Shown piece after piece: positions 1 to 64,000 of a stretch of DNA of 64,000 nt. Both the position numbers and the translations under genes were made by a program. The stretch comes from Leeuwenhoekiella palythoae (GTDB lineage Bacteria > Bacteroidota > Bacteroidia > Flavobacteriales > Flavobacteriaceae), in the NCBI RefSeq assembly GCF_900130045.1, contig NZ_FQXT01000004.1, positions 62,001 to 126,000 on the forward strand, in the 5' to 3' direction. The notes under the pieces were generated by a model. That model did no database searches and was not told where the DNA came from. It saw only the letters and a program-made list of their open reading frames with translations. Positions within the stretch are counted from its first letter, which is position 1. Every line of letters starts with the position of its first letter.

Positions 1-434
1 AGAAAGAGATTTGGAACAACACTAAAGTCGAAAAAGAAATATACGACATTATTGACTTGCTATCGGGAAAAGATTTTAAAGTTGATGCAAAAGATATTCT
101 TAATTACAATCCAAAAACGATTGACAACAAAACAGATGAATCAATCACTTTCTTAACTAAAAGAAATATTCACAGAAACGTTCAAGACTATTATTCTAAA
201 ATAAACAAAAAGTTTTCAGAATTAGACAAAATTGAACCTTTGACTACTGAGACAATCTCATCACAAATACGAACTCATTATTTGACTTTAGCAAAATTGA
301 ACAAAGAGATAAATCAAAAAGACATTTTTGATGGTATGGTTAATTGGTTAAGTAAACAAACTAATCAGCACTCAAATGAAGCATCTGAAATAATAATATC
401 ATATTTTATACAAAACTGCGAAGTATTTGAATGA
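1..434 (+). CDS. ABC-3C system component, C-terminal part (partial)
   Basis: The reading frame is open from base 3, so the gene begins outside the window; about 143 C-terminal residues are visible. They form an acidic and lysine-rich, mainly helical segment with no catalytic motif that I can see. The call rests on context: it ends in a 4-bp overlap with a 77-residue protein, which itself overlaps a DUF2326-type ATPase. This order (large effector or C-terminal-domain protein, small middle component, ABC-like ATPase) is that of ABC-three-component conflict systems. In that family the missing N-terminal part often carries an effector such as a nuclease or protease, which cannot be identified here. 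Codon and base use is very AT-rich compared with genes to the right. Confidence 0.55.
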   Translation, partial: KEIWNNTKVEKEIYDIIDLLSGKDFKVDAKDILNYNPKTIDNKTDESITFLTKRNIHRNVQDYYSKINKKFSELDKIEPLTTETISSQIRTHYLTLAKLNKEINQKDIFDGMVNWLSKQTNQHSNEASEIIISYFIQNCEVFE

Positions 435-664
435 TTTATCCAAATAAACATATAACATTTGAAGAGTCAATTATTTTCAAAATGATTAGTATCCTTGAAA
501 ATGCAAGTGATTATGAAGTGGATATACATGAACTTTTCAGTAGAACAAAGAATAAATTTAAAAATGCGGATGAGTTCATTTATTCTATGGATGTTCTATA
601 TGTGCTTGATATGATAGAAGTTGACTTTTATAACGAAACAGTAAAGTATGTTAAAAGAAATTAA
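431..664 (+). CDS. ABC-3C middle component (MC6-like)
   Basis: This 77-residue protein begins with MIYPNKHITFEESIIFKMIS, which I recognise as resembling the small 'middle component 6' proteins of ABC-3C systems. They are predicted to link the effector protein to the ATPase. The middle of the protein looks like a small winged-helix-type fold (helices around 10-25 and 27-60), but this is inference. The start ATG overlaps the stop of the upstream gene (ATGA) and the end overlaps the next gene by 17 bp, so translation of the three is probably coupled. The product family is likely; the exact subtype is less sure. Confidence 0.6.
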   Translation: MIYPNKHITFEESIIFKMISILENASDYEVDIHELFSRTKNKFKNADEFIYSMDVLYVLDMIEVDFYNETVKYVKRN

Positions 665-2246
665 CTGTAAAGAATTTATAAAAACACCTTTGGTATTTGA
701 TAAAGGCCTTAACTCTGTATTGGGAGATGATTATTCAACAAATTCAATTGGTAAATCTACGCTGTTAATGATTATCGACTTTGTATTTGGTGGAAACAGT
801 TACATAGAAAATAATTCTGGTGCGGTTAAAGAATTAGGAAATCATTCTTTTGACTTCAAGTTTATAATTAAAAATCAATCACATTATTATTGCAGAAACA
901 CAGAAAACCCCATGTTTATTGCGGTTTGCGACGATAATTATAATCAAATTTCAAACATAAGTGCAAGAGCTTTTACTGAAGAATTAAAAGGATTGTACGA
1001 TATTAAAAACTCGTCTTCTTTCAGAAGCATGGTTAATCCATACTCGAGAATATGGAAAAAAGGAAATTACAACGTTGATAAACCAATTCACAATCATGTA
1101 CAAAATAAGGAGTCTGAAGCAATTGATAATTTGATAAAACTTTTCAACTTATTTGATTCAATATCTGAAACAAAAAATAAAATTAAGCAACAGCAAGAGT
1201 CGAAAAAAGTGCTGAACGGTTTGCATAAGAAAAAATACATTCAAAAAATAACAAAAAGACAATTTGAACAAAACCAACTAGAGATTGAGCGAATACAGAA
1301 TGAAATTGAAACCATTCAAAATAACCTTCTCAAATTCACATTAAATATAGAAGAATTAACAAATAAAGAGTTAATTGATTTAAAGACTAAGAAAAAAAGA
1401 TTACTGGATTCTCAAGCACTTGTTCTTAATAAGATAACACGCCTAAATTTGAGTTTAGGAAAAAAGAAAACCAAAAGTAAATACTTTACAAGATTATCAG
1501 AATTTTTTGAAAATCCGAATGAAGAGAAAATAGAGGAAATAGAGACTTTTCACAGTAAAATAAGTTCAATACTTGCAAGAGAATTAGGAGCTACAAAAAA
1601 ACTACTTGAAGAAGAAAATCAATATTTCGAAGAAGAAATAAAAGCTATTGATATTAAGATAGATGGTTTGTTACAAAATGTAAAAAGTCCGAAGTATATA
1701 GTAGATAAAATATATGACCTAACTGTAGAATCTAACAAACTTTCTAATATCAATAAATTCTATAAAGAAAAAGAGGAAGTAGTAACAGATATAAAGAGTT
1801 TAACTGACAAATTAGAAGAAACAATAGTTGGTATATTAAAAGAAATAGAAGAAAAGATAAATACAGAGTTAGTCAGAATAAATAAAGAAATTCATACAGA
1901 AAAGAAAAAAATCCCAAGTATTAAAATAACTAGAAATTCTTATTCTTTTGACCATTCTTCAAACACTGGAACAGGAAAATCATTTGCTGATTTGATAGAA
2001 TTTGATTTGTCAATTTTAAAACTTACAGAACTTCCATTTATAATTCATGACTCTGTGCTTTTTAAGAATATAGAAGATTTTGCAGTGGATAAAATTATCG
2101 AACAATATACCAAATTTGATAAGCAAATATTTATAGCTCTTGATGGTATAAACAAGTATAGTTCTGAATCAAAAAAAATATTAAAAGAAAACAAAATAAT
2201 TGAACTTACTGAATCAAATAAACTATTTAATAGAGATTGGAGGTAA
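648..2246 (+). CDS. ABC-3C ATPase, DUF2326 / Rad50-like
   Basis: This is a 532-residue SMC/Rad50-like ATPase. A P-loop is visible near residues 26-38 (G..., ending NSIGKST), in the usual N-terminal place of DUF2326 proteins. A long charged coiled-coil region runs from about 175 to 410, and a C-terminal ATPase half carries the family-type FIIHDSVLF segment near 463-471. ABC-3C ATPases of this type are thought to sense a nucleic acid or invasion cue and license the effector partner; that role is known for the family, not shown here. The gene starts inside the middle-component gene (17-bp overlap) and is the last of the operon. It is very AT-rich, which fits horizontal transfer. Confidence 0.75.
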   Translation: MLKEINCKEFIKTPLVFDKGLNSVLGDDYSTNSIGKSTLLMIIDFVFGGNSYIENNSGAVKELGNHSFDFKFIIKNQSHYYCRNTENPMFIAVCDDNYNQISNISARAFTEELKGLYDIKNSSSFRSMVNPYSRIWKKGNYNVDKPIHNHVQNKESEAIDNLIKLFNLFDSISETKNKIKQQQESKKVLNGLHKKKYIQKITKRQFEQNQLEIERIQNEIETIQNNLLKFTLNIEELTNKELIDLKTKKKRLLDSQALVLNKITRLNLSLGKKKTKSKYFTRLSEFFENPNEEKIEEIETFHSKISSILARELGATKKLLEEENQYFEEEIKAIDIKIDGLLQNVKSPKYIVDKIYDLTVESNKLSNINKFYKEKEEVVTDIKSLTDKLEETIVGILKEIEEKINTELVRINKEIHTEKKKIPSIKITRNSYSFDHSSNTGTGKSFADLIEFDLSILKLTELPFIIHDSVLFKNIEDFAVDKIIEQYTKFDKQIFIALDGINKYSSESKKILKENKIIELTESNKLFNRDWR

Positions 2247-2277
2247 AGCCAAGTTGCGAACAACCGATGCCCCGCTA

Positions 2278-2298
2278 CCGCCAGTCTGTGACTGGTGG
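2278..2298. repeat. REP-like palindrome after the ABC-3C operon
   Basis: Bases 2278-2286 and 2290-2298 form a 9-bp stem (one G-T pair) with a 3-base loop: CCGCCAGTC, TGT, GACTGGTGG. It lies 31 bp after the ATPase stop codon and has no T-run, so it is not a standard terminator. Short GC-rich palindromes of this kind are typical dispersed repeats of Flavobacteriia, but copy number cannot be seen from one window. Confidence 0.5.
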
Positions 2299-2360
2299 CA
2301 CGTATAAAGTGCTTAAATAGTCTTGATGTATTACAATACTGTGGCCTATTAAGGTTTCTT

Positions 2361-2726
2361 ATGAAAAGCATAATTGCACTTTTACTGCTCGTTAGTGTGT
2401 TAACGATAGGCTGTAGGTCTTCTACCAATGACAAAGGTTTGTCATATGCTGATTTTGAACCTGAGGAATTCTATGAAGTAGAAGGTAGGGTGCTTAGTAA
2501 TCTGTTGAGTTTTTCATTGCCAAGAAATCGGGTGTTAAACTATGAATACTTCCTAGACCAAGAGACACCTTTAGTAGGCTATGAGCTTAACATACACAGA
2601 ACGCTTAAACCCGGTGAGCGCTTTATAGTTTTAGTACACAAACAAGATAGTACGATAAGCTTTTTTGGGTACGTAAACCCTATGTTACTTGATAGGTCAA
2701 TTCACAAGTTAAGACAACGTAGATAG
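2361..2726 (+). CDS. small lipoprotein, unknown function
   Basis: The 121-residue product starts with a lipoprotein signal peptide, MKSIIALLLLVSVLTIGC, whose lipobox is L-T-I-G-C. An in-frame start at 2295 would add 22 residues that spoil the signal peptide, so I chose the ATG at 2361. The mature part is a short beta-rich domain without a motif I recognise. It stands alone between the ABC-3C operon and a repeat-rich gene desert. Base composition is closer to the host than the ABC-3C genes. Probably real, function unknown. Confidence 0.6.
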   Translation: MKSIIALLLLVSVLTIGCRSSTNDKGLSYADFEPEEFYEVEGRVLSNLLSFSLPRNRVLNYEYFLDQETPLVGYELNIHRTLKPGERFIVLVHKQDSTISFFGYVNPMLLDRSIHKLRQRR

Positions 2727-2769
2727 GCATTGGAGAATATCGTAGCGGATCGAGTAATTTTATTTATTA

Positions 2770-2965
2770 AGCGTGTTTGTTCATTTTCTTTGCTTGTCCA
2801 AAGAAAACGAACCAAAAGAAAAGACCCTTTTTCTTAGGTATTTTTGCCTTTTCAGGCAAAACCGCAACAAGGCTCCTAAATTTCTTCCAAGGCTTCAGAA
2901 ATTCTTAACGGAGCCTTCTCGCTATACTAAAGAAAAAGAAACGGAAACCCTTCGGGTATGAGTAT
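2770..2965. repeat. diverged direct repeat, unit A copy 1
   Basis: Copy 2 is at 3367-3560. Both start with TGTTCATTTTCTTT, contain the nearly identical block CTAAATTTCTTCCAAGGCTT followed by CAGAAAT, and end with CCCTTCGGGT. Between these blocks the copies have diverged with small insertions and deletions. Confidence 0.75.
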
Positions 2966-3048
2966 TTAATACCACAAACAGAAAACGGAAAACTTTTCGA
3001 TTACGTTATACACGCGATACAATTCCCCATTTACATTGGGATAGGCAG
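2942..3048. repeat. 107-bp direct repeat, copy 1
   Basis: Matches 3752-3858 at a constant offset of 810 bases. The first 99 bases differ at only two positions by eye, after which the copies diverge. It overlaps the end of unit A, so the region has been built by nested duplications. Confidence 0.85.
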
Positions 3049-3072
3049 TACGGGAACGATGACAAGGTTCTG

Positions 3073-3137
3073 CGTATTTCTTATTTCTACTTTCGTATTC
3101 TAAACCGTCTTTATTCTATTGTCTTAAGTCTGAAGTC
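3073..3137. repeat. diverged direct repeat, copy 1
   Basis: Matches 4044-4110 in the same orientation. Shared words include CGTATTTC, TTCTACTTTCGTATT, CGTCTTTATTCT and AAGTCT, with two bases of insertion in copy 2. Copy 2 ends next to the stop codon of the serine hydrolase gene. Confidence 0.7.
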
Positions 3138-3366
3138 TATTAGAACGTCAGCACCGGCCTACTTTTTAGATCTGTAGTAAAACAAGCGGGCGCCGCAGCG
3201 GTGGGCAGTGGAGGATAGCTTAGCGCAGCGGTTTGCTATCCGCAGGCAAAGGCGTTTGCGTAGTTTTCAAGGATCTAAAAATAAGCCTAGACTTTTTTGT
3301 TTCTTTTTTGGGCGATGCAAAAAAGAAAGGAAAGACAATTTGAAGTTTATTTTTTTAATTCATGTT

Positions 3367-3560
3367 CTGTTCATTTTCTTTACCACTACTAATTCGACTA
3401 ACAGTATTACATAGCACAAGTGGATAGGTATTTTTTGCTATCGCAAAAACCGCAAGCACATCCCTAAATTTCTTCCAAGGCTTCAGAAATTTTTAACGGG
3501 ATACGCTTACTATACTTACCAAAAGGAAACTAAACCCTTCGGGTTTGAGGGATTAGTCTT
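3367..3560. repeat. diverged direct repeat, unit A copy 2
   Basis: Second copy of the unit at 2770-2965, same orientation. The best-conserved block is at 3464-3496 (copy 1: 2878-2910). The small local stem TTTTTGC/GCAAAAA at 3432-3447 corresponds to the TTTTTGCC...GGCAAAA stem of copy 1. Confidence 0.7.
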
Positions 3561-3584
3561 TTTTCTCGTGTCTATCATCTTAAG

Positions 3585-3666
3585 TCTCCCTTTGAAGGGA
3601 GATTTAGAGAGATGTTGAGGTTTCTTCTGAAAACATCCATCCCCAACCCTTCCTTCTAAGGAAGGG
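3585..3666. repeat. paired inverted REP-like palindromes (BIME-like)
   Basis: Two GC-rich hairpins face each other. One is 3585-3602 (TCTCCCTT, loop TG, AAGGGAGA). The other is 3647-3666, with the perfect 9-bp stem CCCTTCCTT/AAGGAAGGG and loop CT. The flanking sequences are also roughly inverted copies (AGAGAGATG against CATCCCC), so the unit resembles two REP sequences in opposite orientation. Similar 'cccttcctt' palindromes are common in Bacteroidota intergenic DNA. Confidence 0.65.
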
Positions 3667-3751
3667 CGTTACTATTGAGTTACAAAAGGAACCTTTTAAA
3701 TTATGCATGAACACGCGATACAATCGCCCGGCAACAGAGGAAGAAAAGAAG

Positions 3752-3858
3752 CGGAAACCCTTCGGGTATGAGTATTTAATACCACAAACAGAAAACGGAA
3801 AACTTTTCGATTACTTTATACACGCGATACAATTTCCCATTTACATTGGAACAGGCAG
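3752..3858. repeat. 107-bp direct repeat, copy 2
   Basis: Second copy of 2942-3048 in the same orientation. The words ACACGCGATACAAT and GGCAACAGAGG occur twice near this copy (about 3711-3740 and 3821-3871), a further small duplication. Confidence 0.85.
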
Positions 3859-4043
3859 CGCGGCAACAGAGGTTCGATGGTCAATAGGAAATGAATAGGC
3901 AGCGCGACAACATCTAAAACAGCAAGCAGTAAACAGCAAACTGCCAACTGAGACTGCCGACTAGAGAAGGGCTGGGGATAAGGGCTTTTGACAAAGCACA
4001 CACCAGATGCAAATTCTCCCGATGATCGAAATGACGTTTAAGT

Positions 4044-4110
4044 CGTATTTCGTAGTTCTACTTTCGTATTTTAATATCGTCTTTATTCTTTTATCTCAAG
4101 TCTCAAGTCT
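4044..4110. repeat. diverged direct repeat, copy 2
   Basis: Second copy of 3073-3137. It continues into a short tandem AAGTCT/AAATCT run up to about 4125, just before the 3' end of the minus-strand serine hydrolase gene. Confidence 0.65.
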
Positions 4111-4129
4111 AAAATCTAAAATCTCCAGT

Positions 4130-5293
4130 CTATGAAGCTTCATAAACCAATTCCAAAAAGGCTTCGATCTGACTGGGCTCTAGCCAGCGGAGTACGATGA
4201 CCAGGTCGTTCTCTTGGTCGATGACGATAAAGTTTCCACCAAAACCGGCAGCATAGTATAAATGCTCGGGCAGGTTTTTCCAGTGGCGTGGACCTTGCTG
4301 ATTCAGCCACCACATATAGCCGTAGTTAGGATTCGGTGTAGAAGGTTGTTGTACCGCTTTTACCCAAGCTTCAGAAAGCAAGCGTTTACCGTCCCAAACA
4401 CCATTATTAAGGAATAAAAGTCCAAAGCGCGCCATATCTTCAGCATTAATAAACATCCCACCACCGGAATGTCCGCCGCCGGTCACGCTTTGCATTTGGA
4501 GACCGTCTATGGTGCTCCACGCATTGTCATAACCAAACCAGCGCCATGAGGTAGAAGCGCCTATAGGATCCATAAGCTGTTCTTTCAATACCTGCGGAAG
4601 CGGTTTGCGCCACGTATGGGTGAGTGCGTAGGCGAGTACATTTACCCGCACGTCGTTGTATTCAAAAAACGTTCCGGGGGTGCGCAGTTCGCGATTCTTC
4701 CAAGCGTCAATGCCGCCATCCCGTGGTGGGCGGTCTGCCCAGTCCTTTCCGCCCCAGAGTTCGCCGCTCCAGTCAGAGTTTTGTTCAAGCAGGTGCTTCC
4801 AGGTAACTTGGCTGTTGTGGTCGCCGTCAAAGGTTCCGTCCCAGATATAATCGCCTACCAGATCATTCACATTGGTTATGATGCCCGCATCTACCGCAAG
4901 ACCGGCAGTGGTTGAGAGAAAACTTTTGGTGACGCTAAACGTCATATCTACCCGTTGCGTATCGCCCCAACTGGTGACGAGGTAGCCGTTCTTTAAAATC
5001 ATTCCCGCAGGTCCGCCGCGCTTTTTTGTGGGTCCGGCGATGTGATGATACGGCTCCCGCTCAAATCCTTTTAAAATCGCCTGGCGCAGATCGCGTGAAC
5101 CGGTGTATTCGTGTTCCATAGCAAAATCAACCGCGGCTTGGAGCGAAGCTTCGGTAAACGCACCGGAGGTTGCTGATGCGGTTTTCCATTCGGCTTGATA
5201 TTCGGGAAAATAATATTCTTGTGCACTAAGGGTTTTGATGGTTAGAAAAAGTATACCAAAGAGACTAAACAAGCGCGCGGAGTGTTTTTTCAT
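4130..5293 (-). CDS. secreted serine hydrolase, class C beta-lactamase family
   Basis: A 387-residue protein with a signal peptide (residues 1-24, cut after LSA). The class C beta-lactamase/D-peptidase fold is shown by the S-x-x-K motif SVTK at 120-123 (catalytic Ser120, Lys123). A Y-N-D segment at 212-214 sits in the position of the usual Y-x-N, and a glycine-rich GGGHSGGGMF segment lies near 270-280. Family members hydrolyse beta-lactams, esters or peptides, and the substrate cannot be read from sequence. The tryptophan-rich insert at about 165-195 may shape the substrate site. The gene stands alone, divergent from katA, with a repeat-rich region behind it. I see no resistance context, so an esterase or peptidase role is more likely than a true beta-lactamase. 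Confidence 0.85.
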   Translation of the reverse strand: MKKHSARLFSLFGILFLTIKTLSAQEYYFPEYQAEWKTASATSGAFTEASLQAAVDFAMEHEYTGSRDLRQAILKGFEREPYHHIAGPTKKRGGPAGMILKNGYLVTSWGDTQRVDMTFSVTKSFLSTTAGLAVDAGIITNVNDLVGDYIWDGTFDGDHNSQVTWKHLLEQNSDWSGELWGGKDWADRPPRDGGIDAWKNRELRTPGTFFEYNDVRVNVLAYALTHTWRKPLPQVLKEQLMDPIGASTSWRWFGYDNAWSTIDGLQMQSVTGGGHSGGGMFINAEDMARFGLLFLNNGVWDGKRLLSEAWVKAVQQPSTPNPNYGYMWWLNQQGPRHWKNLPEHLYYAAGFGGNFIVIDQENDLVIVLRWLEPSQIEAFLELVYEAS

Positions 5294-5407
5294 CAGACTG
5301 TTAATATTATTGTTAAAAATTATGGTAAATAAAATTTAAATAGCTTTTGCTAATGATTGAATGCTATTTTTTAATCATTTTCTAACAAAATCGGCAAACT
5401 CAATAAA

Positions 5408-5415
5408 TACCTTTG
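5408..5415 (+). promoter_or_regulatory. -7 promoter element of katA
   Basis: TACCTTTG matches the Bacteroidota -7 consensus TAnnTTTG and lies 31 bases before the katA ATG. No convincing -33 TTTG is present at the expected distance, which might reflect activator control, as is common for catalase genes. Confidence 0.7.
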
Positions 5416-5446
5416 GTAGGAAAATTACCAAAAAAATAAAGATATC

Positions 5447-6940
5447 ATGGCAGAGCAAAAGAAAATGACCACCTCAGCGGGAGCACCGGTTTCTAATAAT
5501 CAGAAATCGCAAACAGCCGGCGATCGCGGTCCTGTGGTAATGCAGGATTACAAATTGTTTGAAAAATTAGCACACCAAAACCGTGAGCGCATTCCAGAGC
5601 GTACAGTGCACGCCAAAGGTTGGGGAGCACAAGGAACGTTTACTGTTACCCATGATATCACAAAATATACATGTGCCAAATTGTTTTCTGAAGTAGGGAA
5701 GCAAACTCCAATACTATCGCGTTTTTCTACAGTAGCCGGGGAAGCTGGCGCTGCAGATACCGAGCGTGATGTGCGCGGGTTTTCGCTGAAGTTTTATACC
5801 GAAGAAGGAAACTGGGATATGGTAGGGAATAACACCCCCGTATTCTTTATTCGTGACGGTTATAAATTCCCAGACTTTATTCATACGCAAAAGCGTCATC
5901 CTAAAACCAACTTGCGTTCGCCCGAAGCTATGTGGGATTATTGGTCGCTTTCTCCCGAAAGTTTACACCAAGTCACCATCTTAATGTCTGACCGTGGTAT
6001 TCCTAAGACGCCTATGCACATGAATGGCTACGGCTCGCACACCTTTAGTTTTTGGAATAAAGATGGAGAACGTTTTTGGGTGAAATTTCACTTCAAAACT
6101 CAGCAAGGAATAGAGAACTATACTAATGAAGAGGCTGCGGATATTATTGGGCAAACCCGTGAAAAATATCAGGAAGAATTGTTTAAAGCCATTGACGAAG
6201 GAAACTATCCTAAATGGACGTTGAAAATTCAGGTAATGCCGGAGGCCGAAGCAGAGAACTTACCGTTCAATCCGTTTGATCTTACTAAAGTATGGCCACA
6301 CGATGACTACCCGCTTATTGAAGTAGGGGAGTTGGAGCTGAATGAGAATCCTGAGAATTACTTTCAATTTATAGAGAATGCTGCGTATTCGCCTTCTAAC
6401 GTTGTGCCGGGTATTGGGTTCTCACCAGATAAGGTGTTGCAAGCGCGTATCTTCTCCTATGCCGATGCACACCGTTACCGTTTAGGAACGCATTATGAGG
6501 CATTGCCGGCTAATGCGCCTAAGAATGCGATGGTTAATCATTATCACAAAGATGGACCGATGCGTTTCTTTACCAACGATTTTGGAAATCCTGATGCGTA
6601 TTACGAACCGAATTCTAAAGGTGGTGCCGTTGAAGTACCGGAGGTTGAAGAGCCACCTATGCGCATTAGTGGTGATGTAAAACGCTATGAAGAGAATGAT
6701 GAGTTTGGCGTGTATAAGCAGCCGGGAGATCTATTCCGTTTGATGCCACAAGATGAAAAAGAGCGTATGTTTGTGACTATTGCTACTGCTTTAGATGGTG
6801 TTTCAGAACCTATTGTACAGCGTCAATTAGGTCATTTTTACAAGGCAGATCCTGCATACGGAAAAGGAGTGGAAGATGCGATCAAAGCGATGAAAACCGG
6901 TGTTGATCCTAACAGTAACGTGCTTCCGCAAGACGTATAA
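5447..6940 (+). CDS. katA: catalase (monofunctional haem, small subunit)
   Basis: The 497-residue protein decomposes hydrogen peroxide to water and oxygen. The family's active-site signature is intact: distal His55 in RTVHAKGWG, Asn129 in GNNTPVFF, and the haem-ligand Tyr338 in [14 protein letters not shown]. Length and the lack of a C-terminal flavodoxin-like domain fit small-subunit (clade 3) catalases. There is no signal peptide, so it is probably cytoplasmic. An own promoter element and a terminator bracket it, and the next gene is an ankyrin-repeat protein, a pairing known from other catalase loci, where the ankyrin partner supports catalase activity. The ATG at 5447 gives the expected N-terminus. 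Confidence 0.97.
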
Positions 6941-6959
6941 ACCACGATATATAAGATAT

Positions 6960-6997
6960 GCGAGGCGGATTAAATTATAGCTGCCTCGCTTTTTTTT
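6960..6997 (+). terminator. rho-independent terminator of katA
   Basis: GCGAGGC and GCCTCGC pair across an AT-rich loop and are followed by a run of eight T. It lies 20 bp after the katA stop and 24 bp before the ankyrin gene, so it may only partly separate the two. Confidence 0.85.
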
Positions 6998-7021
6998 GAA
7001 AAAATATAGTATTTTAACTAG

Positions 7022-7501
7022 ATGAAATCAGAATCTCTATTTAATGCCATTCGTTCTGAAGACGAGCAAACCGTAGCAGCGCTATTAACGGAGCACCCCG
7101 AATTGATCAACGAAAAAGACCAGCGCGGATCTACCCCGTTATTGTTAGCTACCTATTATGGACACAAAGGAATCGCCGAGACGATCATTGATAAAGGTGC
7201 TGCTATTGATGCTAAAGATGCCTCAGGAAATACCGCCTTAATGGGCGTGTGTTTTAAAGGATATACCGAAGTGGCAAAACTCCTGATCGATAAAGGTGCC
7301 GATGTCAATGTGCAGAACTTTAATGGAGCGACCGCATTGATCTATGCAGCTACGTTTAATCAAAAAGAACTGGTTGAATTGTTACTGGAGCGCGGGGCAA
7401 ACCCTGAATTAAGAGATTCTAGAGATCTAAAAGCCGAAGACCATGCACGTATGCAAGGTTTAGATCAAATAGAAAATCTATTAAAGCATGCTACACCCTA
7501 A
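7022..7501 (+). CDS. ankyrin-repeat protein, catalase-associated
   Basis: A 159-residue protein made almost entirely of ankyrin repeats. The consensus G-x-T-P/A-L-x-x-A is visible as GSTPLLLATYYGH (near 37), GNTALMGVCFKGY (near 70) and GATALIYAATFNQ (near 103), with G-A-x-I/V-D/N turns between. It has no signal peptide. Small ankyrin proteins next to katA in other bacteria (AnkB of Pseudomonas, Cj1386 of Campylobacter) are needed for full catalase activity, the latter through haem supply; I infer the same role here. Its last 14 bases overlap the next gene, so they are probably co-expressed. Confidence 0.85.
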   Translation: MKSESLFNAIRSEDEQTVAALLTEHPELINEKDQRGSTPLLLATYYGHKGIAETIIDKGAAIDAKDASGNTALMGVCFKGYTEVAKLLIDKGADVNVQNFNGATALIYAATFNQKELVELLLERGANPELRDSRDLKAEDHARMQGLDQIENLLKHATP

Positions 7502-8072
7502 AGTAGTACAAGACTTACACTCCATACGTTTTAGAAATGTTGGTTTTAAGCGTAAGCCGGTGCTGTACCCGCAGGCCGAACGTCAATTTAACCGATTTCT
7601 AATCAATGCTATCGGGCATAATGTATTTGTTATAAGCACTGGTCTGGGACTTGATGTGTACTATAGCAGTACCCAAGATTATTCTCAATTCATCAAAAAA
7701 AAATTGTGGTTGTTTAAACCCGCAAACGATGTAGTTGCTGAAAAACACTTCGTGGCTACTCTTCATGGTCCTGAAGTATTAGACTATTTTAATACGGTTG
7801 TAGATAGTTTGATCACACATCCCCAACTGTTTTTGTCCTGTTGTAAAAAGTTTATGCAGTATTATAAAGATGCCGGGGTGAAAACGCGTTTGTTGCAATT
7901 GCTTTACAGCACGTTTGAGGCACACCTCCAGGAGTTGATCAGTCAAGAACGTAGTCCGTATACCGGTAGGATCAAAAAAATGCTCAATGAGTCTGAAATT
8001 TCAGAGTTTAAGTATTTTGATGAGGTCGACCGCCTGGCGTATCAATCTAAAAATGCAAGGAATTTTAATTGA
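7488..8072 (+). CDS. conserved hypothetical protein behind the ankyrin gene
   Basis: I do not recognise this 194-residue protein. It is basic, without signal peptide or membrane segment, and looks mixed alpha/beta, with a helical C-terminal half rich in charged residues. A small CC pair (SCCKKF) lies near 119-120. The start overlaps the ankyrin gene by 14 bp, and its 3' end overlaps the convergent exonuclease gene by 8 bp. Co-expression with katA and the ankyrin gene is likely, so a link to peroxide or haem handling is possible but unproven. Confidence 0.65.
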   Translation: MLHPKVVQDLHSIRFRNVGFKRKPVLYPQAERQFNRFLINAIGHNVFVISTGLGLDVYYSSTQDYSQFIKKKLWLFKPANDVVAEKHFVATLHGPEVLDYFNTVVDSLITHPQLFLSCCKKFMQYYKDAGVKTRLLQLLYSTFEAHLQELISQERSPYTGRIKKMLNESEISEFKYFDEVDRLAYQSKNARNFN

Positions 8073-8730
8073 GTAAAATCTGCTTCAGTTTAAACTTTTT
8101 GTTGGTCTTTAATTTAGAAAGGATCTTTAGGAAGGCCAGCGCTGTGATATAGGCGTCACCCATCGCTTTATGTCGGTCTGTTCGGGCGATATTCAGCTCT
8201 TCACATAAATCGTCTAGCGTATATACTTTATTGGGGTCTGTGATGTTTACCAAATGTACTGTGCGTTTGTATAACACCCCAGTATCGGTAAACTTATTCT
8301 TCAGTTTAGGAGCGCCTAAGCGTTTAAGCGCATAATTGATGATGCCAATGTCGAACCCTACGTGATGCCCTACAAGAATGGCATCGCCTATAAATTCTAA
8401 AAAAGCTTTTACAGCTTCTTCTTCGGTTACCTTTTTGTATTTCCGGTTTTCACGTAGAATACCGTGAATAGCAACAGCTTCTTCATTAAACACGTCTTGT
8501 TCCACATACAGTTCAAAACTGCTGGAGAGGCTAATGGTGTTTCCCTTAAGCTCTAAGGCGCCAATGCTAAGCATACGATCTTCGCGGGCATTGGTGCCGG
8601 TGGTTTCTGTATCAAAAACAATAAAACGCGCCTGTTCAAATTCCGGAAGGCTTTTTCCTGAAAATTGCGCTGCGTAGTTTTTGTAGAATTCAGGCGGCTC
8701 AAGGGTTTTGCTGAAAAACGGAATGCGCAT
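8065..8730 (-). CDS. DEDDh 3'-5' exonuclease (DnaQ/PolC-epsilon like)
   Basis: The 221-residue protein carries the three exonuclease motifs of the DnaQ superfamily. They are Exo I FDTETTG (Asp40, Glu42), Exo II in GHHVGFDIGIIN near 125-137, and Exo III H-x-x-x-x-D in RHKAMGDAY near 190, which makes it a DEDDh enzyme. It may trim DNA or RNA 3' ends; it is not clearly the replicative proofreading subunit. The gene follows the cNMP/CBS/DUF294 gene with a gap of only 2 bp, so the two form one transcript. This pairing recurs in many bacteria and suggests a shared, poorly understood function. Confidence 0.88.
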   Translation of the reverse strand: MRIPFFSKTLEPPEFYKNYAAQFSGKSLPEFEQARFIVFDTETTGTNAREDRMLSIGALELKGNTISLSSSFELYVEQDVFNEEAVAIHGILRENRKYKKVTEEEAVKAFLEFIGDAILVGHHVGFDIGIINYALKRLGAPKLKNKFTDTGVLYKRTVHLVNITDPNKVYTLDDLCEELNIARTDRHKAMGDAYITALAFLKILSKLKTNKKFKLKQILLN

Positions 8731-8732
8731 AT

Positions 8733-10637
8733 TTATTTGAGATTGTATCGAAGGGTTAATAATTCCTGAATGTCGTGAATGGATTTAAAGCAGCGCTTCA
8801 GCTTAAGTTTTTCGGCTTTGCTTAAGGTTGCCAATTCAATAAACCTTCCGGAGTCGTCGTGTAAAATTCCCTGCTTGGTTCTGAATTTCAGTAAGGCCTT
8901 AAAAGCATACGAGCAGTTTTCATAAATCTCTTTATTGTTCTGTTCCAATTCGGCAAGGCGCTCAAAGCGACCGGCGGTATTGTTGATGTTGCGCAATTTA
9001 TGATTGAGACTCAACACACGCGCGGCATCTATTAGCGGCATCAATGCACGGGTTTTGATATCAAAAAAGTCTTTATGATCGCCACCTTCTTCTACCAGAA
9101 ACTGTCTGAAGAACCCCAACGGCGACGGACTGCGGATAGCGTCTTTAGCCATCACCCGATAAAACATTGGGTTGGTATCTAAAGTATCAAGAATACTGTC
9201 TGAAAGTTTAGTTACCAGTTGGGTGTCGCCAAAAACATAACTGTAATCAAAAAAGATGGCAGAGAGCAGTTGGGTTTCAGGGGTGGGATCAGTGATCCAG
9301 GTGTGGTATTGTTTTTTCCATTCGGAAAGCGACTGGCACCAGCGCGGATTGCTCGCCATCATATCAGCGGGGCAATAGGCATAGCCCACCTTATGCATCG
9401 CACGAGTAGTGATTCGAGCTAGTTTTATAAAATATGCCTGGGTTGCCTCGTATTCTTCTTCGGGAACGTTATCAAACACAATGGCATTATCCTGATCAGT
9501 AAACAGAAGTTGCTCTTTGCGTCCCTGACTTCCCAAAGCCAGCCAGGCAAATTTACATGGCGGAGGAGTTTCCATTTTTAACAGAGAAAGTTCCAGCGCA
9601 CGTACTGCGATCGCATAATTGATCTCATTGAGAATGTTGAGAATTTGCGACAGCGGCAGGTTTTGATCTAAATACTTTTTAAGCAAGCGCGAAACTTTAA
9701 GCCGTACATCGCGCAGGCGTTTGGTGCGCTTGGCGAGTTTTACCTCTTTTAACAACACCACCGGATTGTTGGCAAACGAAACCACAATGTCATGTTCTGT
9801 GATGAGACCCAGAAGTTTGGTGTCTGGCGTGCCGTCTTCGGTAATACACAAATGATTTACTTCGTTTTTAAGCATAATCAGTTGGGCTTGCGCTACCGTA
9901 GGGTCTTTCTGAAAACATTTAACCGGATGGCTCATGATCTTATCCACCGTATCTGAGATATTAAAATCTCCTGTAGCGATACGGTCACGCAGATCACGGT
10001 TGGTAATGATGCCCACGGGTTTCTCATCGTGCGTCACCACAATGGAACCTACATCGCGGTGGCTCATCTTTTTTGCGGCTACTTTTATGGTAGTATCAGG
10101 CGTGCAGGTCAGTATGTTTTTCGAGTAACGCGCTTTTTGTAGATCAAAGATCTCACTGTTGCGTTCTACAGAATATTCGGTGAATAGTTTTCCGCTTTCT
10201 TCAAGGGAATATGGGTCACTCACATTAGAGGCAAAGCTGGCGATAAGAAAGTTACTCACCTCTTTGTGTTCTAAAGCGATGGGCAGAAAAAGGTCTATAG
10301 GAATTCCATAAATGATAGACTCTTCATTAGCAGAAGCAGAGAGTTCATAATCTTCTTTTGTGATCAGCGGGCGCAGACCAAAGATGTCGCCTTCATCACA
10401 AATATCTACGATTTTAGGTTGGTTATCTACCGTTCTAAATACCCGTACGGCACCGTCTTTAACCACGTAAAACATAGCGTGGTTGGTATCGTGTTCTTTA
10501 AAGATGGGCTTGTCTTTCTCAAAGTAGAGCACCTCGATTTGCGCAGCGATCTTCAAGAGGCTGTCTGCTGCCAGGAATTGAAACGGCGGATAGCGTTTTA
10601 AGAAATCGGCAACGCGTTCTGCAATAGTATTTTTCAA
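8733..10637 (-). CDS. cNMP-binding / CBS / DUF294 nucleotidyltransferase-like regulator
   Basis: This 634-residue cytosolic protein has four parts in order. They are a cyclic-nucleotide-binding (cap-like) domain at about 15-140, a CBS-domain pair at about 165-290, a DUF294 putative nucleotidyltransferase domain at about 330-470, and a helical DUF294 C-terminal domain. The nucleotidyltransferase signature is intact: LGSQGRKEQ followed by D-Q-D, the G-S...D-x-D pattern of GlnD/GlnE-like enzymes. This suggests a nucleotide-sensing protein that modifies or binds a partner. Related genes often stand beside a DnaQ-like exonuclease, as here, and in other phyla beside acetate/solute symporters. The target is unknown. 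The ATG at 10637 gives a natural N-terminus. Confidence 0.88.
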   Translation of the reverse strand: MKNTIAERVADFLKRYPPFQFLAADSLLKIAAQIEVLYFEKDKPIFKEHDTNHAMFYVVKDGAVRVFRTVDNQPKIVDICDEGDIFGLRPLITKEDYELSASANEESIIYGIPIDLFLPIALEHKEVSNFLIASFASNVSDPYSLEESGKLFTEYSVERNSEIFDLQKARYSKNILTCTPDTTIKVAAKKMSHRDVGSIVVTHDEKPVGIITNRDLRDRIATGDFNISDTVDKIMSHPVKCFQKDPTVAQAQLIMLKNEVNHLCITEDGTPDTKLLGLITEHDIVVSFANNPVVLLKEVKLAKRTKRLRDVRLKVSRLLKKYLDQNLPLSQILNILNEINYAIAVRALELSLLKMETPPPCKFAWLALGSQGRKEQLLFTDQDNAIVFDNVPEEEYEATQAYFIKLARITTRAMHKVGYAYCPADMMASNPRWCQSLSEWKKQYHTWITDPTPETQLLSAIFFDYSYVFGDTQLVTKLSDSILDTLDTNPMFYRVMAKDAIRSPSPLGFFRQFLVEEGGDHKDFFDIKTRALMPLIDAARVLSLNHKLRNINNTAGRFERLAELEQNNKEIYENCSYAFKALLKFRTKQGILHDDSGRFIELATLSKAEKLKLKRCFKSIHDIQELLTLRYNLK

Positions 10638-10655
10638 AAGCTTAGAAGTTTAGCG

Positions 10656-11111
10656 TTAGTTGAGGTTACGGCGCTCGATAAAAAAGCGCTTGAGTAGTTG
10701 GGCAGCTTCGGTTTCTAGCACACCTGAAGTTACCTGCGTTTTAGGATGCAAATGCGTCCCCATTTTTTGATAACCCCGGTTGGTGTCTGCCGCACCAAAA
10801 ACGATCCTGCTGATCTGACTCCAATACAAAGCACCGGCACACATTTGGCAGGGTTCAAGCGTTACGTACAGCGTGCAATCGGTTAAGTATTTTCCGCCTA
10901 AAAAATTGGCTGCTGCGGTAATGGCTTGCATTTCGGCGTGTGCGGTCACATCGTGCAGGCGTTCGGTTAAATTATGCGCTCGGGCAATGATGCGGTTATT
11001 TACCGTGACGACTGCACCTACCGGAATCTCGCCGAGGTCAAAAGCTGTCTCAGCTTCCTGCAAGGCTTTTTTCATAAAATAGTGATCGTCAAAAGGTTCA
11101 ATTAGCGCCAT
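10656..11111 (-). CDS. tadA: tRNA-specific adenosine deaminase
   Basis: TadA converts adenosine 34 of a tRNA anticodon to inosine. The 151-residue protein has both zinc-site motifs of the cytidine/deoxycytidylate deaminase fold: HAEMQAI (His58, catalytic Glu60) and PCQMCAGAL (Cys88, Cys91). Length is normal. The next gene downstream (DUF294 regulator) begins 18 bp after its stop, so these three minus-strand genes may be one transcript. It is divergent from dxs. Some flavobacterial homologues are annotated only as 'nucleoside deaminase', but the motifs and size fit TadA. Confidence 0.92.
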   Translation of the reverse strand: MALIEPFDDHYFMKKALQEAETAFDLGEIPVGAVVTVNNRIIARAHNLTERLHDVTAHAEMQAITAAANFLGGKYLTDCTLYVTLEPCQMCAGALYWSQISRIVFGAADTNRGYQKMGTHLHPKTQVTSGVLETEAAQLLKRFFIERRNLN

Positions 11112-11195
11112 GCGGTTGGTTTTAAAGCTTGAAGATAAAAAGTTTTTTGCAGTATCATTTTTAAATGACCCACTAATTATTTCTTGAAGTTCGGC

Positions 11196-11203
11196 TACCT
11201 TTG
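11196..11203 (+). promoter_or_regulatory. -7 promoter element of dxs, near-leaderless
   Basis: TACCTTTG matches TAnnTTTG and its last base is only 4 bases before the dxs ATG at 11208. If transcription starts at the usual few bases downstream of the element, the mRNA begins at or next to the start codon. Confidence 0.65.
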
Positions 11204-11207
11204 TTTT

Positions 11208-12980
11208 ATGAGTTACCCGCTTTTAGAAACCATAAATGACCCACAGGATTTACGCAAACTTCCGGTAGCACAGTTAAACGAACTTGCTGCAGAATTGCGC
11301 CGGTTTATTATAGATATTGTTGCCACTAAAGAAGGGCATCTGGGAGCAAGTCTGGGTGTTGTTGAGCTCACACTGGCGCTGCATTACGCCTTTAATACGC
11401 CTGAAGATCAACTTATCTGGGATGTGGGACATCAAGCGTACGGACATAAAATCCTTACCGGACGCCGGGATAACTTTGATACTAATAGGCAATTGGGGGG
11501 ATTGAGCGGTTTTCCTAAGCGGGAAGAAAGTGTTTATGATGCGTTTGGAACCGGGCACTCGAGCACCTCGATCTCTGCTGCGCTGGGTATGGCGATCGCA
11601 GCGAAGATACAAGGGAATACGCAACGTCAACATATCGCCGTCATCGGCGATGCGTCTATTGCCAGCGGAATGGCTTTTGAAGCCTTGAATCACGCCGGTG
11701 ATTGTGATGCTAATTTACTCGTCATCTTAAATGACAATGCGATTGGGATTGACCCAAGTGTGGGCGCGTTGAAAAATTACCTGACCAATGTAAAAACCGG
11801 AAGTCAACGGCAAGAGAATATTTTTGAGGCCTTGAACTTTAAGTATTTTGGTCCTGTTGATGGGCATGATATTGACAAGCTTTTGGAGATCATCAAGACG
11901 CTTAAGAAGATCAAGGGTCCTAAGTTTTTGCACGTGATCACCACCAAAGGCAAAGGACTCAAACAAGCCGAAAAAGAACAGGTGGTCTATCACGCACCGG
12001 GTAAATTTGATGCGGTAACAGGAGAGTTGAATCCTAAAAGCACTACACCACAACCTCCAAAATATCAGGATGTATTTGGGCTGACCTTGGTAGAGTTGGC
12101 TAAGAAGAATAAGAAGATCGTAGGCATCACACCGGCAATGCCTACCGGGAGTTCGTTAAAATATATGATGCAGGAGTTTCCTGAACGGGCTTTTGATGTA
12201 GGAATTGCCGAGCAGCATGCGGTTACGCTTTGCGCCGGAATAGCTGCAGCAGGCGGAGTCGTTTTTTGTGCGATCTATTCTACTTTTTTACAGCGGGCGT
12301 ATGACCAACTGATTCACGATGTGGCCTTGCAAAAGCTTCCGGTTATTTTTTGTGTGGATCGCGCTGGATTGGTAGGTGCTGACGGGGCGACGCATCATGG
12401 AGTTTTTGATCTGGCCTATTTACGCTGCATTCCCAATCTTATTATTTTCGCTCCGCGGAATGAAGAAAGTTTGCGCAACATAATGTTTACTGCCCAGCTG
12501 GGTTTAGAGCAGCCTGTTGCCATACGCTATCCGCGCGGTCGCGGAACTACGATCAACTGGAAAACTCCCTTTCAAAAGATAGGAATAGGTAAGGCCGAAA
12601 AGTTAACCGAAGGGGATAACATCGCCCTTCTCGTGACCGGCACGATGACCGAAACGGCCCTTCAACTTGCGGATACTTTTAAAAATGAGGTAGCGGTGTA
12701 TTATTTTGGTTTTGTAAAGCCGCTGGATCTTGCGGCGCTGCAAGAAATTTTTAGCACCTATACTAACGTGATCACGCTCGAAGATGGTGTAGCATCAGGA
12801 GGATTTGGTAGCGCTGTCGCAGAAGAAGCCACTCGCCAGAATTATAAAGGGAAACTGCAGGTATTAGGTATTCCTGATACATTTATAGAACAAGGAACCA
12901 CCGAAGAATTAAGAGCTTCGGTGGGTCTGGATTTCGAAAGCCTCAAGGCGCACGTAGCACATTGCTTAACGCTTATTTAA
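11208..12980 (+). CDS. dxs: 1-deoxy-D-xylulose-5-phosphate synthase
   Basis: Dxs condenses pyruvate and glyceraldehyde 3-phosphate, using thiamine diphosphate, in the first step of the MEP isoprenoid pathway. The 590-residue sequence has the expected parts: N-terminal TPP domain with GHLGASLGVVELT and the thiamine site segment GDASIASGMAFEALNHAG, the central transketolase pyrimidine domain with AEQHAVTLCAGIAAAGG and DRAGLVGADGATHHG, and a C-terminal transketolase domain. I start it at the ATG at 11208; an in-frame TTG at 11184 would lie upstream of the promoter element. It meets dgt tail to tail with an 8-bp overlap. Together with the polyprenyl synthase at 28377 it feeds isoprenoid synthesis. 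Confidence 0.96.
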   Translation: MSYPLLETINDPQDLRKLPVAQLNELAAELRRFIIDIVATKEGHLGASLGVVELTLALHYAFNTPEDQLIWDVGHQAYGHKILTGRRDNFDTNRQLGGLSGFPKREESVYDAFGTGHSSTSISAALGMAIAAKIQGNTQRQHIAVIGDASIASGMAFEALNHAGDCDANLLVILNDNAIGIDPSVGALKNYLTNVKTGSQRQENIFEALNFKYFGPVDGHDIDKLLEIIKTLKKIKGPKFLHVITTKGKGLKQAEKEQVVYHAPGKFDAVTGELNPKSTTPQPPKYQDVFGLTLVELAKKNKKIVGITPAMPTGSSLKYMMQEFPERAFDVGIAEQHAVTLCAGIAAAGGVVFCAIYSTFLQRAYDQLIHDVALQKLPVIFCVDRAGLVGADGATHHGVFDLAYLRCIPNLIIFAPRNEESLRNIMFTAQLGLEQPVAIRYPRGRGTTINWKTPFQKIGIGKAEKLTEGDNIALLVTGTMTETALQLADTFKNEVAVYYFGFVKPLDLAALQEIFSTYTNVITLEDGVASGGFGSAVAEEATRQNYKGKLQVLGIPDTFIEQGTTEELRASVGLDFESLKAHVAHCLTLI

Positions 12981-14304
12981 TATCAAGGCCTTTAATCTTT
13001 TTGTAATTGCGCAACGCTTTTCCGTCAGTCATCGTAGAGACTTCGGCACAAATCTGAATAAGATTTTGATACAAGCTTTTTTCAGATTGATCAGCAGGAG
13101 CTAAAAGTTGCTGAATGAGTTGGTTGTAATGCGTGTCGTTATTGTCTAAAGCACGGCAACGCGCCTCAAGCAGCGTAGAAAGGATCTCATACCCGGCGAT
13201 CTCTTTTTCGATCACTTCGCGGCTGTTGTAAATACGGTCTATACTCAGATTTATAATGTCTGTGATCTGGGCCTGATAGCTGCTTTTATCAATGAGCGAC
13301 TGGTCAAACGTACCGGCAAGAATTTCCTCTTCATAGGTCATAAAAGTCTCAACACTCTCATTGATCAATGTGCCTATGGCTAATGCGCGCAAGTAACTCA
13401 CCCGGTCTGAAGTCTCCTGCAAGGCATTGTATTTATTGCGGTCTATCGTCTGGCCTACGAGCTTTACCATATATTCAAGAGCGTATTCTTCGGGGATAAG
13501 GCCTAAGTTGATGCCATCTTCAAAGTCGATGATGGTATAGCAAATATCGTCAGCAGCTTCAACGAGGTACGCCAGTGGATGACGAGACCAGCTTAGATCA
13601 TCTGTAGTGCTTCGGTTTAAAAGACCCAATTCTTGAGCGACATCTTCAAAGAGTTCTTTTTCAGACTGAAAAAAGCCATACTTCTTATCGGCTATATGAT
13701 CTGTAGGGCGGTGCGGAAGCGATTCTTTAGGGTATTTCATAAATGCACCTAAGGTAGCATAAGATAAGCGCAAGCCTCCCGGAGCTCCCGGTTTGCTTTG
13801 AGAAAGCACTTTAAAGCCATTGGCATTACCTTCAAACTTGATGAGGTCTTGGTATTCTTTCGCCGTTAGGCTGTCTTTATAACGTTTCCCGTATCCGGTT
13901 TTAAAGAATTCGCCTATCGCTTTCTCCCCACTGTGCCCAAAAGGCGGATTACCGATATCGTGTGCTAAAGCCGCAGCGGCTACAATCGCCCCAAAGTCAT
14001 TAAACTTGTACCCATACACCTGCTCTAAGTGCGGGTATTTCTCCAGTAATTTTTTACCCACCATACGACCTAGAGAGCGGCCCACCACCGAAACTTCCAT
14101 GCTGTGTGTTAAGCGCGTGTGAACAAAATCTGTTTTAGAAAGCGGAATCACTTGGGTTTTGTCTTGCAAGCTTCTAAAGGCTGCCGAAAAGATAATGCGG
14201 TCGTAATCAACCTCAAAACCCAGGCGTGTGTCGTCCTGTTCTATACGCAGTCTTTTGGCGGTATCGCCCTGTCTTTTTAAGGAAAGTAAATGCTCCCAAT
14301 TCAT
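12973..14304 (-). CDS. dgt: dGTP triphosphohydrolase (HD domain)
   Basis: Dgt hydrolyses dGTP (or other dNTPs) to nucleoside and triphosphate. The 443-residue protein starts MNWEHLLSLKRQGD. It has the HD-superfamily metal site: the first His in HTRLTHSMEVS (residues 62-67), the HD pair in AHDIGNPPFGHSGE (115-116), and the later D in EAADDICYTIIDFEDG. Two adjacent ATGs (14307 and 14304) could serve; the longer frame to 14373 is unlikely because a promoter-like TATCTTG (minus strand, 14330-14324) lies inside it. It converges on dxs with an 8-bp overlap and no visible terminator between them. Confidence 0.92.
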   Translation of the reverse strand: MNWEHLLSLKRQGDTAKRLRIEQDDTRLGFEVDYDRIIFSAAFRSLQDKTQVIPLSKTDFVHTRLTHSMEVSVVGRSLGRMVGKKLLEKYPHLEQVYGYKFNDFGAIVAAAALAHDIGNPPFGHSGEKAIGEFFKTGYGKRYKDSLTAKEYQDLIKFEGNANGFKVLSQSKPGAPGGLRLSYATLGAFMKYPKESLPHRPTDHIADKKYGFFQSEKELFEDVAQELGLLNRSTTDDLSWSRHPLAYLVEAADDICYTIIDFEDGINLGLIPEEYALEYMVKLVGQTIDRNKYNALQETSDRVSYLRALAIGTLINESVETFMTYEEEILAGTFDQSLIDKSSYQAQITDIINLSIDRIYNSREVIEKEIAGYEILSTLLEARCRALDNNDTHYNQLIQQLLAPADQSEKSLYQNLIQICAEVSTMTDGKALRNYKKIKGLDIK

Positions 14305-14461
14305 CATAGTGTGCAATTTTTGGCAAGATACATCTTTGCCAAATTTTAATCTAATGAAACCCAGAGGTCTCAAAAAGCTGTTAACATTAAGGTAACCATG
14401 AAGTAACTCTTGGGTTACGAATTCATAACATTCGATTAACTGGCTAGAGTTTCTTTAGCGA

Positions 14462-14469
14462 CATCTTTG
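14462..14469 (+). promoter_or_regulatory. -7-like element before the TonB receptor gene
   Basis: CATCTTTG differs from TAnnTTTG at one position and lies 21 bases before the ATG at 14491. Confidence 0.5.
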
Positions 14470-14490
14470 CAGCACAAAATACGATTATTG

Positions 14491-17319
14491 ATGAAACAGA
14501 TTTTAGGTCTTTTAATGCTTATGTTTTCGGCAGTTGCATTAGGACAAACAGGAACAATTGAAGGGACTCTATCAGACAAAGAAACAAACAATGAGCCGCT
14601 TCCTTTTGCTAATGTTATTATTAAAGGTACGACTAAAGGTGCTACTACTGATTTTGATGGAAAGTACATTATTGAGAACGTACCGGTAGGAACTTATGAA
14701 GTAGAATTCAGCTTTGTAGGTTATGAGCCTGTAACAGTGCCTAATGTAGTGGTACAAGCAGGAAAATTCACCAATGTTAGCACCGCCTTAGGTGCAAGTG
14801 CTGCTGCTTTAGATGAGGTAGTGATACAGGTACAAACCAGTAGAGAGCGCGAGTCAGCATTACTTCTTGAGCAAAAGAAGGCTGTAGAGATCAAAGAAAG
14901 TATTGGGGCTGTACAGCTTGCAAAACAAGGGGTTACTGATGCTGCTACCGCAACTACAAAAATTTCCGGAGTTACTGCAAGTCAGGCTTCTGGAGATATT
15001 TATGTACGTGGGTTAGGAGACCGTTACTTATATACTACAATGAACGGATTGCCTATTCCTTCTGATGATGTTGAAAAGAAAAACTTTGATCTTGGTTTAT
15101 TTACTACTCGTGTTATTCAAAACGTGGGGATCAGTAAAACCTATGGAGTAAGTAACTCTGCAGACCAGGCTTCGGGTACTATTGATGTAGCTACTAAAGA
15201 ATTAAGCGGAACCAAAGAACTTGGTGTTGGTATTCGTGTGGGAGCTAACACAAATGCTACACAGAGCGGTGTAAGTGACAATTTTAAACTCACCGGAAAC
15301 AAAGGAGATTATACTTTAGGGTTTTTAAAGAATCAGGGTTTTAACGAAACTACGCAAGCGAGTTCGCCAGGCTATAGCGCATACCCACGTATGACGCAGC
15401 AGACCTGGAATACTTCAACTGCTAATTTCCCAATGAATTATCGTTATGCGATTACTGCGGGTAAGAAATTTGGTGAGAAGTTTAAAGTGCTTTTTACGGC
15501 TTCACAGTCTGGAGACTTCACGTATAGAAACGGAGTTTTTAGACAGTATAGAGAAAATAACATTGATGATAGTATTACCGATGCGACTTATTATAATCGC
15601 CGCGTAACTACTACCGGTTTGTTAAACACCGAGTATAAGATCAATGATAAGAATGATGTAAGATGGGTTTCATTATTTGTGAATAGCCTTTCTGATCAAG
15701 TGTTTGAAGGAGGTAGAAATGGAGAGGCTACTATTTTTGAGGAAGAGTCTCGAGATGATGTGTTTCAGTTCATTAGAGATCAAAATACGAAGCAAACCAG
15801 ACTTTGGGTAAACCAGTTTTTTGGTAACCACGAGCTTTCAGAAAAAAACACCTTAGATTGGGGAGTGGGGATCAACTTGTTGAGTGCAGATGAGCCTAAC
15901 CGTGTAAGAAATGAGGTGAATATTACCCCAGACGCAGACTTTGTACAACTAGGGGTGACCGGAGGATTTCAGCAACGTAAAAGTTTTCAGTTGATTGATG
16001 ATGAAGAATTAGCCGGATTCATTAAAGATACTTACGTACTTAATGAAGATTTTGATACCGGTTCAAAATCTGAAATTTCAGGAGGATTAAATGTGCGCAT
16101 GAAGTCGCGTAACTTCAAATCTCAATTCTTAGGAGCTACTGAGAGTAATGCCGGTGCAGATTTTGGTTCGGTTTCTATTGACAATCTTGACGTAATCTTT
16201 ACAGATGAGAATTTCCGTTCAGGAGATTTGAATTTTCAATTCTTACCTACAGATCGTTACATCGCAGACTTAGAGTCACAATCGGCTTTTGCTGCTTATA
16301 CTTTACAAAAGGAAAAATTCAATCTTAATGTAGGTATGCGTTTTCAGTGTGACGCGATTGATGTTCTTTTTGATGTGAACAACTTCCCGGGGCGTAGAGG
16401 AGCTACTAATAAAGAGTACACAAACCTATATCCTTCGGTAAACTTTAAATATAACTTAACTGAAGATCAAGGGGTGCGTTTTGCAGGTAGTCGTACTATC
16501 ACACTTCCTGAATTTAAAGAGATCGCCCCATTTGAATATGTTTCTCCAGTAGGGCAGGTAACTAAAGGTAATCCAGATCTTGAGGCGTCAATCAACTATA
16601 ATTTTGATTTAAAATATGAGTGGTTCCCATCTTCAGATGAACTTTTATCTGTAGCTGCTTTCTACAAAATGATTAATGATCCTATCAACAAAGTACAACA
16701 AAGAGGATCTGCAGGTATCTTCTCGTATTTCAATGCAGGAGATCAGGCAAATATTTTTGGTCTTGAATTAGAAGGTCGCGTGAATATCGTGAAGCCTGTA
16801 GAGGATAGCGGAAATATAGGCGTGCGTTTATCTGGTAACATTACGCGAATGTTCCACGAGCAAGACCTCAAAGAGATTTATGATGAAAACGGCACTTTGC
16901 TTAGAACTTTTAAATACAATGGTAAATCTGATGAAGGACTACAAGGAGCGTCAGACTGGATTGTAAACGGAACTTTAGGATTCAGCACTGCTGAAGAAAA
17001 TCCTTGGGAACTTAACGTAGTGGGTAACTATGCCTCTTCTAAAATATTTGCATTGGGTGCGCCACGTAACCAGCAGGAACCAGATGTATTCTTTAACGAA
17101 TCTATTGTAGAACAAGGTTTTGTGGTTCTTGATGCAGTATTGTCTAAGCAAGTAACCGATGGTTTTGCGGTAAAACTAACCGGTAGAAATCTATTAGATC
17201 CAGCTATTGAGCAAACGCAAATTCAGCGTCCTACTAATGGAGACCCAGTTTTTAATGCAACAGTACAATCATACACTTTAGGAAGAACCTTTTTATTGGG
17301 ACTTACCTACGACTTCTAA
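14491..17319 (+). CDS. TonB-dependent receptor with CarboxypepD_reg-like domain
   Basis: A 942-residue outer-membrane receptor. A signal peptide (MKQILGLLMLMFSAVALG) is followed by a carboxypeptidase-regulatory-like beta-sandwich at about 22-105, a TonB plug at about 130-245 (with IYVRGLGDRYLYTTMNGLPI), and a long beta-barrel ending in the aromatic C-terminus LGLTYDF. It imports an unidentified ligand using TonB energy. It is not SusC-type: the SusC signature and a SusD partner are absent. The next gene, 29 bp downstream, encodes a secreted beta-helix lipoprotein, and the pair is probably one uptake unit. The start at 14491 gives a clean signal peptide; an in-frame TTG at 14467 would overlap the promoter. 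Confidence 0.92.
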   Translation: MKQILGLLMLMFSAVALGQTGTIEGTLSDKETNNEPLPFANVIIKGTTKGATTDFDGKYIIENVPVGTYEVEFSFVGYEPVTVPNVVVQAGKFTNVSTALGASAAALDEVVIQVQTSRERESALLLEQKKAVEIKESIGAVQLAKQGVTDAATATTKISGVTASQASGDIYVRGLGDRYLYTTMNGLPIPSDDVEKKNFDLGLFTTRVIQNVGISKTYGVSNSADQASGTIDVATKELSGTKELGVGIRVGANTNATQSGVSDNFKLTGNKGDYTLGFLKNQGFNETTQASSPGYSAYPRMTQQTWNTSTANFPMNYRYAITAGKKFGEKFKVLFTASQSGDFTYRNGVFRQYRENNIDDSITDATYYNRRVTTTGLLNTEYKINDKNDVRWVSLFVNSLSDQVFEGGRNGEATIFEEESRDDVFQFIRDQNTKQTRLWVNQFFGNHELSEKNTLDWGVGINLLSADEPNRVRNEVNITPDADFVQLGVTGGFQQRKSFQLIDDEELAGFIKDTYVLNEDFDTGSKSEISGGLNVRMKSRNFKSQFLGATESNAGADFGSVSIDNLDVIFTDENFRSGDLNFQFLPTDRYIADLESQSAFAAYTLQKEKFNLNVGMRFQCDAIDVLFDVNNFPGRRGATNKEYTNLYPSVNFKYNLTEDQGVRFAGSRTITLPEFKEIAPFEYVSPVGQVTKGNPDLEASINYNFDLKYEWFPSSDELLSVAAFYKMINDPINKVQQRGSAGIFSYFNAGDQANIFGLELEGRVNIVKPVEDSGNIGVRLSGNITRMFHEQDLKEIYDENGTLLRTFKYNGKSDEGLQGASDWIVNGTLGFSTAEENPWELNVVGNYASSKIFALGAPRNQQEPDVFFNESIVEQGFVVLDAVLSKQVTDGFAVKLTGRNLLDPAIEQTQIQRPTNGDPVFNATVQSYTLGRTFLLGLTYDF

Positions 17320-17348
17320 CATAAAAATTTAATTAAACCCGATTAATT

Positions 17349-19295
17349 ATGAAAAGAATGATGAACAACCAGTACCTAAGGATTTTTGCTTTAGGTCTAG
17401 CTATGGCAGTAAGCAGCTGCTCTAACAATGATGATCTAGGTTTTGGAGAAGAAACTCCTACTGAAGATGCAAATCTTACAGGAAACCTTACTGAAGATCG
17501 CCAATTAGACCCGCTTGTAGAATACAAGTTAACCGGATCTTTTATTGTAAAAAGCGGAGCGACTTTAACTATCCCTGCAGGAACACGCATTGTTTCTGAA
17601 ACAGGTACTGATAAATATATTGCTGTAGAGCAAGGAGGTGATATTATTGTTGACGGTTCAGCTTCTAATCCTGTGGTTATGACTTCTGCTAATGAGCAAG
17701 GTGGTGACTGGGGAGGTCTTGTAATCTGTGGTGAAGCTGTTACTACAGAAGGTGTAGACGCAACTGCAGAAGTAGGTGGTCTTATCTACGGAGGTACAGA
17801 TAATAATGATGATTCTGGATCTATTGATTATTTGATCATCAACTACGCTGGTGCTCAAATTAACTCTGACTCTCAGTATAATGGTCTTACTTTATACGCA
17901 GTAGGTGCTCAGACTGAAATCACAAACGTGGCAATTTTGAACGGTGAAGATGACGGTGTGGAGTTCTTTGGAGGAACTGCAAGCGTAACCAACCTTTACT
18001 TAGAGAATAACCAGGATGACTCTGTTGACTGGACTGAAGGATGGAGTGGTTCTATCACAAACACCTATGTAGTTTTAGATCGTGATGATTTCTCTACTGC
18101 AATTGAAGCAGATGGGGATAACGCAAACCCAACTATTACAGACTTTACTGCTGTTTCAGAAACTGGCGGAATCGCATTACAATTCAAAAAAGAATCTGGT
18201 GCTACGATCACCGGTCTTTCGTTACAAGGTTTTGATACTTCTTTTGATTATAGAGATGGTGGTGCTGTTTCTAACGTTCAGGTTGAAGGTGAAGATTCTA
18301 ACCCTGCACTAAGTTATGTAGCAACCGCTACTGTAGATATCGCAGATTTTAGCTGGGTACAGTCTGGTCTTGAGGCTAGAGCTTATGTTTCTTTAAACGG
18401 AGATCTTACTACAGATATGACTCTTGATGCAGATACGCGTTATTTATTAGATGATGTATTTACTGTAAAATCTGGTAATACATTAACTATTCCTGCAGGA
18501 ACAAAAATTACTGCTTTAGATGGTGGCGCAAGTATTTACATCGCTGTTGAAAAAGGTGCTACAATCAATGTAAATGGTACCGAAGACAATCCTGTAGTAA
18601 TGGGGTCTTTAAATGGAAACCGTGGTGACTGGGGAGGTCTTGTAGTTTGTGGTGATGCAACTACTACCGAAGGTATTGATGCTACTGCAGAAGTAGGAGG
18701 TCTTGTTTACGGAGGTTCAACTGACAATGATGATTCTGGAGATATCACAAACCTTGTGATCATTGGAGCAGGAGCTCAAATCAATGCAGATTCACAGTTT
18801 AACGGTCTTACCTTATATGCGGTAGGTTCTGAAACTACTGTGGAGAACATCGCGATCATCAATGGTGATGATGACGGTGTAGAATTCTTTGGAGGTACCG
18901 TATCTGTAAACAACATCTACTTAGATAATAACCAAGATGATGCTGTAGACTGGACTGAAGGATGGAATGGAACAGTGACTAACACGTATATCACGCATAC
19001 TGATGCTGATTTCTCAACTGCATTTGAAGCAGATGGTGTAAATAACAACCCAACTTTTATTAACGTAACTGCTATTTCTACTGTAGGTGGTACTGCATTA
19101 CAGTTTAAAAAAGAATCAGGAGCAACCATCACTAATCTTTACTTAGAAGGGTATGATACTAACCTTGATTTTAGAGATGACGGTGCATTAACGAATGTTA
19201 TGATTGACGGTGCTGCAGCTGTTTTAACAGAAGCATATAATACAGGCTCACAAGTTGATATTTCTACTTGGACTTGGATCGAAGCTAGATTATAA
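17349..19295 (+). CDS. duplicated beta-helix surface lipoprotein
   Basis: A 648-residue lipoprotein with lipobox near residue 24 (MAVSSC). The residues after the cysteine (S-N-N-D-D) resemble the acidic export signal of Bacteroidota surface lipoproteins. The mature protein consists of two homologous halves of about 290 residues, roughly 60-340 and 360-645. Each has TLTIPAGT, GGDWGGL or RGDWGGL, TAEVGGL(I/V)YGG, NGLTLYAVG, DDGVEFFGGT, VDWTEGW and ALQFKKESGATIT at corresponding places. The repeated short strands suggest a right-handed parallel beta-helix. The protein is strongly acidic, with D-N-D-D-S-G patches that may bind calcium. It follows a TonB receptor by 29 bp, so it probably captures or holds that receptor's ligand. 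Homologues are often mis-named 'multidrug transporter'; there are no membrane spans. Confidence 0.75.
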   Translation: MKRMMNNQYLRIFALGLAMAVSSCSNNDDLGFGEETPTEDANLTGNLTEDRQLDPLVEYKLTGSFIVKSGATLTIPAGTRIVSETGTDKYIAVEQGGDIIVDGSASNPVVMTSANEQGGDWGGLVICGEAVTTEGVDATAEVGGLIYGGTDNNDDSGSIDYLIINYAGAQINSDSQYNGLTLYAVGAQTEITNVAILNGEDDGVEFFGGTASVTNLYLENNQDDSVDWTEGWSGSITNTYVVLDRDDFSTAIEADGDNANPTITDFTAVSETGGIALQFKKESGATITGLSLQGFDTSFDYRDGGAVSNVQVEGEDSNPALSYVATATVDIADFSWVQSGLEARAYVSLNGDLTTDMTLDADTRYLLDDVFTVKSGNTLTIPAGTKITALDGGASIYIAVEKGATINVNGTEDNPVVMGSLNGNRGDWGGLVVCGDATTTEGIDATAEVGGLVYGGSTDNDDSGDITNLVIIGAGAQINADSQFNGLTLYAVGSETTVENIAIINGDDDGVEFFGGTVSVNNIYLDNNQDDAVDWTEGWNGTVTNTYITHTDADFSTAFEADGVNNNPTFINVTAISTVGGTALQFKKESGATITNLYLEGYDTNLDFRDDGALTNVMIDGAAAVLTEAYNTGSQVDISTWTWIEARL

Positions 19296-19316
19296 TATAT
19301 TTGAATTAGCTATATG

Positions 19317-19347
19317 AAAAGGTCCGGAGATGCTCCGGACCTTTTTT
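19317..19347 (+). terminator. terminator of the TonB/beta-helix operon
   Basis: A perfect 9-bp stem GGTCCGGAG/CTCCGGACC with loop ATG, preceded by AAAA and followed by six T. Confidence 0.92.
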
Positions 19348-19412
19348 GTTTTTAAACCTGTGAAAGAATTCATCTCAAGATAGATTTAGGATATTATTCC
19401 TTTAGAAGGAAA

Positions 19413-19442
19413 CAAAAAAAAGCAGCCTCACGGGGCTGCTTT
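19413..19442 (-). terminator. terminator of aspS
   Basis: On the minus strand AGCAGCC pairs with GGCTGCT and is followed by a long T-run (plus-strand A-run at 19413-19420). It lies 24 bp after the aspS stop codon. Confidence 0.88.
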
Positions 19443-19465
19443 CCTAATTTTATATCTGCCGAAGC

Positions 19466-21214
19466 TTACAAAGTAATCTTCAGATTTAATTCTTCTAATT
19501 GCGCGGCATCAATTTTTGCAGGCGCATCGATCATCACATCACGACCGGCATTGTTTTTAGGGAACGCGATAAAGTCTCTTATCGTTTCTTGTCCGCCTAA
19601 AATTGCTACCAAACGGTCTAGACCAAAGGCCAAACCACCGTGTGGAGGCGCACCGTATTGAAAGGCATCCATCAAGAAGCCAAACTGTGCCTGTGCTTCT
19701 TCTTTGGTGAAGCCTAAGTAATCAAACATCTTAGACTGTATCTCTTTATCGTGAATACGTATAGAACCACCGCCTATTTCATTTCCGTTCAATACGAGGT
19801 CGTAAGCATTTGCTTTTACTTCGCCCGGCTTAGTGTCTAACAATTCCATTTGTCCCGGTTTAGGAGAGGTAAATGGGTGGTGCATTGCGTGGTAACGTTC
19901 CGTTTCTTCATCCCATTCTAAAAGCGGGAAGTCGACTACCCAAAGCGGCGCAAATTCGTCTGACTTGCGCAAGCCTAATTGAGTTGCCAATTCCATACGC
20001 AGCGCGCTCAATTGTGCACGTGTTTTTGAAGTTTCTCCTGAAAGTACACAGATCAAATCTCCAGGTTGCGCTCCGGTAGCTTCTGCCCATTTAGCAAGAT
20101 CTTCCTGATCGTAAAATTTATCAACAGAAGATTTAAAACTTCCATCCTCATTACATTTTACGTAAACCATTCCTAAAGCACCTACTTGTGGACGCTTCAC
20201 CCAATCAATAAGTTTGTCGATCTCTTTTCGGGTATAACTTGCTCCTCCCGGAACCGCGATACCTACAACCAGTTCGGCGCTATTAAAAACGTTGAAGTCT
20301 TTATGTTGCGCCACCGCGTTGAGTTCGCCAAACTCCATCCCAAAGCGAATATCCGGCTTATCGTTACCGTATTTTGCCATCGCCTCGTCATAGGTCATTC
20401 TCGGGAAGCTTTCGATCTCAAAACCTACTACTTCTTTTAAAAGGTGTTTGGTTAAACCTTCAAAAATATTCAGGATGTCTTCTTGCTCTACAAAAGCCAT
20501 TTCGCAGTCAATCTGTGTGAATTCCGGCTGGCGGTCTGCGCGTAGATCTTCGTCTCTAAAACACTTTACGATCTGAAAATACTTATCCATACCGCCTACC
20601 ATAAGCAATTGCTTAAACGTTTGTGGTGACTGCGGAAGCGCGTAAAACTGACCTTCGTTCATTCGGCTAGGTACCACAAAATCACGAGCACCTTCCGGAG
20701 TAGATTTGATCAAATACGGAGTTTCAACTTCAATAAAACCTTGTTCAGATAAGTAGTTGCGCACGGCAATACTCACTTTATGTCTAAAGATGAGTTTCTC
20801 CTTTACCGGATTTCTTCTGATGTCCAGATAACGGTATTTCATACGGAGGTCTTCACCACCATCAGTTGCATCTTCAATAGTAAACGGCGGCGTTTTGGCC
20901 TCGTTCAAGATCTCTAATTTTTCAACCAAAAGCTCTACATCACCGGTAGGCATTTTTGGGTTTTTAGACTCGCGCTCGATCACCTTTCCGGTAACCTGAA
21001 TCACAAACTCACGGCCCATTGTTTTGGCGAGATCCATCACCGCTTTAGGGGTGCGTTCCTCGTCAAAAATAAGTTGGGTAATTCCATAGCGATCGCGTAG
21101 ATCTACCCAGATCATAAACCCTTTATCGCGGGACTTTTGTACCCAGCCGGCAAGCGTTACCGTTTCGTTTATATTTTCGGCGCGTAAAGCCCCGTTGTTA
21201 TGCGTTCTGTACAT
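19466..21214 (-). CDS. aspS: aspartate--tRNA ligase
   Basis: The 582-residue class II synthetase charges tRNA-Asp. It has an N-terminal OB-fold anticodon domain (about 1-110), motif 2 ([18 protein letters not shown] near 215-232), a bacterial GAD insertion domain at about 285-420, and motif 3 ([16 protein letters not shown] near 530-545). This bacterial-type length and insertion distinguish it from archaeal-type AspRS. It is a single gene with its own promoter and terminator. The start ATG is at 21214. Confidence 0.97.
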
Positions 21215-21232
21215 GCTTGATTATTTGAGGTG

Positions 21233-21240
21233 CAAATTTA
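21233..21240 (-). promoter_or_regulatory. -7 promoter element of aspS
   Basis: On the minus strand the bases read TAAATTTG, a perfect TAnnTTTG, ending 18 bases before the aspS ATG. Confidence 0.75.
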
Positions 21241-21280
21241 AGAAGTTAAAGCAAGTCACCGCCTATTGTTTTGAGGTTAT

Positions 21281-21415
21281 TTTATTGGCACCGCCAAAGG
21301 GTTTAATATTCCGTCCCAAAAGCTTTCGGGATGCCTCGAAATTGAAAATTCGTTTCCAAGCAATGCCTCATGGGCCTGCCTTTGTCGGCAGACAGGCTTG
21401 CCCTGAGGTATTTTA
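21281..21415. repeat. dispersed intergenic repeat, copy 1
   Basis: Related to 34471-34570 in the same orientation. Both begin TTTATTGGC(A/G)CCGCCAAAGG plus GTTTAATA, share AATTGAAAATTCGTTTC and end with a TTGCCCTGAG word. Copy 1 is longer by an insert with a GCCTTTGTC/GACAGGC imperfect palindrome. Both lie just past a terminator hairpin. The 305-bp gap 21215-21519 holds otherwise only the aspS promoter and the efflux-operon terminator. Confidence 0.7.
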
Positions 21416-21464
21416 CTTAGCCGGAAAGCTTTTCGTTTTTATGGGATTCAACCCTTGAAAAACA

Positions 21465-21493
21465 AAAAAGCAGAAGAATAGTCTTCTGCTTTT
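21465..21493 (-). terminator. terminator of the efflux operon
   Basis: On the minus strand AGCAGAAGA pairs with TCTTCTGCT around a 3-4-base loop and is followed by a T-run (plus-strand A-run at 21465-21469). It lies 26 bp after the RND gene stop. Confidence 0.88.
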
Positions 21494-21519
21494 GAGTCTA
21501 ATTAAAATTATAAAGTCAT

Positions 21520-24500
21520 TTAGCTTTCTGAATCTTCTGAAGCAGCAGCTAATTTAGCCTGTTGTTTTTGTTCTTCACGTACTTTTCGTTTTTCTGAAAA
21601 TTTAACTTTAGCACGATTAGTAAGGTAGAACATTACCGGTACGATTACCAAGGTTAGGAAGGTTGCGAAAACCAAACCGAAGATTACCGTCCACGCCAGA
21701 GGTCCCCAGAAGATCACGTTATCACCTCCTATGTAGATACCCGCGTCATAATCAGTAAAGAGCCCGAAGAAATCAATGTTTAAGCCAACTGCCAGCGGAA
21801 TCAACCCGAGCACTGTAGTAATTGCCGTTAGCAATACAGGGCGTAAACGTGATTTACCACCTGCAACCGTAATTCTGAAGTATTCTTCACGGGTTAGATA
21901 CTCATCATCTTCAATACCTAATTCTTCTTTTTTACGATCGATCAGGATCTGTGTATAATCTATAAGTACGATCGCATTGTTCACTACGATTCCGGCGAGT
22001 GAGATAATACCCATCATCGTCATTAAGATGACAAAATCCATTTGGAAAATGATCAAACCTAAGAATACACCTACTAAACTTAAGACTACCGCCATCAAGA
22101 TGATCACCGGTTTTGAAAGCGAGTTAAACTGCGCTACCAGAATAAGCAAGATCGAGCCCATAGCAATACCTAAAGCCATCAATAAGAAGCTCATATTGTC
22201 TGCTTGCTCTTCTTGTTCACCCGTAAAACTGTATTCAATTCCGTTAGGAGTTTCATAGCCTGCGAGGTCTTGTTTCAACTGCTCAACAATTTGAGTAGCA
22301 TTAAAGCCTTGTTCGGTAAGCACATTTGAATATAAGGTGATCACGCGCTTAAGGTCTTTACGTTTGATAGCACTAAATGCTGCTGAAGATTTTTTATCAA
22401 CTAATGCCGAAATAGGCACCTGAATGATCTGACCTTGATTGTTTCTAAAGGTTACCGGCTGATTGAATAAAGCATTCTCATCATAACGATAATCTTCATT
22501 AAAACGCACGTTAATCTCATAATCATCATCTCCTTCTTTATAGGTAGAAGCTTCTTCACCGTACACCGAACGTCTCAAAGTTTGCCCTACCTGAGCGGTA
22601 GAAATACCAAGCTGACCGGCTTTCTCACGACTTACAGTCACACCAAGTTCAGCTTTAGATTTATTGACATCCAGTTTAAGTTCTTCAATACCACCTATGC
22701 CCAGATCTTCAATATAGGTGCGCATGTTTTCGGCAGCGAGTAGCATTTCTTCATAATCTTCACCGCTGATCTCAATATTAATAGGATATCCTACCGGTGG
22801 ACCATTAGCATCTTTTTCTACAATAACCGAAGCTCCGGGGAATCCTTTAACCGCGTCACGCACTTCAGAAAGTACGGTGCTACTGCTCACTCCGCGGCGC
22901 AATTTAAAGTCACGCATAGACAGCGTTACTTTACCTTTATGTGGCATTTCATTACTCTGGCCACCGTCGGTTTGAGGGTTTCCGGCACCTTGACCTACTT
23001 GTGAAATGGCGCTTTCAACCATATAGTTGTATCCGTCAGCATCTTCATACTTTTTAATAGCATCAAAAATGCGTTCTTCAATTTGCTTGGTAAGTTGATT
23101 GGTTTTTTCAATCGCCGTACCTTCAGGATATTCTATATAGGTGATGATTTGATTGGGTTCATTTTCAGGGAAGAACAACACATTAGGTTGTGCGATCCCT
23201 ACCAATACAAAGGATAAGAATAACATAATCACGGTTCCGAAGAAAAACACGTACGCTTTTCTTCCGCGCAGCGCATATTTTAAGAAACGCTCATAGAAGT
23301 TCTCTAATTTTCGAAGCGATTCAAACTGAAAATAACGTACCGCACCTGCTAAGAAATATTTATAAGCCCAAAGCAAGATCGCGATCAGAAGCAGTAAGTT
23401 TCCGATTCCTCTAAATCCGCCTGAATCAATCACAAAACCTACGATCAGGAAAATAGCACCTACGGCAGTCAGAATTAAACTGTTGCGCACCAAGCTCTTT
23501 TTGCTCATATCTTCTTCTTCGGTTTTCATAAAACGCGAAGTCAGCATCGAGTTGATGATAAGGGCAACGAATAAAGACGAACTCAACACCACAGAGAGCG
23601 TGATGGGGAAGTAGATCATAAACTTACCAATAGTTCCGGGCCATAAACCTAGCGGGAAAAAGGCTGCAAGCGTGGTTGCTGTTGAAGCGATAATAGGCCA
23701 AGCGATCTCCCCAAGACCTTGCTTTGCAGCTTTTAATCGCGGCATACCTTGATCCATCAAAGAATACACGTTCTCCACAACCACAATACCGTTATCTACC
23801 AGCATCCCAAGTCCCATTACGAGACCAAAGAGCACCATCGTATTCAGGGTAAAACCTAAACTTGATAAAATGGTTAAGGACATAAACATGGAAAGTGGAA
23901 TCGCAAATCCAACAAACAATGCGTTTCTAAACCCTAAGAAAAACATCAATACCACCACAACCAGAATCACCCCAAAAATGATGTTGTTAACCAAGTCATC
24001 TACCTGATTCTCTGTTTTGATCGATTGGTCATTGGTAAGGCTGATGTGTAACGACTCAGGATAGTAATTGGCCTCTTCTTCAGCGACGATCTTTTTAATA
24101 GATTCAACCGCTTCGATCATATTTTTTCCGGCGCGTTTTTTTACATCAAGCATCACAACCGGCTGGCCATATTCACGTGCGTAAGTGGTGGCGTCTTTTT
24201 CTTTAAAGCGCACGGTGGCGATATCTTTAAGGAAAATATTTCCGCCATCGCGTTTTACCACGATGTTGTTAAGTTCTTTAGGATCTTGAATTTCACCTAA
24301 AACCCGAATGTTTTTTCGCAACCCATCAGAAATCACGTTACCTGCAGAAATGGTATTGTTTTCAGAGCGAATGGCGTTGATGATGTTATCAAAACTCACT
24401 TTAGAAGCGGTCATTTTGTAAATATCCACCGCTACTTCTACTTCTTGCTCTTCGGCACCACGTACGGTAGCTTCTTTGATCTGCGGAAGCAATTCTATTT

Positions 24501-25029
24501 TATCCTGAAGGTATTCAGCATAATCTTTAAGTTGCTGCACTTGAAAGTCACCGGTAAGGTTGATGTTCAGAATAGGTTGTTCTTCTGAAATATTAAGGTC
24601 AAAAATATTAGGCTCTACTTTGGCACCATTATCTAACGTAGGCCAAGTGGTTTCCGCCTTAACCAAATCAACTTTATCCTTAACCTTAGTTTTAGCCACA
24701 TTTACATCTACATCTTCTTCAAACTCTACAATGATGATACTGTAATCCTGAAGGGTAGTAGAGGTGATCTCTTTAATCCCGGCGATGTCGTTAAACTCTT
24801 CTTCGAGTGGTTCGGTGATGAATTTCTCAACATCTTCAGCGGCATTACCCGGGTTTACCGAACTTACATAGATCTTGGTTTCTATGATTTCGGGGAATGC
24901 TTCACGAGGCATACTGTAATAGGCTGCCAGACCACTAAGTAAGATGATCGCCGTAATTACATAAACGGTCATCTTATTGTCTATTGCCCAAGACGATATG
25001 CTAAATTCTTTATAAGTGTTTTTTGCCAT
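21520..25029 (-). CDS. RND efflux pump, inner-membrane permease
   Basis: A 1169-residue AcrB/HAE-type proton-driven pump. It has the two-fold RND arrangement: TM1 near 16-36, a large periplasmic loop, helices 2-6 at about 345-500 with LVDNGIVVVENVY (TM4 acidic residue), a second periplasmic loop, and a second helix set from about 940 to 1150. An extra hydrophobic stretch at about 510-570, between the two halves, makes it longer than E. coli AcrB (1049); such inserts are common in Bacteroidota pumps. It is the last gene of the tetR-tolC-mfp-rnd operon, one base after the fusion protein gene. Substrate is unknown, probably drugs, bile-like lipids or other toxic compounds. Confidence 0.95.
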   Translation of the reverse strand: MAKNTYKEFSISSWAIDNKMTVYVITAIILLSGLAAYYSMPREAFPEIIETKIYVSSVNPGNAAEDVEKFITEPLEEEFNDIAGIKEITSTTLQDYSIIIVEFEEDVDVNVAKTKVKDKVDLVKAETTWPTLDNGAKVEPNIFDLNISEEQPILNINLTGDFQVQQLKDYAEYLQDKIELLPQIKEATVRGAEEQEVEVAVDIYKMTASKVSFDNIINAIRSENNTISAGNVISDGLRKNIRVLGEIQDPKELNNIVVKRDGGNIFLKDIATVRFKEKDATTYAREYGQPVVMLDVKKRAGKNMIEAVESIKKIVAEEEANYYPESLHISLTNDQSIKTENQVDDLVNNIIFGVILVVVVLMFFLGFRNALFVGFAIPLSMFMSLTILSSLGFTLNTMVLFGLVMGLGMLVDNGIVVVENVYSLMDQGMPRLKAAKQGLGEIAWPIIASTATTLAAFFPLGLWPGTIGKFMIYFPITLSVVLSSSLFVALIINSMLTSRFMKTEEEDMSKKSLVRNSLILTAVGAIFLIVGFVIDSGGFRGIGNLLLLIAILLWAYKYFLAGAVRYFQFESLRKLENFYERFLKYALRGRKAYVFFFGTVIMLFLSFVLVGIAQPNVLFFPENEPNQIITYIEYPEGTAIEKTNQLTKQIEERIFDAIKKYEDADGYNYMVESAISQVGQGAGNPQTDGGQSNEMPHKGKVTLSMRDFKLRRGVSSSTVLSEVRDAVKGFPGASVIVEKDANGPPVGYPINIEISGEDYEEMLLAAENMRTYIEDLGIGGIEELKLDVNKSKAELGVTVSREKAGQLGISTAQVGQTLRRSVYGEEASTYKEGDDDYEINVRFNEDYRYDENALFNQPVTFRNNQGQIIQVPISALVDKKSSAAFSAIKRKDLKRVITLYSNVLTEQGFNATQIVEQLKQDLAGYETPNGIEYSFTGEQEEQADNMSFLLMALGIAMGSILLILVAQFNSLSKPVIILMAVVLSLVGVFLGLIIFQMDFVILMTMMGIISLAGIVVNNAIVLIDYTQILIDRKKEELGIEDDEYLTREEYFRITVAGGKSRLRPVLLTAITTVLGLIPLAVGLNIDFFGLFTDYDAGIYIGGDNVIFWGPLAWTVIFGLVFATFLTLVIVPVMFYLTNRAKVKFSEKRKVREEQKQQAKLAAASEDSES

Positions 25030-25030
25030 C

Positions 25031-26209
25031 TTACTGGTTGTTTGAAGATTGATCTTTTAATTCTACAGCTTGCCCATCTCTCAAAGAGCGTACTCCTTCT
25101 ACGATCAAGCGGTCTCCCGCTTCAAGACCAGAAGTGATCTCTACGCGTTGATCATCGCTGTAACCTTCTTCAATTTGTACTTGTTTAGCGATAGCTGTAC
25201 CATCAGCTTGCTCCTCATATACATAAGTAATGCTGTTACCCATTGCATTTTGCTGAACCACATTTTCTGGCACTACAATAGCGTTCTCAGCGGTGTAGTC
25301 ATTTACCATAACGGTTGCGATCAGGTTAGGCTTTATAGCGCTATCAGGATTAGGGATCGAAATCTTAACGTCAAAGGTTCGGTTGTCTGGGCTTACGAAG
25401 TTGCCTACTTGTCTGATTTTACCATCATAGGTTTTACCTATAGAAGCTAGTCTGATTTTTACTTCAGTACCTTGGTTAACTTTACCTAAGAAGGCTTCGG
25501 GGATCGAAGCTTCAACATACATATCGCTCAGGTTTACGAGGCGTAAAACACCGGTTTGCCCTGCATTTACTACCTGACCTTGATCTGCCATCGTATTGTC
25601 TACGATTCCTGAAAATGGTGCGGTAATAACGGTTTTGGCAACTCTAGAGCGCAATTGATCTGTTGCAGCTTGCATCGCTTCATAATTGGTTTTTGCTTCT
25701 AAATACGTGATTTCAGAACCAATCTTCTGATCCCAAAGACGCTTTTGACGCTCAAAGGTAGTTTTTGCCAAAGCGGTCTGTGCCTCTTGACGGGCCAGTT
25801 CACTTCCTAAACCTCCATCATCAATTTTGGCAAGACGCTGCCCTTTAGCTACGCGTTGTCCTTCTTTAACGTAAAGCTGCGTTAGCACTCCGGTGTATTC
25901 TGCGTAAAGCACAATATTTTGATCAGTATCTACATTACCTTGAACTTCAAAATAATGCTTAAACAACGTGTCTTGTAAGGTTACTGCGGTTACTAAAGCT
26001 GCTTTTTTCTTTACGTCTAGTTTGTCTATAGCGGCGTTAAGCGAATCAATGTTAGCTTTAATCGCATTTTGCTCATTTACAAGTTCTGTTTTTTTAGCGC
26101 GCATTGCGGTGATGTCACCGTTTTCAATAATTTGTTCTACAGATTCTTCTTTTCCTCCGCAGGAAATAAGTAGGAGCGAAACAAATGCAAGGCTTAATAT
26201 ATTTTTCAT
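25031..26209 (-). CDS. RND efflux periplasmic adaptor (membrane fusion protein)
   Basis: The 392-residue adaptor starts with a lipoprotein signal (MKNILSLAFVSLLLISC, then GGKEE). It has an N-terminal coiled coil at about 30-70, a lipoyl-like hairpin half (LYVKEGQRVAKGQRLAKID) near 115-133, an alpha-helical hairpin, the second lipoyl half (TAPFSGIVD), a beta-barrel and a membrane-proximal domain. It bridges the RND pump and the TolC channel. Its stop is one base before the pump gene and it follows the TolC gene by 20 bp, so all are one transcript. The GG after the lipid-modified cysteine suggests inner-membrane retention. Confidence 0.94.
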   Translation of the reverse strand: MKNILSLAFVSLLLISCGGKEESVEQIIENGDITAMRAKKTELVNEQNAIKANIDSLNAAIDKLDVKKKAALVTAVTLQDTLFKHYFEVQGNVDTDQNIVLYAEYTGVLTQLYVKEGQRVAKGQRLAKIDDGGLGSELARQEAQTALAKTTFERQKRLWDQKIGSEITYLEAKTNYEAMQAATDQLRSRVAKTVITAPFSGIVDNTMADQGQVVNAGQTGVLRLVNLSDMYVEASIPEAFLGKVNQGTEVKIRLASIGKTYDGKIRQVGNFVSPDNRTFDVKISIPNPDSAIKPNLIATVMVNDYTAENAIVVPENVVQQNAMGNSITYVYEEQADGTAIAKQVQIEEGYSDDQRVEITSGLEAGDRLIVEGVRSLRDGQAVELKDQSSNNQ

Positions 26210-26229
26210 AGTGTAGGTGTGTCTGTGAA

Positions 26230-27609
26230 TTAATCTTCTTTTGGTTGATAAACGGTGGTGTCTAATACTTTTTCTAAAGCGGCTTTGTTAGCAATGACAT
26301 CATACATCGCTTGTAAATAATCTTGTTGTGCTTGATAAAGTTGGGTTTGGGCTTCGCTCAATTCAAAGCTAGAGGCGATACCTTCAAAAAATTTAATGGA
26401 GTTTTTATTTTCAATACGTTCTGCCAGATCAAGATTTTTTTCTTGAGTGGCAAAATTGTCAAGCGCAAATTGATAATCGTTACGAGCGGTAGCGATTTGA
26501 AGTTTTACCTGATTGCGTGCACGCTCCAGATCTTCTAAACTTTGCTGGTAAGCCAGTTCTTTTTGAGCAGTTTTAGCAGCACGCATACCACTGCTAAAAA
26601 TAGGTACGGTAAGTGAAACTCCTAAGATCGACTGTTCAAAGTAGCGTTGCTCATCGCTCAAAAAAGTAAACGAGTTACTGGCGCCGGCAGCCCCATAATT
26701 TAAATAAGCACTAAGGCGCGGTAAGGCTTTGCTCTTTTCTAGTTTAACCTCAGTTTCAGCAAGATTGGTTTGATCTTGAGCAATGCGATAATCGATATTT
26801 TGCTCCGGATTGATGTCTTGCGTGAGTAAGTTAAGATCATAATATTGCATTGTTAGATCTTCAAGTTCATCAGTCACCATCAGTTTGCTATCTATTGGGA
26901 TACCTAAAGTAAGCTTAAGCATGTCATATGCGATAGCAAGTTGACGCACGGTGTTGTTCAATTGGGTTTCAAGACCTAAAGCAGTGATCTGCAATTGCTC
27001 TACATCTTCTTCTTCTCCTAATCCGTTTTCAAAAATCTTCTGAGTGTCGTTAAGGTTCTTGTTTACGGTTTCTATGTTTTTCTGCAGAATCGCTACACTC
27101 TCCTGAGCAAGCAGTACGTTGCCATAAGCTTCGATAATGGCTTGCTTTACTTCAAGATCGGTTTTGACCTTAGCATTTTCAGAAATCTGTAAAAGCGTTT
27201 TTGCAGATTGAACACCTACTATATAAGACCCGTCGAAGATCAACTGATTCCAAGTGGCAACAGCAGAGGCATTTTGCTTCTGGCTAAACTGCACCGGAAT
27301 AAAATCTCCCGGGTCTGCGCTAGGATCAAAAACCACCGCCGGAATAAAAGACGTAGGCTGAATGAATTGATTTTGATAGGTCACTTCACCTGAGATTTGA
27401 GGCAGTCCCTGAGCGATAACCTCCCATTTTTGTTTAAGCGCGATCTCTACATCGGTGAGAGCATTTTTAGCATCATAGCTATTCTCGAGGCCATAAGTAA
27501 TGGCTTCTTGTAGGCTTAGCGCATAAGATTCTACCTCTGTGGTGTCTTGGGCTAGGGAAGGGTTTAAATATCCCAAGAGGCATAAAAAGAGGAACATTGG
27601 TTTTTGCAT
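26230..27609 (-). CDS. TolC-like outer-membrane efflux channel
   Basis: A 459-residue outer-membrane factor with signal peptide (1-20, ending SLA). The two homologous helical halves characteristic of TolC proteins are visible (LSLQEAITYGLENSYDAKNA near 29-48; a matching repeat after about 240, with the ALPRLSAYLNYG segment near 300). Its start codon overlaps the TetR stop codon (TAATG), so translation is coupled to the regulator. With the adaptor and pump it completes a tripartite exporter. Confidence 0.94.
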   Translation of the reverse strand: MQKPMFLFLCLLGYLNPSLAQDTTEVESYALSLQEAITYGLENSYDAKNALTDVEIALKQKWEVIAQGLPQISGEVTYQNQFIQPTSFIPAVVFDPSADPGDFIPVQFSQKQNASAVATWNQLIFDGSYIVGVQSAKTLLQISENAKVKTDLEVKQAIIEAYGNVLLAQESVAILQKNIETVNKNLNDTQKIFENGLGEEEDVEQLQITALGLETQLNNTVRQLAIAYDMLKLTLGIPIDSKLMVTDELEDLTMQYYDLNLLTQDINPEQNIDYRIAQDQTNLAETEVKLEKSKALPRLSAYLNYGAAGASNSFTFLSDEQRYFEQSILGVSLTVPIFSSGMRAAKTAQKELAYQQSLEDLERARNQVKLQIATARNDYQFALDNFATQEKNLDLAERIENKNSIKFFEGIASSFELSEAQTQLYQAQQDYLQAMYDVIANKAALEKVLDTTVYQPKED

Positions 27610-28214
27610 TAGTCTTGATTTGAATGAATGATTTGATTGAGTATTTTACGACCTTCAGGTGTTACAATTCCACGTAAGTGGTATTCTAAATAGGTCTCGT
27701 AAAGGGGTATGTGCGGGAATTTATCTGAAGGAAAAATGGTTTCATCTTTAATGTTGGTAATCCCTATTTGATACATTCTAGAAACAAACTCAATGTCAAG
27801 ATTGTTTCTAAAAAGTCCCAGCTCAATACCGCGAGCAATATTTTGCTCCATACAGCCACGCATAAAAGCATTCTGACTTTCACGTAGCTTGGTAAAAATT
27901 TTTGGGTAGTATTTCATCATTTGTTGAATAGATGAGGTTTTTTCGCCCTGCAAATGTTGAATCACATATTTCTTAATTTCATAAAGCTCTTCAATAGGGT
28001 TCATGTGCTCATCTACCATATCTTTGACCACACATTGTACGCTGGTCAATAAATGATGGCCCACTGCTTCTACAAGTTCAGTTTTATGCGCATAATTGGC
28101 ATAAATGGTCTTTTTGGATATCCCCATATGTGCGGCGATATCATCCATGGTAACACTTTTAAATCCGTGATTTAAAAAGAGTTGGGTTGCGTTTTCTAGA
28201 ATTTCCGTTTTCAT
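27609..28214 (-). CDS. TetR-family repressor of the efflux operon
   Basis: A 201-residue regulator. The N-terminal helix-turn-helix is clear (SVTMDDIAAHMGISKKTIYA near 24-43, with the family's Y-x-H/N-x-x-x-K-x-x-L after it). The C-terminal ligand domain is poorly conserved, as usual. I start it at the ATG at 28214; a TTG at 28226 lies within the promoter element. It is the first gene of the operon with the tolC, adaptor and pump genes. A perfect palindrome overlaps its promoter, so it very likely represses its own operon until an inducer binds. Confidence 0.93.
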   Translation of the reverse strand: MKTEILENATQLFLNHGFKSVTMDDIAAHMGISKKTIYANYAHKTELVEAVGHHLLTSVQCVVKDMVDEHMNPIEELYEIKKYVIQHLQGEKTSSIQQMMKYYPKIFTKLRESQNAFMRGCMEQNIARGIELGLFRNNLDIEFVSRMYQIGITNIKDETIFPSDKFPHIPLYETYLEYHLRGIVTPEGRKILNQIIHSNQD

Positions 28215-28223
28215 AATCCGGCG

Positions 28224-28231
28224 CAAATATA
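28224..28231 (-). promoter_or_regulatory. -7 promoter element of the tetR-efflux operon
   Basis: On the minus strand TATATTTG is a perfect TAnnTTTG match. Its end is 9 bases before the ATG at 28214, so the transcript should have almost no leader. Confidence 0.75.
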
Positions 28232-28234
28232 AAA

Positions 28235-28264
28235 CGGAAACTTTAAAAACTAATTAAGTTTCCG
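28235..28264. promoter_or_regulatory. palindromic operator of the TetR repressor
   Basis: CGGAAACTT (28235-28243) and AAGTTTCCG (28256-28264) are perfect inverted 9-base arms with a 12-base spacer. The palindrome fills the space between the -7 element and the -33 position of the tetR operon, where a bound repressor would block RNA polymerase. TetR-type operators are usually palindromes of this size. The divergent isoprenoid gene starts 113 bp away and could also be affected. Confidence 0.8.
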
Positions 28265-28376
28265 AAGTTTTTTCAATATTTAATGATTACATAATATGGC
28301 CTAAGAATACCAGCTTGTGATGCTTGAAGCGTTGAGTTCAGAATTAGTGTCTTATTTTTAGCCAAAATTTTAAAGT

Positions 28377-29351
28377 ATGCTCCGCATTGATCAATACACA
28401 GAGGTGTTTGTTGAATATTTAAACGCTAAGGTCAAGGTTAAAGAACCGGTAAACCTATACGAACCCATTGACTATATTTTGCAGTTGGGAGGGAAACGCT
28501 TACGACCGGTATTGACGTTAATGGCGACGGATATTTTTGGTTCAGATCATAAAAAGGCTTTAGACGCGGCTTTAGCGGTTGAGGTTTTTCATAATTTCTC
28601 ATTAGTGCACGATGATATTATGGATGATGCGCCTTTGCGTCGTGGTCAAGAGACTGTGCACGAAAAGTGGGACATAAATACAGGGATTCTCTCGGGAGAT
28701 GCGATGTTGATCAATGCATATCAGCTTTTTGAGAATTATGAAGGAGAAACCTTTAGAGAACTCGCAAAGCTTTTCAGCAAGACAGCAATTGAAGTTTGTG
28801 AAGGGCAGCAGTATGATGTAGATTTTGAGACGCGTGATGATGTGACCATCCCAGAGTATCTTAAAATGATTGAATACAAAACGGCGGTTTTGGTAGGAGC
28901 TGCGCTTAAAATGGGCGCGCTGGTTGCAGAAGCCTCTTCTGAAAATGCACAACGCATTTATGATTACGGTCGTGATTTAGGGATCGCATTTCAGCTTCAG
29001 GATGATTATCTGGATGCTTTTGGTGATCCTAAAACCTTTGGGAAGCAAGTGGGCGGTGATATTATCGAAAACAAAAAGACCTTCTTATACTTAACTGCTT
29101 TGCAAAAACTAGACCCTACGCACAGCAAGCAGTTGCAGCATTTATTCAGTATCAATCCACAGGATCCTTCGGAAAAAATTGAAACGGTAAAGCAGCTTTT
29201 TATAGATTCCGGCGCAGCCGAAGCAACTCAGCAAGAAATTGAAAATTATACTCAAAAGGCGCTCAACGTTCTGGAAACGCTTGAGGTTCCTCAAGAAAAT
29301 AAAAGTATTTTAGAAGACTTTGCCCGACTGCTCATGCGCAGAAAAGTTTAA
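28377..29351 (+). CDS. trans-polyprenyl diphosphate synthase
   Basis: This 324-residue enzyme adds isopentenyl units to an allylic diphosphate. It has the two aspartate-rich motifs of trans-prenyltransferases: LVHDDIMDDAPLRRG near 75-90 (first D-D-x-x-D) and FQLQDDYLDAFGDP near 205-220 (second), plus GGKRLRP near 40. The chain length of the product (octaprenyl or similar for menaquinone, or a shorter geranylgeranyl type) cannot be read safely. It is followed after 11 bp by a small unknown gene, and is divergent from the efflux operon. It uses the precursors made from the dxs pathway. Confidence 0.93.
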   Translation: MLRIDQYTEVFVEYLNAKVKVKEPVNLYEPIDYILQLGGKRLRPVLTLMATDIFGSDHKKALDAALAVEVFHNFSLVHDDIMDDAPLRRGQETVHEKWDINTGILSGDAMLINAYQLFENYEGETFRELAKLFSKTAIEVCEGQQYDVDFETRDDVTIPEYLKMIEYKTAVLVGAALKMGALVAEASSENAQRIYDYGRDLGIAFQLQDDYLDAFGDPKTFGKQVGGDIIENKKTFLYLTALQKLDPTHSKQLQHLFSINPQDPSEKIETVKQLFIDSGAAEATQQEIENYTQKALNVLETLEVPQENKSILEDFARLLMRRKV

Positions 29352-29362
29352 AGAATTGAAGA

Positions 29363-29704
29363 ATGAATTCCGGCAGTAACTTATTAGACCAGGTTCGCAA
29401 AGAAAAGCTGTTTTATGCCTTGGTGTTTCAGCTTAATAAAGACTTTGAACGCGCCGGACTTGAAGCTGAATTTGATACTGCTTTTGAAAATCAACAGTTA
29501 CTGCGTAATCTGCAAGCCGCACTTTATAATCTGGTGGTGAGTGATTTTGAAAGCTACCTCACACTGCTTTACGCCATAGATGTTTCTGAAGCTAAGATCA
29601 AAGCTTTGCCCGATTGTGAGGTGCATCAACTCGCAGAATTTGTAAGCGTACTCATTCTGGAGCGAGAGTTTAAAAAAGTTCAGTTTAAAAATAGAACCTT
29701 ATAA
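29363..29704 (+). CDS. small conserved protein downstream of prenyl synthase
   Basis: A 113-residue, mainly helical, soluble protein with no motif that I recognise; I believe related proteins occur at this place in other flavobacteria. The 11-bp gap to the prenyl diphosphate synthase indicates co-transcription. Its 3' end overlaps the convergent barrel-protein gene by 20 bp. Function unknown. Confidence 0.7.
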   Translation: MNSGSNLLDQVRKEKLFYALVFQLNKDFERAGLEAEFDTAFENQQLLRNLQAALYNLVVSDFESYLTLLYAIDVSEAKIKALPDCEVHQLAEFVSVLILEREFKKVQFKNRTL

Positions 29705-30200
29705 ATGGCATAATCGCACTGGTGTAGATGGCATCGTCATCGTTGTAAAGTATGTTATATCGGGCGCCTATAGTTACGGGTCCGCTACGGTAACCGGCTC
29801 CAAGAAATAAGGCAGAATTCCAGAAATCATCAGAAAATGTACCACCGTCCCAATTGGCGCGTTGCGAAACATATAGCTCTTCAAACTCTGCAGAAAGCTG
29901 AATGATAGGAAGCGGATTAGCGAGCGCAATAATGCTTCCACCCACAATTGAAGATTTTAAACTACCATTCTTTACATACGAATAACTCAACCCGGGTCCG
30001 GCAGCGAAATAAGGATTGAAGTTGTAAATAGCACTTGGAGCGAGGTTTGCGGCAAAATAGTCATTGCCAAAATTCAATCCAAAACCACCGCCAAAATTCA
30101 CCCGATCCCAAAAAGAATCAGACCGAAATTGCGCCTGGCTAGAAGCTATACCAAACGCTATAAATAGAAGAATTATATAAAGTTTTGAAATCGATTTCAT
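29685..30200 (-). CDS. small outer-membrane beta-barrel protein
   Basis: A protein of 171 residues with signal peptide (MKSISKLYIILLFIAFGIASS, cut before QAQ) and alternating aromatic/glycine strands ending in IMPFIRFYF, typical of an eight-stranded barrel. An in-frame ATG at 30209 would add three residues. Flavobacterial homologues are often labelled 'alpha-ketoglutarate decarboxylase', apparently because they stand next to sucA. Nothing in the sequence supports enzymatic activity: there is no thiamine-binding motif. It is divergent from sucA. Confidence 0.8.
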   Translation of the reverse strand: MKSISKLYIILLFIAFGIASSQAQFRSDSFWDRVNFGGGFGLNFGNDYFAANLAPSAIYNFNPYFAAGPGLSYSYVKNGSLKSSIVGGSIIALANPLPIIQLSAEFEELYVSQRANWDGGTFSDDFWNSALFLGAGYRSGPVTIGARYNILYNDDDAIYTSAIMPFIRFYF

Positions 30201-30317
30201 AAAATACATTTTTCTAAAGCTTAAGGCTTTGTTAGCAAGGTGTTAAAACCTGATTTTAAAATGTTAATGATAAACATAAAATTACGAAAGGACACGCTTG
30301 GTGCGCGCGATTTATTG

Positions 30318-30325
30318 TATTTTTG
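30318..30325 (+). promoter_or_regulatory. -7 promoter element of sucA-sucB
   Basis: TATTTTTG matches TAnnTTTG, with a TTG 17 bases upstream (30298-30300) as possible -33 element. It lies 41 bases before the sucA ATG and shows that the longer in-frame start at 30298 is not used. Confidence 0.65.
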
Positions 30326-30366
30326 ACAAATTATTGCTTAAAAAATCGACAGATTTAATTTATAAA

Positions 30367-33138
30367 ATGGATAGATTTTCATTTCTCAATGCAGCAAATA
30401 CTGCATACTTCGCAGACCTATACGATAAATATTTACAACATCCTGATAGTGTAGAACCCAGCTGGAGAGCTTTTTTTCAAGGTTTTGACTTTGGGATCGA
30501 AGAAAGCGGTATCGCCGCAGACGTTTCAGAACTCAGCGCTAACACTTCTTCAGATAATGCTGTTCCTGATAAATTACAGAAGGAATTTCAAGTTGTTAAA
30601 TTGATAGATGGTTACCGTACGCGCGGGCACTTATTTACTAAAACCAATCCGGTGCGCGAGCGTCGGAAATATGAGCCTACACTGGCTTTAGAAAACTTTG
30701 GTTTATCAGAAAAAGATTTAGATACCGTTTTTAACGCGGGCGAGATCTTGGGTATTGGCTCTAACACGCTTAGAGACATAATCACGCATTTAGAGAACAT
30801 TTATTGCGATTCTATTGGGGTTGAATATATGTTTATCAGAAAACCGGAGGAAATCAAATGGATTCAAAATAAATTGAATGTCAACGATAACCATCCTGAT
30901 TTTTCTGCAGATACTAAGAAGAAAATTCTTAAAAAACTGAATGAAGCGGTTTCTTTTGAAACCTTTTTACATACAAAATATGTAGGGCAAAAACGCTTTT
31001 CGCTTGAAGGTGGAGAGAGTTTTATTCCTGCGGTTGATGCAATTATTGAAGCAGCAGCAGATCGTGGTGTAAAAGATTTTGTGATGGGTATGGCACATCG
31101 TGGTCGTCTAAATACCTTGACCAATATCTTCGGAAAGAACGCTAAAGATATTTTTAGTGAGTTTGATGGTAAAGATTACGATCAAGAGGTGTTCGATGGT
31201 GATGTTAAGTATCACCTCGGTTGGACCTCAAGCCGACTTACAGACAGCGGAAAAGAGATCAATATCAACATTGCGCCCAACCCGTCTCACTTAGAAACAG
31301 TAGGCGCCGTGGTAGAAGGTATTTCGAGAGCTAAACAAGACCGTCATTATTTTGACAATCCGCAGGAAGTGCTTCCTATTGTAGTGCATGGAGATGCAGC
31401 AATTGCTGGTCAAGGTGTTGTTTACGAGGTGATTCAGATGGCACAATTAGATGGTTATACCACTAAAGGAACCATTCATATCGTGATCAATAACCAGATC
31501 GGGTTTACCACCAATTATCTTGATGCGCGTTCTTCGACCTATTGCACTGATGTTGCTAAAACCACATTATCTCCGGTATTGCACGTAAATGCTGATGATG
31601 CAGAAGCTGTAGTGCATGCAGCTTTATTTGCGCTTGATTTCAGAATGACTTTTGGTCGTGATGTATTCATCGATCTTTTAGGATATCGTAAATACGGTCA
31701 TAATGAAGGTGATGAGCCGCGTTTTACACAGCCTAAATTATACAAAGCGATCGCCAAGCACGATAATGCAAGAGATATCTATGCTAAAAAGCTTATTGAG
31801 CAAGGCGTGATTGACGAGAATCACGTGAAGCAATTAGAAGATGAGTACAAAGAAAAACTTGAAGAAAAATTAGAAAAGTCTAGAGAAGAAGAAACCACCC
31901 GTATCACTGCAATTATGCAAGATGAGTGGGAAGGTTTTGAGCCTGCTACCGAAGATGAGATGATGCAGCCGGTAGACACGACTTTTGACCTTGATGCATT
32001 AACTGAAATTGCAGAGGCGATCACCAAACTTCCGGAAGGGAAGAAATTCTTAAGAAAAATAAACAAGATCATCGAAGGGCGTCGCGCAATGTACTTTGAT
32101 GATAATAAAATAGATTGGGGTCTTGCCGAATTACTTGCATACGGTTCCTTGCTTAAAGAAGGTTTTGATGTGCGTATGACCGGTCAGGATGTAGAGCGAG
32201 GTACCTTCTCTCACCGTCACGCCGTGACCAAAGTTGAAGAAAGCGAAGAAGAGATCGTGTTGCTCAATAACCTTAAAGGAGAGCAAGGCCATATGTACAT
32301 CTTCAACTCGCTGCTTTCAGAATATGGTGTGGTTGGATTTGATTATGGTTACGCGATGGCGAGTCCTAAAACATTACCTATCTGGGAAGCGCAGTTTGGT
32401 GACTTCAGTAACGGAGCGCAGATTATGCTGGATCAGTATATTTCTGCAGCAGAAGATAAATGGAAGCTTCAAAACGGTCTGGTAATGTTATTGCCTCACG
32501 GTTATGAAGGTCAGGGTGCAGAGCACTCTTCGGCACGTATGGAGCGCTATTTACAGCTTTGTGCAGTTGACAATATGTATGTCGCAGATTGTACTACTCC
32601 TGCAAACTTCTACCATTTATTGCGTCGTCAATTGAAGACCAATTTTAGAAAACCGCTTATCGTTTTTACGCCAAAAAGTTTGTTGAGACATCCTAAAGTA
32701 ATGTCGACCAAAGAAGAATTGGCAAACGGCAGTTTCCAAATGACCATTGATGATGATAGTGTAAAAGCAGATCAGGTTAAAACGCTGGTTTTTGTGACTG
32801 GTAAGTTTTATTATGACTTGCTTGCGCAGCGTGAAGAATTAGAGCGAGATGATGTTGCACTTGTGCGTGTTGAACAATTGTTCCCGCTTCCTAAAAAGGA
32901 AATCAGAGCAGCGCTTGAAAAGTATAAAAATGCAGACGATGTAGTTTGGGCACAAGAAGAACCGCGCAATATGGGAGCTTACGGGCATTTATTGATGCAT
33001 CTTCCTGAAGCGCAAAAATTCAGAGTATGCAGTCGTAAATTTTACGGTGCGCCTGCTGCAGGTAGTTCTGTACGATTTAAGAGAAGACATCAGCGCGTAA
33101 TTGATGATGTTTTCGATAAAAATTCAAATAACCAATAA
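30367..33138 (+). CDS. sucA: 2-oxoglutarate dehydrogenase E1
   Basis: The thiamine-dependent E1 subunit decarboxylates 2-oxoglutarate in the TCA cycle. The 923-residue protein starts MDRFSFLNAANTAYFADLYD, the family's N-terminal motif that binds E2. It has the E1 segments VMGMAHRGRLNTLTN, HLGWTS, the thiamine motif around VVHGDAAIAGQGVVYEV...N-N-Q-I-G-F-T-T and, in the transketolase-like half, GQDVERGTFSHRHAV and PHGYEGQGAEHSSAR. sucB follows after 47 bp. The E3 subunit (lpd) is not in the window. The ATG at 30367 is preferred over an in-frame TTG at 30298. Confidence 0.97.
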   Translation: MDRFSFLNAANTAYFADLYDKYLQHPDSVEPSWRAFFQGFDFGIEESGIAADVSELSANTSSDNAVPDKLQKEFQVVKLIDGYRTRGHLFTKTNPVRERRKYEPTLALENFGLSEKDLDTVFNAGEILGIGSNTLRDIITHLENIYCDSIGVEYMFIRKPEEIKWIQNKLNVNDNHPDFSADTKKKILKKLNEAVSFETFLHTKYVGQKRFSLEGGESFIPAVDAIIEAAADRGVKDFVMGMAHRGRLNTLTNIFGKNAKDIFSEFDGKDYDQEVFDGDVKYHLGWTSSRLTDSGKEININIAPNPSHLETVGAVVEGISRAKQDRHYFDNPQEVLPIVVHGDAAIAGQGVVYEVIQMAQLDGYTTKGTIHIVINNQIGFTTNYLDARSSTYCTDVAKTTLSPVLHVNADDAEAVVHAALFALDFRMTFGRDVFIDLLGYRKYGHNEGDEPRFTQPKLYKAIAKHDNARDIYAKKLIEQGVIDENHVKQLEDEYKEKLEEKLEKSREEETTRITAIMQDEWEGFEPATEDEMMQPVDTTFDLDALTEIAEAITKLPEGKKFLRKINKIIEGRRAMYFDDNKIDWGLAELLAYGSLLKEGFDVRMTGQDVERGTFSHRHAVTKVEESEEEIVLLNNLKGEQGHMYIFNSLLSEYGVVGFDYGYAMASPKTLPIWEAQFGDFSNGAQIMLDQYISAAEDKWKLQNGLVMLLPHGYEGQGAEHSSARMERYLQLCAVDNMYVADCTTPANFYHLLRRQLKTNFRKPLIVFTPKSLLRHPKVMSTKEELANGSFQMTIDDDSVKADQVKTLVFVTGKFYYDLLAQREELERDDVALVRVEQLFPLPKKEIRAALEKYKNADDVVWAQEEPRNMGAYGHLLMHLPEAQKFRVCSRKFYGAPAAGSSVRFKRRHQRVIDDVFDKNSNNQ

Positions 33139-33185
33139 AAACATTTTAGTTTTAACTAAAGAATAAAAGATAACAATAGAGAATT

Positions 33186-34421
33186 ATGGCTTTAGAAATG
33201 AAAGTCCCTTCGCCGGGAGAATCGATCACCGAAGTTGAAATCGCCCAGTGGCTTGTTGAAGATGGGGATTATGTAGAAAAAGATCAGGCGATTGCCGAAG
33301 TAGATAGTGATAAAGCAACTTTAGAGCTTCCTGCTGAAGCAAGCGGAATTATTACCCTTAAAGCCGAAGAAGGCGACGCAGTTGCCGTAGGCGAAGTTGT
33401 TTGTCTCATTGATACTGATGCTGCAAAGCCAGAAGGCGATAGCGGTAGCGACAAAGAAGAGCAGAAAGAAGAAAAAGCCGAACCTAAAAAAGAAGAGCCT
33501 TCAAAATCGAGCACGCCTGAGCAAACGCAAGATAAAAAGACGTACGCTTCAGGATCACCTTCTCCGGCAGCTAAAAAGACTTTAGATGAAAAGGGAATTG
33601 ATGCTAAAGATGTAAAAGGTACAGGTCGCGACGGTCGTATTACTAAAGAAGATGCGGTAAACGCACAGCCTTCAATGGGAACTCCGGGAACCGGAAGCCG
33701 TGGAGAAAGCCGTTCTAAAATGTCTATGTTGCGTCGTAAAGTAGCTGAGCGTTTAGTTTCTGTAAAGAATGAGACCGCAATGCTTACTACCTTTAACGAG
33801 GTTGATATGACTCCGATTTTTGAGTTACGTAATAAGTATAAAGAAGATTTTAAAGCTAAGCACGGTGTGAGTCTTGGGTTTATGTCGTTCTTTACTTTGG
33901 CTTGTGTGCGTGCGTTGGAAATGTACCCAGCTGTAAACTCAATGATCGACGGTAAAGAGATGGTTTCTTTTGACTTTAAAGATATTTCTATCGCGGTTTC
34001 AGGACCTAAAGGTTTGATGGTGCCAGTTATCAGAAATGCTGAAAACTTAAGTTTCCGCGGTGTAGAGTCTGAAGTGAAACGTCTTGCGCTAAGAGCGCGT
34101 GATGGTCAGATCACTGTAGATGAAATGACCGGTGGAACTTTCACCATCACAAACGGTGGTGTGTTTGGAAGTATGCTTTCTACACCTATCATCAACCCTC
34201 CTCAATCTGCGATTTTAGGAATGCACAACATTGTTGAGCGTCCTATCGTACGCGACGGCGGAATCGCTATTGCGCCTATTATGTATGTAGCACTTTCTTA
34301 CGATCACCGTATCATTGACGGTAAAGAATCTGTAGGATTCTTAGTGGCTGTAAAAGAAGCGCTAGAAAACCCTGAAGAATTGTTGATGGATAATAATGTG
34401 CTTAAAGCGTTAGAATTGTAA
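33186..34421 (+). CDS. sucB: dihydrolipoyllysine succinyltransferase E2
   Basis: The 411-residue E2 core of the 2-oxoglutarate dehydrogenase complex. It has an N-terminal lipoyl domain with Lys43 in EVDSDKATLE and a charged, lysine/glutamate-rich linker at about 78-120. A peripheral-subunit-binding domain (SPAAKKTLDEKGID...GTGRDGRITKEDA) follows near 124-160, then a catalytic acyltransferase domain with SYDHRIIDG near 378-386 (active-site His). Paired with sucA and ended by a strong terminator. Confidence 0.97.
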   Translation: MALEMKVPSPGESITEVEIAQWLVEDGDYVEKDQAIAEVDSDKATLELPAEASGIITLKAEEGDAVAVGEVVCLIDTDAAKPEGDSGSDKEEQKEEKAEPKKEEPSKSSTPEQTQDKKTYASGSPSPAAKKTLDEKGIDAKDVKGTGRDGRITKEDAVNAQPSMGTPGTGSRGESRSKMSMLRRKVAERLVSVKNETAMLTTFNEVDMTPIFELRNKYKEDFKAKHGVSLGFMSFFTLACVRALEMYPAVNSMIDGKEMVSFDFKDISIAVSGPKGLMVPVIRNAENLSFRGVESEVKRLALRARDGQITVDEMTGGTFTITNGGVFGSMLSTPIINPPQSAILGMHNIVERPIVRDGGIAIAPIMYVALSYDHRIIDGKESVGFLVAVKEALENPEELLMDNNVLKALEL

Positions 34422-34440
34422 TAAGTATATTCAATGGATA

Positions 34441-34473
34441 AAAAAAACCCGCTGATTTTCAGCGGGTTTTTTT
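34441..34473. terminator. terminator of sucA-sucB, possibly bidirectional
   Basis: AAACCCGCTGA and TCAGCGGGTTT form a long stem flanked by an A-run and a T-run, so it can work on either strand. It lies 20 bp after the sucB stop; on the other side the convergent 99-residue gene ends at 34580. Confidence 0.92.
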
Positions 34474-34570
34474 ATTGGCGCCGCCAAAGGGTTTAATACT
34501 TCGAGGCTTGCTTTAAAATTGAAAATTCGTTTCTAACATATGCTTATTGAGTTTGCCCTGAGATTGTTTA
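34471..34570. repeat. dispersed intergenic repeat, copy 2
   Basis: Shorter relative of 21281-21415 (same orientation, shared TTTATTGGC.CCGCCAAAGG and AATTGAAAATTCGTTTC). It starts within the T-run of the sucB terminator, and copy 1 likewise sits beside a terminator. Confidence 0.7.
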
Positions 34571-34579
34571 GGCTTTATT

Positions 34580-34879
34580 TTAAGCGATGACTTCGTTTAC
34601 GAGTTGTGTTAACTCTTCCTCCAAAGAAACAGTTGGAAAAGGTCTTCCGGCTTGACGATACCAGTATTTAGCATTCCAATCATCACCTTCATCGCGATGT
34701 AAGTGCGCGTGAATCAAACTTCCCATAGCAGTATGCATGTCTTGAGCGATATTGTGAGAGGCTTCCCAGTCTCCTTTTGCCTGATGCCAAAGCGCTTGCA
34801 AAGCTTCGGGCCAACTTGAGGGCGGGCTGCTCTTCTCTAGTGTGGCTTCAAACTCCGTATAAGATTGCGGTATGCTCAT
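34580..34879 (-). CDS. small conserved protein, WxxA-KGDWExxH family
   Basis: A 99-residue soluble protein with clearly conserved-looking features: W-H-Q-A-K-G-D-W-E-A-S-H near 31-42, then HAHLHRDEGDDWNAKYWYRQ near 57-76 and the RPFP ending of that block. The histidine/aspartate pattern H-x-H...R-x-E-G-D could bind metal or simply stabilise a helical fold. I recognise the pattern from uncharacterised proteins of several phyla but cannot name a function. Single gene between sucB and polA, convergent with sucB. Confidence 0.75.
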   Translation of the reverse strand: MSIPQSYTEFEATLEKSSPPSSWPEALQALWHQAKGDWEASHNIAQDMHTAMGSLIHAHLHRDEGDDWNAKYWYRQAGRPFPTVSLEEELTQLVNEVIA

Positions 34880-34988
34880 GGTATTTAAGTTTCAGTTTTA
34901 AGAAAGATAAGTAATCTGTCTAAAAATAGACCATAGCGTTTTTGTCAAAATGTCTCCGGCTAAAAACTTTTATCATAAGACTAATTCC

Positions 34989-34996
34989 TATTTTTG
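34989..34996 (+). promoter_or_regulatory. -7 promoter element of polA
   Basis: TATTTTTG matches TAnnTTTG and lies 32 bases before the ATG at 35029. Confidence 0.6.
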
Positions 34997-35028
34997 ATAC
35001 TTCTGATATTCGATTAAAAATTCCCAAT

Positions 35029-37875
35029 ATGGCTGTTCAAAAGCGCTTATTTCTTTTAGATGCTTATGCATTGATTTTTCGTGGTTATTACGCACTGATT
35101 AAAAATCCTCGAGTGAATTCAAAAGGTCAGGATACTTCTGCTATTATGGGTTTTGTCAACTCGCTTTTTGATGTGATCAAGCGTGAAAAGCCAGATCATC
35201 TCGCAGTGGCATTTGATAAAGGCGGAAGTTCTGAACGTGTCGAAATGTATGAAGAGTACAAAGCGAATCGTGATGAAACTCCAGAAGCGATACGTATAGC
35301 GGTGCCTATTATTCAGGAGATTCTTAAAGCGATGCACGTGCCGTGTATTGAGATTGAAGGTGTAGAGGCAGATGATTTGATCGGTACGCTGGCCAAACAG
35401 GCAGAAAAAGAGGATTATCAGGTTTTTATGGTCACGCCGGATAAGGATTATGCGCAATTGGTTTCTGAAAACATTTTTATGTACAAACCAGCGCGAATGG
35501 GTAACGGGATCGAGATCTGGGGAATTCCTGAAGTGCAAAAACGTTTTGAAGTCGAGCGTCCAGAACAGGTGATCGATTACTTAGGAATGATGGGTGACGC
35601 GTCTGATAATATCCCCGGATTGCCCGGAGTGGGAGATAAAACGGCTAAGAAGTTTATCAAGCAATACGGTGGCTTAGAAGGTCTGTTAGAAAATACAGAT
35701 CAGCTTAAAGGAAAGATGAAAGAGAAGGTGATCGAAAACGCCGAGCTGGGACGTCTATCCAGAAAGTTAGCAACCATTATGACCGATTGTGATGTGAAAT
35801 TTGATGCAGAACAATACGAACTTTCGCAACCGGATGCAGATAAAGTGCAGGAGATTTTTGATGAACTCGAATTCCGTAGGCTTAAAGATCAGTTTATCAA
35901 GATATTTTCCGGCGAAGCCGATAGCGATACCGGAGCCGCAGTAAGCGGTACGGAAACGGCTAAAAAACTGGTAAGTTCTGCGGAAAAAGCAGCAAATGCC
36001 GGTGCGGGACAATACAATCTCTTTGGTGGTGATGAGCCTGCTATAGAAGAGCGCAATACCCGAAAAACCATAAAAGACACTGAGCATTTTTACCAAAGTG
36101 TAGCTCCAGGAATGGCGATGAACTTGTTCATCAAAAACTTAATGAAGCAAACTTCGGTATGTTTTGATACCGAAACTACAGATCTAGATCCGTTGCAGGC
36201 AGAACTGGTAGGGATCGCTTTCAGCTGGGAGAAAACCAAAGGATTTTATATTCCATTTCCGTCAGAAAAAGAAGAAGTACAAAAACTGATCGAAGCACTG
36301 CGTCCGTTTTTTGAAGCGGAAGAAATCGAGAAAATTGGGCAAAACCTTAAGTATGACATTAAGGTGTTGGCGAAGTATGATGTCGAAGTAAAAGGAAAGC
36401 TTTTTGATACGATGATTGCGCATTATCTGATCAATCCAGATATGCGTCATAATATGGACGTGCTCGCAGAAACTTACCTTAACTATACACCGGTTTCTAT
36501 TGAAGAATTGATCGGTAAAAAAGGTAAGAATCAAAAGTCGATGGCTGACGTGCCTGTTGATCAGCAAACCGAATATGCTGTAGAAGACGCAGATGTAACG
36601 CTTCAGCTGAAAGAGCATTTTCAAAAAGAATTGGGCGAGGCTAATACCCAAAAGTTGTTTGATGATATCGAAATTCCTTTGGTGCAGGTTTTAGCAGATA
36701 TGGAATTAGAAGGAATCAATCTGGATCAGGAATTTTTAGGCAGTCTTTCTGAAGCGCTTAATAATGACATCACCTCGCTCGAGAAAAGTATTTATGAAGA
36801 AGCGGGAGAAGAATTTAATATTGGTTCGCCAAAGCAATTGGGTGAAATACTATTTGACAAATTAAAGCTTGTAGATAAACCGAAGAAAACCCGTACGGGG
36901 CAATATTCTACCGCAGAAGATGTGCTTTCTTATTTAGCTCCCGATCACGAGATCGTGCAGCACGTACTTGATTATCGAGGCTTGTCCAAATTAAAAAGTA
37001 CGTATGTTGATGCTTTACCGGCACAGGTAAATTCAAAAACCGGCCGCGTCCATACCGATTATATGCAAACCGTAGCGGCTACCGGCCGTCTGAGTTCAAA
37101 CAATCCGAACTTACAGAATATTCCAATCCGTACTGAGCGTGGGCGTCAGGTGCGTAAGGCTTTTGTGCCGCGTAATGAAGATTATGTATTACTTGCGGCA
37201 GATTACTCACAGATTGAATTGCGCATAATCGCAGCTTTGAGCCAGGAAGAAACGATGATGAAAGCCTTTCAGGAGGGAGAAGATATTCACGCATCTACTG
37301 CTGCAAAAGTCTTTAATGTGCCCATTGATGAGGTGACCCGAGAACAACGTAGTAATGCAAAAACCGTGAATTTTGGGATTATTTACGGTGTGTCTGCTTT
37401 TGGACTGAGTAATCAAACCGACCTTACCCGTAGCGAAAGTAAAGAGCTTATTGACACCTATTATAAGACCTATCCTAAACTGCGCAATTATATGAGCGAA
37501 CAGGTAGATTTTGCGCGTGAGAATGGCTACGTATCTACAGTTTTAGGTCGTCGTCGTTATTTAAAGGATATCAACAGTAGTAACGCGGTAGTGCGTGGTG
37601 CAGCTGAGCGTAACGCGGTAAATGCACCAATACAAGGGAGTGCTGCAGATATCATTAAAATCGCAATGATCAAAATACATCAGAAACTCAAGGATAAAGG
37701 CTTAAAAACCAAAATGTTACTTCAAGTTCATGATGAATTAGTATTTGATGTTTACAAATCAGAATTAGATGAAGTTCAGGAACTTATAAAATCTGAAATG
37801 GAAAACGCATTCAAATTAGATGTTCCTCTTGATGTTGAAGTCGGGTTAGGTGATAACTGGCTTGATGCCCATTAA
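35029..37875 (+). CDS. polA: DNA polymerase I
   Basis: Repair and Okazaki-fragment polymerase of 948 residues. It has an N-terminal 5'-3' exonuclease/flap domain (about 1-290; LFLLDAYALIFRGYYA, VEADDLIGTLA, YLGMMGDASDNIPGLPGVG). A 3'-5' exonuclease domain follows at about 330-520, with an intact first motif CFDTETTDLD, so proofreading should be active. The polymerase domain includes motif A LAADYSQIELRI, motif B RSNAKTVNFGIIYG and motif C LQVHDELVFDV. I start it at MAVQKRLFLLD; an in-frame upstream TTG at 34942 would precede the promoter. Single gene, no clear terminator. Confidence 0.97.
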   Translation: MAVQKRLFLLDAYALIFRGYYALIKNPRVNSKGQDTSAIMGFVNSLFDVIKREKPDHLAVAFDKGGSSERVEMYEEYKANRDETPEAIRIAVPIIQEILKAMHVPCIEIEGVEADDLIGTLAKQAEKEDYQVFMVTPDKDYAQLVSENIFMYKPARMGNGIEIWGIPEVQKRFEVERPEQVIDYLGMMGDASDNIPGLPGVGDKTAKKFIKQYGGLEGLLENTDQLKGKMKEKVIENAELGRLSRKLATIMTDCDVKFDAEQYELSQPDADKVQEIFDELEFRRLKDQFIKIFSGEADSDTGAAVSGTETAKKLVSSAEKAANAGAGQYNLFGGDEPAIEERNTRKTIKDTEHFYQSVAPGMAMNLFIKNLMKQTSVCFDTETTDLDPLQAELVGIAFSWEKTKGFYIPFPSEKEEVQKLIEALRPFFEAEEIEKIGQNLKYDIKVLAKYDVEVKGKLFDTMIAHYLINPDMRHNMDVLAETYLNYTPVSIEELIGKKGKNQKSMADVPVDQQTEYAVEDADVTLQLKEHFQKELGEANTQKLFDDIEIPLVQVLADMELEGINLDQEFLGSLSEALNNDITSLEKSIYEEAGEEFNIGSPKQLGEILFDKLKLVDKPKKTRTGQYSTAEDVLSYLAPDHEIVQHVLDYRGLSKLKSTYVDALPAQVNSKTGRVHTDYMQTVAATGRLSSNNPNLQNIPIRTERGRQVRKAFVPRNEDYVLLAADYSQIELRIIAALSQEETMMKAFQEGEDIHASTAAKVFNVPIDEVTREQRSNAKTVNFGIIYGVSAFGLSNQTDLTRSESKELIDTYYKTYPKLRNYMSEQVDFARENGYVSTVLGRRRYLKDINSSNAVVRGAAERNAVNAPIQGSAADIIKIAMIKIHQKLKDKGLKTKMLLQVHDELVFDVYKSELDEVQELIKSEMENAFKLDVPLDVEVGLGDNWLDAH

Positions 37876-37985
37876 AACAGGAGTTTCTATGATTTCTTTA
37901 ACTTAACGTTATAATAAAATATTCTTAACTAATACGTTTTATGTTGTTAAAAATAGGGTGCTATTATGTGAATTCTACCCTATTT

Positions 37986-38118
37986 AAAATTTGAATTTTA
38001 TAAAAATCAATGAAATAACTGTTGTATCAATAAAAGTGCTTCGAATTCTGTTAAAAAGAAGTGTTTTCAATTGGTTTGTTTCATTTTTAGCGCTGGCTAA
38101 TATCAAAATTCAAATTTT
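37986..38118 (+). promoter_or_regulatory. inverted repeat in the leader of the first susC
   Basis: AAAATTTGAATTTT (37986-37999) and AAAATTCAAATTTT (38105-38118) are perfect 14-base inverted copies 105 bases apart. The second arm ends 5 bases before the susC ATG at 38124. In RNA the pair could form a stem that hides the translation start. The 248-bp gap between polA and susC holds nothing else that I can support. Confidence 0.5.
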
Positions 38119-38123
38119 TACGA

Positions 38124-41100
38124 ATGAAACAACAACTAAGATTAATCTGGTCGTTAGTCTTCCTGATGACCTTAAATTTCGCCTTCTCCCAAACAAAAAC
38201 GGTGAGTGGAACGGTGACCGATCAAACCGGTATGCCGCTTCCGGGAGTTAATGTAACGGTAAAGAATACCACAGGTCGTGGTACGCAAACCGATTTTGAT
38301 GGTAATTTTACCATCGCAGCGAGCGCCGATGAAACGCTCGTTTTTTCTTATATGGGCTTTAAACCTTACGAACAACTCGTAGGTGCTTCTGCTACATTTT
38401 CAATAACCTTATCTGAAGACACTCAATCACTGGATGAAGTGCTTGTAGTTGCTTATGGTACTGCAAAGAAAGAAGACTTTACCGGTTCTGCTGTACAGGT
38501 AAATGGAGAGTCTCTAGAACAACGCCCTATTACCAATGCTATTTCTGCATTAGATGGTGCTGCTGCCGGTGTAAATGTATCTGCAGCAAATGGTCAGCCG
38601 GGATCGGCTCCTAGCATCCGTATTCGAGGAACAGGTTCTTACAGTGCTTCAAATACACCACTTTACATCGTAGATGGAGTTCAGTTTAATGGAGAGCTTT
38701 CAAGTATCAACTCTAATGATATTGAAAGTTTAACCGTACTTAAAGATGCTGCTTCCACTTCACTTTACGGTAGTAGAGCTGCAAACGGGGTGGTGTTGAT
38801 CACAACAAAATCTGGACGCAGTGGGAAACCTCAAGTTTCCTTAAAAATGTCTCAAGGTATTACCAGTCGTGGTATTCCAGAATATGATCGCGTTAGTGCG
38901 AGTGAGTATTACCCTTTAATGTGGGAAGCGTTACGCAATAGTTTATCTATGAGCAGTGATACGCCGGTAGCTGAAGCAAACGCTATTGCTTCCTCAACAA
39001 TTTATGATGAGCTGGGCCAAAACCCATTTAATGTGGCTAATGATCAAATCGTTTTAGAAGATGGAACTTTGAATCCTAATGCTTCTTTATTATACGCAGA
39101 AGATCTTGATTGGCTAGAGCCGCTTGTACGTACCGGTGTGCGTACCAACCTTGATTTTTCATATAGCGGAGGTACTGAGAAATCAGACTATTATGCTTCG
39201 GTAAGTTATTTAAAAGAAGATGGGTATATCATCAATTCAAATTTTAAGCGACTTACAGCTCGTCTAAATGCGAATACGCAAGTAACAGATTGGATTAAAA
39301 CAGGTTTAAATATTTCGGCTGCAGATTCAGACTCCAATCAAGCTGCAGATGCAGGAAGTTCGTCCTACGTAAACCCGTTTAGAACTACCAGATATATCGG
39401 TCCTATTTACTCGGTTCACGAGCACGACCCTGAAACAGGAGAATATATTTTAGATAGTGATGGTAATTGGATCTATGACCTTGGCGATAACCGTGTAGGT
39501 GGCGGTGGTAGTGGTCGTAATGTGATTCAAGAGACTTTGCTTAACGTAGATCGTGATAAGATTTTCTCATTTACGTCTAGAGCTTATGCTGAATTTACCT
39601 TCTTGCAAGATTTCACCTTTACCGTAAATGGAGGTATTGATAAGCGTTTTTACAGCAACGAAAGTTTTGACAACCCAATTGTAGGGGATGGTGCTCCTGA
39701 TGGTAGAGCAGGTAGAACAACTTCAACTAGAACTACAGTAAACTACAACCAGTTACTTAACTATTCTAAGACTTTTGGAAAGCATAGCGTTTCTGCTTTA
39801 GTAGGACACGAAAGTTTTGATACAGAGTATGAGTATCTAAACGGATTCAGACAAAATCAAATCGTTGAAGGAAATACCGAGTTGATCAACTTTACTACTA
39901 CAAATGATTTGATTTCCTATACCAGTAATCAAACGACCGAAGGATATTTCTCTCGTGTAAATTATGATTATGACAGTCGGTATTATATTTCAGGATCTTA
40001 CAGACGTGACGGGTCTTCACGATTTAGCAAAGATGCTCGTTGGGGAGATTTCTTTTCTGTAGGTGGTGCTTGGAGAATAGATCAAGAAGCCTTTATGGAG
40101 ACTGCAGATTGGGCAAATCTTTTAAAATTAAGAGCCTCTTATGGTGAAGTAGGTAATGACAACTTAGGCGGGTATTATGTAAGCCAATCTTTATTTGCTT
40201 TAGATTATAACAACGCTTCAGAAGGTGGAATCTTAGTTGATTCTCCAGGAAACCCAAGATTGCAGTGGGAAACTAACATTCAAACCGATGCTGCAATTGA
40301 ATTTGGTTTATTCAACAACCGCGTGGCTGGTACTTTTGAATACTATAACCGTAAGTCTGAAGATCTATTATTTGATGTGCCGCTTCCGGTATCTTCAGGT
40401 CTTGATGATTATCCTGACAACATAGGTAGCTGGGTAAACAGTGGTTTTGAATTTGACGTAACTGTAGGAATTGTTCGCAACAGTCAGTTTAAGTGGGATT
40501 TCAGCATTAATGCTTCAACACTCAAAAATGAGATTAAAGAACTTTCACAAGAAGAGATCATTAATGGTTCTAAAAAGCTGGTTGTAGGTGGTGATATCTA
40601 TGACTACTGGTTAAGAGAGTGGTATGGTGTAGATCCTGCTGATGGTATGGCGCTATACATTGCAAGTCCTGAGGCTATTGAAGCAGGAGGAAGCGATTTA
40701 AGAGAAATTGACGGAACCACAGTAACTACTAACCAAAATAACGCAAACTACAACTTTGTAGGTAAAGCTACTCCAGATGTTTACGGAGCCTTTAGAAACA
40801 ACTTTGAGTATAAAGGCTTTCAGTTAGGGATCACGTTTACTTATCAGTTAGGTGGAGAAACCTATGACTCTAACTATTCTGGTCTGATGCACTCTGGTAC
40901 TTACGGAACCGCGTTAAGTACAGATATTCTTGATAGATGGCAAGAGCCGGGTGACATTACGAATGTCCCTAGACTTGATGCTGCGCAAACAGCAGCTTTT
41001 GGTGCAGGTTCTAGCCGCTGGTTAGAAAAATCAGATTTCTTGGCATTACGACAAGTAAATCTGGGCTACGCATTTGATGCTGAGCTTGTGCAAAAGTTAG

Positions 41101-41255
41101 GGCTTACCGGAGCAAATGTATATGTAAGTGGAGAGAATTTATTCAAGCTTACCGCTAGAAAAGGTATGGATGTAGGTGAAAGCTTTAACGGTACCACTTC
41201 AAACCGCTTTACACCGGCTCGCGTATTATCAGTAGGATTAAATATTACATTATAA
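38124..41255 (+). CDS. SusC/RagA-family TonB-linked outer-membrane protein
   Basis: The 1043-residue receptor has a signal peptide (1-22, ending FAFS), a CarboxypepD_reg-like domain (VSGTVTDQTGMPLPGVNV to about 95), the SusC TonB-box-like segment SLDEVLVVAYG near 104-114, a plug with IRIRGTGSYSASNTPLYIVDGV, and a 22-strand barrel ending LSVGLNITL. With the SusD protein 5 bp downstream it forms a lid-and-barrel importer for an oligosaccharide or peptide. No glycosidase, lyase, sulfatase or regulator is nearby, so the substrate cannot be guessed. Confidence 0.94.
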   Translation: MKQQLRLIWSLVFLMTLNFAFSQTKTVSGTVTDQTGMPLPGVNVTVKNTTGRGTQTDFDGNFTIAASADETLVFSYMGFKPYEQLVGASATFSITLSEDTQSLDEVLVVAYGTAKKEDFTGSAVQVNGESLEQRPITNAISALDGAAAGVNVSAANGQPGSAPSIRIRGTGSYSASNTPLYIVDGVQFNGELSSINSNDIESLTVLKDAASTSLYGSRAANGVVLITTKSGRSGKPQVSLKMSQGITSRGIPEYDRVSASEYYPLMWEALRNSLSMSSDTPVAEANAIASSTIYDELGQNPFNVANDQIVLEDGTLNPNASLLYAEDLDWLEPLVRTGVRTNLDFSYSGGTEKSDYYASVSYLKEDGYIINSNFKRLTARLNANTQVTDWIKTGLNISAADSDSNQAADAGSSSYVNPFRTTRYIGPIYSVHEHDPETGEYILDSDGNWIYDLGDNRVGGGGSGRNVIQETLLNVDRDKIFSFTSRAYAEFTFLQDFTFTVNGGIDKRFYSNESFDNPIVGDGAPDGRAGRTTSTRTTVNYNQLLNYSKTFGKHSVSALVGHESFDTEYEYLNGFRQNQIVEGNTELINFTTTNDLISYTSNQTTEGYFSRVNYDYDSRYYISGSYRRDGSSRFSKDARWGDFFSVGGAWRIDQEAFMETADWANLLKLRASYGEVGNDNLGGYYVSQSLFALDYNNASEGGILVDSPGNPRLQWETNIQTDAAIEFGLFNNRVAGTFEYYNRKSEDLLFDVPLPVSSGLDDYPDNIGSWVNSGFEFDVTVGIVRNSQFKWDFSINASTLKNEIKELSQEEIINGSKKLVVGGDIYDYWLREWYGVDPADGMALYIASPEAIEAGGSDLREIDGTTVTTNQNNANYNFVGKATPDVYGAFRNNFEYKGFQLGITFTYQLGGETYDSNYSGLMHSGTYGTALSTDILDRWQEPGDITNVPRLDAAQTAAFGAGSSRWLEKSDFLALRQVNLGYAFDAELVQKLGLTGANVYVSGENLFKLTARKGMDVGESFNGTTSNRFTPARVLSVGLNITL

Positions 41256-41260
41256 AAACT

Positions 41261-42754
41261 ATGAAAAATAACTATATAACTAAGTTTACTTTACTCTTTG
41301 TAGTGCTGGGATTAGCATTATCATCGTGTAGTGAAGAATTTTTAGAAGAAGTGCCTACCGAAAGTGTTTCTGATGTGACCGCTACGTCAACTACCGGAAA
41401 CCTATTTTTAGTAATTAATGGTATTCACCGTTCTTTATACATAAGATACGGCGCGCAAGGCCGAAGCGGTATAGGATCGTTAATGATTCAAAACGATGTA
41501 TTAGGAGAGGATTTTGTTATGACTTCTCGAGGAAACGGTTGGTTTGTTTCTGCGGCAGGTTGGTTAGATCACACTAATGCAGATGATTCTGATAACCTTT
41601 TCCCGTATCGTACCTATTATCGAATTATCAGAAATGCTAACGTAGTCATCAATGGAGCAGAAAATGCTGAAGGTGATGCTGCAGAGCGTCAGGCTGCTTT
41701 AGGTCAAGCAACTCTTTATAGAGCTTGGGCTCATTTTCAAATGGTTCAACTTTATGGAATTCGCTATTCAGCAGGTGCTGAAAATACACAACCGGGAATT
41801 CCTATCAGATTAACCGCTGATAATGACCCATTACCTCGTGCGAGCGTTGAAGAAGTTTATACACAGATTAATACAGACCTTGATGCAGCTATTGAATTGC
41901 TTGACGGTTATGTGCGACCTAATAAATCACATCTAGATCAATCAGTGGCATTAGGATTAAAAGCGCGTGTAGCTTTGGTTCAACAAAATTACCAAGTTGC
42001 GGCAGATTATGCGGCGCAGGCTAGAGCCAACTATAATCTTATGTCTAATGATGATTACTATGCAAACTTCAACACGTATACTAATGGTGAGTGGATGTGG
42101 GGAAGCTACATTCAAGAGGATCAAACCGATTACTATGGAAATTTCGGAGCGTATGTTTCAAGAAATTACAGTTCAACAAATATTAGAACAAACCCTAAAG
42201 CGATAAATAATTTGCTTTACGATCAGATTTCTGAAACAGATATTCGGGCTGTGTTGTTTGATCCTACCGGACAACACGATAGTTTGCCTCCGGGATATTC
42301 AATTGCGTCTAATTTTTCACTTTTCCCATATACAAGTCAGAAATTCTTAGCCGCAGGAACCGGTGATAGTAGAATGGATGTACCTTATATGCGCGCCGGG
42401 GAGATGTATCTTATAGAAGCTGAAGCGCTAAGCTATATTGATGAAGGAGCAGCGCGTTCTGTATTGTTTGATTTTGCTTCAAACAGAGATCCTGAGTATA
42501 CCTTGTCAACCAATACAGGTCAGGCTCTTAAAGAGGAGATATATATTCAAAGAAGAATAGAGCTTTGGGGTGAAGGTTTTAGATTCTATGATTTAAAGCG
42601 TTTAAATCAACCGCTTGATCGTACAGGAGCTAATCACGTACAAACAGTAATTAATAATGTTTATGAGGTGCCTGCAGGAGATAACAGATGGCAATGGTTG
42701 ATTCCTCTAGATGCATTAAATGCGAACCCATTATTGAAGCAAAACCCAATATAA
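41261..42754 (+). CDS. SusD/RagB-family surface lipoprotein
   Basis: The 497-residue nutrient-binding lipoprotein has a lipobox at residues 20-23 (LSSC), followed by S-E-E-F-L-E-E, an acidic run like the Bacteroidota surface-export signal. TPR-like helices typical of SusD are visible (GQATLYRAWAHFQMVQLYG near 146-164; LGLKARVALVQQNYQVAADYA). The C-terminal EIYIQRRIELWGEGFRFYDLKR segment is the SusD-family signature. It is directly downstream of its SusC partner and is followed by a shared terminator. Confidence 0.93.
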   Translation: MKNNYITKFTLLFVVLGLALSSCSEEFLEEVPTESVSDVTATSTTGNLFLVINGIHRSLYIRYGAQGRSGIGSLMIQNDVLGEDFVMTSRGNGWFVSAAGWLDHTNADDSDNLFPYRTYYRIIRNANVVINGAENAEGDAAERQAALGQATLYRAWAHFQMVQLYGIRYSAGAENTQPGIPIRLTADNDPLPRASVEEVYTQINTDLDAAIELLDGYVRPNKSHLDQSVALGLKARVALVQQNYQVAADYAAQARANYNLMSNDDYYANFNTYTNGEWMWGSYIQEDQTDYYGNFGAYVSRNYSSTNIRTNPKAINNLLYDQISETDIRAVLFDPTGQHDSLPPGYSIASNFSLFPYTSQKFLAAGTGDSRMDVPYMRAGEMYLIEAEALSYIDEGAARSVLFDFASNRDPEYTLSTNTGQALKEEIYIQRRIELWGEGFRFYDLKRLNQPLDRTGANHVQTVINNVYEVPAGDNRWQWLIPLDALNANPLLKQNPI

Positions 42755-42775
42755 ATTTGAAGATTGATTAAACTA

Positions 42776-42810
42776 AAAAACCCGCTTAAGATTCTTAAGC
42801 GGGTTTTTCT
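42776..42810. terminator. bidirectional terminator between two SusCD pairs
   Basis: AACCCGCTTAAG and CTTAAGCGGGTT pair across ATT, with an A-run before and a T-run after. It lies between two convergent susD genes and can stop transcription from both sides. Confidence 0.92.
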
Positions 42811-42845
42811 TTGGCTAAATGAATTTAATGAAACCAAATGTTGGT

Positions 42846-44399
42846 TTACCAACCTGGGTTTTGCTGCGCAGCAAGAGTTGGGTTATTGTTGATCTCTTGC
42901 TGAGGTATTGGCCATAAAAATGCAGTCGCGCTATAAGGAATAGCATCTACACCATAAGGTCCGGAATATGCGGTGCCTAAAGTATAGCTTTCGGCAGTAG
43001 GTGTGCCGTTAGCCACTTTTTGAGGAACACCACTTACGGGTGCTAAGTCATCAAGTTGTAGACGGTGAATGTCTGGCCAACGTCTTCCTTCCATCACAAA
43101 TTCTATTCTACGCTCGGTAATGATTGCATTGACCAAAGCAGCTGGAGTTGCAAAACTAGTGCTTACATAGGCTTGAGTTGCAGGTGCTGCAAGCGATCTG
43201 TTGCGTACTAAGTTAAGGTTGGTAAGCGCGCTTCCGGCAGCGTTAGTACGAGCATAAGCTTCGGCCATATTGAGTAATACTTCAGCATAACGAATTACTG
43301 GAGCAGGGTCTGTGTAGTTCGTAGCATCTTTGTACTTGTTAGTATACTTTACTCCTGAACGTGTGGTTACTAAAGTTCCTTCTCCACGTCTTAGGTCGTC
43401 TTCTAACCAAGAAGGATTTCTCCAGATAATTGGGCTGATTACTACAAGTCCGCGGCGATTATATTGAGAAGCTAAAGCTGCGTTCACACCGGGATTGTTC
43501 AAAGCTGTATTTTCAATAGAGAAAATAGATTCGGTATTAGCATATCCGCTTGCAAAAGGTTCGTTGGGAGAAGCAGTTAAGGTATATGTTCCATTAAGCT
43601 TAGTTCCTTCTTGAATAACCATTGGCCAGTTACGCATATGCAAGTAGGCACGGGTTTTAAATGCAATTGCAGCTTCGCTTGTAGCTCTGATGATTCCGTC
43701 TGTTCCTCCGCGTTCCGCTTTGCTTAGCAAAAGACTTTCAGCATCATCAAAATCAGCTAAAATTCGGGCATAGCAGTCTGCGACGGTGTTTCTACCTTGC
43801 TCCAACGCAGTAGCGATAGACTCTGCAGTGTTGATCGGGTAGTCTCTATAAGGAACCCCAAGATGTGATGCATCTGGAGTGTCGTTATACGGTTTTGCAA
43901 AATGAAACAGCAACTCTAAATGTGCAGCAGCTCTCAAGAATTTTGCCTGACCCTCATAGTCGTCAGCTTGTTCCTGAGTGATGATCCCATTGTCTAACGC
44001 GGTCTGTACCCCTTCAAGAACGATGTTTGCTCTGTTTATTAAGCGATAGGTATCGCTCCAGTAATACACGTTATTTGCTGTAGTGGGGTCGTAGGTGCCG
44101 GTGTAGGTAAGCTGGTAAAAGGTAGCAACGTTTACCACATCTTCACCACGGTTATCTCCTTGCTGTACAAAAGCAGCCCCAAAAGGATACCCACGCCCTG
44201 TGCCGGTATACACTCCTATTTGAGCCGCATTGTACATACCGGTTACGGATAGTTCAACAAGATCTGCGGTAGAAAACGCAGCGTCTTCAGAGATTTGGTT
44301 AAAAGGCTCTAGTTCGAGAACATTTTCTTCGTGACAGCTGTAAAAGACACTCAATCCTAAAACGAGAAGAAGTGGTTTAACAGCACGGGAAAATTTCAT
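42846..44399 (-). CDS. SusD/RagB-family surface lipoprotein (second pair)
   Basis: A 517-residue lipoprotein if started at MKFSRAVKPLLLVLGLSVFYSC; an ATG at 44420 would add seven residues. The cysteine is followed by H-E-E-N-V, again acidic. SusD helices (GQAKFLRAAAHLELLFHFAKPYND) and the C-terminal signature AIITERRIEFVMEGRRWPDIHRL are clear. It follows its SusC gene by about 10-30 bp. It is only distantly similar to the SusD at 41261, so the two pairs are not a recent duplication and probably bind different ligands. Confidence 0.93.
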   Translation of the reverse strand: MKFSRAVKPLLLVLGLSVFYSCHEENVLELEPFNQISEDAAFSTADLVELSVTGMYNAAQIGVYTGTGRGYPFGAAFVQQGDNRGEDVVNVATFYQLTYTGTYDPTTANNVYYWSDTYRLINRANIVLEGVQTALDNGIITQEQADDYEGQAKFLRAAAHLELLFHFAKPYNDTPDASHLGVPYRDYPINTAESIATALEQGRNTVADCYARILADFDDAESLLLSKAERGGTDGIIRATSEAAIAFKTRAYLHMRNWPMVIQEGTKLNGTYTLTASPNEPFASGYANTESIFSIENTALNNPGVNAALASQYNRRGLVVISPIIWRNPSWLEDDLRRGEGTLVTTRSGVKYTNKYKDATNYTDPAPVIRYAEVLLNMAEAYARTNAAGSALTNLNLVRNRSLAAPATQAYVSTSFATPAALVNAIITERRIEFVMEGRRWPDIHRLQLDDLAPVSGVPQKVANGTPTAESYTLGTAYSGPYGVDAIPYSATAFLWPIPQQEINNNPTLAAQQNPGW

Positions 44400-44430
44400 A
44401 TTTAAAATTCGTTTTTTCATAGTAATAAGG

Positions 44431-47400
44431 TTATAGACTTAGATTAAGACCAAAAGAAAAAATGCTTGCTCTGGGTGTACCGTTAAGGTCAACACCTGCA
44501 GATTCCATTTCTGGATCTAAGCCTGAGTAATCAGTAATCGTCCATACGTTTTGCGCTTGTAAATACAAGCGAAGCTTTGTGATACCTAATTGTGTAGCGG
44601 TATCAGCCGGTAGGCTGTATCCTAAAGTGATGTTATCTAATTTGATAAAATCGCCGTCTTCAAGAAAACGTGAAGTCGCTATTGAAGTTAAGTTGGTAGT
44701 GGTGTTTGTAGATGCATATAATCTGGGGGTCCATCCATCACCTGGATTTTCTACACTTTGCCATCTTCCTAAAATCTCAGTGCTGTTGTTAGTAAAGTTT
44801 TGGTTTAATAAATCTCTACGCGTAGCATTGAAGATTTTGTTTCCGCCGCTAAAGCGGAATAAAAATCCTAGATCGAAGTTTTTGTAATTCATAGAGGAAT
44901 TTAAACCTCCAAAATATTTAGGAAGCGATTGACCTAAAATCACGCGATCGTCTGCAGCGCTTAAAGAAGCAGCCTGAGAAACATCAGCAGGATTTGCAGG
45001 ATCAAAAACCGAATAACTAGAACCGGGCAGGTTGCCTTGAACTAAGCTTCCGTCTGCTTTGTAATAAACCGGATTACCATTTTCTGGATTTGTTCCGTAA
45101 TAACGCACACCGTAAATAGAGTTGATAGATTCTCCTTCACGAGTGATCGTGTTGGTGCCTATACGATCCTGACCGTTAACCAAAGCAATAACTTCGTTGT
45201 CGATAAAGGAGATGTTAGCAGAAACATTCCATCTAAATTCTTTATCCAGAATACGTGCATCTACAGCAAATTCATAACCGGTGTTTTGAATTTTACCAAT
45301 GTTTGCGCGGTAGCTGTTATTAGGTACTCCAAAAGACATAGGAGTTTCTAGATCTAAGATCAGGTCATCGGTGTCGTTTTTAAAGTAGTCTGCACTGATG
45401 GTAATGCGATTGCGTAAGAAAGCAAGATCTACACCTAAGTCATATTTAATACTGGTTTCCCAACGCAGCTGATCATTACCAAATTGAACATAACCAATAC
45501 CATTAGTGTCGCCATATTTTGCAGCGCCATAAAGTCCTAAGTAAGGGTAGTTGCCAATGTCTGTGTTACCAACTTTTCCATACGAACCACGGATTTTGAA
45601 GTCAGAAAGGGTTTCTTTAATGCCTTGCATAAATGATTCTTCACTTACAGTCCATCCAAAAGAAGCTCCTGGGAAAGTTCCGTAGCGGTTTTCAAATGGT
45701 AATGAAGAAAGACCATCTCTACGTAAGGTTCCTTGAAGGAAATACTTCTGTTTGTAGTTGTAATTCAAACGACCGGCATAGGAAATCAAACCATTCTCGC
45801 TTAAGCTTCCGCCAGAACCTTGAACACCATACGAGTTACTGATGAGGTTTTGATTGAAAAACTCGTTGCTTAGATCAGTACCTGTGCCGAAGAAACTTTG
45901 GTCTCTTGACTTTTGATATTCATTGATTAGTGTTAGCGAAACATTATGATCTTCCCCATAAGTCTCGTTGTAGCTCAACACGTTTTGCCAGTTCCAGCGG
46001 GTAAGGTCAGTATTGCTGTTTTGCACACGTCCGTTTGAGCCATATCCATCACCGTGAATCGGGCTCCAGAATAAGAAACCGGTGGTGTTGGTTTGATCAA
46101 TACTAACTTGAGTTCTAAAGTTGATCGTAGAAACGGGTTTGATATCTGCATAAACGTTCCCAATAACACGGTTTACTTTAGAGTAGTACGAGTTGTTCTC
46201 AATTGCAAACATAATGTTTGGAATGTTATCTCCTACGGTTTCTAAGTTGGTGCCGCGTCCCATACGATCAGGGAATGTGTCATCTAAATTATAGCCTGTA
46301 GGATCATTTGCATCATAAGGAGATACGTTAGGATGCTGGCGGCTCGCATTAAAAATGTTACCTGAAAGTGAGTTGGTACCGGTGTTTAAGCCGTTGTACT
46401 CAGAGCGGGTTAAACCTGCGTTTACCCCCATAGATAACCAACTTTTGATTTTCTGCTCAATATTTGATCTAAAAGTATAACGTACAAAGTCATTAGGGCG
46501 CGCGATACTTTCTTGCTCGGTATACCCTAAGGACAAATAATACTTTGTGTACTGTGTTCCGCCAGAAAAAGAAACGCTATGATCCTGTTGAAAAGCATTG
46601 TCATTTAAAACAAGATCTTGCCAATCTGTATTGAATTCGGTTCCTGCAGCCCAATCGCTTTGTCCGCGGTTGCTGCGCTTTTCATTACTTATGGTAACAA
46701 AGTCTGAAGCGCCTAAGAGATTAAACGTGTTTACCGGTCTTGCAAAACCTGCAGACATGTTGTAATTGATAGTCATTTTTCCTTCGCGACCTTTTTTGGT
46801 AGTGATTAAAACAACACCGTTTGCAGCGCGTGATCCATAGATTGCAGTAGCCGAACCATCTTTTAGAATTTCTACAGATTCAATATCGGCAGGGTTTACG
46901 TCACCTAAAGCGTTGTTGGAAGCGTAACCTCCTAAGTCTCCGGTGTAAATAGGAATACCGTCAACAACTACTAACGGATATGTGCCCGAATCGATTGAAG
47001 CAATACCTCGTATTCTGAAACGTGGAGTTTCACCAATAATACCAGTCTGTGTAGTAACCTGTACCCCGGCAGCGCGTCCTGCTAGTTGAGATTCAAAACT
47101 TGGGGTGACTAAGTTTGCGATGTCATCTCCCTTTACTTGAGATACCGAAGCGGTCAAGTCACGCTTGCGTTGAACACCGTACCCTACTACCACTACCTCG
47201 TCTAGCGATTCGGTGTTTTCTGCAAGGGTTACATTTAATGTAGTTTTTGCACCCACAAGCTGCTCTTGCGTTTCAAAGCCCACAAATGAAAATACTAAAG
47301 TTTCATTTGAGCTGGCGTCGATAGTGTAGGCGCCGTCAAAGTCAGTCTGCGTACCTCTACCGGTGGCGCCTTTGATGACTACATTTACTCCCGGAAGCGG

Positions 47401-47505
47401 AGTGCCGTCTGCACCGATTACGGTACCTGTCACGGTCTTTTGCTGTGCGAAAGCCGATAGGCTTAGCAAACACATTAAGAAACTAAATAATAATTTTTTT
47501 ATCAT
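44431..47505 (-). CDS. SusC/RagA-family TonB-linked outer-membrane protein (second pair)
   Basis: The 1024-residue receptor has a signal peptide (1-20, ending AFA), a CarboxypepD_reg-like domain (TVTGTVIGADGTPLPGVNVV), the segment SLDEVVVVGYGVQRKRDLTA near 103-122, a plug with FRIRGIASIDSGTYPLVVVDG, and a barrel ending FSFGLNLSL. The DTDLILDLETP-type loops are ordinary. It is first in the operon with its SusD. Two perfect inverted repeats lie at and before its start codon, suggesting operator or leader control. Confidence 0.94.
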   Translation of the reverse strand: MIKKLLFSFLMCLLSLSAFAQQKTVTGTVIGADGTPLPGVNVVIKGATGRGTQTDFDGAYTIDASSNETLVFSFVGFETQEQLVGAKTTLNVTLAENTESLDEVVVVGYGVQRKRDLTASVSQVKGDDIANLVTPSFESQLAGRAAGVQVTTQTGIIGETPRFRIRGIASIDSGTYPLVVVDGIPIYTGDLGGYASNNALGDVNPADIESVEILKDGSATAIYGSRAANGVVLITTKKGREGKMTINYNMSAGFARPVNTFNLLGASDFVTISNEKRSNRGQSDWAAGTEFNTDWQDLVLNDNAFQQDHSVSFSGGTQYTKYYLSLGYTEQESIARPNDFVRYTFRSNIEQKIKSWLSMGVNAGLTRSEYNGLNTGTNSLSGNIFNASRQHPNVSPYDANDPTGYNLDDTFPDRMGRGTNLETVGDNIPNIMFAIENNSYYSKVNRVIGNVYADIKPVSTINFRTQVSIDQTNTTGFLFWSPIHGDGYGSNGRVQNSNTDLTRWNWQNVLSYNETYGEDHNVSLTLINEYQKSRDQSFFGTGTDLSNEFFNQNLISNSYGVQGSGGSLSENGLISYAGRLNYNYKQKYFLQGTLRRDGLSSLPFENRYGTFPGASFGWTVSEESFMQGIKETLSDFKIRGSYGKVGNTDIGNYPYLGLYGAAKYGDTNGIGYVQFGNDQLRWETSIKYDLGVDLAFLRNRITISADYFKNDTDDLILDLETPMSFGVPNNSYRANIGKIQNTGYEFAVDARILDKEFRWNVSANISFIDNEVIALVNGQDRIGTNTITREGESINSIYGVRYYGTNPENGNPVYYKADGSLVQGNLPGSSYSVFDPANPADVSQAASLSAADDRVILGQSLPKYFGGLNSSMNYKNFDLGFLFRFSGGNKIFNATRRDLLNQNFTNNSTEILGRWQSVENPGDGWTPRLYASTNTTTNLTSIATSRFLEDGDFIKLDNITLGYSLPADTATQLGITKLRLYLQAQNVWTITDYSGLDPEMESAGVDLNGTPRASIFSFGLNLSL

Positions 47506-47547
47506 TTAACATACATATTGATTAAGTGTCGAAAAGTATGTTAAATG
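47503..47547 (-). promoter_or_regulatory. inverted repeat covering the second susC start codon
   Basis: CATTTAACATAC (47503-47514) and GTATGTTAAATG (47536-47547) are perfect 12-base inverted copies with a 21-base spacer. The first arm contains the complement of the susC start codon ATG (47505-47503). In the mRNA the stem would enclose the start codon; in DNA it could be an operator. Confidence 0.7.
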
Positions 47548-47576
47548 TCAATTGAAATTACAAGATTTTCAATTGA
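47548..47576. promoter_or_regulatory. second inverted repeat upstream of susC
   Basis: TCAATTGAAA (47548-47557) and TTTCAATTGA (47567-47576) are perfect 10-base inverted copies with a 9-base spacer. The repeat begins directly after the preceding one. It looks like a dimeric regulator site; each arm itself contains the palindrome CAATTG. Confidence 0.6.
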
Positions 47577-47919
47577 AGGTCTTTTTTATTGAGAAGTATG
47601 TAAATCGAGTTGTGGAGGTGGTGATTTTTGATTTAAAATATGGTTTTTAGTTAAAAACATAATTTAAATGCAAAAAAATCCTTGTGTGTAGTATAGCAAT
47701 TTTGTTAAGGTTTTTGCTGACTTTTTTAAAAAACAGCGTGACCAACGATTATTTACGACTTATGGAAGGATAAGAAATATTCTTTTCTATTTAAAGCTGC
47801 CAATATTTCAATTTTCAAAAAGCTTATTTATATGCTTTATAAAGAATTACGATTTGATTGGTACGGTCTGGGCTTGTAATTAATTATTTGCAACGTGTTG
47901 CTTTAATTATATGTGATCT
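47577..47919. other. AT-rich intergenic region, no gene
   Basis: The rest of the 414-bp gap between the susC start and the 3' end of the next minus-strand gene holds no open frame of note. It should contain the susC promoter on the minus strand, but I see no clean TAnnTTTG. No clear terminator is visible for the gene at 47920. Confidence 0.6.
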
Positions 47920-48663
47920 CTACCTGTATGCGGTATAGATTATTACTAGCCCATCTGCATAACTGTCTACATTTAGTGTGAATCCATTGTTGTCAAATGA
48001 CGTCAAGCTTGCAGACGTAATCCCTAATTTGTCTCCATTCTGATTTGCGTATCTTATTCCTATGCAGTGATTAGGAGATGCATATCTTGAAATGTCATTA
48101 ATTGAGTTACCACTACCGCCTCCGCAAATGACTTGCTGTGCAATTGATCCTGAGTGGTTGTTTGCAAATCCAGTCATGTAACCGAACGAATTTGCAATTC
48201 CTGAATTATTATTAGAGGCAGCATTGTCGCTATCAAGAGTATAGTTTTCTACATTGGCATAAGCTGTAAATGTAATTGCTGTAGGAGAAAAAGGTAGGGT
48301 GTTAATATTTATGGAGCCAGTGGATGTTATTCTCAGTTTTCCAGTGTATGTTCTAGAATCAGTGTTATCTGCTAATTTCTCCCATAGTGTACCTTTCCAA
48401 TAATAAAATCCGGCAGGAGTTAAGCCGCCTGTACCGTCGTTATAGACTAAGGTGCTTTCAGCAAGGGCTCCGCTGTCTGTATTGACTACCGTAGTATTAT
48501 CTGTAGTGCTAGTAAGTGCTACGCGTGGAATGAGCATACCACCATTAGCTACAGACTGCACGTCTAGGCTAGCTTCTGGAGCTGTGGTGCCAATACCAAT
48601 CTGAGCAAATAAGGCTTGAGAGAAGAGTAAAAGTGTTAAAACTAGGGGCGAGAAATTTTTCAT
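47920..48663 (-). CDS. secreted protein with flavobacterial 'IGIGTTAPEASLDV' head
   Basis: A 247-residue exported protein: signal peptide MKNFSPLVLTLLLFSQALFA, then IGIGTTAPEASLDVQ, the N-terminal motif shared by many large flavobacterial surface or fibre-like proteins. A tail-collar-like segment (STLVYNDGTGGLTPAGFYYWKG) follows, then a Ser/Asn/Gly-rich domain of beta-type sequence. There is no T9SS C-terminal sorting motif. In-frame ATGs at 48666 and 48693 would extend the N-terminus, but 48663 gives the cleanest signal peptide. Function unknown, probably surface exposed. It is a single gene divergent from rplM. Confidence 0.75.
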   Translation of the reverse strand: MKNFSPLVLTLLLFSQALFAQIGIGTTAPEASLDVQSVANGGMLIPRVALTSTTDNTTVVNTDSGALAESTLVYNDGTGGLTPAGFYYWKGTLWEKLADNTDSRTYTGKLRITSTGSININTLPFSPTAITFTAYANVENYTLDSDNAASNNNSGIANSFGYMTGFANNHSGSIAQQVICGGGSGNSINDISRYASPNHCIGIRYANQNGDKLGITSASLTSFDNNGFTLNVDSYADGLVIIYTAYR

Positions 48664-48776
48664 CATTAGCATTTTAGTCCTGATGAACATCAAATTTAAA
48701 AAGAGAATTCTTTTTGGGTTAGGTTAAAGTGCTATTTTAAAGTTTTTTAACGGTATAAATTATTCGCAAACCTCTG

Positions 48777-48807
48777 TTTGCTATCTAAATATATAATTGT
48801 ACATTTG
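48777..48807 (+). promoter_or_regulatory. promoter of rplM-rpsI
   Basis: TTTG (48777-48780), 19 bases, then TACATTTG (48800-48807) match both elements of the Bacteroidota housekeeping promoter. The leader to the rplM GTG at 48876 is about 60 bases. Confidence 0.82.
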
Positions 48808-48875
48808 CACCCCTGTTTTCACGCGCGAGCGATTGAAGACAGGAAATGGAATGTTTAATAATTAAATAAAACAGT

Positions 48876-49331
48876 GTGGACACATTAAGTTACAAAACAG
48901 TATCTGCCAACAAAAACACCGTAAACAAAGAGTGGGTTGTTGTTGATGCTGAAGGACAAACGTTAGGGCGTATGTCTTCTGTAGTAGCAAAACTGTTACG
49001 CGGGAAGTACAAAACTAACTACACACCACACGTTGATTGCGGAGACAATGTTGTTGTTATCAACGCCTCTAAAATCAACTTGACAGGTAAAAAGTGGGAC
49101 GCTAAGTCTTACATCCGTCACACGGGTTATCCTGGTGGTCAAAGAAGCCTTACTGCAAAAGAATTGTATGGTAAAGACCCTGCGCGTCTTATCGAAAATG
49201 CAGTAAAAGGTATGTTGCCTAAAAACAAATTAGGTAGTGCGATCTATCGCAATTTAAAGGTTTATGCCGGTGCAGAACACGGGCAGGAAGCGCAAAAACC
49301 TAAAGCAATTAACATTAACGAACTCAAGTAA
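48876..49331 (+). CDS. rplM: 50S ribosomal protein L13
   Basis: The 151-residue protein begins MDTLSYKTVSANKNTVNKEW, the usual Bacteroidota L13 N-terminus, and its start codon is GTG at 48876. L13 motifs W-V-V-V-D-A-E-G-Q-x-L-G-R and GMLPKNKLG are present. The gene abuts rpsI (start follows the stop directly), the conserved rplM-rpsI operon. Confidence 0.97.
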   Translation: MDTLSYKTVSANKNTVNKEWVVVDAEGQTLGRMSSVVAKLLRGKYKTNYTPHVDCGDNVVVINASKINLTGKKWDAKSYIRHTGYPGGQRSLTAKELYGKDPARLIENAVKGMLPKNKLGSAIYRNLKVYAGAEHGQEAQKPKAININELK

Positions 49332-49718
49332 ATGGAAGTAATTCACAAAATTGGTCGTAGAAAGACCGCCGTTGCTCGTGTTTATTTAGCTCCTGGTTCT
49401 GGTAACATCACCATCAACAAGCGTGATCTTAAAGAATACTTCACAACAGGAACGTTACAGTACAAAGTTAATCAGCCATTAGTAATGACTGAAAATGATA
49501 AAAACTTTGACGTAAAAGTAAACGTTTATGGTGGAGGTATCACAGGACAAGCAGAAGCTGTACGTTTAGCTCTTTCTAGAGCAATGTGCGAAGTAGATGC
49601 AGAGAACAGAGGTATCCTTAAGCCGGAAGGTTTGTTAACAAGAGACCCAAGAATGGTAGAGCGTAAGAAATTCGGTCAGAAGAAAGCGCGTAAGAAATTC
49701 CAATTCTCAAAACGTTAA
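49332..49718 (+). CDS. rpsI: 30S ribosomal protein S9
   Basis: The 128-residue protein has the S9 features [12 protein letters not shown] at the start, [18 protein letters not shown] near 72-89, and the basic tail ending [12 protein letters not shown] that reaches the ribosomal P-site. It begins on the base after the rplM stop, so the two are co-translated. Confidence 0.97.
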
Positions 49719-49805
49719 CAGCAATCGTGTTTCAATCTTTATGGAATTTATTTTTCATTCAGTTTTTGAAAGCGAAAAGAAATTAATTTAAAAATTAAGT
49801 CGTTG

Positions 49806-49821
49806 TCCTGAGTGATCAGGA
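49806..49821 (+). other. small perfect hairpin in the rpsI-rpsB spacer
   Basis: TCCTGA and TCAGGA pair around GTGA in the 193-bp region before rpsB. There is no T-run. It may be part of a structured rpsB leader, since ribosomal protein S2 regulates its own leader in other bacteria, but I cannot match a known motif. Confidence 0.3.
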
Positions 49822-49911
49822 AATTAGTTTAGCATCTAAATGTGCTTGGCGATTCATTAAGAAGACCACTTGCATATTGCTACTACAACGGGAACGTAAA
49901 CTAAAGTCAAA

Positions 49912-50697
49912 ATGGCAAAAACAGAAAATGTAAAGGATTTACTGGATGCAGGTGTACACTTTGGTCACCTTACCAGAAGATGGGATCCTAACATGGCACC
50001 ATATATTTATATGGAGCGTAATGGGATTCACATCATCAATCTATACAAAACTGCTGCTAAACTTAGCGAAGCTTCAGAAGCACTAAGTAAAATTGCAGCT
50101 TCAGGTAGAAAAATACTTTTTGTAGCTACCAAAAAACAAGCTAAAGAGATTGTTGCAGAACAAGCAACTCGTGCAAAAATGCCTTACATCACAGAGCGTT
50201 GGCCTGGAGGTATGTTAACCAACTTCGTAACTATACGTAAAGCGGTTAAGAAAATGCAAACTGTAGATCGTATGAAACAAGACGGTCGTTTTGATAGCTT
50301 GTCTAAAAAAGAGCAACTACAAATGAACCGTATGCGTGAAAAACTTGAAAAGAACTTAGGTTCTATCGAGGATATGACACGTCTTCCAGGTGCACTATTT
50401 GTAGTTGACATCAAACGTGAACACATTGCGATTAAAGAAGCTCAAAAATTAAACATTCCAATCTTTGCGATGGTTGATACCAACTCTGATCCACGTCAGG
50501 TTGATTATGCTATCCCATCTAATGATGACGCTTCAAAATCTATTGAGAAAATCATTTCTAACGTTGCTGATGCTATCGTAGAAGGTCTTTCAGAACGCAA
50601 AGCCGGAAAAGAAAAATCTGGTGAAGGCAAGAAAGATAAAGCAGCTAAGCCGGCAAAGGCAAAAGCTAAAGCTGTAGCTAACGACGAAGAAGAATAG
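49912..50697 (+). CDS. rpsB: 30S ribosomal protein S2
   Basis: The 261-residue protein has the S2 segments [21 protein letters not shown] (12-32), [11 protein letters not shown] (near 96-106) and [23 protein letters not shown] (near 185-207). The C-terminal 35 residues are a lysine/alanine-rich low-complexity tail ending in acidic residues, as often in this phylum. It precedes tsf, with a hairpin between them. Confidence 0.97.
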
Positions 50698-50720
50698 TAT
50701 TTAACAATTTGATAATAAGT

Positions 50721-50772
50721 AAAGTCGTTTAGTATACTGCATTTTTGCACTAAACTAAACGACTTTTGTTTT
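50721..50772 (+). terminator. hairpin between rpsB and tsf
   Basis: AAAGTCGTTTAGT (50721-50733) and ACTAAACGACTTT (50754-50766) form a perfect 13-bp stem with a 20-base loop, followed by T-rich DNA. It probably ends part of the rpsB transcripts. The loop holds GCATTTTTG, a weak -7-like sequence, so a tsf promoter may overlap the hairpin. Confidence 0.65.
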
Positions 50773-50793
50773 AACTCATAAAACGTATTTAAA

Positions 50794-51759
50794 ATGGCAA
50801 AAATAACAGCCGCAGAAGTAAATAAACTTAGAAAGGCTACCGGTGCAGGTATGATGGATTGTAAAAATGCACTTGTAGAAGCTGATGGTGATTTTGATGA
50901 AGCAATCGCTGTCCTTCGTAAAAAAGGACAAAAAGTTGCTGAAAAAAGAGCAGACCGCGATTCTAGCGAAGGAGTTGTGGTAGCAAAGATCAATGATGCA
51001 AACAACCGTGGTGTTGTGTTTTCATTAAACTGTGAGACCGATTTCGTTGCTAAAAATGATTCTTACGTAGAGTTAGCAAATGAACTTGGTGATATCGCGA
51101 TCAACTTTGACACTAAAGAAGCGTTCTTAGCAGCAGACTTCAAAGGGATGACTGTTGAAGAAAAATTGATCGAGCAAACAGGTGTAATTGGTGAGAAACT
51201 AGAAATTGGTGGTTTTGAACTTTTAGAAGCTCCATTTGTAGGTTCTTATGTACACGGTAACAAAATTGGTGCTTTAACCGGTTTATCTCAAGCTTCAGAT
51301 AACGCAGAAGAAGTTGCAAAAACAGTTTCTATGCAGGTAGCTTCTATGGGGGCAACCACGTTATCATACAAAGATTTTGATCCAGAATTTGTTGCTTCAG
51401 AAACCGAAGCACGCATTGCTGCGATCGAAAAAGAAAACATCGAGTTAGGTCGTTTAGGAAAAACCCTTAAAAACGTACCACAATACATCTCTATGTCTCA
51501 GTTAACTCCAGAAGTTATGGCTCAGGCAGAAGCAGATATCAAAGAAGAATTGAAAGCAGAAGGAAAACCAGAAAAAATCTGGGATCGTATCGTTCCTGGT
51601 AAAATTGAGCGTTTTGTTTCTGACAACACTACTCTTGATAATGAGAAAGCTTTGTTAGATCAAGTTTTCATTATGGATGAGAGCATCAACGTTGCAAAAT
51701 ATGTTGCAAGTAAAGGTGATGCAGAAGTAGTAGGCTTTAAGCGTGTAAGCTTAGCTTAA
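50794..51759 (+). CDS. tsf: translation elongation factor Ts
   Basis: EF-Ts recharges EF-Tu with GTP. The 321-residue protein has the N-terminal UBA-like domain (EVNKLRKATGAGMMDCKNALVEADGDFDEA) and the core signature CETDFVAKNDSYVELA near 77-92. It is longer than E. coli EF-Ts (283 residues) through an insertion in the core, normal for Bacteroidota. It stands between rpsB and pyrH in the conserved cluster. Confidence 0.97.
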   Translation: MAKITAAEVNKLRKATGAGMMDCKNALVEADGDFDEAIAVLRKKGQKVAEKRADRDSSEGVVVAKINDANNRGVVFSLNCETDFVAKNDSYVELANELGDIAINFDTKEAFLAADFKGMTVEEKLIEQTGVIGEKLEIGGFELLEAPFVGSYVHGNKIGALTGLSQASDNAEEVAKTVSMQVASMGATTLSYKDFDPEFVASETEARIAAIEKENIELGRLGKTLKNVPQYISMSQLTPEVMAQAEADIKEELKAEGKPEKIWDRIVPGKIERFVSDNTTLDNEKALLDQVFIMDESINVAKYVASKGDAEVVGFKRVSLA

Positions 51760-51785
51760 TTCGTTCTAACAAAATACTAAGTAAG

Positions 51786-51812
51786 AAGGCTGCCTATTGG
51801 TGGCCTTTTTTT
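51786..51812 (+). terminator. terminator of tsf
   Basis: AAGGCTGCC and GGTGGCCTT pair imperfectly (two G-T pairs) around TATT, followed by seven T. Confidence 0.82.
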
Positions 51813-51853
51813 ATGCCTTGCATTCTTTCTTTTTCTCAAATGTCATTTAAGCT

Positions 51854-51861
51854 TATATTTG
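51854..51861 (+). promoter_or_regulatory. -7 promoter element of pyrH
   Basis: TATATTTG, a perfect TAnnTTTG, 19 bases before the pyrH ATG. Confidence 0.72.
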
Positions 51862-51880
51862 TCAAAAATTTTTCTACGCC

Positions 51881-52588
51881 ATGCAATACAAACGCATTCT
51901 TTTAAAATTATCAGGTGAAGCATTAATGGGAAAACGCCAGTACGGTATAGACCCAGATAGACTTGCTGAGTATGCAGAAGAAATCAAAAAAGTACTTGAT
52001 CAAGGAGTAGAAGTAGCCATTGTAATTGGTGGTGGAAATATCTTTAGAGGTGTCGCCGGAGCCAGCCGCGGTATGGATCGCGTACAAGGGGATCATATGG
52101 GGATGCTGGCTACCGTGATCAACGGTTTGGCATTGCAAAGCGCGCTTGAAGAAGCGGGTATTCAAACCCGTTTACAGAGTGCGGTAAAGATCAATGAGGT
52201 TGCAGAACCTTTTATTAGACGTCGCGCCATTCGTCATTTAGAAAAAGGGCGTGTGGTGATCTTTGGTGGAGGAACCGGAAATCCATATTTTACTACTGAC
52301 TCTGCAGCAGTTTTAAGAGCTATTGAGATTCACGCAGATGTGATTTTAAAAGGAACGCGCGTAGACGGAATTTACACCAGCGATCCTGAAAAAGATGAGA
52401 AGGCTGTAAAATTTGATTTCATCAGTTTTGAAGATGTCTTACAGAAGGGACTTAAAGTGATGGATACAACCGCATTCACATTAAGTCAGGAGAATGAGCT
52501 CCCCATTATCGTGTTTGATATGAATAAACAGGGCAACTTGCTCAAAGTTGTTGAAGGTGAAAATATAGGTACTACAGTAAATTTATAA
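51881..52588 (+). CDS. pyrH: UMP kinase
   Basis: PyrH phosphorylates UMP to UDP. The 235-residue protein has the amino-acid-kinase features [11 protein letters not shown] (7-17), [10 protein letters not shown] (near 47-56), [19 protein letters not shown] and [15 protein letters not shown] (near 128-142). It has its own promoter after the tsf terminator and is followed 48 bp later by frr, so the two are probably co-transcribed. Confidence 0.97.
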
Positions 52589-52636
52589 TTTAGTATTTTT
52601 GGTTGGTTTGAAAAAAAGCAACGAACAAATAAAGCT

Positions 52637-53200
52637 ATGAACGAAGACATTCAATTTATACTTGACGGAACTGAAGAAGGCATGCAAAATGCAATCAATC
52701 ACTTAAAAAAGCAATTTGCAAACATACGTGCCGGTAAGGCGAGCCCTTCAATGTTAGGAAGTGTAATGGTAGATTACTACGGAAGTCAAACACCACTGGC
52801 TCAGGTTGCCAATGTTAATACTCCTGACGGAAGAACGATTTCTATTCAGCCTTGGGAGAAAGCGATGATTCAAGAGATTGAAAAGGCAATTATGAATGCC
52901 AATCTTGGTTTTAATCCTATGAATAACGGTGAAAGCGTAATCATCAACGTTCCGCCGTTGACTGAAGAGCGCCGTAGAGATTTGGTAAAACAAGCTAAAG
53001 CTGAAGCAGAAGATGCAAAAGTAGGTGTGCGTAACGATCGTAAATCAGCAAATAACGATATTAAAAAGCTGGAGAAAGATGGTCTCGCAGAAGATCTATG
53101 CCGAAATGCAGAAGTAGATGTTCAGGATTTAACTGATAAATACATCAAAAAAATTGACGAACTACTAGCAGTTAAGGAAAAAGAAATTCTTACCGTCTAG
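52637..53200 (+). CDS. frr: ribosome recycling factor
   Basis: The 187-residue protein releases ribosomes from mRNA after termination together with EF-G. The family signatures are present: NIRAGKASPSMLG (near 29-41), QPWEKAMIQEIEKAI and the PPLTEERRRDLVKQAK segment (near 102-117). It follows pyrH and ends at a strong terminator. Confidence 0.97.
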   Translation: MNEDIQFILDGTEEGMQNAINHLKKQFANIRAGKASPSMLGSVMVDYYGSQTPLAQVANVNTPDGRTISIQPWEKAMIQEIEKAIMNANLGFNPMNNGESVIINVPPLTEERRRDLVKQAKAEAEDAKVGVRNDRKSANNDIKKLEKDGLAEDLCRNAEVDVQDLTDKYIKKIDELLAVKEKEILTV

Positions 53201-53222
53201 TTCTCGTTAAACTCATGCTAAG

Positions 53223-53247
53223 AGCGACCCTTGGGTCGCTTTTTTTA
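53223..53247 (+). terminator. terminator of pyrH-frr
   Basis: AGCGACCC and GGGTCGCT form a perfect 8-bp stem with a 2-base loop and a run of seven T. Confidence 0.92.
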
Positions 53248-53280
53248 TAGTATTTTTAGTTCCTAAGTTCTTCGGTGATA

Positions 53281-55428
53281 ATGTTTAAACAACTTATTTT
53301 CTGTTTGTTTTTGTTGCTTTTGCTGCAAAAAAGTGCATTTGCTCAGCAAAAAAGCATAGCTGTCGATTCGTTAATGCAACGTGCCATTTTAGCGGCAGAA
53401 CAAAATAATCCTCAAGAGGCGCTGCCGCATTACAGCTATACCACTTACGAGAAAACCATCATCACAGACTCCTTAGAACGTGAAACGAACGCCCATTCTT
53501 TTTTTACCGAAAAGGTTTCAAAAAATGAGTTTGATGCATATTCGGGTTTTAAAGAAGAAGTGCTGGGCCTCAATATGGCCGGTTTTAAAGAACCGCGTTA
53601 TGAAGTGCTTGGGATCACCTTGCAGTCGCGCTCCTTTTATGATGAAGATTTTGTGATCTTTAATTACCGTTACGCCGGACCACTTTCTTCTCGCGGACTC
53701 AAGAATTATGATTATCAATTTGTTGCTGATACCACCATTTTAGAACGTACCAGTTATGCGGTGGCTTTTCAGCCAAAAAGGCCACAAACTATTCCCGGGC
53801 TAGAAGGGATTTTATATCTAGATCAAGAATCTTTAGCCATTCAGCGGGTGCATATCGCGATTAATGATGAGCTTGTGGCTCGTATTGAGCAGCATTACAC
53901 GTATCTTGAGGATAAGGCTGTTTACCTCCCCAAGTCAAGTAAACTTTATATTGAAAAGGGCGAAACCTCAAAGCGATTGTCGCTTTTTAGAGGAAAAGTT
54001 TCCGTAGGAACCATCGAGCGCAACCCGGTTAAAGAGGCGATAGAAGGCAGGTACTTGCTTTCTACTTCGTACAATGCCAATTTTAACCTTTCTGAAGACG
54101 AGGAGATCGAACATCCCAATCTTGCGGTTGAAGTGATGGAAGGCGCAGAAAGTAAACCCGAATCCTTCTGGAAAAAATACCGCTCACAAGCGTTGACGCA
54201 GCGAGACCTTAATAGTTTTGACTACCTCAATAACATCGTAGAAACTCAAAATATTGAGCGTCGTTTAGCAGTCATCAACAACTTTGGGATTGGCTATTAC
54301 ACGGTTGATTTTTTTGATTTTGATTTGACCTATCCCGTAAAGTATAACAATTACGAAGGTTTGCGACTGGGCTTGGGCGGAGTGACCAATGCTTCGTTTT
54401 CGCAAAAGTTCAGGTTAGAAGGCTACACAGCTTATGGATTCAAAGATAAGGCCTTAAAATACGGCATTGGGGGTGGGATAATGCTCAATGAATCTCACGG
54501 TGCCTGGTTAAGTTTAACTTATAACGATGACTTGCAGGAAGTAGGTAGCTTTAACTATTTAACAGATCGCCGGGTATACTCTTTATTTGAGCCGCGTTTG
54601 GTGAATATCACGCAGTTTTTTGATTATAAAACACTCCGACTGAACCAAGAGTATCAAATCACGCCAAAGATTTTATCAGAATTACAATTTGCCAAAACCA
54701 ATATCATTCAAACCCAAGACTACACCTTTGTATTGGGCGATCAGTCGTATAGGGAATATGATATCACCGAAGCCACTTTTGGAGTTCGATGGAGTCCGTC
54801 GAGTAAGTTTATGCGTTCTGAGAAAGGAACGGTAGAGATCTACGATGGCTATCCTAAAGTTACAGCGCAAGTTTCTAAAGGAATTTCAGGCTTGTTTGAT
54901 GGAGATTTTGATTTTACCAGAGTAGGAGCAAAATTTTACTATCAAGTAGAACGCCTCAATAAATCAACCACCGAATTTTTGATTGAAGGAAAGATGGCAT
55001 TTGGCGAAGTGCCGTTGACGCATTTATTTCACGCGTATCCCAATGCACCTACTAAAGAAACCATTATGCAGCGTTTTTCGGTGGCGGGTGTAAATAGTTT
55101 TGAAACCATGTATTTTGGGGAATTCTTTTCAGATCGTATTGCGACGCTGCAAGTAAAACATCATTTGCGGCCGTTTAATTTAGGCGAAAAATTCAAGCCC
55201 GAAATGGTATTCATCACCCGTTATGCCATCGGCGATATCTCAAACATAGAGCGCCATCAGGATGTGAGTTTTGGAACTCTTGATAAAGGCTATACGGAAA
55301 CCGGCTTTGAAATCAACAAGATTCTTTTTGGCTTCGGTACGAGTTTAACCTACCGTTACGGGGCGTATAGTCTGCCTAGTTTTGCAGATAACATTGCGTT
55401 CAAGTTTACGTTTAACCTTCAGTTATAA
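53281..55428 (+). CDS. DUF5686-family outer-membrane protein
   Basis: A 715-residue exported protein (signal peptide 1-22, ending AFA). A periplasmic N-terminal domain with YSYTTYEKTIITDSLE near 43-58 and a KKYRSQALTQRDLNSFDYL segment near 300 lead into a long beta-barrel ending FKFTFNLQL. This matches DUF5686 proteins of Bacteroidota, but the carboxypeptidase-regulatory-like domain that many of them carry first is missing here. I start it at the ATG at 53281; a GTG two codons earlier is also possible. Function unknown. It is a single gene with the frr terminator before it. Confidence 0.8.
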   Translation: MFKQLIFCLFLLLLLQKSAFAQQKSIAVDSLMQRAILAAEQNNPQEALPHYSYTTYEKTIITDSLERETNAHSFFTEKVSKNEFDAYSGFKEEVLGLNMAGFKEPRYEVLGITLQSRSFYDEDFVIFNYRYAGPLSSRGLKNYDYQFVADTTILERTSYAVAFQPKRPQTIPGLEGILYLDQESLAIQRVHIAINDELVARIEQHYTYLEDKAVYLPKSSKLYIEKGETSKRLSLFRGKVSVGTIERNPVKEAIEGRYLLSTSYNANFNLSEDEEIEHPNLAVEVMEGAESKPESFWKKYRSQALTQRDLNSFDYLNNIVETQNIERRLAVINNFGIGYYTVDFFDFDLTYPVKYNNYEGLRLGLGGVTNASFSQKFRLEGYTAYGFKDKALKYGIGGGIMLNESHGAWLSLTYNDDLQEVGSFNYLTDRRVYSLFEPRLVNITQFFDYKTLRLNQEYQITPKILSELQFAKTNIIQTQDYTFVLGDQSYREYDITEATFGVRWSPSSKFMRSEKGTVEIYDGYPKVTAQVSKGISGLFDGDFDFTRVGAKFYYQVERLNKSTTEFLIEGKMAFGEVPLTHLFHAYPNAPTKETIMQRFSVAGVNSFETMYFGEFFSDRIATLQVKHHLRPFNLGEKFKPEMVFITRYAIGDISNIERHQDVSFGTLDKGYTETGFEINKILFGFGTSLTYRYGAYSLPSFADNIAFKFTFNLQL

Positions 55429-55534
55429 ATAGATTTTCAAATTAGGATTCCGTAGGGATCTTCAGTTCAAAGCCTGCGCTTTTCTGCGGATTTTGTTTTT
55501 GATTTATGGCAAAGGCTATTCGTTCTTAAATGAG

Positions 55535-55542
55535 TATCTTTG
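55535..55542 (+). promoter_or_regulatory. -7 promoter element of the RND/MMPL gene
   Basis: TATCTTTG, a perfect TAnnTTTG, 19 bases before the ATG at 55562. Confidence 0.72.
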
Positions 55543-55561
55543 CGCCTCTTAAATTAGGACG

Positions 55562-57973
55562 ATGACCAAGCTATTGGGTTACGGATTTTGGAACGGTGTC
55601 GCACGCCTTATCTTACGCAACAGACTCTTTATTCTTTTTCTGGTTGCTGCATTTACTGTGTTTTTAGGCACACAGTGGAAGTACATGCGATTTACCTACA
55701 CCGAGGCCAACTTACTGCCGGATGATCACGAAGTCAATCTGGAATACAACAAATTTCTTGATCAATTTGGAGAAGAAGGAAATCTTATCGTATTCGGAAT
55801 AAAAGATTCTACGCTTTTTACTCCTGAAACGCTTAACAAATGGAACGCGCTTTCTGATACCATTAATGATTTTAATGAAGTCGCGCTTTCGGTATCTCTT
55901 AAAGATTTAAAACTGCTTCAGAAGCAAGAGGAGCCCAAGCGTTTTGAAATGATTCCTTTTGTAGACGGTTCTGTAAATACTAAAGTGCAAGCAGAGGCGC
56001 TAAAGAAAAAGCTTTTTAAAGACTTGCCTTTTTATGAAGGACTGATCTATAATAAAGAGACCGGTACGGTACGCAGTGCGGTGTATCTTAAAAAGGATAT
56101 CGTAAATACCGCAGCGCGGAAAGACTTTATCGTAGATGACCTCATTCCGTTGATTGATCAGTTTGAAGAAGAGACCGGGATCACAGTGCATACTAGCGGG
56201 ATGCCGTACATACGCACGCTAAACAGTGCAACGATCATCAGTGAAATCGGTTGGTTTGTAGGTGGAGCACTATTAGTAACCTCGCTTATCTTTTTCTTCT
56301 TTTTCAGATCCTACCGAGCTACTTTTATTTCGATGATCACTGTGGTGATCGGGGTGATGTGGGCATTTGGATTCCTAGGTTTGTTAGGTTATGAAATTAC
56401 CGTTCTTACCGCGTTAATTCCGCCGTTGATTATTGTGATCGGGATTCCTAACTGTATCTTTTTGATCAATAAATACCAGCAGGAATATAAAAACCACGGA
56501 AATAAAATCAAGGCGCTTCAGCGTGTGATCACAAAAGTTGGTAACGCAACCTTGATGACCAACATCACGACCGCTTCGGGTTTTGCAACATTTATTTTGA
56601 CGCAGAGTTCGCTGTTGAAGGAATTTGGTATTGTGGCTTCAATCAATATTCTGGCGATATTTTTATTGAGCTTGCTCATCATTCCTATCATTTATAGCTA
56701 TATGTCGCCGCCAAAAGAGCGTCATTTAAAACATTTGGGAAAAACCTGGATCGAAGGTTTTGTAAACTGGATTGAACGTATGGTGCGCGATCGCCGCATC
56801 ACGATCTACATCAGTACCGTGATCTTACTTATTGTAAGTATGATAGGTATTTATCAAATAAAGGTTTCGGGCAGTTTGATTGAAGATATGCCCAAGAACA
56901 CGACGTTTTACAAAGACATCAAGTTCTTTGAAAGCGAGTTTGACGGGATAATGCCGCTTGAAGTGTTGATCGATACCAAGCGTCCTAAAGGCGTGATGAA
57001 GTTGCCAACGCTAAAACGTATGGACGAGCTGGCAACGACCATCTCAGAAACTCCAGAGCTTTCTAAGCCTATTTCTATTGTGAATTTAGTAAAGTATGGA
57101 AAGCAGGCTTTTTACAATGGGGATCCGCAGTATTATCAATTGCCTACTTCAAACGAGCGCAACTTTATTTTGCCTTATGCGCAAAGCTTTTCTAGTGAAG
57201 CTGGACTGCTGGACAGTTATGTAGACTCTACCGGTCAATATGCACGTATGACGACCTTTATGCAAGATATTGGTACTGATCGTATGGAGATTGTAGAAGA
57301 CAATCTGTACAACAAAATAAGTATTCTTTTTCCTGAAGATAAGTTTGATGTGACGCTAACCGGTAAGGCTTTGGTGTTTCAAAAAGGAACCAATTATTTA
57401 ATCAATAACCTGATCATCAGTTTGTCGCTGGCCATTTTATTGATCTCCATATTTATGGCGTTTATGTTCCGGTCGTTTAAAATGATCTTGGTTTCTTTGA
57501 TCCCAAATTTACTACCCTTATTGATCACCGCCGGATTGATGGGCTTTCTGGGCGTGCCTATAAAACCTTCAACCATTTTAGTGTTCAGTATTGCGTTTGG
57601 AATATCGGTAGATGACACCATTCACTTTTTGGCCAAATACCGTCAGGAATTAAAAAGCAGCGGTTGGAAGATCAAGCGTTCGGTGTATGCTTCGGTAAAA
57701 GAAGCTGGCGTAAGTATGTTTTATACTTCTATCGTCTTGTTCTTTGGATTTTCGGTATTTATGATCAGTAGCTTCGGTGGTACAGTTGCGCTAGGAGGTT
57801 TGGTTTCGGTAACCTTGATCTTTGCGATGTTATCTAACCTATTATTGCTTCCGTCGTTGTTGCTTTCGCTAGAGCGAAATATCGCCAACAAAGAAGATTT
57901 TAAAAAACCTGCGATCCACATTCTGGACGAAGTAGAAGATGAAGAAGTGCTTGAAGAATTAGAAAAAGAATAA
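55562..57973 (+). CDS. RND-superfamily exporter, MMPL/patched-like
   Basis: An 803-residue protein with 12 predicted helices in two repeats: TM1 near 20-37, a periplasmic loop, TM2-6 at about 225-375, TM7 near 415-435, a second loop, and TM8-12 from about 620 to 780. The polar helix motif FGISVDDTIHFLAKY near 678-692 has the paired aspartates used for proton coupling in this family. It has no adaptor or outer-membrane partner nearby, unlike the pump at 21520. Such stand-alone exporters often move lipids or hopanoid-like compounds; the substrate here is unknown. Single gene with its own promoter. Confidence 0.9.
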   Translation: MTKLLGYGFWNGVARLILRNRLFILFLVAAFTVFLGTQWKYMRFTYTEANLLPDDHEVNLEYNKFLDQFGEEGNLIVFGIKDSTLFTPETLNKWNALSDTINDFNEVALSVSLKDLKLLQKQEEPKRFEMIPFVDGSVNTKVQAEALKKKLFKDLPFYEGLIYNKETGTVRSAVYLKKDIVNTAARKDFIVDDLIPLIDQFEEETGITVHTSGMPYIRTLNSATIISEIGWFVGGALLVTSLIFFFFFRSYRATFISMITVVIGVMWAFGFLGLLGYEITVLTALIPPLIIVIGIPNCIFLINKYQQEYKNHGNKIKALQRVITKVGNATLMTNITTASGFATFILTQSSLLKEFGIVASINILAIFLLSLLIIPIIYSYMSPPKERHLKHLGKTWIEGFVNWIERMVRDRRITIYISTVILLIVSMIGIYQIKVSGSLIEDMPKNTTFYKDIKFFESEFDGIMPLEVLIDTKRPKGVMKLPTLKRMDELATTISETPELSKPISIVNLVKYGKQAFYNGDPQYYQLPTSNERNFILPYAQSFSSEAGLLDSYVDSTGQYARMTTFMQDIGTDRMEIVEDNLYNKISILFPEDKFDVTLTGKALVFQKGTNYLINNLIISLSLAILLISIFMAFMFRSFKMILVSLIPNLLPLLITAGLMGFLGVPIKPSTILVFSIAFGISVDDTIHFLAKYRQELKSSGWKIKRSVYASVKEAGVSMFYTSIVLFFGFSVFMISSFGGTVALGGLVSVTLIFAMLSNLLLLPSLLLSLERNIANKEDFKKPAIHILDEVEDEEVLEELEKE

Positions 57974-57995
57974 TTCCGTTTAAATTTTCAGCCAG

Positions 57996-58028
57996 TTTTG
58001 CGGCAATCTGATGTAAAATTTATCTTTG
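57996..58028 (+). promoter_or_regulatory. promoter of asnS
   Basis: TTTTG (57996-58000), 20 bases, then TATCTTTG (58021-58028), both elements of the Bacteroidota housekeeping promoter. The leader is about 60 bases. Confidence 0.82.
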
Positions 58029-58094
58029 TCGCGTATCAAACTTGAATTACAGAACTAAGCCAATCACGTCTTAAGACGTTTTGATTCTATAACT

Positions 58095-59534
58095 ATGAGA
58101 AAAACCATTGTACACATTTTAAAAGAAGAGCCCAAAGGGCACGAACTTACCGTAAAAGGATGGGTGAGATCGTTTAGAGCCAATCGCTTTATTGCGCTAA
58201 ATGACGGTTCTACGCTTAATAATTTACAGTGTGTCGTTGATTTTGAAAATACAGATCCAGAGCTTTTAAAACGTATTACCGTAGGAGCTGCAATCGCCGT
58301 TACCGGTAATCTTATCGAAAGTCAGGGCGGTGGTCAGGCTGTTGAAGTTGAAGCTAAAGAAATTAAAATTCTTGGCGATGCAGATCCTGAAGAGGTAAAG
58401 AAAACCATCTTGTCGCCTAAGCGTCATACGCTAGAGAAATTGCGCGAGCAAGCCCATTTACGTGTGCGTACCAATACTTTTGGTGCAGTGATGCGTTTGC
58501 GTTCGCAATTGAGCTTTGCGGTGCATCAATACTTTCAGAAAGAAGGTTTTTACTATGTAAATACGCCTATTGTAACGGGTAGTGATGCAGAAGGCGCGGG
58601 CGAAATGTTTAAAGTGACTGCTTTAGATATGAAAAATCCGCCGAAGGATGAGAATGGAAACATTGATTATAAAAAGGATTTCTTCGGAAAGGAAACTAAT
58701 TTGACGGTTTCTGGTCAGTTAGAAGGAGAAACTTATGCGTTGGGTCTGGGACAGATTTACACCTTTGGGCCAACCTTTAGAGCTGAAAATTCAAATACGA
58801 GCCGTCACTTGGCAGAATTCTGGATGATCGAGCCGGAAGTTGCTTTTTGCGACTTGGATATGAATATGGATCTGGCGGAAGACTTTATCAAATATGTGAT
58901 TCAGTTTGTTATGGATAACTGCCAGGATGATCTGGAGTTTTTAGAAAACCGATTGATCCAGGAAGATAAAAGCAAACCCGAAGCAGAGCGTGCGCCAATG
59001 CCGTTGCGTGAGAAATTAAAGTTTGTATTGGAGAACAACTTTAAGCGCGTAAGCTATACCGAAGCGATCGAGATCCTCAAAAACTCGAAGCCAAACAAAA
59101 AGAAAAAGTTCAAGTATCCTATTGAAACTTGGGGAGCCGACTTGCAAAGTGAGCACGAGCGTTTTCTTGTAGAGAAGCACTTCAAGTGCCCGGTGATCTT
59201 ATTTGATTATCCCGCAAATATCAAAGCGTTTTATATGCGCTTAAATGAAGACGGCAAAACCGTACGCGCGATGGATATTCTCTTCCCGGGAATTGGTGAG
59301 ATCGTAGGAGGTTCGCAGCGAGAAGAGCGTTTAGAAGTGTTGCAAGAAAAAATGGCAGCGCTAGACATCCCCGAAGAAGAACTGTGGTGGTATCTAGATA
59401 CCCGCCGTTTTGGTAGCTGTGTGCATAGTGGTTTTGGTCTTGGTTTTGAGCGTTTAGTACTATTCGCAACCGGAATGACCAATATTAGAGACGTGATTCC
59501 TTATCCACGTTTTCCGCAAAACGCTGAGTTTTAA
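58095..59534 (+). CDS. asnS: asparagine--tRNA ligase
   Basis: The 479-residue class IIb synthetase has an N-terminal OB-fold ([20 protein letters not shown], 20-39), motif 2 with [22 protein letters not shown] near 231-252, and motif 3 [16 protein letters not shown] near 448-463. The [10 protein letters not shown] pattern separates AsnRS from AspRS. Its presence means Asn-tRNA can be made directly. Single gene with promoter and terminator. Confidence 0.97.
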
Positions 59535-59550
59535 ACAGAGCAATAAATTA

Positions 59551-59591
59551 AAAAAAAGCCCGATTTAAATTTTTAAATCGGGCTTTTTTTT
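59551..59591 (+). terminator. terminator of asnS
   Basis: AAAGCCCGATTTAAA and TTTAAATCGGGCTTT form a very long perfect stem flanked by an A-run and nine T. Confidence 0.93.
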
Positions 59592-59608
59592 GGGATTAAA
59601 AATGCTAC

Positions 59609-59654
59609 GGGGAAAAACCCCCTTTTTAAAAGTGTTTTTTCCTAGTGAAAAAAA
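59609..59654 (+). other. small hairpins in the leader of the signalling operon
   Basis: GGGG-AAAAA-CCCC followed by five T (59609-59627) looks like a minimal terminator or attenuator. Shortly after it TTTTTTC and GAAAAAA (about 59635-59652) can pair around CTAGT. Both lie between the asnS terminator and the lipoprotein start at 59695. I see no clean TAnnTTTG promoter here. Confidence 0.35.
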
Positions 59655-59694
59655 AGATGTCTATTTTACACCTGACTATTTTAAAATCCAACAG

Positions 59695-60333
59695 ATGAAA
59701 AAAACTACCCTAATTGCAGCGGTGCTTACTGCTGCATTTTTGATTACTTCTTGCGAAAAACCTTGCGAGTGCGAGGAGGCGGAAACGCCAATTCTAGGTG
59801 CTCCGGCTAATATTATTCCCTTAGCCCAGGCAGATTCGCTGTATAAAAATTACGGTAACAGTCGTGTTGAGCTTATCGAGCTCGCTGAAAACATCACCGA
59901 AGAAGGCGATACCATTCCTAAAGAGGACGCTAATTATAAACAGGCCACCCGTCTAGTTAGTTTCTCATTTGCTGAAATGAAAAAATATATGGCATACATC
60001 GAGGAGCAGGCAGATTCTGCCGGTGTAGAGGTTTTGGAACTACGGGTGTATTTTGGTAAATATGGTAAAAAACCTATTAAAAAAACTAAAGCAAATAAGG
60101 GGACAGTGTTTTTTAATCCCGCAGCTGAATTTGTTTTTGCAGATGGAACAAAAGATACTGTAAGTTTTGCTATTCTTAATAATGCTGATGGTTCTAAGAG
60201 TGCAGTGACTGTTGGATCTGTGTTGAATGGATCTGCTTTGACTTCAGGTTTGGGAGCAGAGGACGTTAACTCTCTTGCCGAGAATTTTGGCCAAGAAATG
60301 CCACCACCACCAATAAGTGATGAAGATTTTTAA
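59695..60333 (+). CDS. lipoprotein heading the 7TM/two-component operon
   Basis: A 212-residue lipoprotein: MKKTTLIAAVLTAAFLITSC is the signal peptide with lipobox I-T-S-C, followed by the cysteine-rich acidic start E-K-P-C-E-C-E-E-A. The middle holds FSFAEMKKYMAYIEEQAD and VEVLELRVYFGKYGKKP, a pattern I have seen in uncharacterised flavobacterial lipoproteins. The C-terminus is flexible (EMPPPPISDEDF). I chose the ATG at 59695 because an upstream frame start at 59590 would lie in the asnS terminator. It is 23 bp before three paralogous membrane proteins and a two-component pair, so it may bind a ligand for, or modulate, that system. Function unproven. Confidence 0.75.
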   Translation: MKKTTLIAAVLTAAFLITSCEKPCECEEAETPILGAPANIIPLAQADSLYKNYGNSRVELIELAENITEEGDTIPKEDANYKQATRLVSFSFAEMKKYMAYIEEQADSAGVEVLELRVYFGKYGKKPIKKTKANKGTVFFNPAAEFVFADGTKDTVSFAILNNADGSKSAVTVGSVLNGSALTSGLGAEDVNSLAENFGQEMPPPPISDEDF

Positions 60334-60356
60334 TCAACATCTAAGCTAGATTAAGG

Positions 60357-61094
60357 GTGACGATTGAATCACTAATAATTTCAGATTGGCAAGAGCGCAT
60401 TGCGTATTTCGTTACAAATCCAGGAATAATGATTTCTGATTTTGCCGAATTGCTGAGTTTCGTTTTCGGATTGATTTATTGGAATAATTTTAAACAAACG
60501 CCTATAAGGTGGTTTATTCTATTTCTAGGATATAATTTCTTTAACGAAATGGCTGCTTTAGCCTATTACGTTAGTGGCTTGAGTAATAACAATACTATTT
60601 TTTATAATGTGCATCAAGTCATTTACTTTAGTGTTCATTTTTACATTTTTTATAAATACCTATTACGAAAAAGGCTGAAACTTGCCGTTGTTCTCTTTTA
60701 TAGTGTTTGGTTGATAAGCTTTACGTATCAGCTTTTTACCAAAAATCTAGTTTTAGAATATGCATTGTTCTCAACGGTTCTCGGTGATTTTCTTAAGATG
60801 ATCAGTGTTTTATTTGTTTTTATAGAAGTCATTAATGCTTCAACTATTTCAAAGCTGCAAGACAACATGATTATTTATCTAGGCTTAGGGCTTTTGGTTT
60901 ATTTGGTAATTAGTATTCCAACTTCAGTCACTTCATTTGTGAGGTGGGAGAAAATTGGAAAGGATACGGGGCCAAGAATGGAGTTTTATCAGATTTTAAG
61001 AAATGTGGGCACTTTTGCTGGGGCTTTAATGTATTTCATTTTTGCTTATGGTTTTTATAGAGCAAAAGCACCAAGTATGAGTTTAACGCGGTAG
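60357..61094 (+). CDS. seven-helix membrane protein, paralogue 1 of 3
   Basis: A 245-residue integral membrane protein of a family I cannot name. About seven hydrophobic helices are visible (roughly 25-44, 52-75, 82-103, 108-127, 135-160, 170-195, 215-238). Shared with the two following genes are E-R near 14, N-P near 21, an E-L-L-S-F-V-x-G-L-x-Y-W stretch, FILFLGYNFFNE, FYN-x(4)-IYF, EVIN and the ending YGFYRAKAP. It lacks any enzymatic motif. The start codon is GTG (60357); homology with the paralogues begins a few residues later, so a later ATG is ruled out. Position between a lipoprotein and a histidine kinase suggests a signal-input role. Confidence 0.75.
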   Translation: MTIESLIISDWQERIAYFVTNPGIMISDFAELLSFVFGLIYWNNFKQTPIRWFILFLGYNFFNEMAALAYYVSGLSNNNTIFYNVHQVIYFSVHFYIFYKYLLRKRLKLAVVLFYSVWLISFTYQLFTKNLVLEYALFSTVLGDFLKMISVLFVFIEVINASTISKLQDNMIIYLGLGLLVYLVISIPTSVTSFVRWEKIGKDTGPRMEFYQILRNVGTFAGALMYFIFAYGFYRAKAPSMSLTR

Positions 61095-61132
61095 GCCAAA
61101 TAATTAATTTAGGATTTAAAAATTAGAGAAGA

Positions 61133-61855
61133 TTGGATTTAGAAATATCACAGGAACGTTTAGAGTTCATTTTGAGCAATCCATCCACGATGACCATGAC
61201 TGCGCTCGAGCTGCTTTCGTTTATAGTTGGCTTATGCTATTGGAAAAAGTTCTCTAAAACACCAATCGTCATTTTTATTCTTTTTTTAGGATATAACTTC
61301 TTGAATGAGGTAGCAGCTGCTTTTGTTGTGGTTGCTAATCTTGCCGATAGAAATACCGCATTTTACAATCTAAGATACTTGATTTATTTTTCAGCACTCT
61401 TTTGGATGTATTTCAAATACTTAAATAAACGTTCATTCAAAAATACAGTGGTCGCTTTTTATGCTCTATGGCTTTTGACGTATATCTATTTTGTAGCAAC
61501 AAGTTATTTTCTTTATCAAAAACCGCTATTTTCAGCAGTAACCGGTGATATGCTTCTGCTTGTGGTTGTTCTTTTATATTTGGTTGAAACAATAAATAGT
61601 GCAGATTTGAGCAAAATACAAGACCTTGTTTTGATTTATATAAGTATTGGTCTTGTGATAAGTACAGTCATTCAACTTCCTGTTTCTGTAGCCATATATG
61701 TAGGGTGGTATAAAATAACAGATGCTTCAGACAGTCTTAATGCATTTTATAATATCATTAGAGATGCTAGCTTTTGGGCTTATTGTGTTTCATATTTAAT
61801 TTTTGTTTATGGTTTTTATAGAGCTAAAGCACCAAGAACTAGTAATCTAAACTAA
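61133..61855 (+). CDS. seven-helix membrane protein, paralogue 2 of 3
   Basis: A 240-residue paralogue of its neighbours, with the same seven-helix pattern and the conserved SQERLEFILSNPS head, LELLSFIVGLCYWKKF, FILFLGYNFLNEVAA, FYNLRYLIYF, LVETIN, VGW and YGFYRAKAP tail. The only start that keeps the conserved head is TTG at 61133; no ATG fits. It is 38 bp after paralogue 1 and 8 bp before paralogue 3. By eye it is closer to paralogue 3 than to 1 (shared YWKKF, FLNEV, NASF/DASFW). The polar N-E in helix 2 and E-x-I-N at the end of helix 5 are unusual membrane residues and candidates for a ligand or ion site. Confidence 0.75.
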   Translation: MDLEISQERLEFILSNPSTMTMTALELLSFIVGLCYWKKFSKTPIVIFILFLGYNFLNEVAAAFVVVANLADRNTAFYNLRYLIYFSALFWMYFKYLNKRSFKNTVVAFYALWLLTYIYFVATSYFLYQKPLFSAVTGDMLLLVVVLLYLVETINSADLSKIQDLVLIYISIGLVISTVIQLPVSVAIYVGWYKITDASDSLNAFYNIIRDASFWAYCVSYLIFVYGFYRAKAPRTSNLN

Positions 61856-61863
61856 ATAAGCCA

Positions 61864-62598
61864 TTGCAAACCTCAATAATCACGTTTGAGTTTTCTTATG
61901 AACGTCTGGGATATTTGACTGGGAATCCCTCTTTGGTAATAATGTACTTTTTTGAGTTGGCTGCGTTTGTTACTGGTCTATATTATTGGAAAAAGTTTGA
62001 AAGTACCTCTATAATATGGTTCATTCTTTTTTTAGGGTATAATTTTTTAAATGAGGTCACAGCATCTACAATTTATATTTTTGGTTGGGCAGATCACACG
62101 AGCATATTCTATAATGTGCGTTACCCTATATATTTTGGAGTGTACTTTTATTTATTTTATCAATATGCCGTAAGCGATCGTTTCAGACAGATTATTTTGA
62201 TGATGTTTGGTCTCTGGTGTTTGAGCTATTTATACTTTGTATTTACTCATGGTATTGTAGAGGGGGTCGCTTTGTTTTCAAGAGTTTTTGGTGGTTTTTT
62301 ATTGCTCATAGTGATTCTCTTTTTTCTGATCGAAGTGATAAATAATAATTTAACCACCACCTTAAAAGATGTTTTTTTAGTTTATATAAGTATAGCACTG
62401 ATTCTAAATCTTGTGGTACAGTTACCTGTACTTACAATGACTTATGTAGGTTGGCCAAGAGTTATGGAGCTGAATGATGAGAGACGACAGTTTTTTAATA
62501 TAATTCGTAACGCAAGCTTTTGGGTGGCGAGTGCTATGTATCTAATTTTTATTTATGGTTTTTATAGAGCTAAATCTTCAAACTATTTAATGCAATAA
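61864..62598 (+). CDS. seven-helix membrane protein, paralogue 3 of 3
   Basis: A 244-residue paralogue with SYERLGYLTGNPS, FELAAFVTGLYYWKKF, WFILFLGYNFLNEV, FYNVRYPIYF, FLIEVIN, YVGW and YGFYRAKSS. Like the second copy it must start at a TTG (61864) to include the conserved head; the first ATG is 25 codons later. The histidine kinase gene starts 2 bp after its stop, a spacing that implies coupled translation and a close functional tie. Confidence 0.75.
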   Translation: MQTSIITFEFSYERLGYLTGNPSLVIMYFFELAAFVTGLYYWKKFESTSIIWFILFLGYNFLNEVTASTIYIFGWADHTSIFYNVRYPIYFGVYFYLFYQYAVSDRFRQIILMMFGLWCLSYLYFVFTHGIVEGVALFSRVFGGFLLLIVILFFLIEVINNNLTTTLKDVFLVYISIALILNLVVQLPVLTMTYVGWPRVMELNDERRQFFNIIRNASFWVASAMYLIFIYGFYRAKSSNYLMQ

Positions 62599-62600
62599 CT

Positions 62601-63359
62601 ATGGATCAGGATACGCAGCTTTTAGTCATATTGGTTGTTTTGCTGGTATTATTCCTGCTGGCGGTGATCATTTTTGTCCTGTTTTCAGTATTTATGAAAC
62701 GTAAAAACAGTTTGCTGCGCGAGCAAATAGAAGCCGAAAAACGCTACGAACGCGCTATTGCAGAAACCCAAATAGAGATACGCGAAGAAACTTTACGTAA
62801 CATCAGTTGGGAATTGCACGATAATATTGGCCAGTTGCTCACCTTAGCCAAGATTAAAGCGCAAAATATAGAAGATGGTGAAGATATGCTCGAAGTCGCA
62901 GAAACGATAGGAACGGGCTTAAATGAGCTCAGGGCGTTGTCAAAATCGATCAACCCAGAAGCGATTAACGGTCAGTCGCTTCTAAAGTCCTTAGAAAACG
63001 AAGTGGCCCGCTTTAACCGCTTAAAATTTCTTTCGGCAACCTATGATTTGATCGGTGATCCTGTGCAACTTAATCCTAAAGCGGAAATAATTTTGTTTCG
63101 GATAGTACAAGAGTTTATGAGTAACACGATGAAGCATTCTAAGGCGTCCAAACTGCAGATACGTGTTCAGTTTAAAGCTGATGCATTAGAGATCACTGCA
63201 CTAGATGATGGGGTAGGTTTTGACGCAGAGAAACTATTAGAGCGCGGTATAGGTTTAAGTAACATAGATAAACGTGCCCAATTGATAGGAGCGCAGGCAC
63301 GTATAAGTTCTATTCCCGGGGCTGGGACTCAATTAAAATTATATTATCCTTTAGATTAG
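62601..63359 (+). CDS. NarL-type sensor histidine kinase with minimal input part
   Basis: The 252-residue kinase consists of one N-terminal membrane helix (about 7-32), a short coiled linker, a HisKA_3 dimerisation domain with the phosphorylated His in WELHDNIGQLLT (near 69-80), and an HATPase domain. The ATPase boxes are E-F-M-S-N-T-M-K-H (N box, near 172-180), DDGVGFD (near 202-208) and RGIGLSNIDKRAQLIGA (near 214-230). There is no extracellular or PAS/GAF sensor, so the signal must come from partner proteins, most plausibly the seven-helix proteins just upstream. It phosphorylates the LuxR-type regulator encoded 10 bp downstream. Confidence 0.92.
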   Translation: MDQDTQLLVILVVLLVLFLLAVIIFVLFSVFMKRKNSLLREQIEAEKRYERAIAETQIEIREETLRNISWELHDNIGQLLTLAKIKAQNIEDGEDMLEVAETIGTGLNELRALSKSINPEAINGQSLLKSLENEVARFNRLKFLSATYDLIGDPVQLNPKAEIILFRIVQEFMSNTMKHSKASKLQIRVQFKADALEITALDDGVGFDAEKLLERGIGLSNIDKRAQLIGAQARISSIPGAGTQLKLYYPLD

Positions 63360-63369
63360 AAATTAGAAT

Positions 63370-64000
63370 ATGTATAAAGTTGCTTTAGTAGATGATCACA
63401 CCTTGCTGTCAGAGGCCATTGCGGGATTAGTAAGACGTTTTGAGAATTTTGAAGTTGTCAACGTTTCGGTTAACGGAAGAGAGTTGGTAGACTTTATCGA
63501 GGCCAATCCTCACATGCAACCAGATGTTGTGCTTATGGATGTAAAAATGCCCGTGATGGGCGGGGTCGAAACTACGCAGTATTTAACAAAGTACTATCCT
63601 GAGATCAAGGTGCTGGCGCTTTCGGTAGAGGAAGAAGAGGGCGTGGTTATGCAAATGATTCGCGCTGGAGCTAAGGGGTATTTATTAAAAGACACACGCA
63701 AATCTATTTTAGAGCAAGCCTTAAATGAAGTGCTTGAGCACGGATATTATTATACCAATACGGTTGAGCGTATCGTCAAGAAAACGGAGCGTTTAAAAGA
63801 TCAAGAAATCGTCTTAAAAGAACGAGAAATTGAATTTATCAAACACGCCTGCACCGAAATGACCTATAAAGAGATCGCTGAAAAAATGTTTTTAAGTCCT
63901 AAAACTATTGAAGGTTATCGAGAATCGGTTTTTCAAAAACTAGGTTTAAAAAACCGCACGGGATTGGTGATCTATGCTATTAAGAATAATATTTTCGTCC
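63370..64000 (+). CDS. LuxR/NarL-type response regulator (3' end cut)
   Basis: The frame is open to the window edge; 210 residues are visible. The N-terminal receiver domain has the acidic pair in ALVDDH, phospho-acceptor Asp in VVLMDVKMP (near 57), a conserved Ser in LALSVEEE, and Lys in GYLLKDT. A LuxR-type helix-turn-helix follows: LKEREIEFIKHACTEMTYKE and the recognition helix in FLSPKTIEGYRESVFQKLG. It is probably nearly complete, because the HTH ends a few residues before the cut. With the kinase it forms a canonical two-component pair whose targets are unknown. Confidence 0.93.
   Translation, partial: MYKVALVDDHTLLSEAIAGLVRRFENFEVVNVSVNGRELVDFIEANPHMQPDVVLMDVKMPVMGGVETTQYLTKYYPEIKVLALSVEEEEGVVMQMIRAGAKGYLLKDTRKSILEQALNEVLEHGYYYTNTVERIVKKTERLKDQEIVLKEREIEFIKHACTEMTYKEIAEKMFLSPKTIEGYRESVFQKLGLKNRTGLVIYAIKNNIFV

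Follow-up and report, generated by a model that had tools for sequence, protein, structure and literature searches.

A seven-helix membrane protein and a lipoprotein as the candidate detachable input of a short histidine kinase in Bacteroidota

As a rule, a histidine kinase and its sensor share one polypeptide. Here we describe a module from Leeuwenhoekiella palythoae whose two-component system is probably of a split-input kind: a seven-transmembrane (7TM) protein and a companion, here a lipoprotein (LIPO), would form a stand-alone, detachable receptor unit for a kinase without a sensor domain. In the proposed mechanism this unit would touch the kinase at its only membrane helix, which is N-terminal, and control it, and the kinase would pass phosphate to a LuxR-type regulator. 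LIPO may be the ligand binder or a co-receptor. One 7TM protein should be sufficient, the three copies found here representing a local expansion of the input, by which one kinase may read several signals. The model draws on the following: a conserved gene order; the domains found; a seven-helix structural model; conserved phospho-acceptor and ATPase motifs; the fact that members of one 7TM family neighbour several kinase cores; and the replacement of most of the LIPO/7TM stretch with the kinase and regulator kept. It would give a function to two protein families that are unnamed in Pfam and NCBIfam, and a large seven-helix family would appear as the separate, swappable input to kinases of several classes within one of the major bacterial phyla.

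The six-gene module and its two-component core

At the end of the window, that is, the whole stretch of 64,000 nucleotides analysed, LIPO, 7TM A, B and C, a one-helix HisKA_3 kinase and a LuxR-type regulator follow one another between asnS and rpoN (Table 1). The ORFs and coordinates bear out the sequence-only reading of six same-strand genes with gaps of 23, 38, 8, 2 and 10 bp, given the chosen starts; those of A, B and C are uncertain, since A begins with GTG and both B and C with TTG. The regulator ORF ends at 64005, five bases past the window. This arrangement is not due to chance, as the gene order recurs in other loci. The module lies beside asnS in 10 of the 12 genomes of the genus where that gene was found, and a promoter of its own may follow the asnS hairpin.

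Table 1. Features of the asnS-rpoN site (positions in the window)
Feature	Position	Strand	Basis and remarks
asnS, upstream flank, outside module	58095..59534	+	ORF
Terminator-like hairpin, 3' of asnS	59550..59591	+	Consensus match at locus L004 3551-3592, minus strand there
LIPO, lipoprotein	59695..60333	+	Lipobox-like LITSC; PPPP stretch near C-terminus
7TM protein A	60357..61094	+	ORF; paralogue of B and C
7TM protein B	61133..61855	+	ORF; paralogue of A and C
7TM protein C	61864..62598	+	ORF; paralogue of A and B; predicted structure
One-helix histidine kinase, without sensor domain	62601..63359	+	HisKA_3 + HATPase_c
NarL/LuxR-type response regulator	63370..64000 (window end)	+	Response_reg + GerE

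The kinase and regulator constitute a NarL-type two-component system, as had been proposed from the sequence: Pfam finds HisKA_3 (25.2 bits, cut-off 24) and HATPase_c (45.9 bits, cut-off 26.4) in the former, which has an H box, and a receiver domain (Response_reg) with a GerE output in the latter. The phospho-acceptor and ATPase motifs are conserved, with an E-x-H-D box in 163 of 165 related kinases. Hydropathy gives one membrane helix in 160 of these and two in the other five, and the H box, where clear (163 kinases), starts a median of 75 residues in, too early for a sensor domain to fit before it. The best-scoring named NCBIfam models are UhpB, MctS and LiaS, all far below their cut-offs (UhpB, the top row, 85 bits against 408). 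Both short kinases of the host genome follow a 7TM gene; its other five kinase matches lie in frames of at least 600 aa. Among the matches listed there is no fusion of 7TM and kinase, the longest open frame being 307 aa.

The three 7TM proteins are pairwise 42-46% identical by BLAST, and the structure predicted for C shows seven long helices (mean pLDDT 91.6, pTM 0.88). Paralogy and helix number thus stand as first read, whereas the motif YGFYRAK, present in all three, lies near and not at the C-terminus.

Linkage of the 7TM gene to the kinase across relatives

A scan for related loci with the 7TM alignment A4 gave 80 named loci; protein C alone as the query gave none. The 7TM gene leads into a kinase in 58 of the 80 (57 by a stricter gene chain) and in 63 of 98 7TM-centred loci of the host's family. 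Conversely, among 69 loci gathered around the short kinase, 66 have a 7TM gene directly upstream; locus L298 is one with a short kinase and no 7TM gene before it. At 179 of 187 junctions the 7TM ORF runs into the kinase ORF or is at most 30 bp from it; this count takes each ORF from its earliest possible start, thereby exaggerating overlap, and includes some loci in more than one set. The co-occurrence that the sequence-only reading called for is therefore found from the kinase side; from the 7TM side, kinase-less loci, which it took as evidence against itself should they be usual, are a minority (34 of the 98, with a 35th truncated where its contig stops). Each of these 34 LIPO-7TM loci follows a rho gene, and in a quick tree they make up one clade inside the kinase-linked rows. 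Three such genomes (G011, G032 and G037) have no kinase match at E <= 1e-40. Hence, LIPO and 7TM together can have a role that does not need this kinase.

Beyond the host's family, 18 of 20 7TM loci have a kinase scoring at least 100 bits against the kinase profile; the two exceptions are L215, with a LytS-type His_kinase and LytTR regulator, and L229, with a PAS kinase. In another class of the phylum, all 19 loci have an ORF of 103-296 aa before the 7TM gene and 17 have one of at least 120 aa downstream. Five of these 17 were compared with Pfam: two have HisKA_3, one has PAS and HisKA, and two, cut by the locus end, have PAS/GAF. More distant members of the 7TM family thus precede one-helix kinases with other cores. 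No shared target gene was seen beside the kinase modules, whose sites vary. Taken together, a sensor-less kinase, a near-constant upstream 7TM gene and the lack of an enzyme or transporter match at cut-off for the window proteins make a separate membrane input, as suggested by the sequence-only reading, the best reading of the module.

Replacement of the candidate input and its companion

Between close species, most of the LIPO and 7TM genes at the asnS-rpoN locus is replaced with sharp edges: the 7TM proteins are 43% identical, with the kinase at 96% and AsnS at 99%. A second module that these two genomes share is 98% conserved. Aquimarina shows the same pattern, and many other loci lack such replacement. 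A membrane input that varies although kinase and regulator are conserved is thus a feature of the asnS-rpoN locus and of Aquimarina, and not of all loci. Over 145 modules, 7TM and LIPO identity have a partial correlation of 0.34 given kinase identity, reached in 0 of 999 permutations, phylogeny being controlled only through kinase identity. The two can also decouple: LIPO is 82% and 7TM 41% identical in G329/G680, and 78% and 46% in L141/L148.

These patterns raise the tentative idea of a receptor cassette: a seven-helix receptor with its companion may, across Bacteroidota, serve as a plug-in for one-helix kinases from different classes, and may at certain loci be hypervariable and block-exchanged between close relatives. 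Strains with kinase and regulator in common would then answer different signals, much as pherotypes or kin-recognition groups do. The receptor alleles found with one unchanging kinase would amount to a natural library, a signal-coupling experiment that evolution has already run, and would prompt the question which signal changes so fast. As outlined in PMC4008528, ComQXPA likewise couples a HisKA_3 kinase and conserved regulator to a variable membrane input with pherotype groups; there, the variable membrane part of ComP is fused to the kinase, whereas in the module it is a separate gene. ComQXPA loci also carry genes for the ComQ modification enzyme and the ComX pre-peptide; Pfam and NCBIfam find no isoprenyl-transferase family in the six proteins of the module, and the ORFs covered are of at least 60 aa, whereas one for such a peptide could be shorter.

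The companion and the 7TM gene are constant to roughly the same degree, although the sequence-only reading had assigned the companion no role: a LIPO gene stands beside the 7TM gene in 97 of the 98 7TM-centred loci of the host's family. The two are duplicated together in some loci, and form a tandem unit in several from Aquimarina. Neither Pfam nor NCBIfam gives a row for LIPO at E <= 1, and its 60 scanned relatives give scattered weak rows, such as TcaA_2nd in one (E 8e-4). A PDB sequence search yields one row (E 0.94, N-terminal 35 positions), and Foldseek with the predicted structure (mean pLDDT 85.5) yields none at E <= 0.001 against PDB. Several 7TM companions in the other class lack a visible signal peptide, which makes for a poor fit to one simple periplasmic-ligand model. 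Their homology to LIPO is possible at most, as the hhalign probability is 88% with alignment A2 and 17% with A6.

Nature of the 7TM protein and alternative readings

A, B and C belong to no Pfam or NCBIfam family at cut-off, and the match to a known enzyme or transporter that the sequence-only reading had set against itself did not appear at cut-off for any window protein in either database. Scattered weak rows were obtained for 77 7TM relatives: DUF6962 in one (E 1.4e-5); DUF6768 in eight (best E 1.2e-4); and rare, weak enzyme or transporter rows, such as Cytochrom_C_asm in one member (E 3e-4). A PDB sequence search gave no match, and Foldseek against PDB gave none at E <= 0.001; its top row is AdipoR1 (E 0.23), and its best 50 rows are mostly GPCRs, AdipoRs and rhodopsins, with a top TM-score among them of 0.51.

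The 7TMR-DISM proteins (PF07695) are bacterial seven-helix receptors tied to signalling outputs; the module 7TM is not fused to an output, and the PF07695 profile gives no row for A, B or C at E <= 1 and a row for one of the 77 relatives at E 0.0094. Microbial rhodopsins have a retinal-binding lysine in helix 7; a retinal opsin is ruled out, with lysine at no more than 14% in every column of reference 210-230. The CREST superfamily, with the adiponectin receptor and alkaline ceramidase, is described as having SxxxH and HxxxH motifs (PMC3146951); a CREST hydrolase is ruled out, as only 2 of 190 7TM rows have both anywhere. The inner halves of the 7TM helices have a mean identity of 0.53 and the outer 0.44 (15 genus sequences, p 0.044); confinement of variation to the extracellular half is weak at best, with TM3 and TM4 showing the opposite trend.

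In an unlikely alternative, a signal is made, processed or released by the 7TM protein as an enzyme or exporter, with LIPO as its possible source, and the kinase uses its helix to sense either that signal or the membrane, in the manner of peptide quorum-sensing loci. The kinase-less LIPO-7TM units favour this reading, and variable LIPO/7TM on a constant kinase resembles signal-receptor polymorphism. However, Glu64 in TM2 (78%) is the only in-helix charged or histidine column at or above 70% in the 190 rows, and no histidine or aspartate column attains 50%; besides the database results above, the kinase has few residues outside the membrane. Quite improbable is a role of 7TM and LIPO as LiaF-like negative regulators or assembly factors of an intramembrane-sensing kinase, itself sensing envelope stress: the presence of LiaS among the best-scoring kinase models, with UhpB and MctS, agrees with it, but 7TM replacement on a constant kinase would suit an input that tracks signals better than a fixed stress brake.

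Among the closest known systems to the proposed split-input module are UhpC-UhpB-UhpA and similar accessory-sensor two-component systems; UhpC is transporter-like and UhpB has many helices. The module and these systems have a HisKA_3-type kinase, a LuxR-type regulator and sensing assigned to a neighbouring membrane-protein gene, the module sharing the UhpBC-like feature of a sensor-less kinase beside a conserved gene of that kind; the module differs in its unclassified seven-helix partner, one-helix kinase and near-constant companion. Sensory rhodopsin II-HtrII is similar in that a stand-alone seven-helix receptor hands its signal to the membrane helices of a separate protein, but the module 7TM lacks the retinal lysine and its proposed partner is the kinase itself. 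In QseG-QseE, the C-terminal domain of an accessory lipoprotein binds and activates the histidine kinase; the abstract of PMC12691602 names no 7TM partner, and LIPO may likewise be an accessory of its kinase. A word-based search of the open-access full texts in PMC listed no paper with the module in its title or in the opening of its abstract. The recurrence of the gene set in many related bacteria, with the receptor part swapped in some of them on an unchanged kinase, points to an interchangeable sensing system that is apparently undescribed.

Triplication, which the sequence-only reading had built into its receptor model, is local and no defining feature on present counts: one 7TM gene stands beside the kinase in 58 of the 63 kinase loci and in 7 of 10 modules of the host genus. 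An obligate heteromeric receptor of A, B and C, a stronger version of that model, is therefore very improbable, although the sister genome G679 also has three tandem copies and locus L028 also has three, for the window genome (G000) and G679 have A and B in common (93-94%) and not the third. Across the genus the asnS-rpoN site carries from 0 to 3 copies.

The six-gene module and its encoded proteins

The end of the window is occupied by a row of six same-strand genes, flanked by asnS, with a terminator-like hairpin on its 3' side, and by rpoN. The ORF coordinates confirm both this row and the intergenic gaps described in the sequence-only reading, and the domain matches bear out its assignment of a NarL-type kinase and a LuxR-type regulator. 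The kinase retains its catalytic motifs and has almost nothing outside the membrane. Neither the lipoprotein (LIPO) nor the paralogous seven-helix membrane proteins (7TM A, B and C) of the window reach the cut-off of any family in Pfam or NCBIfam.

Genes of the module, in window coordinates
Gene	Coordinates	Strand	Domains
LIPO	59695-60333	same as other five	
7TM A	60357-61094	same as other five	
7TM B	61133-61855	same as other five	
7TM C	61864-62598	same as other five	
kinase	62601-63359	same as other five	HisKA_3 + HATPase_c
regulator	63370-64005 (five bases beyond window end)	same as other five	Response_reg + GerE

The model of 7TM C (mean pLDDT 91.6) has seven long helices. An N-out, C-in topology is suggested by the basic residues that follow helix 1 and those at the C-terminus, although the loop before helix 7 is also basic in places. 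Foldseek recovered no significant match to this model in the PDB (best E 0.23), the best 50 rows being mostly GPCRs, adiponectin receptors and rhodopsins, and none to the LIPO model (mean pLDDT 85.5). Among 182 LIPO sequences a lipobox-like pattern is found in 143 by a loose rule and 45 by a strict one, and a PP pair lies within the last 30 residues in 175.

The 7TM protein as probable partner of the short kinase

Using 7TM C as query, matches were found in 18 of 149 Flavobacteriaceae genomes, the window's own included, and with a 24-row profile in 253 of 397 genomes; across Bacteroidota they occur in 43 of 296 genomes, 24 of these outside the family. We compared 98 family neighborhoods: the window's, one from each of the 17 other genomes matching protein C, and 80 places picked among the profile matches listed, mostly one per genus. 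The protein-C, profile and named-locus sets have overlapping species and hence are not independent. In 97 of the 98 loci the 7TM gene has a LIPO gene next to it; the exception (L113) starts at a contig end. Of the 98 loci, 63 run into a short kinase, i.e. a one-helix kinase without a sensor domain, directly followed by the regulator in 53. The 80 named loci (Aquimarina, Aequorivita, Maribacter, Kordia, Zobellia and others) have the kinase in 58 and none in 22, at least three of which (L143, L162, L175) extend less than 500 bases past the 7TM gene, so that a kinase there would escape notice.

Modules such as L263, L274 and L277 end at the kinase with no adjoining regulator gene; their partner regulator may lie elsewhere in the genome. 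At L066 (G307), 6356-7689, one full 7TM gene is followed by four short 7TM-matching ORFs that look like broken copies. In L057, L069 and L166 (Kordia algicida), the module is preceded by a tandem pair of additional, longer LIPO-like genes.

Searching 120 genomes with a kinase profile produced 89 rows at E <= 1e-40; the top 84 score at least 249 bits, and the next falls to 158. The 7TM gene is immediately upstream of the kinase in 66 of the 69 fetched loci. Another 14 short kinases, three of them already among the 98 family loci, and four rows in long frames, together 18 of the 89, lay outside this test. At L297 a LIPO gene sits between 7TM and kinase, L298 has a kinase without an upstream 7TM, and at L299 the 158-bit kinase is preceded by a membrane protein with a 7TM-profile score of 0.5 bits, which could be either a distant relative or unrelated. 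The 7TM ORF mostly abuts or overlaps that of the kinase, and is its near-constant partner.

The six-gene row had been read as a multi-component receptor of three paralogues gating one sensor-poor kinase. Given the 66 of 69 loci, a split receptor, with a separate 7TM input to the kinase, is the best reading of these neighborhoods; the triplication is a local variation, since the 63 kinase loci hold one 7TM gene beside the kinase in 58 cases, two in three and three in two. The observation is part of something larger than first noted. In the simplest mechanism, the 7TM receptor would move or pair with the membrane helix of the kinase, and the companion would shape or carry the signal. Sensory rhodopsin and its transducer offer a parallel for the receptor, and the lipoprotein QseG serving QseE (PMC12691602) offers one for the proposed role of the companion. 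Two-component systems with separate membrane input are an already known class, of which the window module is a variant.

Copy number and block replacement

In Leeuwenhoekiella, asnS was found in 12 of 13 genomes and the module between asnS and rpoN in ten, with three 7TM copies in the window's genome (G000) and its sister G679, two in G685 and one in seven. G684 has no module and 155 bp between asnS and rpoN, and G686 (L334) has a sole regulator where its relatives hold the whole module. Between G000 and G679, A and B are 93-94% identical (dS 0.15-0.16, below the 0.44 of asnS), and the third copies differ.

In another pair, G144 and G329, AsnS is 99%, RpoN 98%, and kinase and regulator each 96% identical, but LIPO only 64% and 7TM 43%. 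Followed in 100-bp steps, nucleotide identity starts at 89-100% in asnS, is still 91-92% where LIPO begins, and then falls to 75% and on to 45-63% for the remainder of LIPO and the bulk of the 7TM gene; it recovers to 81% over the final 100 bases of that gene and is 82-91% in the kinase. The dS values are 0.16 (asnS), 0.33 (rpoN), 0.37 (regulator), 0.66 (kinase), 1.20 (LIPO) and 1.62 (7TM). The high dS and sharp edges would be better explained by recombinational replacement than by rapid point mutation. The window's genome has a second complete LIPO-7TM-kinase-regulator module with one 7TM (L292, G000:C9:269000-278500), which in G144 and G329 is not hypervariable (7TM 98%, kinase 97%, LIPO 93%, regulator 98%); hence, the variability belongs to the asnS-rpoN locus.

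Among 145 modules, kinase identity reaches 95% or more in nine pairs; eight of these have 7TM identities of 92-99%, G144/G329 being the sole exception. In the 15 pairs with kinases at 90-95%, 7TM identity ranges from 46% to 82% (mean 59), and mean regulator identity is 93%. Aquimarina provides an independent case: its loci L141 and L201 are 100% identical in the regulator and 94% in the kinase, but 47% in the 7TM and 33% in LIPO; blastn gives 90% identity up to L141 base 4104 and 87% from 5340 onward, with nothing longer than 100 bases between, across the LIPO gene and over half of the 7TM gene. Such replacement was seen in two genera and is not general. Tandem copies and block replacement would alter sensing and leave output unaltered; word searches of the open full-text literature found no description of a seven-helix cassette that is exchanged while its kinase stays constant.

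Other kinases and kinase-less units

Of 20 loci from outside the family, 18 encode a kinase scoring at least 100 bits against the kinase profile, and 13 show a LIPO match; L215 instead has a LytS-type His_kinase with a LytTR regulator, and L229 has a PAS kinase. A different class of the phylum has 7TM matches in 19 of 197 genomes. An ORF of 103-296 aa precedes the 7TM gene in all 19 loci, and downstream ORFs of 120 aa or longer were listed for 17; by eye, most of these downstream ORFs start with one membrane helix. Five of these 17 were scanned with Pfam: two have HisKA_3, one PAS + HisKA, and two, both truncated by the locus end, PAS and GAF domains. The 14 of the 19 upstream ORFs that were aligned share a GIRYYY-like motif, with CPPxC near the end in eight. 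They may be homologous to LIPO: hhalign gives a probability of 88% with one alignment and 17% with another. A signal peptide is not apparent in several of these putative companions (L345, L348, L349, L350 and others of L336-L354), unlike those of the window's family, which are mostly lipoproteins. A companion that switches membrane side restricts models that treat it as an external ligand throughout.

No kinase is present in 35 of the 98 family loci. One (L102) is interrupted by a contig end; the other 34 (L030, L033, L038 and 31 more) place LIPO-7TM after a gene of one sequence cluster, a member of which Pfam identifies as Rho, mostly close to rpsT (cluster found in 29) and proS (in 31). Three genomes with such units (G011, G032, G037) have no kinase-profile match at E <= 1e-40. 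In a quick, midpoint-rooted 7TM tree of 190 rows, with 76 of 187 inner branches open, 47 rows without a kinase group in a single clade (SH-aLRT 99) that sits within kinase-linked rows, and the kinase-less label requires five changes versus 45 in shuffles; on this tree, kinase loss in the Rho-adjacent units looks derived.
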